A stretch of DNA of 46,924 bases from a virus. Shown in pieces: positions 1 to 46,924 of this stretch; positions within the stretch are counted from its first letter, which is position 1; each line of letters starts with the position of its first letter. The notes beneath the pieces are model-generated. The model was not told the origin of the DNA and ran no database searches. It was given only the letters and a program-made list of their open reading frames with translations. The stretch spans positions 1 through 46,924 of IMG/VR virus record IMGVR_UViG_3300017963_000365. One strand, 5' to 3'. Made by a program: the position numbers and the translations under genes.

Positions 1-693
1 CGTGAAGGCACGGACGACCATCTCGCCGTACGTGTCCGCGTCGGTCGGGTCGGTGCAGAAGGTGCAGGTGAAGGGGAGCTTCCGAGCGTTGACCAAGTCC
101 TCGTGGACGCGATCCACGTTCTCGGGGTAGTGGCAGAGGGTGCGGTTGGGATGCCACTGGTAGGTGCAGACCCAGCCGGAGGTGTCCTGGGGCGTGACGC
201 CGGCCGGGTAGATCCAGTATTCGAAGAAGTGCGGGTGCATGTAGACGCTGCAAGCGTGCGTCTGTCCTGGGGCGTGCTCAACCTCCCAATACTTGGGATC
301 GTCGCCGTTGCGCACGATGGTCTTGACGCCGGCCACGGCCTTGCGTGCGGCCCTGAGCGCCGGAGCGAGGCTGTTGAAGCGCCGGATGCCGCGCTGGCCC
401 AGCCGGATGAGCTGGCCGTTGTCCAGCTCCGTGCTGCCCAGCTGGCCGGATTCGATCCAGCTATCGCGGATCTCAAAGAAGTGACGCCAAGCGGCCTTCG
501 CCTGGGGCGAGCCCTTGCCGCTGTCGCCCTCGATGCTGCGTGCGTCCCGCGCCAGCCGTTTCAGCTGGAAGCGTGCCACGATCTCCAAATCCTGGGAGAG
601 GAGATAGTTGTCCGTGTCCGCATCCATCTTGGCGTAATCGCCTGTGTGGTGCGCGGCCTGCTTGATCTGGTCGAAAGAGAAAAAGCGTTTCAT
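1..693 (-). CDS. Unknown phage protein, edge copy A (3'-truncated)
   Basis: Reading leftward from ATG 693, 231 codons stay open to the window edge, so the C-terminus is missing. AAAGGA lies 10 nt before the start, a weak Shine-Dalgarno (SD). The N-terminus begins MKRFFSFDQIK. The next 200 residues are mixed alpha/beta, with a basic segment (KRLARDARS) and a Trp/Tyr/His-rich middle (YMHPHFFEYWIYPAG). I do not recognise the family. It is a clear homologue of the protein at the right edge: identical over 116 nt, with divergence rising toward position 1. By analogy with that copy the full protein would be about 317 aa. It is preceded by a 56-aa gene in the same direction. Confidence 0.85.
   Translation of the reverse strand, partial: MKRFFSFDQIKQAAHHTGDYAKMDADTDNYLLSQDLEIVARFQLKRLARDARSIEGDSGKGSPQAKAAWRHFFEIRDSWIESGQLGSTELDNGQLIRLGQRGIRRFNSLAPALRAARKAVAGVKTIVRNGDDPKYWEVEHAPGQTHACSVYMHPHFFEYWIYPAGVTPQDTSGWVCTYQWHPNRTLCHYPENVDRVHEDLVNARKLPFTCTFCTDPTDADTYGEMVVRAFT
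476..591. repeat. 116-bp direct repeat, left copy
   Basis: Positions 476-591 match 46809-46924 base for base, at a constant offset of 46333. The match ends on the right only because the window ends; to the left it continues at lower identity to position 1. The repeat lies within codons about 35-73 of the two edge genes. It could be an assembly overlap of a circular genome or a recently converted part of a gene duplication. Confidence 0.97.
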
Positions 694-708
694 GGGGGAT
701 TCCTTTCG

Positions 709-879
709 TTAGGAAGTAGGGGAAACGGCTTGATAGACGAACCAGCGGTTTGGCTTGTTCGCGTGTTCGAAGCGCAGCTTCCTGATTCGCCAACCCAGCT
801 TCATGTAAAGCTCGTTCACCGCATCGCGGTGCCAGCTTCCATCGGGGCGGTTGGGATTGAGCAGCTTGCGGAATGGCAT
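709..879 (-). CDS. Small basic protein, 56 aa
   Basis: The ATG at 879 has AAGGAG six bases upstream, and the frame stops with TAA at 709-711, only 15 nt before the edge gene A start. The peptide starts MPFRKLLNPNRPDGSW and contains GWRIRKLRFEHANKPNRWFV; it is Arg/Lys/Trp-rich and has no membrane segment. The strong SD, the compact fit to the next gene and the sensible composition support a real gene. It lies downstream of the hairpin at 1002-1040, so it is probably transcribed with edge gene A from a separate start. Function unknown. Confidence 0.7.
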   Translation of the reverse strand: MPFRKLLNPNRPDGSWHRDAVNELYMKLGWRIRKLRFEHANKPNRWFVYQAVSPTS

Positions 880-924
880 GGTGTGCTCCTTGGAATGAGG
901 TTTCGAATCGCCTGGGAGAGGCTG

Positions 925-1164
925 TCTCTCTCTCGATTCACGATCTCGAATGCACCCAAGCGGCTTGTCAAGTCAAGCACACCGGAGTGACAGGACGGCT
1001 TGTTTTGCTGGCCGGCGAAGCCGGCGAATGCCAGCAAAACTGGTCCTGGCACGAGGTTGCTGACTTTACAAGACGCGGCGACCGTGGTCTGGGTGGTGGG
1101 GGGTGGCGCGTCGAAATCGACGCGTGGTGGATCGAGGTCATATTTACGAGAATCGAGAGAGAGA
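925..1164. repeat. Spaced 15-nt inverted repeat
   Basis: TCTCTCTCTCGATTC at 925-939 is the exact reverse complement of 1150-1164. Each arm faces away from the 1002-1040 hairpin. The left arm lies in the leader of the 56-aa gene. The GA-repeat composition lowers its significance; it could be a protein-binding pair or chance. Confidence 0.5.
1002..1040. terminator. Bidirectional hairpin terminator
   Basis: Perfect 11-bp stem GTTTTGCTGGC (1002-1012) with GCCAGCAAAAC (1030-1040). The 17-nt loop can itself fold (GGC-gaa-GCC). The A/T tract is inside the stem, so either strand ends in a short U run. It would close the leftward transcript from 4061-1533. Confidence 0.7.
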
Positions 1165-1416
1165 GATGACATGGCATGGCTGGACGCCGCCGATGTTGGC
1201 GGCGGGTCGTGTAGCTGGTGGCGGACAGCGTGTGGTGTCGTGGTGATCGCTGTAAATGAGGTGGTCCCTATAATGAACGGGCGTGAGAGAGGACGAGGAA
1301 GGTTGAACGAGGTCAAGCATGTCTCTCACCCTCGTCACGCACGCGAGGCGGCGACCGGGGAGGGCGACGGCCGGCAAGCCGTTCGTCTACTCCTGGGCCG
1401 GCCGTCGTGGGCGGGG

Positions 1417-1495
1417 ATAACTGCTGCCAGAGGCAGGAGTTATGAGTCACCCCCCGTAGGGGGTGGCTCCCCCCGGGCGGCTGACGTGGGGGGAG
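1417..1495. other. Three tandem hairpins
   Basis: Hairpin 1: ATAACT-g-CTGCC with GGCAG-g-AGTTAT (1417-1443, 3-nt loop). Hairpin 2: CACCCCC with GGGGGTG (1448-1454/1459-1465, 4-nt loop). Hairpin 3: CTCCCCCC with GGGGGGAG (1467-1474/1488-1495). They lie about 40 nt beyond the stop of the 69-aa membrane gene on the minus strand. No U run follows, so RNA 3'-end protection or a small structured RNA is as likely as termination. Confidence 0.55.
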
Positions 1496-1532
1496 AGACT
1501 TGGCACCTCCGATATGAAATCCTGAAAACCCC

Positions 1533-1742
1533 TCAGATCCCGGTAAACACCATATAGGCAAGGAGGATAGCTCCGACACCCAGGATGGAGATGCAGGCAG
1601 CCAGGGCGAGGCTCTCCCACGGGAAGGAGGACTTCTTGGGGTGGAGGGTTTCCAGAGGCACGTAGATGAGTTCACCGTTCCTGAAGTGCACCTTGACCAG
1701 TCGGTCGCAGCTGGGTCCGTAACATCCTTTGATATATCGCAC
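1533..1742 (-). CDS. Small single-pass membrane protein, 69 aa
   Basis: A GTG start at 1742 has GGAGG five bases upstream. The N-terminal 40 residues are hydrophilic, with two cysteines (KGCYGPSCDR, C7 and C12). A single hydrophobic helix (about residues 43-66, ALAACISILGVGAILLAYMV) ends the protein. The topology is probably N-in with a short C-tail, but this is not certain. It is the last gene of the leftward operon before the hairpin region. Function not recognised; a metal site or disulphide at C7/C12 is possible. Confidence 0.75.
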   Translation of the reverse strand: MRYIKGCYGPSCDRLVKVHFRNGELIYVPLETLHPKKSSFPWESLALAACISILGVGAILLAYMVFTGI

Positions 1743-1843
1743 TTGGGCCTCCTTGGAGTTGGGAGCGGGGACCGGGCTTGCACCGGCGCACTTCAGGATA
1801 TGAGCCTGACGCAGCTACTGTAACTGCCTGCCCCGCATCGCAC

Positions 1844-2029
1844 TTACTTGTCCTTGTAGTCGGTGGCGTAGAAGCCAGGGCCCTTGAACCGGAAGCCGCC
1901 GACCAGGGGGAACTTGCGGTCGCATCCGGAGGCGCACTGAGGGCACCAGATGGCCAGCCGGATGGACTTCTTCTGGTGTATCTCCTGTGTGTGTCCGCAC
2001 TTACGACACTCATACTCGTAGATGGGCAT
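1844..2029 (-). CDS. FmdB-type zinc-ribbon protein
   Basis: Sixty-one residues starting MPIYEYECRKCGHTQE, the signature of the FmdB/CxxC_CXXC_SSSS regulatory-protein family: a short beta-strand, CxxCG, then a second cysteine pair (CPQCASGC). The family is usually 60-110 aa, so this is a minimal full-length member. Zinc binding follows from the family; a role in transcription is only annotated by tradition. It starts four bases before the end of the preceding 163-aa gene, as in an operon. The 101 nt to the next gene hold nothing I can identify. Confidence 0.88.
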   Translation of the reverse strand: MPIYEYECRKCGHTQEIHQKKSIRLAIWCPQCASGCDRKFPLVGGFRFKGPGFYATDYKDK

Positions 2030-2033
2030 GGTT

Positions 2034-2525
2034 TCACCAGGGAAGTAGGGTGGAGAGGTTGCCGTAGATCCAGTAGTAGCCGCTCAGGCCCAGGGCTACG
2101 CTCAGGACGCCGCCCCAGATCGACCAGAATTTGAGGTCAAATGACCGCTCTTCCCGGTCAGCTATCGCCTCCCGAAAGCGGGTCGGGCTCTGTGGTTTCT
2201 TCTTCGGTTTCGGGGAAGACGCAGACAATCCCGTGATCTTCCCCATCGGTTCGTTTCGAATCCGATCCCACACCAGGGCTTCGTTCTCGTTCAGGTGCCC
2301 GTCCACCTGGATCGGCACTTTGAACTCGGCGGGAGGTATCCGCATCACCGTTGAGCCCATCACCTCGTAGGTCGGGCTGTGCGCGTATCGCTTCTCCATC
2401 TCCAGCTCCCCCATTCCGTTCAGGTACATCTGGCTGTTGAGCATGTCCATCCGCTTCGCTTTCGCGGTCAGCATCTCCTGTTGCTGCTGAATCAGATACT
2501 GTAAAGTCTGCGTCAACTGCGCCAT
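2034..2525 (-). CDS. C-terminally anchored membrane protein, 163 aa
   Basis: ATG 2525 is preceded by AAGGAG. The N-terminus is helical and Gln-rich (LTQTLQYLIQQQQEML), the middle is polar, and the C-terminus carries one membrane helix (about 132-152, WGGVLSVALGLSGYYWIYG). No family recognised. Its first 368 nt are also open in the frame of the upstream 283-aa gene. Composition favours this frame as the real one there. A TGA and one codon precede its ATG in the same frame. Confidence 0.75.
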   Translation of the reverse strand: MAQLTQTLQYLIQQQQEMLTAKAKRMDMLNSQMYLNGMGELEMEKRYAHSPTYEVMGSTVMRIPPAEFKVPIQVDGHLNENEALVWDRIRNEPMGKITGLSASSPKPKKKPQSPTRFREAIADREERSFDLKFWSIWGGVLSVALGLSGYYWIYGNLSTLLPW

Positions 2526-3009
2526 CCTTCATCTCCTTCCACTTGGCCGCGGCGATGACAGGATCGGAGCCCAGTCGGTCAGCCAGATCGACCAGCTTAT
2601 CAGCCGTGTCGGCTACGCGGTTCAGCATCTCGCCCACATCGGCTACGGGTTTCAGCTGCTGGAGGAATCCTTCGTCGGTGATCGTCTTCCGGATGAACTC
2701 CAGCAGGACTTCGGATGCCTTGGTGTTGCCCTCGACGGCATCTTCGGAGAGGCGATGCAGGACAGCCGGCACCTTGTCCAGGGCAGCGCCGGCCGTCTTG
2801 ACCAGCGTCTGGTGATACACCTCAGCAGAATCAGCGAGTTTATACCAATTTTGGTTCGGTAATTCACCGTGCTTCAGGGCCAGCTGCTTGAGATTCTTGG
2901 CCCCATGTATATCCTCGCGGAGCTGATGGGGAGTCGCGTGCCAGTTCGAGAGGATGGTCACGCGCTCCTTGTGCTGCGTGGTGGTCGGTCGCCCTTGTTT
3001 TCTCGCCAC
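2158..3009 (-). CDS. Helical DNA-binding-like protein; C-terminal half is probably overrun
   Basis: The first about 160 residues look genuine: a basic N-terminus (MARKQGRPTTTQHKERV) followed by helices (LKQLALKHGEL, DKLVDLADRLGSDPV). A role such as small terminase or DNA-binding regulator is possible but only a guess. From about residue 162 the protein turns Asp/Gly/Ala/Arg-rich, exactly where the next gene starts at 2525, and runs 368 nt on in another frame. I treat residues 162-283 as likely overrun. Whether the true protein ends near 2525 through a frameshift or indel, or really is 283 aa, cannot be settled here. Confidence 0.6.
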   Translation of the reverse strand: MARKQGRPTTTQHKERVTILSNWHATPHQLREDIHGAKNLKQLALKHGELPNQNWYKLADSAEVYHQTLVKTAGAALDKVPAVLHRLSEDAVEGNTKASEVLLEFIRKTITDEGFLQQLKPVADVGEMLNRVADTADKLVDLADRLGSDPVIAAAKWKEMKDGAVDADFTVSDSAATGDADRESEADGHAQQPDVPERNGGAGDGEAIRAQPDLRGDGLNGDADTSRRVQSADPGGRAPERERSPGVGSDSKRTDGEDHGIVCVFPETEEETTEPDPLSGGDS

Positions 3010-3555
3010 TTACGCCTCCTTCTGTAGGCAGACATGCATTTCGTGGTAGCCGCCCAGGAAGGGGGACAGATACTTCTCCCCGAAGAAGCCCAAGTCCAGT
3101 ATCTTCGAGAGCTTGGGCCATTCCGGACGCCAGATGAGTCGCTGGAGCACGATCCGCATGGGAGGACAGTTGCAGCCGCAGAGCTGGTCGGACTGGAAGG
3201 AGCGTAAGGTGTAGCCCCGCTTGTGGGTTGGGTCACTCCAGGCGGTGATGCTGAGAGCGTGGGGTGTGTAGATCGACACCTTGCCACCCGGCTTCAGGGC
3301 CCGGTAGAGGCTGTTCCAGACGAACCAGAAGTCATTCAGGTGTTCCAGCACATGGTTCATCTCGATCCAGTAGAACTGATCGTCCCACTCCGGAGGCCAT
3401 TCTCGGTTCAGATCCCAGACCAGATCCGGATTGCAGGCAGGGTTTCTATCCACACGCAGCGTGTCGTCCAGAATGTCCCTCGTTCGGAAACCACATCCCA
3501 GATCGGCTCGGGTTGGATAGGAGTCGCTCTGCAACAAGTCTAACCGCGTCTGCAT
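3010..3555 (-). CDS. SAM-dependent methyltransferase (class I)
   Basis: A 181-aa Rossmann methyltransferase. Motif I is ADLGCGFRTRD near residues 17-27, followed by an acidic strand (LRVDRNPA). The post-motif IV segment is MNHVLEHLNDFW, and LKPGGKVSIYTPHA is the classical motif V-VI region of the Methyltransf_11 group. The start at ATG 3555 has GGAGG about seven bases upstream and a TAG codon immediately before it in frame. The substrate is unknown; small-molecule, sugar-lipid or protein targets all fit. Two other modification clusters in this phage suggest a shared pathway. It abuts the 283-aa gene (ATG 3009). Confidence 0.85.
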   Translation of the reverse strand: MQTRLDLLQSDSYPTRADLGCGFRTRDILDDTLRVDRNPACNPDLVWDLNREWPPEWDDQFYWIEMNHVLEHLNDFWFVWNSLYRALKPGGKVSIYTPHALSITAWSDPTHKRGYTLRSFQSDQLCGCNCPPMRIVLQRLIWRPEWPKLSKILDLGFFGEKYLSPFLGGYHEMHVCLQKEA

Positions 3556-3841
3556 CTACATTCCTCCCTGCGTAGAAGTGAATGCTGTCCACGTTGATCT
3601 GGTCAAATGGAAGCCATTCCTCGTTGATGGACAGAGGACGCCTCCATTTGACCCACTTCTCGTAGTAATCGTACCAGTGGTATACCTGTCCTACGGGCGG
3701 GAGCCCTTCACCATCTCGGTATACCCAGCTGGGTTTCTCATATATAATGGGAACACGGTAGTGCCCACGGTCGTCGAGGTTGAGTTGCTCAACCTCGCCA
3801 TCTCGGGGACCACCGATGAAATACATGAGGTGTTTGGCCAT
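3446..3841 (-). CDS. Unknown small protein, core about 93 aa
   Basis: Starts MAKHLMYFIGGPRDGEVEQL, a phage-protein opening in which GGPxDG begins a small beta-rich domain. It continues with many aromatic residues (VYHWYDYYEKWVKWRRPLS). Function not recognised. The plausible protein ends near DSIHFYAG, where the methyltransferase starts. The frame then runs 110 nt into that gene with R/S/G-rich sequence. A TAG lies directly before the methyltransferase ATG, one frame over. Confidence 0.7.
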   Translation of the reverse strand: MAKHLMYFIGGPRDGEVEQLNLDDRGHYRVPIIYEKPSWVYRDGEGLPPVGQVYHWYDYYEKWVKWRRPLSINEEWLPFDQINVDSIHFYAGRNVDADAVRLVAERLLSNPSRSGMWFPNEGHSGRHAACG

Positions 3842-3842
3842 A

Positions 3843-4061
3843 TCACCATCCCTTCAGGTCTTTGAGCTGCACGAGGAGGATCTCCAAGCGGTGTAAAGGA
3901 TAGTCCTTCCATCCAGGCCACTTTACGTGCGCTTCCGGTGGCAAGTAGCTGAGTCTTAGCTCGATCTGTCGACAGAGTGCCAATCTGCGCTGAGTCTCGC
4001 TCATCTTCAGCCATTCTGTCCTTATCCCGGCCGCGGTACCGGGGATCTTGACGGACTTCAT
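3843..4061 (-). CDS. Unknown small basic protein, 72 aa
   Basis: First gene of the leftward operon. It runs from ATG 4061 to the stop at 3843, two bases before the next ATG. An A-rich/G7 tract upstream (AAGGGGGGG) is a weak SD. The peptide begins MKSVKIPGTAAGIRTEWLKM and ends with a helical, Leu-rich part (HRLEILLVQLKDLKGW). No family recognised. Its position next to the promoter suggests early expression. Confidence 0.7.
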   Translation of the reverse strand: MKSVKIPGTAAGIRTEWLKMSETQRRLALCRQIELRLSYLPPEAHVKWPGWKDYPLHRLEILLVQLKDLKGW

Positions 4062-4495
4062 GCTATCCCCCCCTTCTTAGGATTCTACTCCTCCGGAGTT
4101 GAATTTGAATCCTTCCAAGTTTAACGTGTTCTTCTCCACGGGTCCGCAGCGCCAGGCCATTTGCCGGTGGAACCATACCGGGATCTCGACCGAATTTAAC
4201 GAGTGGTCGTATCTCCCCGCCTGAGATTCTCTTTCTGAGAGCTGCCCGGTAACTGTTACACCCGGGAACCTTACGTGGGAAGCATGTCTACTCCCTGGAA
4301 CATTCTATTCTCAAGCTCGAATGAACGGGGATGATATCCAGGGGTTACATGATGGCGCTCTCATAAAAATGCGACAGGGACCGCTGGTGAGATTCCATTG
4401 AGTAGGTAAGAGTTTGCTTCATCTCGATTTTGCGCTCTCCTCTCAAGGAAATCCCCCCAGCAGTCCCCATCGCTCACAGGAAGGGCTTGAGGACA

Positions 4496-4523
4496 AATAT
4501 AGTAAAGATTTCTTTCTTGTCAA
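4496..4523 (-). promoter_or_regulatory. Leftward sigma-70 promoter
   Basis: On the minus strand: TTGACA (4523-4518), 16-nt spacer, TATATT (4501-4496). The -35 box is perfect and the -10 box matches 5 of 6. It lies in the AT-rich divergent region and would drive 4061 to 1533. Confidence 0.8.
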
Positions 4524-4564
4524 CCCCTTTATTAAAGTTTTTCTCCTTTTTCTTACTTATGGAC

Positions 4565-4593
4565 TTGACGTTTGTGGCTCAAATCACTATTTT
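4565..4593 (+). promoter_or_regulatory. Rightward sigma-70 promoter
   Basis: TTGACG (4565-4570), 17-nt spacer, TATTTT (4588-4593), about 57 nt before the ATG of the first rightward gene. It would drive the 4650-12399 operon. The palindrome at 4605-4618 lies at or just after the predicted start point. Confidence 0.75.
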
Positions 4594-4604
4594 TACTGGT
4601 AACA

Positions 4605-4618
4605 ACGGCATTTGCCGT
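4605..4618. promoter_or_regulatory. Candidate operator palindrome
   Basis: ACGGCA-TT-TGCCGT is a perfect 6-2-6 inverted repeat about 12 nt beyond the -10 box, where a repressor would block the rightward promoter. It could also form a small hairpin in the 5' untranslated RNA. No cognate regulator can be assigned. Confidence 0.5.
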
Positions 4619-4649
4619 CAAGTAGTTCACCTTTACACAGGAGGGGGAC

Positions 4650-5165
4650 ATGGGGCGCAAATCGCGTGATAAGGGGGGTCGTATCGAGCGAGAGATAGTG
4701 AACCTGCATCGTCAGGAGGGGTTCTCAGCCGAAAGGGTTCCACTATCGGGTGCCGCAGGCGGTTCGTTTTCCGGAGACGTGCAGATTGAACTTCCGTGGC
4801 GTAATCTGCTGGCTGAGGTCAAGGGCAGAGCGAACGGCGAAGGATTCAAGACCCTGGAAAGGTGGTTAGGGACGAATGACGCCCTTTTCTTGAGGCGGGA
4901 CCGTCAGGAACCTCTGGTGGTCCTGCCTTTCACTATCTGGAAGGAGTTGATGCATGGATGTGCGCCACGAGCCACGCATAGTGTCGGGGGAGCTTTTCAA
5001 CCCCCGCATGGAGATGAACCGGTTCAACCGGTGGCTGGACTACATGAAGGACATGCAGCGGCAGATCAGCCTGCTGGAGATCCGGTTGACGGAGATGAGG
5101 CAGATCGTAGACGTTTGTCTGCCACCGGGGGTGGAGGTGGACTGGGACGCAGAGACGCCGGCTGA
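4650..5165 (+). CDS. Hjc/RecB-like resolvase nuclease (C-terminal overrun)
   Basis: ATG 4650 follows AGGAGG. The first about 100 residues fit the PDDEXK fold of archaeal-type Holliday-junction resolvases. There is a basic opening GRKSRDKGGRIEREIVNLH with the conserved Glu, then SGAAGGSFSGDVQIE (catalytic Asp) and LLAEVKGRA (E-x-K). It ends with FLRRDRQEPLVVLPFTIW. Such enzymes resolve four-way or branched DNA, useful before packaging. After KELM the frame runs 212 nt into the next gene with low-complexity sequence, which I regard as overrun. A TGA in the neighbouring frame lies at 4948-4950. Confidence 0.82.
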   Translation: MGRKSRDKGGRIEREIVNLHRQEGFSAERVPLSGAAGGSFSGDVQIELPWRNLLAEVKGRANGEGFKTLERWLGTNDALFLRRDRQEPLVVLPFTIWKELMHGCAPRATHSVGGAFQPPHGDEPVQPVAGLHEGHAAADQPAGDPVDGDEADRRRLSATGGGGGLGRRDAG

Positions 5166-5373
5166 GGGGCTGGTAGAGAATCTCGCCAAGCAGTTCGACG
5201 AAGTATCCGGCATCAATCTCGACGACTTCACTGGGGATGAGGCGGTGCTGAAGGGAGTCAACCCCAACACAGGAGGCCAAGATGATACACAGCTACCCGA
5301 AGATTTACAACCTGGGCCACAAGGCGATTCGCCGGATGTTCGATGCCCCGGTGCTGGTGCAGGAGAAGATTGA
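4954..5373 (+). CDS. Unknown coiled-coil protein, core about 109 aa
   Basis: AAGGAG (4941-4946) precedes ATG 4954 by seven bases, a strong start inside the nuclease frame. Residues 15-55 form a likely coiled coil (NRWLDYMKDMQRQISLLEIRLTEMRQIV). The rest is acidic and ends around GVNPNTGGQ at the RNA-ligase start. The last 92 nt overlap the ligase gene and read Pro/Gly-rich, probably overrun. Position between resolvase and RNA ligase suggests nucleic-acid processing, but no family is recognised. Confidence 0.65.
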   Translation: MDVRHEPRIVSGELFNPRMEMNRFNRWLDYMKDMQRQISLLEIRLTEMRQIVDVCLPPGVEVDWDAETPAEGLVENLAKQFDEVSGINLDDFTGDEAVLKGVNPNTGGQDDTQLPEDLQPGPQGDSPDVRCPGAGAGED

Positions 5374-6178
5374 CGGATCGCAGTTCTCGTTCGGCTATTT
5401 CGACGGAGAGCTGCTGTTCCGGTCCAAGAAGCGGCAGTTCACCGCGGATACGGCCGACGATCTGTTCCGCACGGCCGTGGAGCGCGTGCAGGAGATCAGC
5501 GGGTTCCTGAAGCCCGGCTGGACCTACCGGGGCGAGTATCTCCGCAAGCCGAAGCACAACTGCCTCGCGTACGATCGCGTGCCGGCGAAGAATATCATCC
5601 TCTTCGACGTGAACATCGGGGAAGAGGACTACCTGGGCACGATGGAGCTGGCCCGGGAAGCGGAGCGCATCGGGATGGAATCGGTGCCGTCTTTCTTCTA
5701 CGGGATGATCAGCGATACGCAGATGCTGGTGGATCTGCTGAACACGCAGTCGGTTCTGGGCGGTCAGAAGATCGAGGGCGTGGTCGTGAAGCAGTATGAG
5801 ATGTTCGACGAGGGGACCGGCAAGGCCCTGATGGCGAAGCACGTCTCCGAGGCGTTCAAGGAGGTCAACCAGGGCAACTTCCGGAGGGAGAATCCGAAGC
5901 CGTCTGACATCCGCGAGGTGCTCATCCAGAAGTATCGGAACGAGAGTCGGTGGAACAAGGCGATCCAGCACCTGCGGGACGAGGGCCGGCTCGACGAGAG
6001 CCCCAAGGACATCGGGCCGCTGATCAAGGAAGTGCAGCGGGACACCCTGGAAGAGGAAGAGGAGCAGATCAAGGAGATGCTGTTCAGCTACATCAAGCCC
6101 CACCTCACCCGGGGGATCGTTCGAGGACTGCCCGAGTGGTACAAGGAAAAGCTCATGGAGCTACAATTCGATGCCTGA
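5282..6178 (+). CDS. RNA ligase, Rnl2-like nucleotidyltransferase
   Basis: A 298-aa ATP-dependent ligase core. Motif I is QEKIDGSQ with the adenylated Lys29; RSKKR (47-51) and YRGEYLRKP (82-90) follow; motif IV is EGVVVK (165-170); motif V contains ALMAKH with Lys186. The family joins 3'-OH and 5'-phosphate ends of RNA or nicked duplexes. The start has AGGAGG five bases upstream. The C-terminal 110 residues are helical and charged and may select substrate. In phages such ligases often counter host tRNA cleavage; the His tRNA at 34911 is of interest here, but the link is speculation. Confidence 0.9.
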   Translation: MIHSYPKIYNLGHKAIRRMFDAPVLVQEKIDGSQFSFGYFDGELLFRSKKRQFTADTADDLFRTAVERVQEISGFLKPGWTYRGEYLRKPKHNCLAYDRVPAKNIILFDVNIGEEDYLGTMELAREAERIGMESVPSFFYGMISDTQMLVDLLNTQSVLGGQKIEGVVVKQYEMFDEGTGKALMAKHVSEAFKEVNQGNFRRENPKPSDIREVLIQKYRNESRWNKAIQHLRDEGRLDESPKDIGPLIKEVQRDTLEEEEEQIKEMLFSYIKPHLTRGIVRGLPEWYKEKLMELQFDA

Positions 6179-7217
6179 CTGGACCCGCGCCTTCCCCAAG
6201 ATTGCCAATCTGGCCTCACGTCTGAAGAGGGAGCCTCACCTGCATGAGTATCTTTCGGAAGCTGATCCAGCAGGGTATGAGGAGCTGCTCAACGTGGCTC
6301 TGTGCCCGTTTATCAACTGGCGTCCGTTCGGTTCGCTCAAGACGAAGAAGGAGCCCGGGTACGCGCAGGCGGGACTCCTGTCGTCGAAGGTTCGAGAGAA
6401 GTGGGGGCAGGCTGGCAACCGAGCAGGAAAGACGGCGGTCGGCGTCTACGAGGACATCTGCGACTGCCTCGGACTCAACCCTATTACCCTGAAGCTCGAG
6501 CAGCGCTTCCGTGTGCATGGGGACGACGGGGCGAAGATGTGGATCGTCTCGGATACGGAGGAGACCAGCATCAACATCATCCAGAAAACGATCGTGCGCG
6601 ATTTCCTGGGCACGGACCAGAATGGGGTGATGTGGAATCTGGTGAAGGACTCCAACGGCTATTCGGAGGGAGGCGGTTTCAAGGGCAACGTGCTCGAATG
6701 GACGAACAACTCCTTCATGGGGTTCAAGTTCACCACGCAGAAGAGGGCCACCTTCCAGGGTGTGCCCTTGCACAAGGTGCATCACGACGAAGTCCAGCCC
6801 AAGGACATCTACGATGAGTGCAAGGCGCGTCTGACGGACTACGCCGGCCGGTTCCTGGGCACCATGACGCCCATCTTCGAGGAGAAGAAGGGTATTCCCT
6901 GGATCTTCGAGGATCTCTACCAGCTGCGCCACGAGAAGGGCATCGAGTTCTTCCGCTGGTCCATGCTGGACAATCCATTCTTGCCTGCTGAAGCGAAGGC
7001 AGACTACATCCGTGGGCTGAACGAGGACGAGGTCGCTGCGCGTGTCCACGGTCTGTTCGTGCCGATGGGTGTGAAGCTGGCGTTCCGCGCCAAGCTGCTC
7101 AACGCGATGCAGGGAAACATCGAAATGCCGGTCGAGGGCGACCTGATGGTGAACGGCGAGGGACAGGTCGAGTTCGTTCGCAATTTCGAGGAGGCCGAGA
7201 CCTATGGTATCGAGTAA
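6171..7217 (+). CDS. terL: Large terminase, ATPase subunit (split TerL)
   Basis: The 348-aa packaging motor domain. Walker A is GQAGNRAGKT (79-88). Walker B is HKVHHDEV with D206/E207. The coupling motif is GTMTP (230-234). The protein then ends at the place where one-piece terminases run on into the RNase-H-like nuclease. No Asp-rich nuclease strand (xGxDPSEG) is present. That domain is a separate gene at 10450. The start overlaps the RNA-ligase stop by 8 nt. It is part of the motor that threads DNA through the portal. Confidence 0.93.
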   Translation: MPDWTRAFPKIANLASRLKREPHLHEYLSEADPAGYEELLNVALCPFINWRPFGSLKTKKEPGYAQAGLLSSKVREKWGQAGNRAGKTAVGVYEDICDCLGLNPITLKLEQRFRVHGDDGAKMWIVSDTEETSINIIQKTIVRDFLGTDQNGVMWNLVKDSNGYSEGGGFKGNVLEWTNNSFMGFKFTTQKRATFQGVPLHKVHHDEVQPKDIYDECKARLTDYAGRFLGTMTPIFEEKKGIPWIFEDLYQLRHEKGIEFFRWSMLDNPFLPAEAKADYIRGLNEDEVAARVHGLFVPMGVKLAFRAKLLNAMQGNIEMPVEGDLMVNGEGQVEFVRNFEEAETYGIE

Positions 7218-8247
7218 CGCACCGCACAGGCGGGTAGCCCTGGTTATCCCGCACATGGACCGTCACATCTTCCTCGACCGAATGCTGGCCTACTACCAGT
7301 GGGCTCAGTTCGAGGGAGGCATCTACATCATCGACGCCAGCGAAGACGGGGATGCAGTAAAGCACGTAACAGTGGATGGTGTAAACGTGCGGCATCTACA
7401 CGTCCCCGAACTGCGTGACCCTTTCCAGAATCGCTCCCAGTTCTTCATGCAGCTGGCGCTGGGAGGAGAGCTGGCCGCGCAGGACGGGTATGACTTCATC
7501 GTCCACGCCGGCAACGACGACTTCATCCTGCCGGTGGGTCTGGATGTCTGTGTAAGATATCTGGACGATTTTCCTGACGAGCCCCTGGCCGTGGGCCAGC
7601 GGTACCAGTTCGCCCTGGACCGGGAGGGACCGTTCGGGAACCTGATGCGCTTCAATCTGGTCAAGTATCCACCCATGACCAGCTGGTCTATCGGAGAGCG
7701 CCTGGGCTCGTGGTTCCAGATGCCGTTCACGCTCCAGTTCGGCGTGATGCGGACCCCGGTCTACTGCGAGATCCACAACCGGATGAACGCGGCGAACATG
7801 CCGACCTTCTACGTGGGCAACGAGCTGTTCGCCAACATGAGCCTGCTGATGGAGGGCAAGATCGAGCAGGCCACCCAGGTGCCCACGGTTCTGTTCCAGC
7901 AGCACAACGACAAGCCCTTCTTCTGGGGCACGAACGCGAAGATCTCGGTCGGGCTCATGTGCGACGAGAACTTCGGTCTCTCCTGGGGCAACATGGTCGG
8001 CATCCTCTCGCAGAAGTGGCTGTCGAAGGAGGACGACAAGGACGAGCTGTTCGTGCGGGAGGCGCTGGGAGCCCTGCTGAGTCAGCACCTCAGCTCTCTG
8101 CTGATGGTGGCCGACATACAGCCGCTGAAGCCCCTGGTGTTCATGCCGCAGGACGATCCTTACACGCTGCCCGAGGACGCGCCGAACCGGCAGCACATCC
8201 AGCCCATCTTCGATCTGATGCAGGGCTGTGGGGAGTTCGTCAAATGA
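7204..8247 (+). CDS. GT-A glycosyltransferase (TIGR00180-like)
   Basis: A 347-aa protein. The N-terminal Rossmann-like half opens RVALVIPHMDRHIFLDRML, has a nucleotide-sugar strand (GGIYIIDASEDGD), and carries FIVHAGNDDFILP, the DxD-type metal site typical of the TIGR00180-like sugar transferases seen in phage and polysaccharide loci. Acceptor and sugar are unknown. It starts 14 nt inside the terminase ATPase gene and its stop overlaps the next start by 4 nt (ATGA), so it is translated within the terminase operon. The family call rests on motif recognition only. Confidence 0.72.
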   Translation: MVSSNAPHRRVALVIPHMDRHIFLDRMLAYYQWAQFEGGIYIIDASEDGDAVKHVTVDGVNVRHLHVPELRDPFQNRSQFFMQLALGGELAAQDGYDFIVHAGNDDFILPVGLDVCVRYLDDFPDEPLAVGQRYQFALDREGPFGNLMRFNLVKYPPMTSWSIGERLGSWFQMPFTLQFGVMRTPVYCEIHNRMNAANMPTFYVGNELFANMSLLMEGKIEQATQVPTVLFQQHNDKPFFWGTNAKISVGLMCDENFGLSWGNMVGILSQKWLSKEDDKDELFVREALGALLSQHLSSLLMVADIQPLKPLVFMPQDDPYTLPEDAPNRQHIQPIFDLMQGCGEFVK

Positions 8248-8738
8248 CAACTCGAGTTCGCATCACTGAGCTGGGCCGGTATCCCGAGGAGATCCTGGCC
8301 GACCACATGGACGAGATGCACGGATCGGAGGACATCAGCCGGCGCTGGCAATGGAGGTATGCCAAGCTGCTCAAGGCCGAGGATGATCCGGTCGACTTCG
8401 TCCACCGCTGGGTCTTCAACCCGAAGTTCCACGTTATCTGCCAGAAGGACAAGACGGACCCGGTCGTGCTGGACTGCCCCGAGGGCAAGTTCCTGATCTG
8501 CGACGAGGAGTTCTACGACGACGTAGCGACGGCGATGATCCTGATGGGGACCACCATGCTGCGCAGCAAGCCGGTATTCGGGTTCGACTTCCTGAACCTG
8601 CAAACGAACGAGATTGCCGCCAAGGCATTCACCGCGGAGACGGTCGATGAAGAAGACGCTGGTAATTCCGACGATTCGCCGGGAAGAGGTCGAGACCTTC
8701 CTGACCAAGTCAGCCGGCGAGGTGACAAATTTCGATGA
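8244..8738 (+). CDS. Unknown protein in the terminase cassette, core about 134 aa
   Basis: ATGA overlap with the preceding glycosyltransferase. It begins MTTRVRITELGRYPEEILADHMDEM and contains an alpha/beta-looking centre (FHVICQKDKTDPVVLDCPEGKF is on the border of two strands). The last about 30 residues overlap the next gene by 92 nt and read Asp/Gly/Arg-rich. No family recognised. Translational coupling to both glycosyltransferases suggests an accessory role in the same modification pathway. Confidence 0.7.
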   Translation: MTTRVRITELGRYPEEILADHMDEMHGSEDISRRWQWRYAKLLKAEDDPVDFVHRWVFNPKFHVICQKDKTDPVVLDCPEGKFLICDEEFYDDVATAMILMGTTMLRSKPVFGFDFLNLQTNEIAAKAFTAETVDEEDAGNSDDSPGRGRDLPDQVSRRGDKFR

Positions 8739-9624
8739 GCTGATCCTCGTCTGGGACGGGCCCGAAGCTCCGAAGATCACCGCACCCTGGATGTGGGACT
8801 ACCAGGGGAAGATGCAGGTCTACGATCACCGGGACATGGATGCGTGCCCCGATTCGTGGATCTGGTCGCGGGGCTCCTCAGCCTGCCGCTCCTTCGGATT
8901 CATGATGGCGGTGCACCACGGCGCGGACATCATCTTCACCTGCGACGACGACGTGGAGCTGCAACCCGGCTGGGTGGAGAAGCACATGGAGAATCTGAGC
9001 AAGATTCACTCAGTGCCCATGTGGGCTGAGACGCTGGAGGGTACGCCTACCCGGGGGTATCCCTACCTGGGGACCACGCAGTCGATGGAGACGGTTCTGT
9101 CTCACGGGCTCTGGTCGAACGTGGCCGACTGGGATGCCATGCAGCAGCTGGCGAAGGGGCGAGGGACCGGAGGACTGGCTCCGAACACCAAGTACAAGCA
9201 GATGGCGCTCTACGGCTGCTACTTCCCGATGTGCGGCATGAATCTGGCGTTCAAGAAGAAGATTGCCCCGCTCATGTACTTCGGGCTCCAGGGACGCGGC
9301 CAGCCCTTCGACCGGTTCGACGACATATGGTGCGGCGTGATCCTGCAACGGATTGCCCGTCGATTCAACTGGATCTGCTGGACCGGTGATCCCATCGTGA
9401 TCCACAAACGCGCCTCAAACGCCATGAAGAATCTGGAAAAGGAAGTGCCGGGAATCCAGATGCACGAACACTTCTGGCAATGGATACAGGAAGTCCGGCT
9501 CTCCGGACGCACGCCCTACGAGTGCTTCGACGAGATTGCCGATGTGATCGAGAAGAAGGGCCCGTTGGACTACTGGGGCAAGCTGGCCGCAGCGATGCGG
9601 CTCTACATGGCGAAGACCCGATGA
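8647..9624 (+). CDS. GT75/RGP-like (reversibly glycosylated polypeptide) enzyme
   Basis: A 325-aa protein with GGAG eight bases before ATG 8647. It opens KTLVIPTIRREEVETFL; DxD motif FTCDDDVELQPG; later PMCGMNLAFKKK and MYFGLQGRGQPFDRFDDIW. The last two blocks closely resemble the conserved PMCGMN and YFGL-GxGQPxxRxDD segments of plant reversibly glycosylated polypeptides / UDP-arabinopyranose mutases (GT75). Family members rearrange UDP-arabinose or self-glycosylate. Here it sits between the split terminase halves beside another glycosyltransferase. Activity in this phage is inferred. Confidence 0.82.
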   Translation: MKKTLVIPTIRREEVETFLTKSAGEVTNFDELILVWDGPEAPKITAPWMWDYQGKMQVYDHRDMDACPDSWIWSRGSSACRSFGFMMAVHHGADIIFTCDDDVELQPGWVEKHMENLSKIHSVPMWAETLEGTPTRGYPYLGTTQSMETVLSHGLWSNVADWDAMQQLAKGRGTGGLAPNTKYKQMALYGCYFPMCGMNLAFKKKIAPLMYFGLQGRGQPFDRFDDIWCGVILQRIARRFNWICWTGDPIVIHKRASNAMKNLEKEVPGIQMHEHFWQWIQEVRLSGRTPYECFDEIADVIEKKGPLDYWGKLAAAMRLYMAKTR

Positions 9625-9845
9625 TCCCGAAGTGGATGTCGGACAGGAAGCCTCACCTGCCGTTCGGCTCACCCCGGCAACTGAACCGGCAGGAATGGGA
9701 AGCGGTGGTGGAGGAGATCACCCACTTGCGGGGACAACTTGCTGCCCAGCAAGAAGAGATCCGCAAACTCAAGTTGAAGCTCGACACCGTCCATCTGGAC
9801 CCAGAGCTTCAGCGCAACCTCTACGAACGAGGAGAGACGAGATGA
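9621..9845 (+). CDS. Small coiled-coil protein, 74 aa
   Basis: The start overlaps the preceding stop (ATGA). After a Pro-rich lead, residues 27-56 form one long heptad-like helix (WEAVVEEITHLRGQLAAQQE, then EIRKLKLKL). It ends in ATGA overlap with the next gene. It could be an oligomerisation adaptor; no family recognised. Confidence 0.72.
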   Translation: MIPKWMSDRKPHLPFGSPRQLNRQEWEAVVEEITHLRGQLAAQQEEIRKLKLKLDTVHLDPELQRNLYERGETR

Positions 9846-10150
9846 ACCCGACTGGATTCGTGCAGCATTGCCTGGACCTGTTGGCGAACGCGGAAGAGGA
9901 CGTGGTGGCCCTGGTGCTCCCGAGAGAGTTGTTTCCGGAGGATAAGCATCACACCTACTTCGGCTGCATCGTCGCCGGCATCAAGGTCATCCCGCACGAC
10001 GGGTCCATGACCATGTTCTGGACGATGGAGGACATGGAGACGTTCCGGCTGTTCGAGCACCAGCAGAGGGCCTGGGGCGCGGCCATGCACTATTTCGATT
10101 ACTTCACCAGTGAGCTGGAGAAGAAAGCGAGGAAGGGATATGTCGGATGA
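9842..10150 (+). CDS. Unknown alpha/beta protein, 102 aa
   Basis: Begins MNPTGFVQHCLDLLANAEED after an upstream GAGGAGAG. A strand-rich centre (YFGCIVAGIKVIP, SMTMFWTMEDMETF) is followed by a C-terminal helix. ATGA coupling upstream and an 11-nt overlap downstream place it in the cassette between the terminase halves. No function assigned. Confidence 0.72.
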   Translation: MNPTGFVQHCLDLLANAEEDVVALVLPRELFPEDKHHTYFGCIVAGIKVIPHDGSMTMFWTMEDMETFRLFEHQQRAWGAAMHYFDYFTSELEKKARKGYVG

Positions 10151-10490
10151 ACAGACGAAGGTTCCTAACCCATCTCCTTGGGGGCGCAACTGGCGCGGCT
10201 GTAGCCGTGACCTCACCCGGGAAGATCTCGACGCTGCTATCGAGGCTTTCAAGGATATGGAAGTCCCGCTCACACCCGCCCAGTATGAGGCGATCATCGA
10301 GCGGTATAATCGGGCTGGAAGGCCGATTGGCCTCATCGAACTCGTGTGTGACGTTGTTGGACATCGACCGGGCGATAGTAGCCTCATGGAAGACGAAGCC
10401 GATCCGGAATCCGGACTGGATGAAACCGAGAGGGACTGGGTAGACGATTATGAGTATTGTCTCGGGACAGGGCCTGCTCCAGGTAGCTGA
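10140..10490 (+). CDS. Unknown helical protein, 116 aa
   Basis: ATG 10140 has AGGGA upstream. A Trp/Arg N-terminus (PSPWGRNWRGCSRDLTREDLD) precedes two helices and an acidic C-tail (ETERDWVDDYEY). The last 41 nt overlap the terminase nuclease gene, which may translationally couple the two. No family recognised. Confidence 0.68.
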   Translation: MSDEQTKVPNPSPWGRNWRGCSRDLTREDLDAAIEAFKDMEVPLTPAQYEAIIERYNRAGRPIGLIELVCDVVGHRPGDSSLMEDEADPESGLDETERDWVDDYEYCLGTGPAPGS

Positions 10491-11364
10491 TCCGAAAGAT
10501 CATCTGCTGATGGACCAGGGCAAGCTCATCGAGCTGCTCACGGCCAAGAAGCGGATCTGCGAATACAAGATGCGGCTGTGGGAAGGCCCGAAGCGGGGAT
10601 TCCACTACGCCATCGGTATCGACCCCTCAGAGGGCTTGCTGCACGGCGATGCAGCCGCCATCGAGGTATTCTGCGTGGAGACCGGCCGGCAGGTGATGGA
10701 GGTGGAAGGAACGATCCACCCCTTCGATCTGGCTGAGATCGCGTGGCTGGTGGGTACCTACTATTCGCACCGGGTGATCAAGGACGGGATCGAGGTATGC
10801 ACACCGGCCCTGGTCGCCATCGAGAATAACAAGGACGGGGGAGCGAACGCCAAGCTCTTGGAGCTGGGCTACACGAACCTCTACTTCCTGGCCGAGGACA
10901 AGGGAGAGGGATACCAGCAGCAGCTGCCCAAGCTGGGTATCAACATGAGCAGCCGGCGTCGTGCCGAGCTGATTTCCAAGGGGCGCAACTGGTGCGAGGA
11001 TGGCTCTGTCATCGTCAAGTCCAGCCTGCTCCTGGGGCAGATGGAGATCTTCCAGCTGAGGAACGGCAAGTTCCAGGCTCCGCTGGGAGGGCACGACGAC
11101 CTCGTCATGGCTTTCCTCATCACGGTCGAGATGATCGAGGTGGTGCAGCTCACGATGGAGCTGAACGCGAAGGAGGGCCTGCGTCCTTACGCCGATGGGC
11201 AGAAGGTGCCCCACGACGAGACCGATGTGGGGGATGAGTGGGAGGAGGAGAAGCCCCTGGTCGAGAAGCTGATCGAGCGGACCCGGGAGAAGCAGAAGGA
11301 AGCCGGCCCAGAGGAGTGGGTCACGGAATTTGACAACCTCGACGACATGGAGGGAATGTGGTGA
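10450..11364 (+). CDS. terL: Large terminase, nuclease subunit (split TerL)
   Basis: A 304-aa RNase-H-fold nuclease of the terminase type. First catalytic strand HYAIGIDPSEGLLHGD with D58; IENN with E125 after the second strand block; GGHDDLVMAF with D216/D217. It lacks a Walker A site. The N-terminal 50 residues are extra relative to a fused enzyme and could contact the ATPase subunit. The nuclease cuts concatemeric DNA at initiation and termination of packaging. It is separated from the ATPase by six genes on the same strand and probably on one transcript. The C-terminus is acidic and helical. Confidence 0.9.
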   Translation: MSIVSGQGLLQVADPKDHLLMDQGKLIELLTAKKRICEYKMRLWEGPKRGFHYAIGIDPSEGLLHGDAAAIEVFCVETGRQVMEVEGTIHPFDLAEIAWLVGTYYSHRVIKDGIEVCTPALVAIENNKDGGANAKLLELGYTNLYFLAEDKGEGYQQQLPKLGINMSSRRRAELISKGRNWCEDGSVIVKSSLLLGQMEIFQLRNGKFQAPLGGHDDLVMAFLITVEMIEVVQLTMELNAKEGLRPYADGQKVPHDETDVGDEWEEEKPLVEKLIERTREKQKEAGPEEWVTEFDNLDDMEGMW

Positions 11365-11681
11365 ATATATGGATGATGGTACTCATAGTACTCATGTTTA
11401 TCACACTCTACGCGCTTCAAGTCTGGGCATCTGCCTGGAGAGCGCGGGAGGACATGAGAGAGCGTGCGGCCATCCTGGCACACTTCTACGAGCTGGCCAA
11501 GCAGCCGCCGATCATCATGGGGGCACAAGAGCCCCCACAGGAAGGGCTTCGAGACCCAGTGAGGGAATACTATGAGGATATGGCAGGTGCCTCGGACCTG
11601 GACTACGTGGAAGCCCTGGAGGAGGCAGAGCGGCAAACGTCCAGTGTCGACGACGTGGAGGGGTCCGATGCCCCGAGTTGA
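11361..11681 (+). CDS. N-terminally anchored membrane protein, 106 aa
   Basis: A GTG start at 11361 overlaps the nuclease stop (GTGA), with GGAGGG six bases upstream. One membrane helix at residues 3-25 (IWMMVLIVLMFITLYALQVW) is followed by a charged cytoplasmic-type tail ending in acidic sequence (SSVDDVEGSDAPS). Function unknown. It sits between terminase and the acidic protein just before the virion promoter. Confidence 0.75.
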   Translation: MNIWMMVLIVLMFITLYALQVWASAWRAREDMRERAAILAHFYELAKQPPIIMGAQEPPQEGLRDPVREYYEDMAGASDLDYVEALEEAERQTSSVDDVEGSDAPS

Positions 11682-12399
11682 TCCCGATTCAGAAGTTGAC
11701 GGCTATTATACCGGTATCGGCAAGGCCGGTGAGGACGACGGTGGCGTAGGAGCCATCGTGATCGGGGGTGTTGAGCACTTCGGACCTGAGTTCGAGTGGG
11801 GCGACCCGATCCGCGCATCCCGGGCCTGGAAGAAGATGAGCCCTGAGAAGCGCAAGGCGTTCATCAAGTACAAGAGCAATCGTCCGAAGAAGGGGGTAAA
11901 CGTGGATATGCAGCGGATGCAGGCCGAGATCAACGACCTGAAGGGCTCTGTGGAGCTGCTCACCCAGCTGATTGCCCGAAAGGAGGGGATAGATCTCGGT
12001 GCGAAAACGACTGAGGAAGAAGCTGTCGAGGACTTTGAAATGGATTCCGGACAGCGAAAACGGAAGATTGTTGGCGAGGCACCGTGGAAGGATCGTCAGC
12101 CGACCCATGATCCCGAGTTGGCAATCCCCGAGGAACTCGCGGAGATGGAAGATGCATTTGAAACCCCAGAAGACGAGTCTCTCGTTGATGATGCGGCTCT
12201 GGATGGTTTCCTTGCAGGAACAGATGATGAAGGAGATGTGGACCTCGATGCTGAACTCGCGGCCCTCCCTGAGCGTAAACCGGCCGTTCAACTGGAGCCA
12301 GTTCGAGAAAGAAAGCCGGCCCTACGAAGGGTACCAGATAAGCCCAGCGTTCGGGTGGACGATGCCTTTCCAGAGGACTTCTGGGATGGGTATTCTTAG
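11668..12399 (+). CDS. Acidic unknown protein, 243 aa (possible packaging accessory)
   Basis: GGAGGGG precedes ATG 11668. A short glycine-rich domain (GVGAIVIGGVEHFGPEFEWG) is followed by a basic helix (MSPEKRKAFIKYKSNRPKKG), a coiled coil (MQRMQAEINDLKGSVELLTQ) and a long Asp/Glu-rich tail. Small terminases combine a DNA-binding N-terminus with a coiled coil, so that role is possible, but nothing here proves it. Last gene before the terminator/promoter at 12454-12500. Confidence 0.72.
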   Translation: MPRVDPDSEVDGYYTGIGKAGEDDGGVGAIVIGGVEHFGPEFEWGDPIRASRAWKKMSPEKRKAFIKYKSNRPKKGVNVDMQRMQAEINDLKGSVELLTQLIARKEGIDLGAKTTEEEAVEDFEMDSGQRKRKIVGEAPWKDRQPTHDPELAIPEELAEMEDAFETPEDESLVDDAALDGFLAGTDDEGDVDLDAELAALPERKPAVQLEPVRERKPALRRVPDKPSVRVDDAFPEDFWDGYS

Positions 12400-12453
12400 A
12401 AATATCGTGTCGTAACATGGGGTAAATGCCCCAAACAAAGTAGTTTGAACCAC

Positions 12454-12492
12454 TTGGCACCGTCAGCCCACTTGACAGGTGCCAATTTTATT
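12454..12492 (+). terminator. Intrinsic terminator before the virion operon
   Basis: TTGGCACC (12454-12461) pairs with GGTGCCAA (12478-12485), followed by TTTTATT. A smaller hairpin TGGGG/CCCCA lies at 12418-12433. The right arm is also the start of the spacer of the promoter listed next. Confidence 0.75.
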
Positions 12493-12500
12493 GTCATATT
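12472..12500 (+). promoter_or_regulatory. Virion-operon sigma-70 promoter, nested in a terminator
   Basis: TTGACA (12472-12477), 17-nt spacer, CATATT (12495-12500), 41 nt before the portal ATG. The -35 box lies in the loop of the terminator hairpin, so upstream transcription ends where the virion transcript begins. Confidence 0.68.
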
Positions 12501-12541
12501 TCTCCCTGACTGAGACAAGTACGTCACACAGGGGGAAAGAT

Positions 12542-14716
12542 ATGCCGGCAAGACCTTCCAGAAAGCTCTCCGATAATCCCATGACCGACTGGGGAGACCG
12601 TCCGAAGAAGGAAGTGGACGAGATCTCGATGGTCGAGGACTTCTGGGATTACGCTTCGCAGTCTCGCCTGGGGCTGGAGCAGCGGATCAAGGAGGCGCTT
12701 CACTTCGTAGCTGGCGACCAGTGGATTCGTTATCTCCCGCATTCTCGCAGGTTTACGAGACATGCCCGGGAGGACTGGAAGCCCACGCCTACGACCAATT
12801 ACCTGCTGAGAACCTACGACCGGGTCATGGACATCTTCCTCTCCGGTGATGTGCGGCCGAACGTAGAGCCGGCGACCGAGGATCTGGACGATGTGGACGC
12901 TGCTATGGTGGCAAGGCGCATCCTCTGGTCCGAGTTCGAGCGATTGAAGACGGATACCAAGCTGCATCTGCCAGCGATCTCGTGGCTCCTCACGGCTGGC
13001 ACGGTCTTCCTGGGAGCCTTCTGGGACGCTCACAGCGGCCAGCGAGTGCGTAGACCGGTTATGAACCGGTATGAGAAGGAGATGACCGCAGAGGGCGTTA
13101 CGTGCCCCCAGTGCGGTTATCAGGCGTATTCTGAGCTGGTTCCCGAGCGGATCTGTCCGGAGTGTCAGGGACAGATGCAGGAGGAGGAGGTCTTCGCCCT
13201 GGACAACCAGGGGATGCCGATCAAGGAGATGGTCTCCGAGCCGGTGCTCGACGACAAGGGACGCAAGAAGTATCGTGAGGTCCGGATGGGCAACATCATC
13301 GAGTCGGTGGTGAGCCCCTTGAACTTCTTCCCCGGGCCGGCACGCAAGATGGAGGATGTTCGCACGGTGATCGAGATTGACCCGTGGGACATCGAGAAGG
13401 TCCGCGACATCTTCGGCAGCAAGGCCGGCAAGTGTGTCGCAGAGGATCTGGACTACGAGAATTGGGGTGGAGCGAATGCGAATACCCTAAGCACCTATTT
13501 TTCAGACCAGTTAGAGAAGCAGCGTCACCGCGTGATCATGAAGTTCTTCCGCACCGTGGGCGACAGACGGTGGCCGAAGGGCATGTTCAAGATCGTAGCG
13601 AACGGCGTGCTGCTCCACTCTGGTCCGCTGGACAGCACCGATCCCAACGATCTGGGCTACTCGATGATCAAGTATCGAGAACTGCCCGGTCAGTTCTGGG
13701 GCGGGAGCCTGTTCACCCCGTTGATCCCCATTCAGAAGCGGATCAACAGCATCGACAGCCATGTGATCCAGAATCGCAAGCAGATGGTGAGTAATCAGTG
13801 GCTGGTTCCAGACGGTTCAGGCGTAACGAAGACTTCGGGTAGACAGGGGCTGGTGGTCCGATGGTCGCCACGCACCTCGATGGGATACAAGCCTGAGCGC
13901 CTACCTGGGGTTCCGGTCCCCGCGCAGGTAATCAACGAGCGCGAGGCAAGCATTGTGGCTCTGGAGGATGTGGGTGGTGATAAGGAAGTGCTGGGAGGAG
14001 ACATTCCTCCAGGGCCCGAGACGGGCGCAGCGATTGAAGCCTTGCAGGAACAGGCACTTAGACGCTTCCTGCCGATGGTCAAGCTCTGGAGAGCGGGGCT
14101 GGCCGAGCACGAGCACCGCAAGCTGAAGCTGTGCGACAAGCACTGGGCTGAGAGCCGGCTGGTGAAGTGCATCGGGAAGAATAAGATGCTGGAAGCCTTC
14201 TACTACTCGAGGGCTGACCTGTTCGGCACGAAGGACATGACCATCAAGGTGAGCATCGGCATGGCTCACGGTCAGGCCGCGAAGCGGCAGACCCTCATGC
14301 AGGCCGCAGCTCAGGGGCTGCTGGGGGATATCACCCGACCCGAGATCCGTGGTAGGCTGTTGGAGAAGCTGGAGATCGAGGGATTCGAGTTCGAGTATCA
14401 GCTCGACGCCGACAAGGCGCGGAGGGATCTGGAGAAGCTCAAGGCCGGCAAGACCCTGCCGGAGCCGAACCCCCTGGAGGAGCCAGGGATCTTCTTCAGT
14501 GTGCTGCGTGAGTTTGTGCTCACCAGTGAATTTGAGGCGCTGCCGGCTGCGAACCAGCAGGCGATCATGCAGCGTGCTCTGATGTATCAGCAGATGCAGA
14601 TGCAACGCCAGCAGGAGGCGATGGCCGCAGCTCAGGCCACCAAGGGCACGGGGGATGCCGTGGCAGAGGACGTTCGCGCAACGGGCGCAACGGGCCAGCC
14701 GGTCCCCACAGGATGA
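12542..14716 (+). CDS. Portal protein (P22-like size) with zinc-ribbon insert
   Basis: A 724-aa protein starting MPARPSRKLSDNP with GGGGGAAAG upstream. It has the podovirus portal layout: an N-terminal helix with FWDYASQSRLGLEQRI, the GDQW block, YLLRTYDRVMDIFLSGDVRP, a stem region with RLGLEQ-type helices, and a C-terminal Gln/Met-rich barrel helix (MQMQRQQEAMAAAQ). Twelve copies form the vertex ring through which DNA passes. An insert carries CPQC (C188, C191) and CPEC (C205, C208), a treble-clef or ribbon zinc site. The position directly before scaffold and capsid supports the call. Confidence 0.9.
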   Translation: MPARPSRKLSDNPMTDWGDRPKKEVDEISMVEDFWDYASQSRLGLEQRIKEALHFVAGDQWIRYLPHSRRFTRHAREDWKPTPTTNYLLRTYDRVMDIFLSGDVRPNVEPATEDLDDVDAAMVARRILWSEFERLKTDTKLHLPAISWLLTAGTVFLGAFWDAHSGQRVRRPVMNRYEKEMTAEGVTCPQCGYQAYSELVPERICPECQGQMQEEEVFALDNQGMPIKEMVSEPVLDDKGRKKYREVRMGNIIESVVSPLNFFPGPARKMEDVRTVIEIDPWDIEKVRDIFGSKAGKCVAEDLDYENWGGANANTLSTYFSDQLEKQRHRVIMKFFRTVGDRRWPKGMFKIVANGVLLHSGPLDSTDPNDLGYSMIKYRELPGQFWGGSLFTPLIPIQKRINSIDSHVIQNRKQMVSNQWLVPDGSGVTKTSGRQGLVVRWSPRTSMGYKPERLPGVPVPAQVINEREASIVALEDVGGDKEVLGGDIPPGPETGAAIEALQEQALRRFLPMVKLWRAGLAEHEHRKLKLCDKHWAESRLVKCIGKNKMLEAFYYSRADLFGTKDMTIKVSIGMAHGQAAKRQTLMQAAAQGLLGDITRPEIRGRLLEKLEIEGFEFEYQLDADKARRDLEKLKAGKTLPEPNPLEEPGIFFSVLREFVLTSEFEALPAANQQAIMQRALMYQQMQMQRQQEAMAAAQATKGTGDAVAEDVRATGATGQPVPTG

Positions 14717-14764
14717 AAGGCATAACTCATTAAATTTCAATAACCTAACAGATGGAGGATTCCC

Positions 14765-15787
14765 ATGCAGATTCCTCGTGAAGAGGGCCCTGGCGACGGG
14801 CATACCGTGCAGGGTGGAAGAGACATGGAGAATGATCCCGGGAAGAACCCGATGGATTACTTCAAGGAGGACGACGGGGACGATTTCGTGCCCGACGAGA
14901 TTCCGGACGAGGTATTCGAGGAGATCTTCGAGGAAGCCAACGGCTTCGATGAGGACGAAGATCGCTCACCAGAGGATCAGGCCCAGGATGCAGCAACCGA
15001 TGACGGCGACGACAAGGACGATCAGGATATATGGGGAGACATAGATTCTGAAGCCGACTCCGACTCCAAACCGGGACCGGATAACCAGCTTGCCCAGGCT
15101 TTGCAGATCATTCAGATGCAGCAGGAAGCTCTGAAGGGGATGACGAGCCAGGGTGGGGAAACCGAAACCAATCAACCTCCTCTACGGGAGAGGCTGAAGC
15201 AACTCGCACCGAAGGCCGACGACGCCACGCTCGACAACATGGCCGCGATGTTCAAGATGGTTGGAGATGAGGTCTACGGTCCTCAGATCAACCAGTTGAG
15301 CCAAGCGATCCAGCAGTTGGGCGGTAAGATCACGGCGTCCGAGTCCGTGCAGCAGCGCACCGAGTTCAACAGCTCCATCAACGGTCTCATGGATCGACTC
15401 AAGATCTCGGATTCCGAAGAGAGAGCGAACCTCCGGAGCACTGTGATAGGACGTGGCTGGGAGAAATACGGCCAGGATTTCCGCATCAACCACATTCCCT
15501 CGCTCATGCGGGAGATCGTGGGTTCGACGCGCAAGACCCAGGCCGTGCGGGAAGACGAAGTCCTCGACGAGAAAGAGGAGGATATGGAGAGAGAGGCTCC
15601 CGTCAAGACGGGGAAGAACGAAGGGACCGGCCGCGAAAGCATCCGGCAGAAGATCCGCGAGTCCAGCAATCCGGACATGGATTTTCACGGAGATGCCTTC
15701 ACGCGCCTCGTGAGTAATTTCATGGGAGCAGCGGACAAGTTCAACGGAAGTCGCCCTGTCAAGAGGAGAGCCGCTCGTAGGAGATAA
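14765..15787 (+). CDS. Scaffolding protein
   Basis: A 340-aa protein with GGAGG before ATG 14765. The N-terminal 120 residues are very acidic, the centre is helical (LAQALQIIQMQQEALKG), and the C-terminus is strongly basic (NGSRPVKRRAARRR). An acidic body with a basic, capsid-binding tail is the usual scaffold design. It lies between portal and major capsid protein, five bases before the latter. Confidence 0.85.
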   Translation: MQIPREEGPGDGHTVQGGRDMENDPGKNPMDYFKEDDGDDFVPDEIPDEVFEEIFEEANGFDEDEDRSPEDQAQDAATDDGDDKDDQDIWGDIDSEADSDSKPGPDNQLAQALQIIQMQQEALKGMTSQGGETETNQPPLRERLKQLAPKADDATLDNMAAMFKMVGDEVYGPQINQLSQAIQQLGGKITASESVQQRTEFNSSINGLMDRLKISDSEERANLRSTVIGRGWEKYGQDFRINHIPSLMREIVGSTRKTQAVREDEVLDEKEEDMEREAPVKTGKNEGTGRESIRQKIRESSNPDMDFHGDAFTRLVSNFMGAADKFNGSRPVKRRAARRR

Positions 15788-15792
15788 GAGCA

Positions 15793-17004
15793 ATGGCTCA
15801 GACTCTGAGTAATTTCGATGCAGCCCTGAAGGAGTTCTACCTTCCTCGGTTGCAGAGCACCATCAACACCAACCGCGTCCTGATGACTCACCTCCGGAGG
15901 GACGCCAGCAAGACCGATGCCAGCGGCCGTAGGGCCGTCGTGCCGGTCAACATCCGTCCCTCGCAGGCACTGGGTGCCCGTGGCGACGGTGGGGCGCTGC
16001 CGACCGCGCAGCACCAGCGTTACGTCGAGGTCCGGATCAACTACAAGTTCAACTACGGAACCATCCAGCTGACGCACCCGACCATCCGCGCCAGCCGGAA
16101 CGACCGCGGGGCTTTCATCCGCGTCGTGGGCTCCGAGATGGACGGCATCCGGAGGGATCTGAAGAACGATGTGAACCGCCAGCTGTTCAGTTACGGTGCT
16201 GGTGTGCTGGGAGTGATCTCGTCCACCAACGGGACCACGACCACCATGCAGCGCGGCCACCGGGTCAAGGCGAACATGCTCATCGACTCGAAGGCCGGTC
16301 TCGTCTCGACCACCTTGCAGGTGGACGGGGGCACCGTCACCTCGGTCAGCGGTAACACCGTGAACACCACCAGCGCGGTAGGAGCCGGTGCGGCTGCGGA
16401 CTACGTGTTCCGCGATGGAGCGCACGGCACCAGCGCAGGTCAGACCCTGGAGATGATGGGCCTCATGGGCATCATCGACAGCACGACCTACGTCACCACG
16501 CTGTTCAACATCTCCCGGTCGACCTACCCCGAGTGGGCGGGTCAGATTCTCGCCAACTCCGGAACGGGGCGCGACATCGACGAGGATCTGTTGGATCAGG
16601 CGGTGCTGGACGCCCAGAGCAATTCGGAGGCCGAGCTGAGTCTCGGTATCACCGACCCGACTGTCTGGAGGAAGATCGGGCAGCTGATGACTCCGGATCG
16701 GCGCTACACGCCCAGCATGACCCTGGCGGGAGGTTTCAAGTACCTGGAGTGGAGCGGCATTCCCATCGTCTGGGACCGCGACTGCCCCGTGGATGACTCG
16801 AACTATCTGAGGCAGCTGTTCTTCCTCGATATGGATACGTTCGCCATCTACGAGCTGGCCGACTGGGACTTCGACGACACGGACGGCTCCATCCTGCACC
16901 GCGTCACCGGCTACGCCAAGTATGACGCCACGCTGTTCTACTACGCGCAGCTGGGGTGTCTCGATCCGGCGAACAACGTCGTGATCCGCGACATCAACTA
17001 CTAA
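15793..17004 (+). CDS. Major capsid protein
   Basis: A 403-aa protein with the order expected of an HK97-fold capsid subunit. N-arm (SNFDAALKEFYLPRLQSTIN), E-loop region with RAVVPVNIRPSQALGARGDGG, spine helix (FIRVVGSEMDGIRRDLKNDV), a Gly/Thr-rich inserted beta domain (about 130-215), and an A-domain end (FFLDMDTFAIYELADWDF). No N-terminal protease cleavage site is evident. A G/C-rich hairpin with a U run follows, as is common after highly expressed capsid genes. Confidence 0.9.
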   Translation: MAQTLSNFDAALKEFYLPRLQSTINTNRVLMTHLRRDASKTDASGRRAVVPVNIRPSQALGARGDGGALPTAQHQRYVEVRINYKFNYGTIQLTHPTIRASRNDRGAFIRVVGSEMDGIRRDLKNDVNRQLFSYGAGVLGVISSTNGTTTTMQRGHRVKANMLIDSKAGLVSTTLQVDGGTVTSVSGNTVNTTSAVGAGAAADYVFRDGAHGTSAGQTLEMMGLMGIIDSTTYVTTLFNISRSTYPEWAGQILANSGTGRDIDEDLLDQAVLDAQSNSEAELSLGITDPTVWRKIGQLMTPDRRYTPSMTLAGGFKYLEWSGIPIVWDRDCPVDDSNYLRQLFFLDMDTFAIYELADWDFDDTDGSILHRVTGYAKYDATLFYYAQLGCLDPANNVVIRDINY

Positions 17005-17020
17005 CCGGTCGCCCAGACCA

Positions 17021-17053
17021 GAGGGGGGAGGGGTGGATAACCCCTCCTCTTTC
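17021..17053 (+). terminator. Post-capsid hairpin (partial terminator)
   Basis: GGAGGGGT (17027-17034) pairs with ACCCCTCC (17040-17047), followed by TCTTTC. The short U run suggests leaky termination, lowering expression of later genes relative to capsid. Confidence 0.65.
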
Positions 17054-17076
17054 AAACTTCTGTCTGGAGGTAACGC

Positions 17077-17433
17077 ATGGCTCTTGCCAGCTACACGCAG
17101 ACCCGGCGACCGCGCACGCCGACCGGTGGTAACACGCAGTTTTGCTACGCCATCACGGCGTCTACGTCGAAGACGGCGCAGTCGCTGGTACCCGCAGTAG
17201 CCAGTCAGTATGGGGTCATTACCAAGCTGTGCGTCTCCGTGCCGACCTACTGCAAGCTCACCATCCTCTACGGAGGAACCACCATCGGTGGCCCGTATTT
17301 CGTCAACAAGGGCGAGAACTGGATCTTGCCGCACGACATCCTGGGGCCCTCGGGCACCACGATCAAGTTCCAGACCGCGGCCACCGTCTCCATCACCTTG
17401 TCTGGGGAGTATGGTTATTCCCGAGACACCTAA
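17077..17433 (+). CDS. Small beta-rich head protein, 118 aa
   Basis: TGGAGGTAACGC precedes ATG 17077. Thr/Ser/Gly-rich, with alternating strands (YGVITKLCVSVPTYCKLTILY, TTIKFQTAATVSITLSG) typical of a beta-sandwich. It stands between two hairpins just after capsid. A head decoration or head-fibre protein is the likeliest role, by position and composition only. Confidence 0.7.
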   Translation: MALASYTQTRRPRTPTGGNTQFCYAITASTSKTAQSLVPAVASQYGVITKLCVSVPTYCKLTILYGGTTIGGPYFVNKGENWILPHDILGPSGTTIKFQTAATVSITLSGEYGYSRDT

Positions 17434-17443
17434 CTCTTAGTAT

Positions 17444-17471
17444 CCTGCCGGGGCTCACCGCCCCCGGCAGG
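17444..17471. terminator. G/C-rich hairpin between head genes
   Basis: CCTGCCGGGG (17444-17453) with CCCCGGCAGG (17462-17471), 8-nt loop, no U run. More likely RNA stabiliser or pause than full terminator. Confidence 0.55.
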
Positions 17472-17503
17472 GGTAAACTGTGGCTCTTGGAGGGAGCAGA
17501 ACC

Positions 17504-18151
17504 ATGATCAGAGATCGCAACATCGACTACATGCGACAGTCTCATTTCATCCCCGCCAACACCTTCTGCACGGGAATCGTGATCGGTGCCACCACAGGCG
17601 CTGTGATCAAGGGGACCGGTGCGGGTGCGCCCGACATCGTCGAGCTGAACGGGGTGGACGGACTGGTGACGATGAACGTGGGCGCAGCGAACGATCTCAT
17701 GTGCACCTGGGATTACTTCACCCCGCGTCATGCCGATCCCCGGGAGGAGATCGGAGTGCGCGTGCATTTCAGTGTCAACTCGGCGGGTGCCAACAGCACC
17801 GCAGACGCCGTGACGCTGGGCGTGCTCTACAACCAGTTCGACCGAGGGGAGACCATCGCCACGCCGGCCACGGCCCTGGACACCGCCATCGCGTCCATCA
17901 CGATGGGGACCACCGCCGCCAAGAAGCTGGCTCTCAGCACCGCTCGAGGGATCATCAACAAGAACACGTTCGACTTCACCGCCCGACAGGGTGGGATGGC
18001 GTGGGCCATCAAGCCGACCCCGCTCACCAACTTCTCCGCGAACGAGGTGGCCGTCATCGGACTGGAGATCGACTACATCCCGCTCCTCTGCATCAACGAG
18101 AACGAGCGGACTCACACCAACTTCACGGCCCTGGCGGCTGTGAACTCGTAA
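17504..18151 (+). CDS. Head decoration-like protein, 215 aa
   Basis: Start at ATG 17504, chosen because GGAGGGA lies eight bases upstream; an in-frame GTG at 17480 lacks an SD. Beta-rich, Gly/Ala/Thr-rich (TGIVIGATTGAVIKGTGAGA, NRTAIASITMGTT-like strands) and without charge clusters. A virion surface role fits its place after the capsid gene. No named family recognised. Confidence 0.7.
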   Translation: MIRDRNIDYMRQSHFIPANTFCTGIVIGATTGAVIKGTGAGAPDIVELNGVDGLVTMNVGAANDLMCTWDYFTPRHADPREEIGVRVHFSVNSAGANSTADAVTLGVLYNQFDRGETIATPATALDTAIASITMGTTAAKKLALSTARGIINKNTFDFTARQGGMAWAIKPTPLTNFSANEVAVIGLEIDYIPLLCINENERTHTNFTALAAVNS

Positions 18152-18173
18152 ACCCATCTGAAGGAGGCCGAAG

Positions 18174-19904
18174 ATGAGTTGGAAGGAAGACTGGCAGTAC
18201 GCAGATGCGAAGCGGTGGAAGAAGCACTTCGAGGAGAGCTTCGACCGCTTGCGCTCCGAGCACGGGCTCCAGCCCATTCCGGCCGGAGGACAACTCCAGC
18301 TGGACCCGGTGGAAACGCAGCTGCACGCACGTCTGAAGGAAGTGGATGGGAAAATGATCGAGGTGGGATGCGGAGCCGGACATCTCACCATCGCTCTCCT
18401 CTCCGGAGGGCGCGACATCTGCGCGTGCGACATCTCCGAGAAGGCGATCAAGCACGCCAAGCAGCACATCGCAGGACAGTTCAAGGACAAGTTCTTCCAG
18501 TCCCCGGTCGAGCAGCTGGGTGGACGGAAGGGCAGCTACGACACGGTCATCGCGCACAACCTGATTCCGCAGGTGCGAGACCCGAAGAAGGCCCTGGAGG
18601 TTCTCTGGGCCCTGGTCAAGGACGGCGGTTCCCTGGTGCTGACCGCACCGGTATCGAACCGTCTGGGCGACGATCCGGATCAGATCCACGAATACTCCCA
18701 GGACGGCTTTCGCCGGCTGGTGGAGGAAGTGACGGGTCGAGTTCGGAATAAGCACACCGCGCTGGCAGGGCGCGTCTCTCTGCTGATCTGCGTGAAGGAG
18801 GAGATTGCCCTCCGCTACACGCAGGTGGGGATGCACCTCGACGACTGTCGAGCCGCCATGTCGAGCATGGAGACCGAGGCCCTCAAGACGGGCTTCTGGA
18901 ACTGGCAGCGGGTCTTCCAGGGCGACATGCAGACCTACAAGCAGCTGGACTACGCGGAGCTGGACTGCGTGCATGTGCAGCTGGCCGGCGCTACGATGAA
19001 TGCGGTTCGCCGCATCCACAACGAGAAGCCGGATCATGTACAGGTCGTGGCGCAGATCGACTACTCGGTCGAGACGTGGAACAACCTGGGGCAGGATCTG
19101 GAGCTGGTGATGGACAATCTGGCTCTGGCCGACCACATCATCGCCGTCGAGCCCCGCAGCGCACAGCTGCTGCACCACCTGACCGGACGCCCGGTGCATC
19201 TGTTACCGCACCCGGTGCCGGTGGACCTGATCAAGCAGATTCAGGTGCAGGAAGCCGCGCGGTTCGGACTGCTGATCTCCACGCACCGCGACGGAGACTG
19301 GTCCACGCCCTACTGGGTGGCCCGGGAGTATCCCGAGACCTACCTGTCGGGCTGGGAAGGAGAGGAGACCAGCTCCAACTTCGTCGCCCTCACCCGTCTC
19401 TACTACGACGAGGTGTTGCCGATCTGCTCCGGCGACGAGCACGTTCGCTTCATGGCCCTCAGATGGGCCGTATTCGAAGCCTACCGCCACTCGGTGTTCA
19501 GCCGGGTATCGGCCGAGGCCGCGGCGTTAGGTGTCCCCTGCGTAGGCTACGACTGTTGCTGGGGGATGAAGTATCTCTTCCCGCACCTGACGGTGCCGGT
19601 GGGAGACTTGATGGGCATTCGAGAGAAGCTGGCCTGGATCGCAGATCCGGTGGCCTACAGTAAGGTTTCTCAATATGCGCAGCATATGGTTCAGACGCTG
19701 GACCTTGAGTGGGCCGGCAATCGTTTCCTGAACATGCTGAACGGAGTTGAGAACGAACCCATAGGAGATCTCGATGTATATCCCGGACTGGTTTTTTCTG
19801 AAGAAACTGAAGCAGCACGACGTGAAGCTGGGAGTGAAATGGTGTCCGATCCGAGAGCGGTGGGTCGTCCATCGGCGCATACCCAGATTGAATCACCTGT
19901 ATGA
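18174..19904 (+). CDS. Methyltransferase-glycosyltransferase fusion
   Basis: GAAGGAGG precedes ATG 18174. Residues 1-190 are a class I methyltransferase: MIEVGCGAGHLTIALL (motif I), ICACDISEKAI, TVIAHNLIPQVRD, KDGGSLVLTAPVS. Residues about 210-535 resemble a GT-B glycosyltransferase: ADHIIAVEPRSAQLLHHLTG, a Pro-rich linker HLLPHPVPVDL, and the nucleotide-sugar-binding end RVSAEAAALGVPCVGYDC. It lies among head genes, so a virion protein or the host envelope are candidate acceptors. The last about 43 residues overlap the next gene by 131 nt and look like overrun. Confidence 0.78.
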   Translation: MSWKEDWQYADAKRWKKHFEESFDRLRSEHGLQPIPAGGQLQLDPVETQLHARLKEVDGKMIEVGCGAGHLTIALLSGGRDICACDISEKAIKHAKQHIAGQFKDKFFQSPVEQLGGRKGSYDTVIAHNLIPQVRDPKKALEVLWALVKDGGSLVLTAPVSNRLGDDPDQIHEYSQDGFRRLVEEVTGRVRNKHTALAGRVSLLICVKEEIALRYTQVGMHLDDCRAAMSSMETEALKTGFWNWQRVFQGDMQTYKQLDYAELDCVHVQLAGATMNAVRRIHNEKPDHVQVVAQIDYSVETWNNLGQDLELVMDNLALADHIIAVEPRSAQLLHHLTGRPVHLLPHPVPVDLIKQIQVQEAARFGLLISTHRDGDWSTPYWVAREYPETYLSGWEGEETSSNFVALTRLYYDEVLPICSGDEHVRFMALRWAVFEAYRHSVFSRVSAEAAALGVPCVGYDCCWGMKYLFPHLTVPVGDLMGIREKLAWIADPVAYSKVSQYAQHMVQTLDLEWAGNRFLNMLNGVENEPIGDLDVYPGLVFSEETEAARREAGSEMVSDPRAVGRPSAHTQIESPV

Positions 19905-20217
19905 GCAGGATGTGCAGATCATGGTCGTCCAGAACGACGACCAGACCTACCGGCCGCTGGATGATCGCACCCTGGAGCAGCTCAAAGCGGCCGACCACTG
20001 GAATCGCGGACAGAAGCAGGTACTGAACGAGATCGAGCAGTCTCAGATCCGCGCCCAGAAAGCCATTCGCAAGGCCCAGCGAGAGGAAGCCTACGACATG
20101 GCGAAGGACATGACACCGAGGGGTGGCTTCGAAGATCCGGAGATGGGGGCGCTGAACGTTCCCAAGGAAGACATGCCGGTCCAGGCAGAGCGGCCCTACG
20201 ACGAGGATGAGATATGA
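19774..20217 (+). CDS. Unknown structural-operon protein, 147 aa
   Basis: AGGAG six bases before ATG 19774, inside the end of the fusion gene; a TAG lies three codons upstream in the same frame. It starts MYIPDWFFLKKLKQHDVKLG, followed by a beta part (DVQIMVVQNDDQTY) and a helical Gln/Arg-rich segment with an acidic tail. ATGA coupling to the adaptor gene suggests a head-completion or neck role. Family not recognised. Confidence 0.75.
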   Translation: MYIPDWFFLKKLKQHDVKLGVKWCPIRERWVVHRRIPRLNHLYEQDVQIMVVQNDDQTYRPLDDRTLEQLKAADHWNRGQKQVLNEIEQSQIRAQKAIRKAQREEAYDMAKDMTPRGGFEDPEMGALNVPKEDMPVQAERPYDEDEI

Positions 20218-21092
20218 CGCCCAAGCAGATGTACGACGAGTATCGCGGCTACCTCGATCTGGACCCAGACAGCTGGGTGAGTGGCGATGAGGTGTGGCAC
20301 AAGCTCTACAACGCGCAGAGCGAGATCGTCCGCACCATCAACCGTCTGAACACCAGCTACTACATCCAGTCCCACACCCTGAACATCGTCTCAGGGACGG
20401 CGCTCTACGACATGCCGCTCAACGCCCGGGGAGGACGCATCATCTTCACCGAGGACGTAGACGATTACTGGGAGGTAGCGCCAGCGGACATGGTGCAGAA
20501 GCTCTCGTTCGATGCCCCAGGCTTGATCTCCCTGGTCCGCGACACGCACTTCACATGGCAGCGCAACAAGCTGCGTATCATGCCGACACCGACCGCCGCC
20601 GACACCTTCAAGGCATGGTATCTACCGACGTTCGGCAGCATGGCGCAGGGCTTCGCTACCGGTGGGGGTTCGCAGACGTTGACCCTCTTCTCCGGCGATC
20701 CCAACTACACCACGGACTACGGCATCATCGACCCCCGGGACGACTTCTACAACAACATGGAGGTGCTCATCTGGAGCGGCACCAACATCGGGGAATACTA
20801 CGAGATCACCGACTACACGGGGGGATCTACCCGCCAGATCAGCATCGCAGACAACAGCTGGGGCTCGACGCCGGCCACCGACTCTGAGTTCTGCATCATG
20901 TGTCCGGTCATCGACAGCTTTCACCAGCTGGTGGTGGTTCGTGCCGCGATGGATGGCGCGATCAAGAACAAGGATAGGCTGCGGGATCTGACCAACATCC
21001 GGAAGGAGATGGAGGAGGATCTCATCGCCTGGGCGCAGGAGCGACAGGTGGCCGACTTCGATCATACCGAGATGGACGACGGAGACTTCTAA
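20214..21092 (+). CDS. Head-tail adaptor (gp4-like)
   Basis: A 292-aa protein, ATGA overlap upstream and TAATG downstream. The N-terminal helical bundle (DEVWHKLYNAQSEIVRTINR, then LNTSYYI) and beta insertion fit the adaptor ring of podoviruses that docks under the portal. The C-terminus is helical (LRDLTNIRKEMEEDLIAWAQ). It sits directly before the gp10-like hub, the order seen in P22-type tails. Confidence 0.78.
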   Translation: MTPKQMYDEYRGYLDLDPDSWVSGDEVWHKLYNAQSEIVRTINRLNTSYYIQSHTLNIVSGTALYDMPLNARGGRIIFTEDVDDYWEVAPADMVQKLSFDAPGLISLVRDTHFTWQRNKLRIMPTPTAADTFKAWYLPTFGSMAQGFATGGGSQTLTLFSGDPNYTTDYGIIDPRDDFYNNMEVLIWSGTNIGEYYEITDYTGGSTRQISIADNSWGSTPATDSEFCIMCPVIDSFHQLVVVRAAMDGAIKNKDRLRDLTNIRKEMEEDLIAWAQERQVADFDHTEMDDGDF

Positions 21093-22777
21093 TGTTGCAG
21101 AAGACGCCACAGGGGGTTCAGTTCCAGTGGGATGAGGCTTCGCTTCTGGAGGGTATTCGACAGGATACCATCGAGACGCAGAAGAAGTACCGACTCGTCC
21201 GAAACATGAACTGGAAGAATTTCGGAGCCCTCACCAAGGACGAAGGTATCCGGCCGATCCTCGCCACGAACGTGAACGAGGACATCTGGGAGATCTTCGA
21301 TGCCCACTTCGCAAACGGCACGCAGATCCTGACCGCCGTAACAGGGACCAGTGGATCGGACTACAAGCTCCGATGGTACAACACGGCTTCTCTGACGTTG
21401 GATCTGGTGACGGGCGCTACGACCCTCGGGCAGCGTCGTCCGTATGCGACCATGTTCGCCAACCAGCTGCATATCATGGACGGTTCGCAGATGATCAAGA
21501 TGAATCATTCGCGCACTGTCTCGAATGCCGGAGGTGCTACGTATGGAGACGCGGCACGCTTCGGACGAGTGTATGCCAACCGGCTGATCGTCGCAGGCGA
21601 CTCGACCTATCCGAACCAGTTCTTCCCCAGCGACGTGCGCGACAGCAGCACGTTCCAGGGCAAGAATGTGGTGGACGTGGCGAACGTCCACGGGGATGAG
21701 GTCGGAGGCATGGGGCTCTGCGGCAGCTTTCTGATCGTCGGGGGCGAGAGGTGGTGCCGGTCCTACTACCTCGGAACGGCCTCCCCGAGAGACTGGGACT
21801 GGGACGATGTTTCCACTCTCATGGGACCGGCATCGTTTAGATCTGTGGTCGATATCCCTGCGATCAAGGGCGATCGTACCACGAATGCCTGCATCTTCTG
21901 GACGCGGGACGGACCCGCGATGGTAGCGCAGTTCCAGAGCGGCACACCCCGTATGTTCAACCTCTGGTTTCCAGTTCACTTCGCCGTGGAGGGAGAAGCC
22001 TACGAGGGGATGCCTGACTTCGACCCGGCCAGCTACGACGATGTGACGGCCTGCTTCGTGCCTGAGTTCGACGAGATCCGCTTCTCAGTCCGGAGCCAGG
22101 AATGCACCGATCAGGTCGGATCGGACGCCGCACCGGACATATGCTTGGCAGCGAACCTGTCCAGCTGTCTGCAGTACGCCGCGGACCCAGGGAGCATGGC
22201 TCCCATGTGGCGCATCCGCGACAACTTCGGCAACTGGCTCCCGCTGCGGACCCTGTCCACGGCACGTATCTCGACCATCTCGGGGTTCCCCACGACCACG
22301 GGGCGCACCCGCTGCCTGTGCGGAGCGAACGGAATGATCTACGAGATGGACAGCCGCAAGCGGTCCACGGACATGATCGGCGGGGTAGAGTATCCGATCA
22401 GCTTCGAGGTGCGCAGGGACGGCTACGACGGAGCAGAGGACGGCATTCGAGTCAACACCAAGGTCTGTCGCACCATGTATACGCGGACGCGGCAGACGGA
22501 GGCATCCGAGCTGTATGTAGCGATCATTCCGGAGAGCGGAAATGGGATCGACGCTACGATAGAGCTGCCAGCCCAGAGCATCTGGTCGGCAGCGGTAGCA
22601 GATGGGACGTGGGGAGATGGAGGGCTCTGGTCGGGAACAGGATTCTCGATACGCAGGGCGCAGTTTCAGGTGATCGGCAAGAAGTTCTCCATCGAGTTGT
22701 ATGACAACGGCAACCTCGAAGGAGGGTTCCAGTTAGGAGACTGGACGCTTCTCGGAACTCTGGAGGACAGACGATAA
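21092..22777 (+). CDS. Tail hub / DNA-stabilisation protein (P22 gp10-like)
   Basis: A 561-aa, beta-propeller-like protein. The block RVYANRLIVAGDSTYPNQFF followed by SDVRDSSTF, and repeated WxR/GxFLIVGG blades, resemble gp10-type hub proteins that plug the portal channel in podoviruses. Trp/Gly-rich repeats continue through the C-terminal half. It is TAATG-coupled on both sides. I rely on the blade pattern and synteny; no fold search was possible. Confidence 0.78.
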   Translation: MLQKTPQGVQFQWDEASLLEGIRQDTIETQKKYRLVRNMNWKNFGALTKDEGIRPILATNVNEDIWEIFDAHFANGTQILTAVTGTSGSDYKLRWYNTASLTLDLVTGATTLGQRRPYATMFANQLHIMDGSQMIKMNHSRTVSNAGGATYGDAARFGRVYANRLIVAGDSTYPNQFFPSDVRDSSTFQGKNVVDVANVHGDEVGGMGLCGSFLIVGGERWCRSYYLGTASPRDWDWDDVSTLMGPASFRSVVDIPAIKGDRTTNACIFWTRDGPAMVAQFQSGTPRMFNLWFPVHFAVEGEAYEGMPDFDPASYDDVTACFVPEFDEIRFSVRSQECTDQVGSDAAPDICLAANLSSCLQYAADPGSMAPMWRIRDNFGNWLPLRTLSTARISTISGFPTTTGRTRCLCGANGMIYEMDSRKRSTDMIGGVEYPISFEVRRDGYDGAEDGIRVNTKVCRTMYTRTRQTEASELYVAIIPESGNGIDATIELPAQSIWSAAVADGTWGDGGLWSGTGFSIRRAQFQVIGKKFSIELYDNGNLEGGFQLGDWTLLGTLEDRR

Positions 22778-23379
22778 TGCCTGCACTGACGCTTACCTTC
22801 AACGGGGCCAACGGTCAGCCGCACGACTGGCGGCATGTCTCTGTCCCGCTGAACCAGATCAAGACCTTGCTGAACACGACCAAGCTGGACTACCTGAACC
22901 TTCAGGCGAACGGTATCCGCTGGTCAAACATCCGTGCTCACAACGGGCTGAAGGGGGGCAACATCCGCGTCTACAACGACACGGGCTCGACCCTCAACGA
23001 GGAGGACATCGTCTTCCACTCGTCCTTCCACGACGACGGAACGGATGAGTATCCGGAAGTGACCAAGGCGTTTGCGGCCACCACGGCGGGAGCCTCTCGG
23101 TTCGCCTTCGGGATCTTGACGGAGGACATCACCACCTCGAACGCCGGCAACATGGCGCAGTACCACGAGATCACGGGTATCGACACGAGCAGCTACACGC
23201 TCATGGCTCCGGTGTGGTTGAACACCACGGCCGGTGGCTACACCCTGGACCAGCCGGCGCTGCCGGCCCGATGCCAGTGCATCGGTTACGTGAGTAAGGT
23301 GGACGCCTCCACGGGGCGCATTCAGTTCTGCTTCCCGGGGTTCATCGTTCCCTACTCCATCGCAGATGAGGTGCTCTAA
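22777..23379 (+). CDS. Beta-rich virion protein, 200 aa
   Basis: Starts MPALTLTFNGANGQPHDWRH at a TAATG overlap. It contains NIRVYNDTGSTLNEEDIVFH and a Thr-rich centre ending in CQCIGYVSKVDASTGRIQFC. The pattern recalls small beta-barrel neck or fibre-base proteins. It precedes the fibre, so a fibre-attachment role is likely but unproven. Confidence 0.7.
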   Translation: MPALTLTFNGANGQPHDWRHVSVPLNQIKTLLNTTKLDYLNLQANGIRWSNIRAHNGLKGGNIRVYNDTGSTLNEEDIVFHSSFHDDGTDEYPEVTKAFAATTAGASRFAFGILTEDITTSNAGNMAQYHEITGIDTSSYTLMAPVWLNTTAGGYTLDQPALPARCQCIGYVSKVDASTGRIQFCFPGFIVPYSIADEVL

Positions 23380-25253
23380 TGAGAATGAAGGATGGACTGA
23401 TCCTGCTGGTGCTCATCGCTGTGGCCCAGCTGTGGGTCAACGGACCCGAGTGGGTGGAGGCGGTGAGTGGCTACAAGGACGCTACGGGGCGCTACGACAC
23501 GGTGAAGGTGGAGCAGGGGAAGCACTCCGAGGTGAGCCATGCCCACTTCGACAGCGCAGGCATCGACAGTCTGACCGCTGAGGACGTGTGGATGAACAAC
23601 GTCACCATCAACGGAACCTTCGTAGGAGGTGCCACAGGGACCGTGATGCGCGACTCCCTGGATCTGACCACCCGATACATCTACGTGCTCCAGAGCTTCT
23701 CTGGGGGCGTCTCAGCGCAATCCTACAAGGACGCAGCCGGCACGACCCTGAGCGCCACCTTTAGCGAGGCGAATAGCGCACTCGATGGCATCTCGGTCAA
23801 CGTCACGGCGGCGAACCTGTCGGAGCTGACGGGCGCAGGCGCTACTACCCTGCACTCCCACGGGGGTGGCGGGATGGCAAACAACGACACCACGGACACC
23901 CTGATTGTCAACGAGTATCTGAACGCGAAGGACGCGGTCTCGGTCTTCGAGAGCGTGTCGGTGGGAGCCAGCTGGTCGGATGCCAGCACGCCTTCGGTGG
24001 TCAAGCAGAACAACGCAGCCGGTCATATTCGCTACATCAACGATACCATCGACACCATGTACGTACATGGATCGGGGAACGGATCGGTCTCAGCCGCTTA
24101 CTGGCTCATCCTGGGGGCTCCGGACAACTGGAACTCAGACGGGAAGGACTTCATCGCCCTCGACGGGGAGAACTCCCGCATCGGCATGGGGGTCCGCAAC
24201 CCGTCCTACGACTTCGAGATCTCCGGTGGGGATGTGCTGATCGGAGCCAGCCAGCGGAACCAGGGGGAGACCGTGGGGATGCGCTACTACTTCGATGCCG
24301 GCGTGAACTCGGAGAACTTCTGGAACCTCTACTACGCGAAGGGCTCCACCAACGGGGACACCATCGTAGCCGCTCAGTTCGTCCAGCAGAACGGAACCTC
24401 TCCGAACACGGGAGCCGGCTGGGGCTGGCAGATCAAGGACGAGGGCGACAACGCTCGACAGACCGTGATGTGGATCTCGGACAACGCCACCGTGAGCATC
24501 AACGACGAGGACCACGGCAGCGGTGTCAACTACGACTGGGACTTCCAGAACCAGAACCGCGGTGACTCCCTCCTGACCGTCTACGGGGGCACGCAGTTCG
24601 TGGGAGGCACTCGACACCAGGGAGATATTTGGGCCGATGATAACATCCGATTGGGCACAGGGGGAGATCTTGGAGGCGATCTATGCATCGTATTCTCGGA
24701 GGGCACGTCTCCTACGTCAAATGGGCCGGCCCTCTGGGGAGAGAGTATCGGAGCCGGAGACCTCGAGATCTGGGGACAGGACGGAGCCGGAAACAAGGCC
24801 GCAATCACCGCGAACGTAGCCGTCTACCCCGAGGAGCTGGCCGTCGATCAGATCCATCCCTACGTGACGCAGGAGGAGAATGCTCACGCGGGTATCCGGA
24901 CCTTCAAGGCCACGCACCGAGCCTACAAGATCTTGGAGAAGATGGCCCACGACCTGGGCTACCTCGATCCGGACTCGCTGCTGATCGCCTTCGAGGAGAT
25001 CCCGGTCAAGGACTGGGATGAGATGGAGCAGAGTAAGTACGACCAGCGAGAGCTGGAGATCGCCAACTGGGTCACGATGCGTGACTCCCTGGCCGCTGAA
25101 TGCACCGAGCTGAAGAAGGATGTGGGGGTTCGGTTCAAGACCGACAGCGACTGCGGGGGCATGGTGCCCGACATCAAGGAGGCTCCGCTCGACTACGTGA
25201 AGCGTCCGGAGCCGGCCTGGATCACCAAGTCCCGAGCGGTTCAGGGACGATAA
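23379..25253 (+). CDS. Tail fibre / receptor-binding protein with signal-like N-terminus
   Basis: A 624-aa protein, TAATG-coupled. Residues 5-18 are strongly hydrophobic (GLILLVLIAVAQLW) after MRMK, resembling a signal peptide or membrane anchor, which is unusual for a fibre. The body is Gly/Asn/Thr/Asp-rich with fibre-like repeats (LDLTTRYIYVLQSFSGG, NDTTDTLIVNEYLNAKDAV). The C-terminal about 120 residues are helical and charged (HRAYKILEKMAHDLGYLDPD), perhaps a trimerisation or chaperone-like end. Receptor binding is inferred from position and composition. Confidence 0.75.
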   Translation: MRMKDGLILLVLIAVAQLWVNGPEWVEAVSGYKDATGRYDTVKVEQGKHSEVSHAHFDSAGIDSLTAEDVWMNNVTINGTFVGGATGTVMRDSLDLTTRYIYVLQSFSGGVSAQSYKDAAGTTLSATFSEANSALDGISVNVTAANLSELTGAGATTLHSHGGGGMANNDTTDTLIVNEYLNAKDAVSVFESVSVGASWSDASTPSVVKQNNAAGHIRYINDTIDTMYVHGSGNGSVSAAYWLILGAPDNWNSDGKDFIALDGENSRIGMGVRNPSYDFEISGGDVLIGASQRNQGETVGMRYYFDAGVNSENFWNLYYAKGSTNGDTIVAAQFVQQNGTSPNTGAGWGWQIKDEGDNARQTVMWISDNATVSINDEDHGSGVNYDWDFQNQNRGDSLLTVYGGTQFVGGTRHQGDIWADDNIRLGTGGDLGGDLCIVFSEGTSPTSNGPALWGESIGAGDLEIWGQDGAGNKAAITANVAVYPEELAVDQIHPYVTQEENAHAGIRTFKATHRAYKILEKMAHDLGYLDPDSLLIAFEEIPVKDWDEMEQSKYDQRELEIANWVTMRDSLAAECTELKKDVGVRFKTDSDCGGMVPDIKEAPLDYVKRPEPAWITKSRAVQGR

Positions 25254-25268
25254 CATCAGGAGAGCACG

Positions 25269-25478
25269 ATGGCACGAAAGAGGAAGTGGTCGCCGGCAGA
25301 GCTGAAGGAGGTGGAGGATCTCCTTTACCGGCTGGACCCGGTGGAAGAGGAGCTGATCCGAGAGACGGGTCGGCCGGAGACGAAGGCGATGGGGAAGGTA
25401 GTGACGGACACCATCGACTTCATCCGGAAAACCTTCGATGTGAAGATCCGGAGCCGCTACGGAATCCGGACGGAATAG
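25269..25478 (+). CDS. Small charged protein, 69 aa
   Basis: GGAGAGCACG precedes ATG 25269. It begins MARKRKWSPAELKEVEDLLY, helical and rich in Glu/Lys/Arg, and ends IRSRYGIRTE. No family recognised. It lies between fibre and a holin-sized gene. Confidence 0.68.
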   Translation: MARKRKWSPAELKEVEDLLYRLDPVEEELIRETGRPETKAMGKVVTDTIDFIRKTFDVKIRSRYGIRTE

Positions 25479-25487
25479 GAGGCTGAG

Positions 25488-25664
25488 ATGGAGTTCTTCA
25501 GTGGAATCTACCAGTGGTTTGCGGATGATCCCTACATCCGTGTTCCATTCATCTTCACTGTCGCCAACACGGTAGTTCAGAAGACGCCGTGGAAGGGAGA
25601 CGACGATGCCCTGAAGATTGTGAAGGATGTGTTCGCAGCTTTCGTGGGCTTGCGGAAGGGGTAG
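25488..25664 (+). CDS. Small amphipathic protein, 58 aa
   Basis: AGGAGG (25478-25483) precedes ATG 25488. MEFFSGIYQWFADDPYIRVP leads into one moderately hydrophobic helix (FIFTVANTVVQ) and a Lys/Asp tail. Size and place next to a membrane-anchored coiled-coil gene suggest a holin-type or virion membrane peptide. The hydrophobic stretch is short, so this is weak. Confidence 0.7.
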   Translation: MEFFSGIYQWFADDPYIRVPFIFTVANTVVQKTPWKGDDDALKIVKDVFAAFVGLRKG

Positions 25665-25666
25665 AC

Positions 25667-25936
25667 ATGAACCGCTTCAAGCTGTCTCTCCCCCAAGTAG
25701 CCGCACTGGTGATAGCGTGCGTCACGGCAGCTTGGGCGCTAACGGCCCGTCTCCAGGGCACGGAGCAGCATCTGGAGACCCGGGCGATGGAGACCTTCGT
25801 GCAGAAGGATGCCTTCTCTGAGTTCAAGGAACGCTTCGAGAAGGTGGAAACGGATGTGGAGCAGCTCAAGACCGACATGGTCGAGACGAAGACAGGGGTA
25901 AAGTTCCTGGTGGAGAGAGCAAAGGACGATGGCTGA
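25667..25936 (+). CDS. Membrane-anchored coiled-coil protein, 89 aa
   Basis: Two bases after the preceding stop. One N-terminal membrane segment (PQVAALVIACVTAAWALTA, about 9-27) is followed by a coiled coil (FSEFKERFEKVETDVEQLKT). Inner-membrane spanins and some fibre-associated proteins share this design. No outer-membrane partner with a lipobox was found nearby. Its stop overlaps the next start by 8 nt. Confidence 0.75.
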   Translation: MNRFKLSLPQVAALVIACVTAAWALTARLQGTEQHLETRAMETFVQKDAFSEFKERFEKVETDVEQLKTDMVETKTGVKFLVERAKDDG

Positions 25937-26732
25937 CGCGAAGATCACGGCTCTTACGGAGCTGACACTCATGGCCGCTGCGGATGTACTGCCGGTGGTC
26001 GACGACCCGGCTGGGGTGCCTGTCACGAAGAAGCTGACGATGGACAACCTCCAGGCGTCGATGGCGGCGAACGCAGCCAGCGTGACACCGGTAGCCGGCG
26101 ACTGGGTGCGCCTCATCGACGACCCGAGTGGGACGCCGCTGGACAAGGCGTGTACGCTGTCGGCGCTCCAGACCATTCTGGTGACGAGCAAGACGAGCAC
26201 GGCTACCCTGGCCGAGACGGACTACGTGAGGGTGATAGGTACACCTGCGTCTACGCCGGCTGACAAGGGCATCACCCTGTCGAAGATGCGCTCCGAGATC
26301 ATGGACGGAGCCTTCCTCTACGGGCAGTTGGATGTGACGGCGAACGCCGCGGGGACGCAGACCGCCGCCCCGGCCACGCCGACCACGCTCCAGCAGTTTG
26401 ACAACCTGGGGCCGACCAGCGGCTTCACGGGCAACACCACCACGGGTATCCTGACCGCCTCTACGTCGGGTCTCTTCTGGGTCACGATCCAGCTGTCCTT
26501 CTCGGGGACGAACAGCTCCGACTGGACCTACGAGCTACAGCTGGACGGGGTCTCGAAGCTGACGGGACGACGGAAGCTGGGTACCGGGGGTGACGTAGGA
26601 TCGGCCAGCCTGTGCGGTCTGGTATCCGCAGGCACGGCCGGGGACTGGCGTCTACGTCTGACGCCGGGGACAGCAGGACATGGGTTCCTGCTTCAGAATG
26701 GGCAGTTTGCGATGGTAAGGATCGGAGAGTAG
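25929..26732 (+). CDS. Short fibre with C1q/TNF-like head
   Basis: A 267-aa protein. Residues 1-120 contain three degenerate repeats of the type ITALTEL...DVLPVVDDPAGVP, then WVRLIDDPSGTPLDKACTL, then YVRVIGTPASTPADKGITL. The C-terminal 110 residues form a jelly-roll-like unit (TGILTASTSGLFWVTIQLSF ... FLLQNGQFAMVRIGE) resembling C1q/TNF heads of phage fibres. Probably a trimeric secondary adhesin. Confidence 0.72.
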   Translation: MADAKITALTELTLMAAADVLPVVDDPAGVPVTKKLTMDNLQASMAANAASVTPVAGDWVRLIDDPSGTPLDKACTLSALQTILVTSKTSTATLAETDYVRVIGTPASTPADKGITLSKMRSEIMDGAFLYGQLDVTANAAGTQTAAPATPTTLQQFDNLGPTSGFTGNTTTGILTASTSGLFWVTIQLSFSGTNSSDWTYELQLDGVSKLTGRRKLGTGGDVGSASLCGLVSAGTAGDWRLRLTPGTAGHGFLLQNGQFAMVRIGE

Positions 26733-26733
26733 C

Positions 26734-27198
26734 ATGGCAACGACAGGTCATTTGCTGCAAGAGACAGGTGATCATCTCCTGCAAGAGACAGGGGATCTGA
26801 TCATCCTGAACAACCAGCCGGATGACTACGCCAACTCCATCCTGAGCTGGCCTATCGCTTACCTGCACTACGATGCCGGCGAATCGTTCGTCGACATCTT
26901 CATCGCGGACACCAGCAAGGAGGGGGTGGAAGGAGTTACCTCCCCGACCATCTGGTTGAAGAAGTATGGGGAGAATGACTTTGCCGCTGTATCCGATGGG
27001 AACTGGACCGAGATTGGATTCGGCTGGTATGTGGTGAGGCTGGATGAAAACGATGTCGATACGTTGGGAGCCCTGATCATCCGTGTGGATGATGGCACGA
27101 ACCCGGTCGCACTCCGGTTCGCAGAGGTGGGACTCGACGCATCGGATCAACATAACATGTACTTGCGAGTGCGAGGCTTCTTTAAAGAAAGGAAGTGA
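26734..27198 (+). CDS. Beta-rich virion protein with duplicated N-terminal octapeptide
   Basis: A 154-aa protein. The first 20 residues contain a perfect tandem octapeptide HLLQETGD (twice; DNA about 26746-26794). A beta-rich domain follows (SWPIAYLHYDAGESFVDIFI, WTEIGFGWYVVRLDENDVDT), resembling small phage baseplate or fibre-accessory domains. It starts one base after the C1q-like fibre gene, so fibre assembly is a reasonable guess. Confidence 0.7.
   Translation: MATTGHLLQETGDHLLQETGDLIILNNQPDDYANSILSWPIAYLHYDAGESFVDIFIADTSKEGVEGVTSPTIWLKKYGENDFAAVSDGNWTEIGFGWYVVRLDENDVDTLGALIIRVDDGTNPVALRFAEVGLDASDQHNMYLRVRGFFKERK
26746..26794 (+). repeat. Tandem 24-bp coding repeat
   Basis: Two adjacent copies of a 24-bp unit (core CTGCAAGAGACAGG) encode HLLQETGD twice; the copies differ at a few bases. 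Likely slippage-derived. Confidence 0.7.
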
Positions 27199-27199
27199 C

Positions 27200-27577
27200 A
27201 TGGCTGATTTGCGTGCAGAGCTGAAGGACGCCCTACATCTCTTGGACTTGAGACAGATCGAGGTGATCAGGCAGATGGTGCAGCAGGTGAACAGCGATCT
27301 CCAGGCATACTGGGAGCTGGAACAGGCCATCGCCGTAGGGTTGCAGCGGAGCACCCACAAGAAGCTGAAGTTGAAAGCGGCCGAGAAGGTCTCCGAGGAG
27401 GAGATCGCGCAGGCCCTGGACGAGGTCGAGAAGGAAGCAGAGAAACAGCTGATGGCGGTCAAGGCCGCTGTCTTCAACGCGACAAACACGCTCCGGCAGC
27501 TGCACGACAGACGGAAGATGATGATCGACTCCGTCAACGCGCAGGCCGAGGAGCCGGAGGAAGACGAAGAGGAGTAA
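27200..27577 (+). CDS. Helical protein with acidic tail, 125 aa
   Basis: AAAGGAAGTG precedes ATG 27200. Nearly all helix (IEVIRQMVQQVNSDLQAYWE, AEKVSEEEIAQALDEVEKEA) and ends EEPEEDEEE. It could be a chaperone for the following ejection proteins or a minor virion protein. No family recognised. Confidence 0.7.
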   Translation: MADLRAELKDALHLLDLRQIEVIRQMVQQVNSDLQAYWELEQAIAVGLQRSTHKKLKLKAAEKVSEEEIAQALDEVEKEAEKQLMAVKAAVFNATNTLRQLHDRRKMMIDSVNAQAEEPEEDEEE

Positions 27578-27580
27578 ACG

Positions 27581-28255
27581 ATGGCCGCAGGACTTTTGAC
27601 TTCACTGGCGATGACGTTCGGGCCCGGGCTACTGAACTGGTACCTGAACCGTGACCTGAACGAGACCCAGGAGGCGGCGCTCAACGCGCAGGAGATGCTG
27701 GCTGCGATGCAGGGCCAGCTGATGCAGAACCGCGCCCGGGTGGAGGAGCCTTTCCGCGCCGGCCTGCTGGAGAGCCTGGGGGGTCTGATCGACCGGCCGC
27801 AGACAGCCCTTGCGCCGGGTAGGATGTCTGTCGTGAATCCCTACCTCAATCTGAACCGGGCGAAGCGAAGTCCGACCGGGGAGTATTCCTTCGAGCAGGC
27901 GCTCCCCGGTGCCAAGCGGCAGTTCATAGGGCCGGAGTCGTTCGAGCAGGTAGAAGCACCCGATCTGGGGTTTCAGGAGGGCGTGCTCAGTGCGCTGGCG
28001 GGACAAGAGGGTCTCACCCAGCGGGAGATCGAGGACCGGGAGCGACAGATCTGGGATCGACGGGTAGAGTCTCGCGTGCGTTCCACCCCAGGTGGACTGG
28101 ATGACCGGAGCCCGGGGAATGCACCGGGAGGTCTTACACCGAAGGGGGAAACACCGCCCGATGTAGTCGATCCGGAGACCGGGGAGGTAATCGACCCGGG
28201 TAGTGATCATGTGGGAGACAAGGCGACACCGCCGAAGAAGGGAAGGGGGCGCTAA
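27581..28255 (+). CDS. Internal virion (ejection) protein 1, 224 aa
   Basis: A hydrophobic N-terminus (AAGLLTSLAMTFGPGLLNWY) is followed by helices (AALNAQEMLAAMQGQLMQNR) and a Pro/Gly/Asp-rich tail. First of four consecutive large, Gly/Ala/Pro-rich proteins after the fibres, the usual place of podovirus ejection proteins that form the DNA channel. Start four bases after the preceding stop. Confidence 0.65.
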   Translation: MAAGLLTSLAMTFGPGLLNWYLNRDLNETQEAALNAQEMLAAMQGQLMQNRARVEEPFRAGLLESLGGLIDRPQTALAPGRMSVVNPYLNLNRAKRSPTGEYSFEQALPGAKRQFIGPESFEQVEAPDLGFQEGVLSALAGQEGLTQREIEDRERQIWDRRVESRVRSTPGGLDDRSPGNAPGGLTPKGETPPDVVDPETGEVIDPGSDHVGDKATPPKKGRGR

Positions 28256-30112
28256 ATGGCACTTCCGTATAGGCCGGGACCGCGAATGATTGACCCTGTG
28301 CCCGGGCAGGGGTACAAGAAGGAGCCGAACCTCATGGCGGCGCTGGGCAACCGGCCGATGGGAGGAGCCCCGGTGACGCCGACGCAGCCGGTGGGCAACA
28401 ATCCCTACACCGACCCGGGGTTCAGCCAGCCGGCCAGCATGTCGATGGACGACTTCTTCAAGTGGGCCGACACGCAGACGAGCACGCCAGCGCAGATTCC
28501 GACCCTGGCACCCGGTACCAGCAAGTCCTACGAGGAGCTGATGCAGTCCACGCCGGGGTTCAGCACGCCGAGTGGAGGTACTGCAGTAGGAGCCCCGGTG
28601 GCTGACCCGGGGGGACATCAGGCGATGATCGACCAAGCGAACAAGGCGTTCGGAGAGCGAGAGAATCCGAACACGCCGACCGTCGACCCCGCTGTCCCCG
28701 GGATGGCGAGTGGATCGCCGGGGAGCCCGGTGATGGAGGCGACCGCTGCGGGAGCAGCGCCGGTCGCACCGCAGCCGGGGATGGCGAGTGGAAGCCCGGG
28801 CAGTCCGGTTATGGAAGCCACGGCCGCTGGGGCAGCGCCTGTGCAACCGCCTGCTGCGCCGCCTCAGAGCGACGTAGCGATGTCCGGACCCGAGGCAGCG
28901 GCTGCAACGGCCCCGAAGCCTACGACGCCTCCTGTGAGCGATCCTGGGACGCCTGTGGGCACGGCCGCGACAGCCGGCACGCCCACCTTGCAGTCGGGAG
29001 ACTTGGACACCTTCTTCCGCGAGGCAGATGGCGTCCAGCCGGGGCAGGCGACGGTCACGCAGACCAGTCCGCAGGATGTGGCGAAGAACACGGATGCATG
29101 GCTGGCGCAGAATGCACCCAACGCGAACTTCCCGCAGGAGAACGCGGTCAGAGCCGTCACCGATGCCTTCAATACCGGTGGGTTCGATGCCTTCTTCAAG
29201 CAGGCCGACCAGTTCAATCAGGATATGTCCGGAGCGGGGGGAGCCTACGGGGGAGCTGCCAACGAGGTGTTGAAGGACGTGGCACCGCCTCCAGCCGGTG
29301 GGATCGGTATCCCCGCTGCGCCGACGAACAACCCGGTCGTGGGGGATATGGCCCAGCCGGGGACGCAGGCAGCGGTCGACCAGACGGCTACCGGGGGAGC
29401 CCCGGTCGTGGACCAGCCGGCGATCACCGACTACTCCGAGGCCCTGAAGGAGGCGGGTATCCCCGCTGCCATCGAGGCCCTGGGAGCGGCGAACCCCTAC
29501 GACGTGCGCCGGGACGAGATCCTGGGTGGCCAGCAGGCCATGATCGACGAGGAGTACAAGAAGGCCCGGGAGCTGCTGGTGCATCAGGCCGGTGTGATGA
29601 ACCGGTTGGAGTCGCCGGCTTTCGCAGCGAACCTGAAGGAGCTGACCAACGACTACACCCTGGCCAAGCTGGGGCTCCAGTCGCAGTTCGGTCGAGAGGC
29701 CGCCGCTGCGGACGAGGGCATCCGGAGAGGCCGCGTGCAGGACGTGCTGGGAGCCATCGACCCCGAGTTCCAGCGGACGCAGACGCAGCTGGGATCGCAG
29801 GCGGGTCTCCAGTCGCAGGCGAATCAGGACTACATGAACTATATGGGTCTCTACAACGCCGCGCAGCAGCAGCCGGCGAACCAGCAGGCGCAGTTGCTCC
29901 AGCTGGGGTTGCAGGGCCTGGGCTACACCACGCCGGCCAGCTTCGGTCAGACGATGGCTGGACTGGGGAGCGTAGCGAACACGGCAGGCGCTGGCATGGC
30001 CGCGAACGCGGCGAACGTGAGCAACATCTTTCAGTCGCCGTTCATGAGCGATCTGTTGGGCCGCATCCCGGGGATGGACTTCCTGGGGGGTGGCTACACC
30101 AAGCCGCAGTAG
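28256..30112 (+). CDS. Internal virion (ejection) protein 2, 618 aa, low complexity
   Basis: Pro/Ala/Gly/Thr/Gln-rich, with a 23-residue tandem unit (PGMASGSPGSPVMEATAAGA and following AAPV) at residues 148-170 and 174-196. The C-terminal third is helical and Gln-rich (QLLQLGLQGLGYTTPASFGQ). Composition and order in the cluster fit a flexible ejection protein. A minus-strand frame across it is long only because the aligned codons TTA, CTA and TCA are rare. Confidence 0.68.
   Translation: MALPYRPGPRMIDPVPGQGYKKEPNLMAALGNRPMGGAPVTPTQPVGNNPYTDPGFSQPASMSMDDFFKWADTQTSTPAQIPTLAPGTSKSYEELMQSTPGFSTPSGGTAVGAPVADPGGHQAMIDQANKAFGERENPNTPTVDPAVPGMASGSPGSPVMEATAAGAAPVAPQPGMASGSPGSPVMEATAAGAAPVQPPAAPPQSDVAMSGPEAAAATAPKPTTPPVSDPGTPVGTAATAGTPTLQSGDLDTFFREADGVQPGQATVTQTSPQDVAKNTDAWLAQNAPNANFPQENAVRAVTDAFNTGGFDAFFKQADQFNQDMSGAGGAYGGAANEVLKDVAPPPAGGIGIPAAPTNNPVVGDMAQPGTQAAVDQTATGGAPVVDQPAITDYSEALKEAGIPAAIEALGAANPYDVRRDEILGGQQAMIDEEYKKARELLVHQAGVMNRLESPAFAANLKELTNDYTLAKLGLQSQFGREAAAADEGIRRGRVQDVLGAIDPEFQRTQTQLGSQAGLQSQANQDYMNYMGLYNAAQQQPANQQAQLLQLGLQGLGYTTPASFGQTMAGLGSVANTAGAGMAANAANVSNIFQSPFMSDLLGRIPGMDFLGGGYTKPQ
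28697..28843 (+). repeat. 69-bp coding repeat, two copies
   Basis: 28697-28765 and 28775-28843 encode the same 23 residues, separated by nine bases. Third positions differ at several codons, so the duplication is not brand-new. Confidence 0.85.
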
Positions 30113-30121
30113 GAGGAGATG

Positions 30122-31327
30122 ATGGCAGATTTTCTGAGTCAGATGATAGGATCGCTGGGGCAGCAGGCCGGAGCGGCGAACGCCGCGAGGCAGCAGGACC
30201 AGATGTTGCAGATGGAGATGATGTTGAAGGGGTTCCGACCGCCTGACCCCGCCTCCGATCCGCTCGAAGCCGCAGCGGCTGAGGCTACCCCGGGCCCACG
30301 GATCGACGCGGTCCAGGGGATGGGGGGAGCAGCCGGGGAAGCAGCCGGGGCAGTCCCGGGGGAGTTGGATACCACGGCGACAGGGGACTTCGGTCCCGAG
30401 ATGCCGATGCCGGCCGACCCCGCTGCCGATGGGACGCAGGCAGGACCGGGCATCATGGACACCCTGATGAGCATGTTCGGGCCGCAGCAGCCGACCGACT
30501 TCACCCAGTGGGTGCCCAGTGAGATCCATCCGGAGCTGGCTGAGACCGAGCGGCAGCAGTTCAACGCCGAGGCGGCAGCCGAGCGGCTGCGCATGACCAT
30601 CCGTGCGGACGCGGAGAACTACCGCAAGCTCAACGAGTCGAAGGAGCGGCTGGCCAAGATCGACTTCGAGAGCAAGCGGGATCTGGCGTTCCTCAACAAG
30701 GCGATGAACTACGAGCTGGACCAGTCGCTGATGAAGTATCGCACGGACATGACCAATCTGGAGCGGCAGCGGATCGCCAACGACTTCTCCAAGGGGGTGA
30801 TGAATGCCCTCAACCAGTCCAGAAAGCTGGAGTGGGAGATGAAGAAGGTCTACCAAGACCCGACCAAGGCGACGGCTGTACTGCAGGGGATCGCACAGCA
30901 GGCCGAGCTGGTGGACGCCATGTACGCCAAGATCTGGGGCTTCAAGGTGGACAGCGGACTGGGTAAGTGGATTGCCCGGTGGACCAACCCCGCGTATGCG
31001 AAGGCCCTGGACCAGCTGGGGCAGATGGGCGCGAACGCTTTCGATCTCTACCACCAGGGGCTGCGAGAGCAGGCCGAAGCCACACCCGGTACCGGGGCGC
31101 ACAACAGCCGGTTCCAAGTGGGGCAGGCGATGGAGGAGGACGACTCCCTGGCCGAGCTGGCGAAGGATACCGAGGAGGATCTCGCTTCCGGCGAGACCAT
31201 GCTGGGGCTGGTGGGTATGCCCGGGGGAGCGGATCTATCTCCTACTCCGGCACCCGGGACGGGACCGATGGAGCACCCGATCCAGCAGCGGTTGAGAGAG
31301 ATGAGGCAAGAGCACGGCATTCAGTAG
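30122..31327 (+). CDS. Internal virion (ejection) protein 3, 401 aa
   Basis: The second of two adjacent ATGs (30122) is chosen for the better spacing to AGGAGG (30111-30116). Met/Gln-rich N-terminus (MADFLSQMIGSLGQQAGAAN), Pro/Ala/Gly middle, and long charged helices (MKYRTDMTNLERQRIANDFS). It has no enzyme motif that I can see. Part of the ejection cluster by composition and order. Confidence 0.68.
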   Translation: MADFLSQMIGSLGQQAGAANAARQQDQMLQMEMMLKGFRPPDPASDPLEAAAAEATPGPRIDAVQGMGGAAGEAAGAVPGELDTTATGDFGPEMPMPADPAADGTQAGPGIMDTLMSMFGPQQPTDFTQWVPSEIHPELAETERQQFNAEAAAERLRMTIRADAENYRKLNESKERLAKIDFESKRDLAFLNKAMNYELDQSLMKYRTDMTNLERQRIANDFSKGVMNALNQSRKLEWEMKKVYQDPTKATAVLQGIAQQAELVDAMYAKIWGFKVDSGLGKWIARWTNPAYAKALDQLGQMGANAFDLYHQGLREQAEATPGTGAHNSRFQVGQAMEEDDSLAELAKDTEEDLASGETMLGLVGMPGGADLSPTPAPGTGPMEHPIQQRLREMRQEHGIQ

Positions 31328-31336
31328 GAGGACACA

Positions 31337-34300
31337 ATGCCACTGAAGGATCAGACGATTGACCGGATCGCCAAGATCATGAAGGAAGATCCGGCGCACT
31401 ACACATCGCAGATCGAGGAGCTTCAGAGCCGGGGCATCACGCCCGAGGATCTGGATCGCATCCACGAGAAGCTGCCGGTGGACCTGGGCATCGAGGCGGG
31501 GGAGTTCACTCGCGGAGCCCTGGAGGGCCTGACGCTGGGCCTCTACCAGGGACCGGAGGGTGATCCACGCGCCGGGGATGTGAGCCTGGGCCCGTTGGGA
31601 GAGGTAGGTGTGTCCCGAGCCCTGGGTGAAGGAGCTGGCACCGCCCCCTGGATGGTGGGCAGCTACGGTATCGGAGCGAAGGCCGCAGCGAAGGTGGGTG
31701 GCATGGGAGCCCCTCGTCTCGTGCAGGCTGGCACCAAGATGCTGGTGGGTGAGGCGATACCCGGTACCGCACAGGGGTTGATCCGGAGCCGTGGAGACAT
31801 GGATGAGGCGCTCAAGCTGGCCGGTGTCTGGACGGGGATGGGACTCCTGGGGGAAGGGGTAGGGAAGGTGCTGGGAGGTGCGTTCAAGAAGGTGAAGAAC
31901 GGAGTCAAGATCAATCCCAGTGAGAAGGCCGCTCTGAATGAGCTGCGACACCGAGTAGGAGCCCAGCTGGAGGCGCAGGGGATCAAAGACCCGGGGCTGA
32001 AGAAGATGTCCCTGACGGAGATCACCGAGCGGTATCCGGAGGTCTACCGATCCATGCAGCTGGGGGAAGAGGCCGGAGAGATCTCCGATCTCATCCTCGA
32101 TGGGGCGAACGCCAAGTTCCACACGGTGGATGCGTCCACGCCGGAGATGGATCTCCAGCAGCTGGGGACGCAGTTCGAGGACGACCTGGGGCGTGCCCTG
32201 GAGTCGGCCAGCTTCACCGCGGAGCAGATCGACGCGATCAAGGCCAGCCTGGGGGAGCAGTACAACTACCTGTTGCGTGCCGTCCGTGACTACGACATCA
32301 CGGGAGCGGAAGCCGTCGACCTGATGGAGCAGGCCAAGCGGTATGAGTGGGAGCCGAAGACCATGCGGGAGAAGGTGCAGGCCGGCATCGATAAGGTGAA
32401 GCGGTTCAAGTCCACCCGGTTCGGCAAGGAAGCGGAGCTGATCAAGAACCGGGACTACGTAGTCAGAGAGGGAGGTGAGGAGTTTGTCGGAACGTTCAAG
32501 GGCTACGCGGTGGAGGGCGAGGAGAGAGTCCTCATCTTCGATGTCGATGGGGAGGAGAGGTTCATGGCGTCCACTGATTTTGAGGGCGCTACGAGAGCAC
32601 TGGAGGTCGGTGGCGGTTCGGCTGGCTCACCGGAACAGAGCGCGGACCTACAGGACCGGACGCCGGCTACGCAGTTCCAGATAGATGACATGACCGAGCT
32701 GGAGGACCGGCTGGTGGACCTGGGTAAGCGGGACGCGGTGGGACCACGACCGAAGAACCCCAACGTGCGGCAGGCCCGAGAGCACATCATCAAGCTGCGG
32801 GAGCAGGTGGCGCATCAGGAGAACGTCAACACCGAGTATGCCCTGGACGGGGTGCTGCGTCACGAGCTGGGCATCGCCCGAGAGGGCAGCAAGGAAGCGC
32901 TGGCTGATCTGTCGGTCAAGCCGGGTGCCTTCAGCAAGGCGCTGGGAGCCGAGAGTATGCACGGCCTGAGTAAGAATAAGTATGCGGCCGAGCTGGTGCA
33001 GCGCGGGATGCTCATGTTCGAGGACATCGGAGCTGAGTTCGGGGACTACTGGAGCCGCTACCAGCGTGCCATCAAGTCCCTGGATGCGGACCAGCCGGGG
33101 GTAGGCGATCAGGTCAGGAGCCTGATCCCGGGGCTGGAGGGAACGAGAGCACGCACCAAGATCCAGAACTGGCAGACCAAGCAGCGGCTGTTGGTCGAGG
33201 CGCTGGACGGTGATCCGCAGAAGCTGCTGTCCGAGCATCCGGATCTGATGCCGGCGTACAACGAGCTGCGCACCATCCTCGATGAGCTGGCCGGCAAGCT
33301 GAAGCTGTCCGCTGGCGAGAGGGTGTCCAACTACTTCCCCCACATCTTCCACGGGAAGACCGGGGGCTGGATGGCGGGACGCCTGCGGGGCATGACCGGG
33401 GGACGCGGACAGTTCATCGACGAGTTCGCGGAGAAGCTGTCCCGAGGTAAGCTCAGTGCGCTCTACCAGCGTGCCGGCAAGGGGGGCTACTCGAAGGATC
33501 TCGACGCGGTGATGCACACCTACATCCGCGGAGCCATCGAGCGGCCGAAGCTGAACGACTTCGCACGGCGTGCCGACCGCAGCGTGAAGCAGCTGTGGGA
33601 TGCCGGCAACGAGGAAGCCGCACAGGCTACCCAGAGCTGGGCGCTGCACGTCATGGGCAAGCCCGGGCCCTGGAAGCAGAAGTGGGCACATCACTGGCAG
33701 AACAGCACCCTGTTCAACGACTGGGTGGACAAGGCGGTGCTCAACCTGGGGGACGAGAGTGACCAAGCTCTCCTCCAACGAGTGCGGAATGCGGAGCCGC
33801 TGCGACCGCCCGAGCCGACCGGCGATCCCCTGGGGGACAGCCTGAACAAGCAGCTGTTCGACGCCGAGGTGGCCGAGCAGGCAGCGGACGAAGCCGCCGC
33901 CGCCACCTTTTTCAACAACCTGATCAAGGAGGCAGACGGGAAGGTCACGTCGCAGAACCTCCGGAAGAAGCTGGCGGTGCAGATCGAGCAGCTGCGCCAG
34001 GACATGCTCGACCCGAACAGCCGGCCGATCGTACTGGACAAGATGTACAAGTTCATGGTCATCAACAAGCTGGGCTTCAGCGCCAGTCACTACATCACCA
34101 ACCTGACGCAGACGCTCACCAACACCGTGCCGGAGCTGGGTGTGGAGTGGACCGAGAAGGGCATCACGCACGCCCTCAACCGCGGGGACGACGCACTTCA
34201 CGGCCGGAAGGTGAGCACCTTGCTGCGCGAGGGGAAGGTGTTGCAGGACACGCCCGAGGCGCGTGAGTTCATGCAGCAGGGCCTGGGGATAGCGGGGCAG

Positions 34301-34915
34301 CTGGAGGAGATCGCCATGAAGCCGGCCAGCTGGTCGGAGCGGTTCAACCGCAGCTCCACCTACCTGGGAGCCTACGACAAGTTCCGCAGCGACGGGTTGC
34401 CGCACGACGAGAGCGTGGTGCGTGCCCGTATGCTGACGAACAAGGTGCATTTCTCCTATACTCGAGCTGGCGCTCCGGAGATGATGCGCCCGTCGAGCTT
34501 GCGGATGCTGCTGATGTTCCGGAGCTTCGCGTCTCACCAGATCGGCTTCACCGCGGAGCTGATCGACCGCGCCCTGAAGGGGGACAGCGCCCCACTGGGC
34601 CGGCACCTGCTGGCGTACCTGTCCCTGGCCGGCGTAGGCTACGGTCTCGCGCAGGGAATCGGCGCGTCGGGCGCGACTCGCCTGGGTGAGCACCCCTTCC
34701 CCGAGCTGGTAGGCGATGTAGCCAGCGGAAACCTGACGGATGTCGGGGGACCACCGGCTGATGCGCTGATCGACCTACTCTCCGGACAGGTAGAGGATGC
34801 GATGCAGGAAGTGACCATGCCTTCGGTAGCGAAGAGGGCCGGTCGGGCCGGCGCGGCTGCGGATCGAGGTGATCCTGGCCAAGCAGCCCTGGAGCTGATG
34901 GGATTTGCGAGGTGA
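31337..34915 (+). CDS. Large internal virion protein, 1192 aa
   Basis: Largest gene, at the end of the virion operon. Residues 97-190 carry Gly-zipper hydrophobic segments (APWMVGSYGIGAKAAAKVGG; TGMGLLGEGVGKVLGGAFKK), suited to membrane insertion. Long charged helices fill the middle. The C-terminus has further hydrophobic stretches (LLAYLSLAGVGYGLAQGIGA). Size, position and helix content match the giant ejection protein of podoviruses (T7 gp16 position). No lytic transglycosylase motif was found. The stop codon overlaps the 5' end of the tRNA. Confidence 0.78.
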   Translation: MPLKDQTIDRIAKIMKEDPAHYTSQIEELQSRGITPEDLDRIHEKLPVDLGIEAGEFTRGALEGLTLGLYQGPEGDPRAGDVSLGPLGEVGVSRALGEGAGTAPWMVGSYGIGAKAAAKVGGMGAPRLVQAGTKMLVGEAIPGTAQGLIRSRGDMDEALKLAGVWTGMGLLGEGVGKVLGGAFKKVKNGVKINPSEKAALNELRHRVGAQLEAQGIKDPGLKKMSLTEITERYPEVYRSMQLGEEAGEISDLILDGANAKFHTVDASTPEMDLQQLGTQFEDDLGRALESASFTAEQIDAIKASLGEQYNYLLRAVRDYDITGAEAVDLMEQAKRYEWEPKTMREKVQAGIDKVKRFKSTRFGKEAELIKNRDYVVREGGEEFVGTFKGYAVEGEERVLIFDVDGEERFMASTDFEGATRALEVGGGSAGSPEQSADLQDRTPATQFQIDDMTELEDRLVDLGKRDAVGPRPKNPNVRQAREHIIKLREQVAHQENVNTEYALDGVLRHELGIAREGSKEALADLSVKPGAFSKALGAESMHGLSKNKYAAELVQRGMLMFEDIGAEFGDYWSRYQRAIKSLDADQPGVGDQVRSLIPGLEGTRARTKIQNWQTKQRLLVEALDGDPQKLLSEHPDLMPAYNELRTILDELAGKLKLSAGERVSNYFPHIFHGKTGGWMAGRLRGMTGGRGQFIDEFAEKLSRGKLSALYQRAGKGGYSKDLDAVMHTYIRGAIERPKLNDFARRADRSVKQLWDAGNEEAAQATQSWALHVMGKPGPWKQKWAHHWQNSTLFNDWVDKAVLNLGDESDQALLQRVRNAEPLRPPEPTGDPLGDSLNKQLFDAEVAEQAADEAAAATFFNNLIKEADGKVTSQNLRKKLAVQIEQLRQDMLDPNSRPIVLDKMYKFMVINKLGFSASHYITNLTQTLTNTVPELGVEWTEKGITHALNRGDDALHGRKVSTLLREGKVLQDTPEAREFMQQGLGIAGQLEEIAMKPASWSERFNRSSTYLGAYDKFRSDGLPHDESVVRARMLTNKVHFSYTRAGAPEMMRPSSLRMLLMFRSFASHQIGFTAELIDRALKGDSAPLGRHLLAYLSLAGVGYGLAQGIGASGATRLGEHPFPELVGDVASGNLTDVGGPPADALIDLLSGQVEDAMQEVTMPSVAKRAGRAGAAADRGDPGQAALELMGFAR

Positions 34916-34985
34916 GGCTGGTGTAAAGGCATTGCACACCACGCTGTGGACGTGGCAGAGGAGTTCGATTCTCCACCTCACCCCA
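34911..34985 (+). tRNA. tRNA-His (anticodon GTG), atypical
   Basis: Perfect anticodon stem CCACG (34939-34943) / CGTGG (34951-34955) with loop CTGTGGA, anticodon GTG at 34946-34948. T-arm GGAG-TTCGATT-CTCC. Seven pairs GGTGAGG (34911-34917) / CCTCACC (34976-34982), then CCA (34983-34985). Read as tRNA-His, 34911 is the G-1 that pairs with C73 and position 7-66 is a C-A mismatch; read otherwise the T-stem has an A-A pair. The D-stem has three pairs. All arms are present, but with one or two weak positions. Confidence 0.78.
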
Positions 34986-34993
34986 GTACATAA

Positions 34994-35028
34994 AAATACG
35001 CACCTTGCGTTACGCAGGGTGCGTATTT
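34994..35028. terminator. Bidirectional terminator between converging arms
   Basis: AAATACGCACC (34994-35004) pairs with GGTGCGTATTT (35018-35028); four further pairs TGCG/CGCA lie inside, loop TTA. A/T ends of the stem give U runs on both strands. It closes the virion operon and the leftward early arm. Confidence 0.88.
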
Positions 35029-35031
35029 CTG

Positions 35032-35211
35032 TTAGCCGGCTACCTGTCCGACGACCACGTCCGGAGGCTTCCATCGGAGAGCCTCTTGTAGCTTCCACCA
35101 CTTCCACATCGGGAAGTGGATGATCTCATCGCGCTCGATGATGAAGTTACCGGACACGGCCTCTCTCACCTTCGCCAGATAGGGGCAGGACTCGCAGGGT
35201 TTCGGCAACAT
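35032..35211 (-). CDS. Small CxxC protein, 59 aa
   Basis: ATG 35211-35209 overlaps the stop of the metallophosphoesterase (TGATG). MLPKPCESCPYLAKVREAVS contains one CxxC; a Trp-rich helix follows (FPMWKWWKLQEALRWKPP), ending QVAG at TAA 35032. Last gene of the leftward arm, ending just before the terminator. Function unknown. Confidence 0.72.
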   Translation of the reverse strand: MLPKPCESCPYLAKVREAVSGNFIIERDEIIHFPMWKWWKLQEALRWKPPDVVVGQVAG

Positions 35212-36137
35212 CAGACAGCCCTCTCGATCTTGACGAAGGGTTCGTAGGTAGGTTCGTTCCCCTTCTCCAGGGAGGTTTTGAAGGAGTGGTCGATCAGGCC
35301 GAACTCGATCCAGTAGCCACCCAGCGGCTTCGGAGGACGCTCCTTGTCGTGGTGGAAGCCCAGCCCCGAGGGGTTATACTCCTGCTTGTAGGTGGGCAGC
35401 TGGACATGATACTGAGTGTCCTGATAGATGTGCCGGTGATGCCCACCGGTCTGGACCCGAACGCGAGGGATCTCCAGCGTCCATGCCTCGTGGATGTGGC
35501 CGGCAACCACCACATCGGCATCGGGATAGTACGCAGCGCGTCGGGCGCTACGAATGGTCCCTTTCGTAACCTCGCCCCCGCCCCCAGCACCGTGCGAGAA
35601 AGCCATGACCCACTGTTTGACCAGCCGGCCATTCTTCTTCTCGCCTCGGAAGATGATGAACCCGCGCAGACCCATGCGCTCGACCGGGGAGCCTTTCTCT
35701 CGCAGTCGCTCGACCGTTTCCATGATCAGGTCGATGTCCATCTTCTTGCAGAGGGCTGTCTCGTGGTTGCCGTAACCCCACATCAGGAGGTTATCCTTGA
35801 ACGGCTGGCAGAACTTGAGCGTGCTCTGAATCAGCTCGTTCAGGTAGGGTGTGCGCGTGTGCTCATCCTTGAGCGCCATCTTGGTGCGCCGGGGATCGTC
35901 GGCCGACTGCATGGCATCGAACCAGTCCCCCACCTGAATGATGCCAGCTCCCTCTCGACGGGCCTGATGGTAGTGTCGGTGCAGCATACTCACGTCGCAC
36001 AGCTTGCTGTCGAAGTGCTGGTCGGCGGTCATCAGGAAGCGCGGTCTCCCTTTCCATAGCGGGAACCGTACTTGCAGCAGGCCGGGTGCCAGTAGCTTAC
36101 AGGTCCAGTTGATCTTTCCAGCAGGAACATTCCCCAT
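35211..36137 (-). CDS. Calcineurin-like metallophosphoesterase
   Basis: Start chosen at MGNVPAGKINW (ATG 36137, overlapping the upstream TGA). Motifs in order: LMTADQHFD (D39, H41), QVGDWFD (D71), GYGNHET (N124, H125), FSHGAGG, and VVAGHIHEA. This set binds two metals in the SbcD/Mre11 and phage phosphoesterase group. 308 aa is short for SbcD, and no SbcC partner is adjacent. The substrate may be DNA ends, cyclic nucleotides or phosphoprotein; DNA is favoured by the recombination genes nearby. Confidence 0.88.
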   Translation of the reverse strand: MGNVPAGKINWTCKLLAPGLLQVRFPLWKGRPRFLMTADQHFDSKLCDVSMLHRHYHQARREGAGIIQVGDWFDAMQSADDPRRTKMALKDEHTRTPYLNELIQSTLKFCQPFKDNLLMWGYGNHETALCKKMDIDLIMETVERLREKGSPVERMGLRGFIIFRGEKKNGRLVKQWVMAFSHGAGGGGEVTKGTIRSARRAAYYPDADVVVAGHIHEAWTLEIPRVRVQTGGHHRHIYQDTQYHVQLPTYKQEYNPSGLGFHHDKERPPKPLGGYWIEFGLIDHSFKTSLEKGNEPTYEPFVKIERAV

Positions 36138-36400
36138 CAGAGGGCCTCCGTATCGGGCATCAACTTGCCGCAGTAGGAACAGAAAACCAGCGACTCCCCA
36201 TCCGGCAGCGCGTAGGCCATCGGATGACAGGTGCCGCTGGGCGAGGGACAACGAGGCTTCGACATCTCCTCCAGTTTCTCCAGCACGCAGGCTAACCCGC
36301 AGAGCATCGCTTCCTCTGGGGTGGTGTAGCCCATGTCAGGCCGGTGTGCTATCTGCGCTACGGCCCTCTCGAACAGCCCCCTCTTCCACTCGTTCGCCAT
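36137..36400 (-). CDS. Small protein with C-terminal zinc knuckle, 87 aa
   Basis: AGGAGG six bases before ATG 36400. The helical N-terminus (RGLFERAVAQIAHRPDMGYT) is followed by C-x(9)-C spacing, PSPSGTCHPMAYALPDG and FCSYCGKLMP, so a zinc site is likely. No named family. The first 65 nt overlap the MazG-like frame; TGA lies five codons before its ATG in its own frame. Confidence 0.7.
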   Translation of the reverse strand: MANEWKRGLFERAVAQIAHRPDMGYTTPEEAMLCGLACVLEKLEEMSKPRCPSPSGTCHPMAYALPDGESLVFCSYCGKLMPDTEAL

Positions 36401-36701
36401 CTGACTCCTCCTTTTTCAGTCTCGATTCCAGCCGAGACAGTTTGGTGTTGCGGAATTTCGCCACGGTCTCTTCGATGTTGAGCAGTCGCTCCAGCTGTCG
36501 GAGCATGATGCGAACGTCCGCAATCTCTTCGGCTACTCCGGCTCCGAGGACGCGACCTCGATTGAATCGGTTGACCGCAGCTAAAAGCTCACCCAGTTCT
36601 TCGACCAACTGCCCCACCTGAGCTGGCGCACCCCACGTAGATAGCGCCTTATCGAGGATCTCCGTCTCTCGGGCCAGAGTGAATCTCTTTATACGTACCA
36701 T
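36336..36701 (-). CDS. MazG-like NTP pyrophosphohydrolase
   Basis: ATG 36701 has GGAG eight bases upstream. QVGQLVEELGELLAAVNRF carries the metal-binding ExxE pattern; AEEIADVRIMLRQLERLL provides the second ExxD half. This alpha-helical family hydrolyses (d)NTPs or alarmones, and phage members are thought to alter the host starvation response. Core about 100 aa; the last 22 residues overlap the next gene and are probably overrun. Confidence 0.82.
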   Translation of the reverse strand: MVRIKRFTLARETEILDKALSTWGAPAQVGQLVEELGELLAAVNRFNRGRVLGAGVAEEIADVRIMLRQLERLLNIEETVAKFRNTKLSRLESRLKKEESDGERVEEGAVREGRSADSTPA

Positions 36702-36724
36702 GGCATAAACTCCATATATATGCG

Positions 36725-36756
36725 AAAGGACCGAGGTTTTGAAACCCCGGCCCTTT
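36725..36756 (-). other. Intergenic hairpin upstream of the MazG-like gene
   Basis: AAAGG-a-CCG-a-GGTTT with AAACC-c-CGG-c-CCTTT, loop TGA, two opposed mismatches. It separates the zinc-protein gene from the MazG-like gene; no clear U run. A TATATAT lies between it and the next start. Confidence 0.5.
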
Positions 36757-36780
36757 CCAGATAAAATTGCCCGAAACCTT

Positions 36781-37164
36781 TCAGAGATGCTTTCGGGCTT
36801 CCTCCAGGCCCAGCAGGGCCAGCGAGAGCTTGTCGCGCCGGCCGCGCAGCTGGTCGAGGGTGCTGGTCAGCTCATCCCGGGTGCGTGCCCAGAAGTAGCC
36901 TTCCGGACCCGATCCGATGGGCAAGCCCTGGCAGCGCATGGCGTGTACCATGTTCCGCAGCTTGGTGGCCGGGATGCCGCAGGCGCAGCAGATCAGATAC
37001 GCCTTGGCCGGATCGCTGGCGGTGTGCGCTTCGAGAAAGGCACGCACATCCTCCTGCTCTCGCCCGGTGGCGCGGAAGAAGCCATGCTTGCAACCGCAGT
37101 TCAAGCAGAAGTCATCCTGCTTGTAGCGTTCGCCAGCTCCGCAGGAGACGCATACTTGATTCAT
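36781..37164 (-). CDS. Zinc-ribbon protein, 127 aa
   Basis: ATG 37164 overlaps the upstream TGA; GGAGG precedes it. MNQVCVSCGAGERYKQDDFC-LNCGC gives a four-cysteine ribbon (C5, C8, C20, C23); then a winged-helix-like region (AYLICCACGIPATKLRNMVH) with a further CxxC, and a helical C-terminus. Coupled to the helix-turn-helix gene upstream, suggesting a DNA-binding pair. Role unknown. Confidence 0.78.
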   Translation of the reverse strand: MNQVCVSCGAGERYKQDDFCLNCGCKHGFFRATGREQEDVRAFLEAHTASDPAKAYLICCACGIPATKLRNMVHAMRCQGLPIGSGPEGYFWARTRDELTSTLDQLRGRRDKLSLALLGLEEARKHL

Positions 37165-37631
37165 GCCGTCCTCCTGCCCGTGAGCGTCTTCCGGAACCAG
37201 ATCTTCCGGATCTTGCCGTTCTTGGTGAGCTGCCAGTCCTTCTCCAACGGCAGCGCCGCGTGGGTCAGGAAACGCTCGAACCACTGACGCACGGTAGTGT
37301 GCGGGATGCCGGTCTCTCGCTGGATGTCCCGGCACGTCATCCATACCCCGGTGGGCATGGTGCTGGTGATCCAGCGGCGCAGCACCGGGCCCGTGACCTT
37401 GCCGTTGACCCGCTTGCCCTCACCGCTGGTCGGCAGGACCGTGAACGTGTCGCTGGGCGGCATGGGCAGATCGGCCGGCTGCTTCAGATGGTCGGCGTAG
37501 TAGTCCACCAGCTCGTCGATGAGGCGGTTGCGCTCCTCGTCGTTGAGCATCTGAAACAGGGCCATGATGCTGCTGGCGGCAGCGGTGTAGTTGCCGCCTT
37601 GCTCGGTGATCTGTTCGAAGATGTTATTCAT
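37161..37631 (-). CDS. Winged-helix / HTH protein, 156 aa
   Basis: Start MNNIFEQITEQ at 37631, eight bases inside the Rad52-like gene end. The N-terminus is helical (MALFQMLNDEERNRLIDELV). The C-terminal half holds a recognisable helix-turn-helix: VWMTCRDIQRETGIPHTTVR with QWFERF as the recognition-helix end, and a basic strand (LTKNGKIRKIWFRKTLTG) like a wing. Could be a replication or recombination loader or a transcription regulator. Confidence 0.75.
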   Translation of the reverse strand: MNNIFEQITEQGGNYTAAASSIMALFQMLNDEERNRLIDELVDYYADHLKQPADLPMPPSDTFTVLPTSGEGKRVNGKVTGPVLRRWITSTMPTGVWMTCRDIQRETGIPHTTVRQWFERFLTHAALPLEKDWQLTKNGKIRKIWFRKTLTGRRTA

Positions 37632-38754
37632 CTTCTCCTCCGTTGAGGGCGCTGTCCGCGCCCATGATGATCTCCAGCTCGTCGAGGATCTGGAGACACC
37701 GCTTCTTGGTGGGCTTTTCACCCACTTCGGCCATCTTCTCGCAGATGGACTCGATGAGCAGCTCGTCCTTGGTCTCCTTCGCCGCTCGGAGGATCAGCTC
37801 CGCGTTGGCCGCGAAGCCCTGGACCGTGTCCTGGTCGGGCATGGCGGCGAGGTAGCCGAGGATCTTGCCCTGCTGCTTTCGGTTGGTCTTAGCCACCTGC
37901 GAGGCTTTCTTGAGGTTGAATCCCCCAAGGACTTTATAATAGAGACGGGGACCGATCCGCTTCTTATGGTCTCCTGCAAGATCGAGAAACCCAGGATCAC
38001 CTCCTTTCTTTCCGCGGAAGTACGTGCCATCGAAAGGAGACCACTCAGGGACAGCTCTGCGAACCTTTTCCCACGGCTGCTCTCCTTCGGGAGCACCTGT
38101 GGGCTCGGGCTCTCGCCCCTTGGCAGCCAGCTCCTTCTCCTTCCTATCGACGAACTCGTCGACAGATTCCTTGGATTTGGCCGCTGGAGCGGCCTCAGCC
38201 TTGCCAGGAGCGGCTTCAGCCTTCTGGGGCGGTGATTTCTCCTGTTTGGGCTCGGAGGCCGTGGTGGGCTTGTTAGGGGCCTTCCTGGGCTTCGGCAGTA
38301 CCGCACGGAGCTTCTTGAGGCTCCTTTCCGCGATTTCCCACGGTTTCACGTCCTCCGCGGGTATCCAGGGGCTCTCTACGTGGTAGAGATACCGCCCGAT
38401 ACCGAAGTGCACGGCCGCACGCTTGAAGGCTCCGCTGAGACCGCCTTTCTCGCCCTCGATGTCGGTATCGTCCGAACCGTCCGCTTTCGTGACGGCGATC
38501 CGCTTCCGGCCCTCCAGATCCCCGGTCTCGGAGTCGATGAAGACCGTCAGGTTGCAGACGATCCTTCCCTTCACCTCCTCGAAGCTGTGCCCCCAGTTGA
38601 ACGGGCCCACGGCCTCATCCAGGCGATCCTGCACGTCCCGGGCATCCAGATAGGCCAGCATCATGACCTTCTTCTTGTCCTTGGACGTTTGTCCTACCCG
38701 CCAGGAGATCTTCTCCGGTGGGAAGGGCGCTGCCAACTTCTCCCATATCGTCAA
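37624..38754 (-). CDS. Rad52-type single-strand annealing protein with extra C-terminal domain
   Basis: A TTG start at 38754 (TTGA overlap with the upstream stop, AGGAGG upstream). The N-terminal about 155 residues match Rad52/Rad22: MLAYLDARDVQDRLDEAVG, PFNWGHSFEEVKGRIVCNLT, GGLSGAFKRAAVHFGIGRYL, YHVESPWIP. A Lys/Ala/Pro/Glu linker follows (about 155-220), then a separate C-terminal domain (WSPFDGTYFRGKKGGDPGFL onward). The family anneals complementary single strands. Total 376 aa is longer than the phage norm of about 200-250. SSB and Gam-like genes lie upstream. Confidence 0.88.
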   Translation of the reverse strand: MTIWEKLAAPFPPEKISWRVGQTSKDKKKVMMLAYLDARDVQDRLDEAVGPFNWGHSFEEVKGRIVCNLTVFIDSETGDLEGRKRIAVTKADGSDDTDIEGEKGGLSGAFKRAAVHFGIGRYLYHVESPWIPAEDVKPWEIAERSLKKLRAVLPKPRKAPNKPTTASEPKQEKSPPQKAEAAPGKAEAAPAAKSKESVDEFVDRKEKELAAKGREPEPTGAPEGEQPWEKVRRAVPEWSPFDGTYFRGKKGGDPGFLDLAGDHKKRIGPRLYYKVLGGFNLKKASQVAKTNRKQQGKILGYLAAMPDQDTVQGFAANAELILRAAKETKDELLIESICEKMAEVGEKPTKKRCLQILDELEIIMGADSALNGGEDE

Positions 38755-38960
38755 AATGCACCTCCTTTCTCGACCTCATCCAGCTCCAGCACCCAGCTGC
38801 TGCTGTCCTCAGCCGAATAAATCGGATTGATGACCTCCTCCTCGATCCGCTGCACCATCCGCTGTTCCCCGGCCGCGTAGTGGGGGACCAGCTCGTTCTG
38901 CTCGATCAGCTCCCACAGCGCCATCAGCGCCAGCTTGTTCCTGCGAAATTCCGCTTCCAT
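38751..38960 (-). CDS. Small acidic protein, 69 aa
   Basis: AAAGGAG six bases before ATG 38960, chosen over the upstream MGKESV start. Helical (RRNKLALMALWELIEQNELV), ends in an acidic, Ser-rich tail (AEDSSSWVLELDEVEKGGAF). Its stop overlaps the TTG start of the Rad52-like gene, so it may set that gene's translation. Function unknown. Confidence 0.72.
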   Translation of the reverse strand: MEAEFRRNKLALMALWELIEQNELVPHYAAGEQRMVQRIEEEVINPIYSAEDSSSWVLELDEVEKGGAF

Positions 38961-39423
38961 CACTGACTCCTTTCCCATTCGTCTTGGAACGCCTGTATCG
39001 CGTCCTCTTCGTAGATCTCCGTGAGGACGGCGTGTACGCGCGGATCTTGGACAAGGAAGTTAAGAGTTTTTCGGAGATCAGAGACACCAGCCATCGCGGA
39101 AGCAACGATCTCACGGAAAAATATCTCGTGGATCTTGTCTGCGAAGTCGACCTCTGCGACGTAGATCTCCTGGCCGTCGCCAACTCGGATTCCTTTCGGC
39201 ATTCTTCCTCCGATCTGTCGAATGCGTCGTTTCTCACCCTCTTCAACTCTTCCTCTTCATGTGACAGGCGTTCCTGCACCAGATTCGCAATATTGATCTG
39301 GTGTCCCTCCCAACCTCGCGTCTGCTTGATCGTGAACCAGATGTAGAGGGACTCAGGATTCTCGTAGCTGTGCCACTTGCCGTCGAGGAAGTAGCCGTTC
39401 TTGGTGAGCCATGCTTTAGCCAG
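38809..39423 (-). CDS. Open frame without a standard start (core about 39203-39423)
   Basis: Directly after the TAG of the membrane gene (39426-39424) the same frame continues CTG GCT AAA and encodes LAKAWLTKNGYFLDGKWHSY, then ENPESLYIWFTIKQTRGWEG and coiled sequence (LSHEEEELKRVRNDAFDRSE). No ATG, GTG or TTG occurs before GTG 39279. Possible explanations: CTG start (GGAGAG five bases upstream), readthrough of the amber codon, or a one-base indel at ATGGCTC near 39410. Beyond 39203 the frame overlaps the next gene and turns Ser/Arg-rich, probably overrun. Confidence 0.5.
   Translation of the reverse strand: MAKAWLTKNGYFLDGKWHSYENPESLYIWFTIKQTRGWEGHQINIANLVQERLSHEEEELKRVRNDAFDRSEEECRKESELATARRSTSQRSTSQTRSTRYFSVRSLLPRWLVSLISEKLLTSLSKIRAYTPSSRRSTKRTRYRRSKTNGKGVSDGSGISQEQAGADGAVGADRAERAGPPLRGRGTADGAADRGGGHQSDLFG
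38960..39202 (-). CDS. Small alpha/beta protein, 80 aa
   Basis: GGAGGAAGA directly precedes ATG 39202. MPKGIRVGDGQEIYVAEVDF then helices (IHEIFFREIVASAMAGVSDL). TGATG link to the following gene. No family recognised. The upstream frame (38809-39423) reads through this gene in another phase. Confidence 0.72.
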   Translation of the reverse strand: MPKGIRVGDGQEIYVAEVDFADKIHEIFFREIVASAMAGVSDLRKTLNFLVQDPRVHAVLTEIYEEDAIQAFQDEWERSQ

Positions 39424-39627
39424 CTATTCTCTCCATACTACACCTCCTATGAAAAAGAGGATTGCCAGAAAGCAGACGAGGTTGATTACGTAGATAAGGT
39501 AGTCGATCCAGCGGCTCTCGTAAAGCCGGCCGCACCAGACCTCAAAGGATGTCCGATGCCGACAGGTTGTGCCAGTCGTCGTCCTGGGCGAAGTCTTCGT
39601 TCTCCTGCTGCTCGGTGGGCTGGCCAT
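39424..39627 (-). CDS. C-terminally anchored membrane protein, 67 aa
   Basis: The C-terminal 30 residues hold a clear membrane helix (LIYVINLVCFLAILFFIGGV). The only start is ATG 39627, with AGGAGG nine bases upstream, inside the Gam-like gene; the first about 28 residues therefore overlap it by 86 nt and are Ser/Thr/Arg-rich. It ends with TAG, after which the frame continues open. Function unknown. Confidence 0.6.
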   Translation of the reverse strand: MASPPSSRRTKTSPRTTTGTTCRHRTSFEVWCGRLYESRWIDYLIYVINLVCFLAILFFIGGVVWRE

Positions 39628-40225
39628 CGTAGTCGTCCTCCTCGAAGAACTCCTGCTCCGTGGCGATCTCCTTCACCGCACCGGGCTTGAAGTTGACCTT
39701 GTCGCCAGATGTCACCAGTTCGACACCCGGGGGCTCCTCGCCGGTCTCCTTGATATACTCCATGATCTGCTTCTTGTCCGGCTTGGGCTCCTTCGGAGGC
39801 AGCATGAAGGGGATATACCCCGGCTCTCCGCGCTCCTCAGCCCAGCGCATGAAATCGCCTTCATCGACGATCTCGACCCGCTTGCGGCCTTTCGTGGTGT
39901 TGACCTTGCCCGAGGGCAGATCCAGCTTGCGCGTGTTCGTCACCTTCATGTACTCGGTGATGATGTGCTGGTGCCAGTCTATCTTCTTCTGCACCATCTC
40001 TGCGCGACGGGAGAGCCAGAGCTGGATCTTGTCCATTCGCACACGGGCAATCTCCTCGTCCCGCTTCATCACCGCCTGCCAGTAGGCGATCTTCTCCAGG
40101 CTGCTCTCGGCCGCTTCGAGGTTGACAACGGGCTCCTGATCGACGAAGCCGGCCAGGGTGCCGTCCTGCTCCTCGATCAGCTCCTTCTCATCGTCCAGCG
40201 GAATGGGAATCATGTCGTGACTCAT
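39542..40225 (-). CDS. Gam/Gp157-like host-nuclease inhibitor
   Basis: Start at ATG 40225, AGGAGA upstream. The helical core resembles the Gam/Gp157 family: LEKIAYWQAVMKRDEEIARV, WLSRRAEMVQKKIDWHQHII. It is followed by LDLPSGKVNTTKGRKRVEIV, the beta segment typical of Gp157/Gam proteins. Gam of Mu binds DNA ends, and Gam of lambda blocks RecBCD. The C-terminus is an acidic tail ending NLSASDIL. With Rad52 and SSB it forms a recombination set. 227 aa is within range. Confidence 0.78.
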   Translation of the reverse strand: MSHDMIPIPLDDEKELIEEQDGTLAGFVDQEPVVNLEAAESSLEKIAYWQAVMKRDEEIARVRMDKIQLWLSRRAEMVQKKIDWHQHIITEYMKVTNTRKLDLPSGKVNTTKGRKRVEIVDEGDFMRWAEERGEPGYIPFMLPPKEPKPDKKQIMEYIKETGEEPPGVELVTSGDKVNFKPGAVKEIATEQEFFEEDDYDGQPTEQQENEDFAQDDDWHNLSASDIL

Positions 40226-40307
40226 CACGGTCTCCTATGTGAAACCAGGGCGCGATACTTGCGCCCCAGGCAATAAACACGAAAAGGAGTATACAGTAGG
40301 GATTCAT
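40188..40307 (-). CDS. Possible 39-aa hydrophobic peptide
   Basis: ATG 40307 overlaps the upstream stop (ATGA). MNPYCILLFVFIAWGASIAP gives one hydrophobic segment with a signal-peptide look; a polar tail runs into the Gam-like start, ending at TGA 40188. No SD except coupling. Real but small, or chance. Confidence 0.42.
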   Translation of the reverse strand: MNPYCILLFVFIAWGASIAPWFHIGDRDESRHDSHSAGR

Positions 40308-40660
40308 CGGATATGCGTCCCGGCTGCGCTCTCCCGGTGCTGAGGCGTGGTGAACCGGAGCTGGGGATCGCTCACCACCTCCAGCTGTCTGCGGAGCGCC
40401 TTGAGCCAGTCGCTACGGGCTCCGGCACGCACACCCTGCGTGGTACGCCGGCTACCCTGCTCAGGGATCGGCAGATCTTGATTGCTACGCAGCGTCGTGC
40501 GGATGTAGTGCAGCGTCTCGCACAGCGCCTTCACGTCCGACACGTAGATGGGGTTGTTCCGCGCCATGCGGTGCTCGATGCTCGAGACCAGTCGGTCCTG
40601 TTCGAGCATGATCTCCATCAGGATCTGGTGTCGGATGTGCTCCGGCATATCGGGTATCAT
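40304..40660 (-). CDS. Helical unknown protein, 118 aa
   Basis: AAAGGAGAGGCC precedes ATG 40660 (MIPDMPEHIRHQILMEIMLE). Mostly helix (VSDVKALCETLHYIRTTLRS), basic C-terminus. The first gene after the hairpins at 40681-40764. No family recognised. Confidence 0.7.
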   Translation of the reverse strand: MIPDMPEHIRHQILMEIMLEQDRLVSSIEHRMARNNPIYVSDVKALCETLHYIRTTLRSNQDLPIPEQGSRRTTQGVRAGARSDWLKALRRQLEVVSDPQLRFTTPQHRESAAGTHIR

Positions 40661-40680
40661 GGCCTCTCCTTTCAAAAGGT

Positions 40681-40707
40681 GGCCGGGGGGGACGCCTCCC
40701 CCCGGCC
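40681..40707 (-). terminator. Hairpin terminator (leftward)
   Basis: GGCCGGGGGG (40681-40690) with CCCCCCGGCC (40698-40707), 7-nt loop; on the minus strand ACCTTTTG follows. A second hairpin GAGCGGG/CCCGCTC at 40746-40764 lies right after the stop of the preceding gene. Confidence 0.7.
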
Positions 40708-40766
40708 AGCAGTAGAAGGTGGTGTTCAGAGCACCTCCCCTGCGTGAGCGGGAATGCCCCGCTCAA

Positions 40767-41156
40767 TTACGCGAAAACGATGTCCTCTTCAGACGGTACT
40801 GGGGGGTCGGGAATCTCGGGGACTGGGAACGAGATGAGTTGCCCACACTCCTTGCGCCAAACGGTGTGGGTGTCCCAGATAATCGCTTGTAACGTCGCGC
40901 TATCAGGTGCGAGATGAGCGTGTCGGCAGACCACATCAGGAGCACCAGTCCTAAGCTCGGCAGCGCACCGGAAGAAGATAAGAGACCCGACATCCAGCTC
41001 GTCGTGTATTTCATAGTAATCTGCATCTCCTTGAAAGGTCATAGTAGGGAAGCCCTTCCTGTGAAAAGGGTTTTGAGCAGCAGGGAACCGCTCAGGCACA
41101 CGCAGCTCAACGCGCTCCCCCGAACGCAGCCGCGGTTCCCCTGCACCTGGGGCCAT
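40767..41156 (-). CDS. Unknown protein, 91-129 aa
   Basis: The sure part begins MTFQGDADYYEIHDELDVGS (ATG 41042, AGGAAGG 12 bases upstream). An upstream in-frame ATG at 41156 adds 38 sensible residues (SGERVELRVPERFPAAQNPF), but no start has a strong SD. Cysteines and histidines in the middle (RTGAPDVVCRHAHLAPDS). The Pro/Glu-rich tail (PVPEIPDPPVPSEEDIVFA) resembles an SSB-type acidic end. Two hairpins follow its stop. Confidence 0.62.
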   Translation of the reverse strand: MAPGAGEPRLRSGERVELRVPERFPAAQNPFHRKGFPTMTFQGDADYYEIHDELDVGSLIFFRCAAELRTGAPDVVCRHAHLAPDSATLQAIIWDTHTVWRKECGQLISFPVPEIPDPPVPSEEDIVFA

Positions 41157-41205
41157 CGACTGGGAGCCTGTTATCTCCCGGCCCGGGTTCCCTGCTGTCC
41201 CGCTC

Positions 41206-41568
41206 CTATACGTCGAACGGAATGTCGTCGTCGTCGTCCTCGGCCTCATCGGCGCTGTACCGCTTGCCGACGAACCGGAAGTCGCGGACGTGGACCTCCG
41301 TGGTGTAGCGCTTCGTCCCCTCGTTGTCCTCCCAGTCCCGGGTGCGCAGCTCTCCGGTGACGAGCACACTGGAGCCCTTCTGGACGTGCTCGGCCACCAT
41401 CTCGGCCAGCTTCGCCCAGCATACGATCCGGTGCCACTCGGTGCGCTCCTCGCCCTTGATCCGCTGGTTCGTGGCCAGGGAGAAGTTCGCTACGGCGTTT
41501 CCGTTCGTGGTGTGTCGCAACTCGGGGTCTTGACCCACGTTGCCGACGAGAATAACCTGCTGGAACAT
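41206..41568 (-). CDS. ssb: Single-stranded DNA-binding protein
   Basis: A 120-aa OB-fold protein with the standard bacterial-type order: MFQQVILVGNVGQDPELRHT, NFSLATNQRIKGEERTEWHR, SSVLVTGELRTRDWEDNEGT, and FRFVGKR. A short acidic tail ends DDDDDIPFDV, close to the SSB C-terminal tip that recruits partners. AGGAGG precedes ATG 41568. It protects strands during replication and recombination and likely works with the Rad52-type protein. A 22-codon frame starting ATG 41635 (ATGA overlap) might be a leader. Confidence 0.95.
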   Translation of the reverse strand: MFQQVILVGNVGQDPELRHTTNGNAVANFSLATNQRIKGEERTEWHRIVCWAKLAEMVAEHVQKGSSVLVTGELRTRDWEDNEGTKRYTTEVHVRDFRFVGKRYSADEAEDDDDDIPFDV

Positions 41569-41631
41569 GTGGTTCCTCCTTCTGTGATGGTGGGTGGGGA
41601 AGCTCTTTCCCCGTCTTTTGTCTCTTCCACT

Positions 41632-41829
41632 TCATGTAACCCAGTCGTATGCCTTAATTCTCAGGACTACGTCTCGCGCCTCTTGCACGGACGCTTCCAG
41701 GCATTCGGCCGGCTTACTGCTGAACTGGAAGGACTGTGATTTGCACACGAAGATGATGGCAGTCAGCGTAGCCATCAGATCCTCATCCTTCTCATCCAGT
41801 TCGGGTGTCGCATCACGCCGCTTACCCAT
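41632..41829 (-). CDS. Unknown small protein, 65 aa
   Basis: MGKRRDATPELDEKDEDLMA followed by a strand-helix part (TLTAIIFVCKSQSFQFSSKP). AAGGAAA about 12 bases upstream is a weak SD. No family recognised; the fit between neighbours supports it. Confidence 0.6.
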   Translation of the reverse strand: MGKRRDATPELDEKDEDLMATLTAIIFVCKSQSFQFSSKPAECLEASVQEARDVVLRIKAYDWVT

Positions 41830-41853
41830 GAGGAGTTTCCTTCCTGGGGGAGA

Positions 41854-42303
41854 TCAGTTATGCCGGTAGACAACCCAGGTGTTCGCCGCGGACTTGTCGT
41901 AGTCCACTCCCAGGCTCTCGCACAGGCGGGGAGACAGGCACACTCCCTCGATCTCTTCCCCATCGTAGCTGGCCCACTGTTCCTCTGGTGTGTTGAGCCA
42001 GAGATCGAGCCATTCCTCCAGATTGTGCACCTGAACGCTTCCAGGCCCGGCAGACTGGTTCAGAGCCCAGGCGATCAGCGTTTGTTCACCTACGATGCAG
42101 GCGAACTCGCTTGGGTCATTCTCTGCCATGTCAGCCCAGTATTCACGCGCAGCTTCGCCGGCTGCGTCGTGATCCTCGAAAAAGTACCATTCGGTCTTGT
42201 CCTCCAGCTCCAGCATGGTCCAGCCGTAGTTGTGGATTTTCTCGACCCGCAGATACTCATCGTTGATGATGATCCATCCCTCATCGGGATAGTATTTGGT
42301 CAT
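41854..42303 (-). CDS. Acidic unknown protein, 149 aa
   Basis: AGGAGG five bases before ATG 42303 (MTKYYPDEGWIIINDEYLRV), chosen over a GTG six bases earlier. Asp/Glu/Trp-rich (EWYFFEDHDAAGEAAREYWA), no membrane segment. A DNA-mimic role is conceivable from charge, but nothing specific supports it. Confidence 0.72.
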   Translation of the reverse strand: MTKYYPDEGWIIINDEYLRVEKIHNYGWTMLELEDKTEWYFFEDHDAAGEAAREYWADMAENDPSEFACIVGEQTLIAWALNQSAGPGSVQVHNLEEWLDLWLNTPEEQWASYDGEEIEGVCLSPRLCESLGVDYDKSAANTWVVYRHN

Positions 42304-42305
42304 AC

Positions 42306-42677
42306 TCACCTCCTGTGACAGTGCGTGCCGTCGAGAATCCCGTCGTCAACGGGACTGAAGTGTGCTTTCGGGTGTTCGCAGTTCACCCACTCCAGCATAC
42401 AGTAGTTCGCCAGATCGACCAGGGCTTCGAGGTTGCCCTCCTTCTCATACAGCTCGAGTAGTCGATACATCCGCTCTCCGTGAGACCAGCGGTGGGGCTC
42501 GATGAGCCCAGGGGCGTGCTCTCCGTAGCGCAGCGCACCCATCACCAGCCGGTTGCGCATCAGCTGCTCGAAATCTCGATTCCAGCTGTTGCGTCGGATC
42601 TGCACCAGATCCCTTTTCTCACTCTTCTCCACTTCATGTAGAAGCCGGGTTCGGAGATGGTCGTGTTCAGTCTGCAT
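42306..42677 (-). CDS. Helical phage protein, 123 aa (dATP/dGTP-hydrolase-like region?)
   Basis: MQTEHDHLRTRLLHEVEKSE then a helical bundle with RNRLVMGALRYGEHAPGL and LELYEKEGNLEALVDLANYC. The last block resembles the DLANY segment of MazG/DUF5664-type nucleotide-handling proteins, but metal ligands are not clear. Overlaps the preceding gene by 11 nt; its last codons form the SD of the following gene. Confidence 0.7.
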   Translation of the reverse strand: MQTEHDHLRTRLLHEVEKSEKRDLVQIRRNSWNRDFEQLMRNRLVMGALRYGEHAPGLIEPHRWSHGERMYRLLELYEKEGNLEALVDLANYCMLEWVNCEHPKAHFSPVDDGILDGTHCHRR

Positions 42678-42882
42678 CGTCCTCTACCTCCCGCACGCTG
42701 AACTGCCAGTCGAACACCTCCGCGTGCATCTTCTCGAAGACTCCGCGGTGACTGAAGCCTCGGTTCCAGATCTCCTTCACCTTCTCGATGGCGTCGTCCT
42801 CCGTCTCGAAGCCATCCAGGGTGGGGATCAGATCGTAGCTCTCTCTCACCTCCAGCTCCACCACTCCTTTGTATCTCGGCAT
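42667..42882 (-). CDS. Small protein, 71 aa
   Basis: GGAGG before ATG 42882. MPRYKGVVELEVRESYDLIP (strands) then helix (TEDDAIEKVKEIWNRGFSHR) and strand (EVFDWQFSVREVEDDAD). Ferredoxin-like beta-alpha-beta order. No family recognised. Confidence 0.74.
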   Translation of the reverse strand: MPRYKGVVELEVRESYDLIPTLDGFETEDDAIEKVKEIWNRGFSHRGVFEKMHAEVFDWQFSVREVEDDAD

Positions 42883-42892
42883 GTCGGCCTCC

Positions 42893-43060
42893 TCAGAGCG
42901 CGTTGCAGTAGTCCCAGTGCTCCAGATACTCATGGCAGCTCCAGTACTTCTTCGGCTTGCGGCCGTAGACGCGCTCACGGTAAACCGTCTCGCTTCCACA
43001 GACGGGGCAGGCGATGACGGTGATTTTGTACCAGTGCTTCTTCACCTTTCTCTTCTTCAT
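42893..43060 (-). CDS. Zinc-finger-like protein, 55 aa
   Basis: Start at MKKRKVKKHWYKITVIAC (43060). Very basic N-terminus, CPVCGSE, then SCHEYLEHWDYC, giving two cysteine pairs or Cys/His ligands for one zinc. It could bind nucleic acid. Confidence 0.72.
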   Translation of the reverse strand: MKKRKVKKHWYKITVIACPVCGSETVYRERVYGRKPKKYWSCHEYLEHWDYCNAL

Positions 43061-43061
43061 G

Positions 43062-43160
43062 TCAACACCCCCATCGTGAGAAGATGTGGATGAGCAGCAG
43101 AGCACTCATCCACATCAGTAGTTTCCAGGCTACGAACCACCTTCGGTCTTGTCGAGCCAT
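43062..43160 (-). CDS. Possible 32-aa membrane peptide
   Basis: ATG 43160 lies inside the end of the coiled-coil gene. MARQDRRWFVAWKLLMWMSA and then LLLIHIFSRWGC form one Trp/Leu-rich membrane helix with a basic N-terminus. Its TGA lies one base before the next ATG. No strong SD; translational coupling would be needed. Confidence 0.5.
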   Translation of the reverse strand: MARQDRRWFVAWKLLMWMSALLLIHIFSRWGC

Positions 43161-44326
43161 GATGCCATCGAGCAGCGTGCATCCTCCAGGCGATCCTCTG
43201 CGATCACCATGCGGTCCACGGCACTCTGCTTCTCGCACTGAAGCTGCTGGATCTGGCGCACCTTGTCCAGCTCGGACGCCTCCAGGTTGTGGATGCGGTC
43301 GTAGAGCTTGGCCAGCTCATCGCCGCTCTCCAGCTCGTGCACGCGGTTCTGCGCGTTCCGGAGCTTACCGGCCAGCTGGTCGATCTGGACCCGCATCTCA
43401 TCGTTCTCCAGCGACAGCCTCATGCAGTTCTTGCAGGCCTCTTTCCAGCTGGTGAGGAGAGCCTGATACTCCTTCTCCATCCGGATCTTCTCCTCGCGCA
43501 TCTCCTTGAGGAAGTCGCACTGGTTCTTGTTGCGCTGTGCCAGCTCCTCGTTCTCCTCCACGGTTTCATCGCGCTGGCTGACCAGATTCTGCTTTTCCTC
43601 GACGAGCTTGTCGATCATGCGCTGCTGGTGCTCGGCGTGCTTGGTGAGATCCTGGTTGGCGCAGTAATAGTCCTGATTCTCAGCGGTGAGGGACTTGACA
43701 TCGCCTTCGAGGATCTTGGCATGGTCCTGTGCGGACTGAGCCTTGTCAAACCACGTTCCGACATCCTTCTCGCGGCGCTCCAGGGTGTCGAGAATATCCT
43801 TCTTCTCGCGCTTTACCTTCTCGATCTCGCGCCAGTATTCTCCGATCACCCGGTCCCGGTCGGTGACGAGGTTGCGCTGGCGATGCCAGTCGTCGGAGAG
43901 ACGCTGGTGGTCCTCCTTCTCCTTGGCCAGCTCCTCCCGCAGCTCCTTGGTCTCGCCGCAGGTCTCGCACATATGCTTGCAGCAGTCGCACGCCATATCG
44001 TGCGCCTGGAGCTGCTCCTTCTGCTTACGGGCGGTCTCCACGATCTTCTCGTGGGCGTCCTTGTAGGTGAGCGCCGTCTCCTTGAGGCGGTCTCTCTCCT
44101 CCTCCAGGGGCTCCAGCTTCTCGTGCAGCTCCTGAAGGTCGTGACCGGCCTCCTCGTTGATGTTGCGCAGCTCCCGCACTTCGCACAGCAGCTGCTGGAT
44201 ATACTTCTCCTGGCTCTCGATGACGCGGTCCTTCTCGGTCGGGAACGACTCGGTTGCCATGTGGCCCTCCATTCGTTGAATGAGGTACTGCAGCTCTTCG
44301 TTGAGATACCTCTTGACTGTCGCCAC
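43130..44326 (-). CDS. Long coiled-coil protein with cysteine cluster, 398 aa
   Basis: GTG 44326 is chosen because AGGAG lies seven bases upstream. Almost the whole chain is heptad-rich helix (LHEKLEPLEEERDRLKETAL, VSQRDETVEENEELAQRNKN). A cysteine cluster CDCCKHMCETC (C113-C123) interrupts the first third and could bind zinc; another pair occurs at CKNCMRL. No ATPase motif, so it is not an SMC or Rad50 on its own. Possible scaffold for a host or phage complex. Confidence 0.78.
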   Translation of the reverse strand: MATVKRYLNEELQYLIQRMEGHMATESFPTEKDRVIESQEKYIQQLLCEVRELRNINEEAGHDLQELHEKLEPLEEERDRLKETALTYKDAHEKIVETARKQKEQLQAHDMACDCCKHMCETCGETKELREELAKEKEDHQRLSDDWHRQRNLVTDRDRVIGEYWREIEKVKREKKDILDTLERREKDVGTWFDKAQSAQDHAKILEGDVKSLTAENQDYYCANQDLTKHAEHQQRMIDKLVEEKQNLVSQRDETVEENEELAQRNKNQCDFLKEMREEKIRMEKEYQALLTSWKEACKNCMRLSLENDEMRVQIDQLAGKLRNAQNRVHELESGDELAKLYDRIHNLEASELDKVRQIQQLQCEKQSAVDRMVIAEDRLEDARCSMASWLDKTEGGS

Positions 44327-44336
44327 TTCATGTCTC

Positions 44337-44522
44337 CTATCGGTTAGCGCGACGGCTGGCCTTCGCCATGCGCTGGCGCACATACCGCTTGCGGCAGCGT
44401 TTGCTCACCGCCAGGGGATCGCGGAAGCGATTGCCGAAGCGATGCACCTCCTGGGTGTTACGATCCGGAGCCATCAGGCTCCTGAGCTTCTCCTTCACTC
44501 CCTCCAGCATCCTGATCTGCAT
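44337..44522 (-). CDS. Small basic protein, 61 aa
   Basis: Start at MQIRMLEGVKEKLRSLM (44522) for its spacing from GGAGG. Arg/Lys-rich (SKRCRKRYVRQRMAKASRRA), likely nucleic-acid binding. The first 65 nt overlap the SLOG gene. Confidence 0.65.
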   Translation of the reverse strand: MQIRMLEGVKEKLRSLMAPDRNTQEVHRFGNRFRDPLAVSKRCRKRYVRQRMAKASRRANR

Positions 44523-44910
44523 GGACATCCTCCTCTCGGTAGACGAGCTTGATGTGCTTCCAGGGCTTGATGACGAGTTCGTAGTGGTCCGAGACCAGCT
44601 CGAACATATCCTTGGTGCCTTTACTCTCACCATCCCAGATGGCGAGAAAGCAGCACTCCTTGCACAGCAGCGCCATGCACTTGTTGCGGATGTGGCCGGC
44701 TTTCTTGCCGTGGCCACGCCAGTTGGCAGGGAACTTGACCTCCTGGTAGCCGTGGTCGGTGGCATACTGCCCTGCGAGGGTGTCCACGCCACTTGCGTTG
44801 CCGTGGCCTATGAACTTGATCTCAGGGTGCTTCTGAAGATAACGTTCGAGCACCGGATACACAAGGTTCATGTCGGTTATACTGCGGGAACCGGATACGA
44901 TAAGTAGCAT
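44458..44910 (-). CDS. SLOG-fold protein, DUF2493 family
   Basis: AGGAG before ATG 44910. MLLIVSGSRSITDMNLVYPV opens the family; GHGNASGVDTLAGQYATDHG is the nucleotide-binding SLOG motif; FPANWRGHGKKAGHIRNKCM and LAIWDGESKGTKDMFE complete it. Related proteins bind nucleotides or nucleotide-derived signals. The last about 22 residues overlap the next gene and may be overrun. Confidence 0.88.
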   Translation of the reverse strand: MLLIVSGSRSITDMNLVYPVLERYLQKHPEIKFIGHGNASGVDTLAGQYATDHGYQEVKFPANWRGHGKKAGHIRNKCMALLCKECCFLAIWDGESKGTKDMFELVSDHYELVIKPWKHIKLVYREEDVHADQDAGGSEGEAQEPDGSGS

Positions 44911-44925
44911 GATAGACTCCTGGGG

Positions 44926-45114
44926 TTAAGGCAAGTAGCGGCATCCAGCCTCCTCAGCCTCTTCCTGGGAGTCGTAGACGCCGAGCTTGCTATCTTCGGT
45001 GTCGGAGTAGTCCAACACAGTGTCCCACTCCTCCTTGTCGGGGTCATCGCCCCGTTCGGGGATGTAGTGTCTCTCCACACAGTAGGCGACGTAGACGTTA
45101 TACTCTACGATCAT
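44926..45114 (-). CDS. Small acidic protein, 62 aa
   Basis: AAGGAG before ATG 45114. MIVEYNVYVAYCVERHYIPE, then Asp/Glu-rich (DDPDKEEWDTVLDYSDTEDS). No family recognised; part of the run of small early genes. Confidence 0.7.
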   Translation of the reverse strand: MIVEYNVYVAYCVERHYIPERGDDPDKEEWDTVLDYSDTEDSKLGVYDSQEEAEEAGCRYLP

Positions 45115-45116
45115 GA

Positions 45117-45365
45117 CTATCTCCTTACGAGGGCCCAGGCGCGGTAGGTGAGCCAACTGAGTAAGCTGCTCATCGCACCGGCCATGAGCACAATTATACC
45201 GTGAGCAAAGAATGCCTGAGACAGCAGCCAGCTGATACCCAGACTGCTCACGATGTTAGCGGTTGAGGACCGGCACAACAGGTTCTTATACCAGTCCAGC
45301 TTGCACACGAGCATCAGCTCGATCCACCAGCTCATCACAGCGACTACTGCGGCCATCGTTAGCAT
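45117..45365 (-). CDS. Membrane protein with three hydrophobic segments, 82 aa
   Basis: MLTMAAVVAVMSWWIELMLV, then ANIVSSLGISWLLSQAFFAH and GIIVLMAGAMSSLLSWLTYR. Size and three helices are holin-like; position in the early arm is against it. The start overlaps the previous stop by seven bases. Confidence 0.72.
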   Translation of the reverse strand: MLTMAAVVAVMSWWIELMLVCKLDWYKNLLCRSSTANIVSSLGISWLLSQAFFAHGIIVLMAGAMSSLLSWLTYRAWALVRR

Positions 45366-45526
45366 CGGATATCAGCTCCTGTCCATTCGTTGAGCAGTTC
45401 CTGTAGCTTGATCCACTTCTGTTTCTGGTCCCACTTCAAGTAGACCAGATCGAGGCACCACATGTTGCTGAGTAGCGGGAGCATCTCGTCGAGGATCTCC
45501 TTCTCGGAACGCTGAGGCTTATCCAT
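45359..45526 (-). CDS. Small helical protein, 55 aa
   Basis: AGGAGG six bases before ATG 45526. MDKPQRSEKEILDEMLPLLS then WCLDLVYLKWDQKQKWIKLQ; ends LLNEWTGADIRC. Eight-base overlap upstream and seven-base overlap downstream show tight coupling. Function unknown. Confidence 0.72.
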   Translation of the reverse strand: MDKPQRSEKEILDEMLPLLSNMWCLDLVYLKWDQKQKWIKLQELLNEWTGADIRC

Positions 45527-45770
45527 AGATCTCCTCCTTGGGGAGCATGGGCGAGTCCTTGACTTCGACGTGGCCCTCTTCCCACATCTGCTCGGCCCAC
45601 TCCATATACTCCTTCTTGGCCCTGCGGCCTTCGATGGCGTCCTGGCAGTCCTGGGTGAGCTTCTGTGCCTTGCGGGTTACTTCCTGTGCGCCATCAACGA
45701 TTGAATCGCGCATTTTCTTGGCGGCTTCCAGCGGGTTGCCGGAAATGTCGATGCTGATTGCGAGTTTCAT
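45519..45770 (-). CDS. Small helical protein, 83 aa
   Basis: AAGGAG nine bases before ATG 45770. MKLAISIDISGNPLEAAKKM then a long charged helix (AQEVTRKAQKLTQDCQDAIE). No family recognised. First of the coupled run after the 32-aa membrane gene. Confidence 0.75.
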   Translation of the reverse strand: MKLAISIDISGNPLEAAKKMRDSIVDGAQEVTRKAQKLTQDCQDAIEGRRAKKEYMEWAEQMWEEGHVEVKDSPMLPKEEIYG

Positions 45771-45854
45771 GGGGGATAACTCCTTGGTAGAGATGGTAGT
45801 TAGATTGGTTACTTCACTAATGAAAACTTCATATTAAGCTGGGTTTGGAATGTG

Positions 45855-45953
45855 TTACTTGAGGTAGAATAGACACGCTCCAAGAGCGAGTGCTCCACAC
45901 ACAGCCATGAGCAGCGAAGTGACGAAGAGGATGTAGCCGAGAATACGTCTCAC
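45855..45953 (-). CDS. 32-aa single-pass membrane peptide
   Basis: GTG 45953 has AGGAGG five bases upstream. MRRILGYILFVTSLLMAVCG and then ALALGACLFYLK form one membrane helix flanked by Arg and Lys. The good SD and typical bitopic composition support it. Target or role unknown. Confidence 0.65.
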   Translation of the reverse strand: MRRILGYILFVTSLLMAVCGALALGACLFYLK

Positions 45954-46025
45954 GAAAGCCTCCTACTCTCCCTGCGTGCCGCGCCGAGCGCAGCGAGGCG
46001 CGTAGCACGCTACGGGGTAAGCGAT

Positions 46026-46065
46026 CAAAAAGAGAGCCCGGGTAGCTGTGAGAGCCTACCCGGGC
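46026..46065 (-). terminator. Strong intrinsic terminator after edge gene B
   Basis: GCCCGGGTAG (46036-46045) with CTACCCGGGC (46056-46065), 10 perfect pairs, 10-nt loop; on the minus strand TCTCTTTTT follows. Seven bases beyond the gene stop. A second G/C-rich foldback occupies about 45973-46015. High expression of edge gene B is suggested. Confidence 0.9.
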
Positions 46066-46072
46066 GGTGAGC

Positions 46073-46924
46073 TTACGCTACAGCGAACGCTTCATGCATC
46101 TGAGCGGCCACGGCTTCGAGTGCATAATCGGTATAGTCGTCAGCGTAGCCGCCGTCGTAGGAAGCGCCGCTGTCTACCTTGCGGGATAGAAGCATCGGGA
46201 TAAGACCATCTCCATCGTAGCCAGAGGTGGTGCTGGCGTCCACGTCCGAACCGTCATTCGGAGCACAGTCAATCATCTCCAGGCCCGGGATATCCGAGCC
46301 AGCTTCGCGGAAGAGCAGCTCCGCTCCCTCTTGCGTAAAGGCACGGATGACCATTTCGCCGTAGGCGTCCGCGTTCGTGCGGTCTGTGGTAAACGTGACG
46401 GTGAAGGGTATCTTGCGTGCTTCCACAAGGTCTTCGTGGATGCGATCAACGTTCTTGGGCGAGTGGCAAAGAATGCGCTGGGGGTGCCACTGAAAGGTGC
46501 AGATCCAGCCAGCGGTGTTCTTGGGCGTGACGCCGGCGGGGTAGATCCAGTATTCAAAGAAGTGCGGGTGCATGTAGACGCTGCAAGACGGCGTCTGGCC
46601 CGGGGCATGCTCGACCTCCCAATACTTGGGATTGTCGCCGTTGCGCACGATGGTCTTGACGCCGGCCACGGCCTTGCGTGCGGCCCTGAGAGCCGGCTTG
46701 AGACTGTTGAAGCGGCGAATGCCGCGCTGACCCAAGCGGATCAGCTGGGCGTTGTCCAGCTCCGTGGAACCGAGCTGGCCACACTCGATCCAGCTGTCGC
46801 GGATCTCGAAGAAGTGACGCCAAGCGGCCTTCGCCTGGGGCGAGCCCTTGCCGCTGTCGCCCTCGATGCTGCGTGCGTCCCGCGCCAGCCGTTTCAGCTG
46901 GAAGCGTGCCACGATCTCCAAATC
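46073..46924 (-). CDS. Unknown phage protein, edge copy B (5'-truncated)
   Basis: Open from the window edge to TAA 46073, 283 codons; the true start lies outside. By comparison with the left copy about 34 residues are missing, giving a full protein of about 317 aa. The shared core is as described for copy A (YMHPHFFEYWIYPAG). The C-terminal 90 residues, absent from copy A here, are Asp/Gly/Ser-rich (DCAPNDGSDVDASTTSGYDG) and end MHEAFAVA. Followed by a very strong terminator. Function not recognised; abundant expression is inferred. Confidence 0.85.
   Translation of the reverse strand, partial: DLEIVARFQLKRLARDARSIEGDSGKGSPQAKAAWRHFFEIRDSWIECGQLGSTELDNAQLIRLGQRGIRRFNSLKPALRAARKAVAGVKTIVRNGDNPKYWEVEHAPGQTPSCSVYMHPHFFEYWIYPAGVTPKNTAGWICTFQWHPQRILCHSPKNVDRIHEDLVEARKIPFTVTFTTDRTNADAYGEMVIRAFTQEGAELLFREAGSDIPGLEMIDCAPNDGSDVDASTTSGYDGDGLIPMLLSRKVDSGASYDGGYADDYTDYALEAVAAQMHEAFAVA
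46809..46924. repeat. 116-bp direct repeat, right copy
   Basis: Identical to 476-591. Lies at the extreme right edge, within edge gene B. Confidence 0.97.

Follow-up and report, generated by a model that had tools for sequence, protein, structure and literature searches.

The window, by which we mean the whole stretch of 46,924 bases that was analysed, is a single IMG/VR virus record whose topology class in IMG/VR is linear. Its two ends (1-591 and 46334-46924) match each other without gaps at 87.3% identity, constituting an imperfect direct terminal repeat, and this match suggests that strain variants went into the assembly and that the record is probably close to a complete genome, which in turn makes it unlikely that a full-length large terminase (TerL) has been missed.

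An intact ORF on the plus strand (6171..7217, 348 aa) encodes the terminase ATPase (TerL-N) and no nuclease, ending in what corresponds to the linker region. Its Walker A motif (residues 79-88, GQAGNRAGKT), the D206/E207 pair of Walker B, and the GTMTP coupling motif (residues 230-234) align with columns that are invariant, or nearly so, across 13 homologues, and the N-terminal P-loop ATPase of a T4-like TerL is present with all three motifs. Pfam Terminase_6N is matched by 10 of these 13 homologues; the window protein taken alone gave no match to it, and its predicted structure is poor (pLDDT 49). Directly upstream lies an RNA ligase gene (5282-6178; PF09414, E 4.3e-12), which overlaps the ATPase gene by 8 nt and for which no homologue was found among the clade loci searched.

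The terminase RNase-H-like nuclease (TerL-C, 304 aa) is encoded by a second intact plus-strand ORF (10450..11364), which carries the D/E/D triad of a T4-like TerL and no ATPase. Residues D58, E125, and D216/D217 correspond to the invariant D18, E85, and D176/D177 of nuclease alignment A2, the profile built from A2 matches the RB49/T4 gp17 nuclease (E 2.7e-8), and the fold predicted for the protein corresponds to those of T4 gp17 (3cpe, E 1.1e-9) and G20c (5m1f, E 2.2e-8). There are two candidate starts, 10450, which overlaps the preceding gene by 41 nt, and 10570, and the homologous nuclease domain begins at about 10561-10570. Neither half alone strongly matches a named terminase family, whereas the profiles built with relatives do, and the ATPase profile and the nuclease profile each match once in the whole record. 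An earlier sequence-only reading had assigned ATPase motifs alone to the first gene and the nuclease alone to the second, and both assignments hold. That reading also hinged on the 6171 protein having no nuclease domain and on there being no second full TerL elsewhere; indeed, the profile searches found neither in the 46,924-base record. The two domains are therefore not in one polypeptide as in a T4-like TerL, and the same is true of 52 other contigs.

The surroundings contain several further genes. A small membrane gene (11358..11681, +) lies between the nuclease and the portal, and genes of the same position and size are found in two relatives (L048, 3886-4161; L050, 6658-6897). A gene at 4650-5165 weakly resembles the Hjc Holliday junction resolvase; it is conserved upstream of TerL in many relatives, but lies downstream of the nuclease in L038, L043, L045, and L052. 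In the structural region, a 576-aa protein (18174-19904) has an N-terminal methyltransferase-like match (phrog_22502, E 1.8e-7). On the minus strand, the gene at 2158-3009 is conserved across the clade with a weak DUF5681 match, and its position and relatives suggest that it may be a small terminase.

A six-gene cassette between the two halves

Six genes, all intact as the sequence-only reading had described them, occupy 3.2 kb between the window ATPase and nuclease genes (7204-10490, all on the plus strand). The first (7204..8247, 347 aa), which overlaps the end of the ATPase gene, stop included, by 14 nt (7204-7217), encodes a TIGR00180-family glycosyltransferase (TIGR04440, E 7.1e-26, above the cut-off). 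It is joined by an ATGA junction to the second (8244..8738, 164 aa), which is without a significant family match. The third (8647..9624, 325 aa) encodes a protein like RGP and UDP-arabinopyranose mutase, since PF03214 (E 1e-38) spans residues 5-319 and thus most of its length, and PDB 8cid is matched as well (E 6.8e-18). The fourth (9621..9845, 74 aa, probably a coiled coil) and the fifth (9842..10150, 102 aa) each begin at an ATGA junction, and the sixth (10140..10490, 116 aa) precedes the nuclease gene; no family could be assigned to the second, fourth, fifth, or sixth gene. The earlier description of two glycosyltransferases is accordingly right for the 7204 gene and is to be amended for the 8647 gene, which is of the RGP/UDP-arabinopyranose-mutase type. 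Similarly, coupling by ATGA or short overlaps is seen at the ATGA junctions, and does not extend to the 8244 and 8647 genes, which overlap by 92 nt.

Among phages, the RGP-like protein matches only one, an uncultured phage of 595 kb (38%), with further matches in Planctomyces and haloarchaeal plasmids. The cassette would probably serve to modify a component of the phage or of its host with sugar, and the six-gene operon would most likely supply a furanose sugar and transfer it to a phage or host-surface target.

It could be asked whether the cassette is an assembly chimaera, or the phage defective and only a remnant. No close copy of this single contig was found, its ends match at only 87%, so that strains were mixed in the assembly, and no homologue of the cassette genes was detected in the clade; neither did exact-peptide patterns, a strict test, find relatives of these genes in viral contigs. 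On the other hand, overlapping frames cross both cassette junctions (14 nt at 7204-7217, and 41 nt at 10450-10490 if the first nuclease start is used), G+C is uniform at 0.57-0.61, all genes are intact, and other contigs hold other genes in the same place, and we thus consider such an artefact or remnant very improbable.

Divided TerL genes in related contigs

Relatives of the window were found by a portal-anchored search, followed by ATPase and nuclease profile searches of viral contigs. The portal protein (12479..14716, +; phrog_156, E 1.7e-11), which served as the marker for finding the clade, retrieved 25 contigs at 44-57% identity, and in every one of these that reached far enough upstream the ATPase and nuclease are separate ORFs. 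A search of viral contigs with the single window ATPase sequence found nothing, and genome contigs scanned with ATPase profile A1 gave no relatives. In total, 52 contigs besides the window have the two domains in different ORFs, and 50 of them belong to the main clade, which a branch with support 100 separates from the rest. Some contigs are near-identical, and the 52 rows of the concatenated tree represent 44 different sequences. The window TerL sits on a long branch, so that where exactly it belongs in the clade is uncertain, and the clade members, all uncultured bacterial viruses, are metagenomic contigs, known here from sequence alone.

TerL is split in each of the 50 other main-clade contigs for which both halves could be located, and in most of these no gene separates the two. 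The halves remain neighbours in the same order across the clade, with TerL-N of about 330-350 aa and TerL-C of about 245-305 aa. The genes share ancestry and their split point is homologous: the ATPase ends 34-52 aa past the LAF motif and the nuclease starts with M-x-Y-x-L-R. ATPase tail and nuclease head together amount to 39-57 residues in four split relatives and to 84 in the window. In L098 (1252-2565) and L099, the ATPase ORF before the nuclease gene has a C-terminal extension of about 90 residues with paired cysteines, resembling a zinc ribbon. The junctions include ATGA/GTGA overlaps (for example L034 and L033), overlaps of 14-44 nt (41-44 nt in L038, L043, and L045), a 1-nt gap (L035), and inserted genes, and the relative frame of the two halves is 0, 1, and 2 in 13, 22, and 18 of the 53 contigs including the window. 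In four close pairs the ATPase has a dN/dS of about 0.04-0.13 and the nuclease one of about 0.02-0.08, with dS near saturation in some, and both halves are therefore kept under strong purifying selection.

Given that terL introns and inteins do exist, as the intron of ICP1 (PMC10448857) and the inteins of Mic1 (PMC7156551) demonstrate, the halves might conceivably be joined by RNA splicing, protein splicing, or ribosomal recoding. However, all three relative frames occur together with varied junctions, which excludes a common recoding signal and shows that each half is translated as a gene of its own, and several relatives have entire coding genes between the two. Ribosomal frameshift or readthrough was rejected on account of the frames. 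An intron was rejected likewise, no Rfam match being found in 5200-12500 up to E 1, and no homing endonuclease that could have caused an insertion was present among the slot proteins searched. The earlier statement that the locus is neither an intron nor an intein, its genes being intact and coupled, is therefore upheld, and joining of the halves by any of these routes is hardly credible.

A search for relatives with fused or split TerL had been proposed from the sequence alone, and it returned both: the 52 split contigs, and two sister contigs, L092 and L094, in which a single fused ORF holds both domains. These two are the only fused cases found, with 63 residues from the LAF motif to the nuclease start (counted by hand in L092). 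They are the nearest homologues with both domains, which stand in the same order as in the window, and differ in having them in one ORF. Their own sisters L095/L096 are split too, with two genes between the halves. When the tree is rooted with fused cultured phages, it requires two changes, which could be a pair of fissions or a fission and a re-fusion.

The cassette is younger than the split, because the main-clade contigs are split, mostly with nothing between the halves. The implication of the sequence-only reading, that a cassette placed inside TerL had divided it, must for the same reason be abandoned. Fission characterises the clade and is ancestral to its sampled members, and the cassette sits between genes that, by the order of events we infer, were already separate.

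The junction as an insertion slot

At least one gene lies between the halves in 16 contigs other than the window, and the window insert is the largest among them. The slot of L064/L066 contains an endolysin (Peptidase_M15_3, E 3.7e-12; phrog endolysin, E 1.5e-21), and in L031, L036, L063, and L069 a homologue of it immediately precedes the ATPase gene. That of L048 and L073-75 holds a paralogue of the conserved minus-strand upstream gene (window 2158-3009), whose homologue is present twice in L073 and L075. A small acidic family occupies the slot of L076, L082, L083, L084, and L106, and orphan genes that of L050/L080 and L077. On the main-clade tree, 4 changes are counted for the presence of any insert and 7 when gene families are counted, and judging from these contents the slot has repeatedly taken unrelated gene families.

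With the two genes already separate, inserts at this position would spare the motor, and the junction would in this way have become a slot for accessory genes. It also illustrates how accessory genes, such as those for lysis or sugar modification, can enter an essential module once an essential gene has split.

A proposed unlinked motor and known systems

We hold with good confidence the explanation as a whole, in which the TerL gene would have undergone fission at the ATPase-nuclease linker before the sampled clade members diverged, with TerL-N and TerL-C then translated from coupled genes within a single operon, their products reassembling unlinked, and their junction serving as an accessory slot. 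At the portal vertex the halves would come together again non-covalently, with the ATPase-nuclease interface and the remaining linker tails probably holding them, and would then translocate and cut DNA. The claim made from the sequence alone that the subunits must assemble in trans is thus sound as regards two separate polypeptides, with no signs of splicing or recoding, and is to be softened as regards the complex: trans assembly of TerL-N and TerL-C at the portal is the most likely arrangement.

The two halves have the same domains and catalytic residues as T4 gp17, to which profile and fold matches connect them. However, gp17 is one polypeptide, and in reviews TerL is an ATPase with a flexible linker connecting it to a nuclease (PMC7617512). 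Cutting gp17 at this linker keeps the ATPase and nuclease activities and abolishes DNA translocation in vitro (PMC3012670, PMC9958956), so that the linker is essential in vitro (PMC3012670). Since split gp17 lost translocation, one cannot take for granted that an unlinked motor works. In another reading TerL-N alone translocates and TerL-C is a detached cutter for initiation and termination only, not a stoichiometric part of the ring. The halves are independently encoded, up to 3.2 kb apart, and other unlinked nucleases assist packaging, such as the HNH protein beside the HK97 terminase (PMC10448857). Yet the two genes stay neighbours in the same order across the clade, and in T4 the translocation groove lies in the nuclease domain and is needed for translocation (PMC3012670), which makes a detached cutter unlikely compared with reassembly of both halves at the portal.

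A broader picture may also be drawn, to which we give tentative weight: a whole lineage may run on an unlinked motor whose nuclease can be supplied separately, for which the covalent linker that seemed essential from T4 is dispensable, and in which the gap is a standing slot for accessory operons. The clade matters because a cut at the linker stops translocation by T4 gp17, and yet here the halves are apart under purifying selection. A two-gene motor thus offers a natural test of whether the motor halves need joining, and the clade is a natural system for asking whether force passes through the linker, how the halves stay together, and whether they may be present in a ratio other than 1:1.

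A sugar-enzyme cassette inside TerL, which most phages make as one protein, had been called very unusual; a divided TerL is not without precedent. In Arthrobacter cluster AY phages the annotation places the ATPase and nuclease domains of TerL on two ORFs, genes 2 and 3 of BlueShadow being an example of what is characteristic of most AY phages (PMC12820723). These phages form plaques (PMC12820723), and a split TerL is therefore viable. By annotation, their TerL resembles that of the window in consisting of two intact genes, in this case of isolated, viable phages, and differs in lacking any reported intervening cassette; none of the matches to the window ATPase was recognised as an AY phage. 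The terL genes of ICP1 and Mic1 are interrupted on the genome like that of the window, but there splicing restores one TerL, whereas searches of the window revealed neither an intron nor a homing endonuclease, and ordinary coding genes make up its insert. Split TerL is thus already known, and, allowing for other reports that may exist beyond the open-access papers searched, the clade-wide fission, with the six-gene cassette of the window, adds to a known kind.
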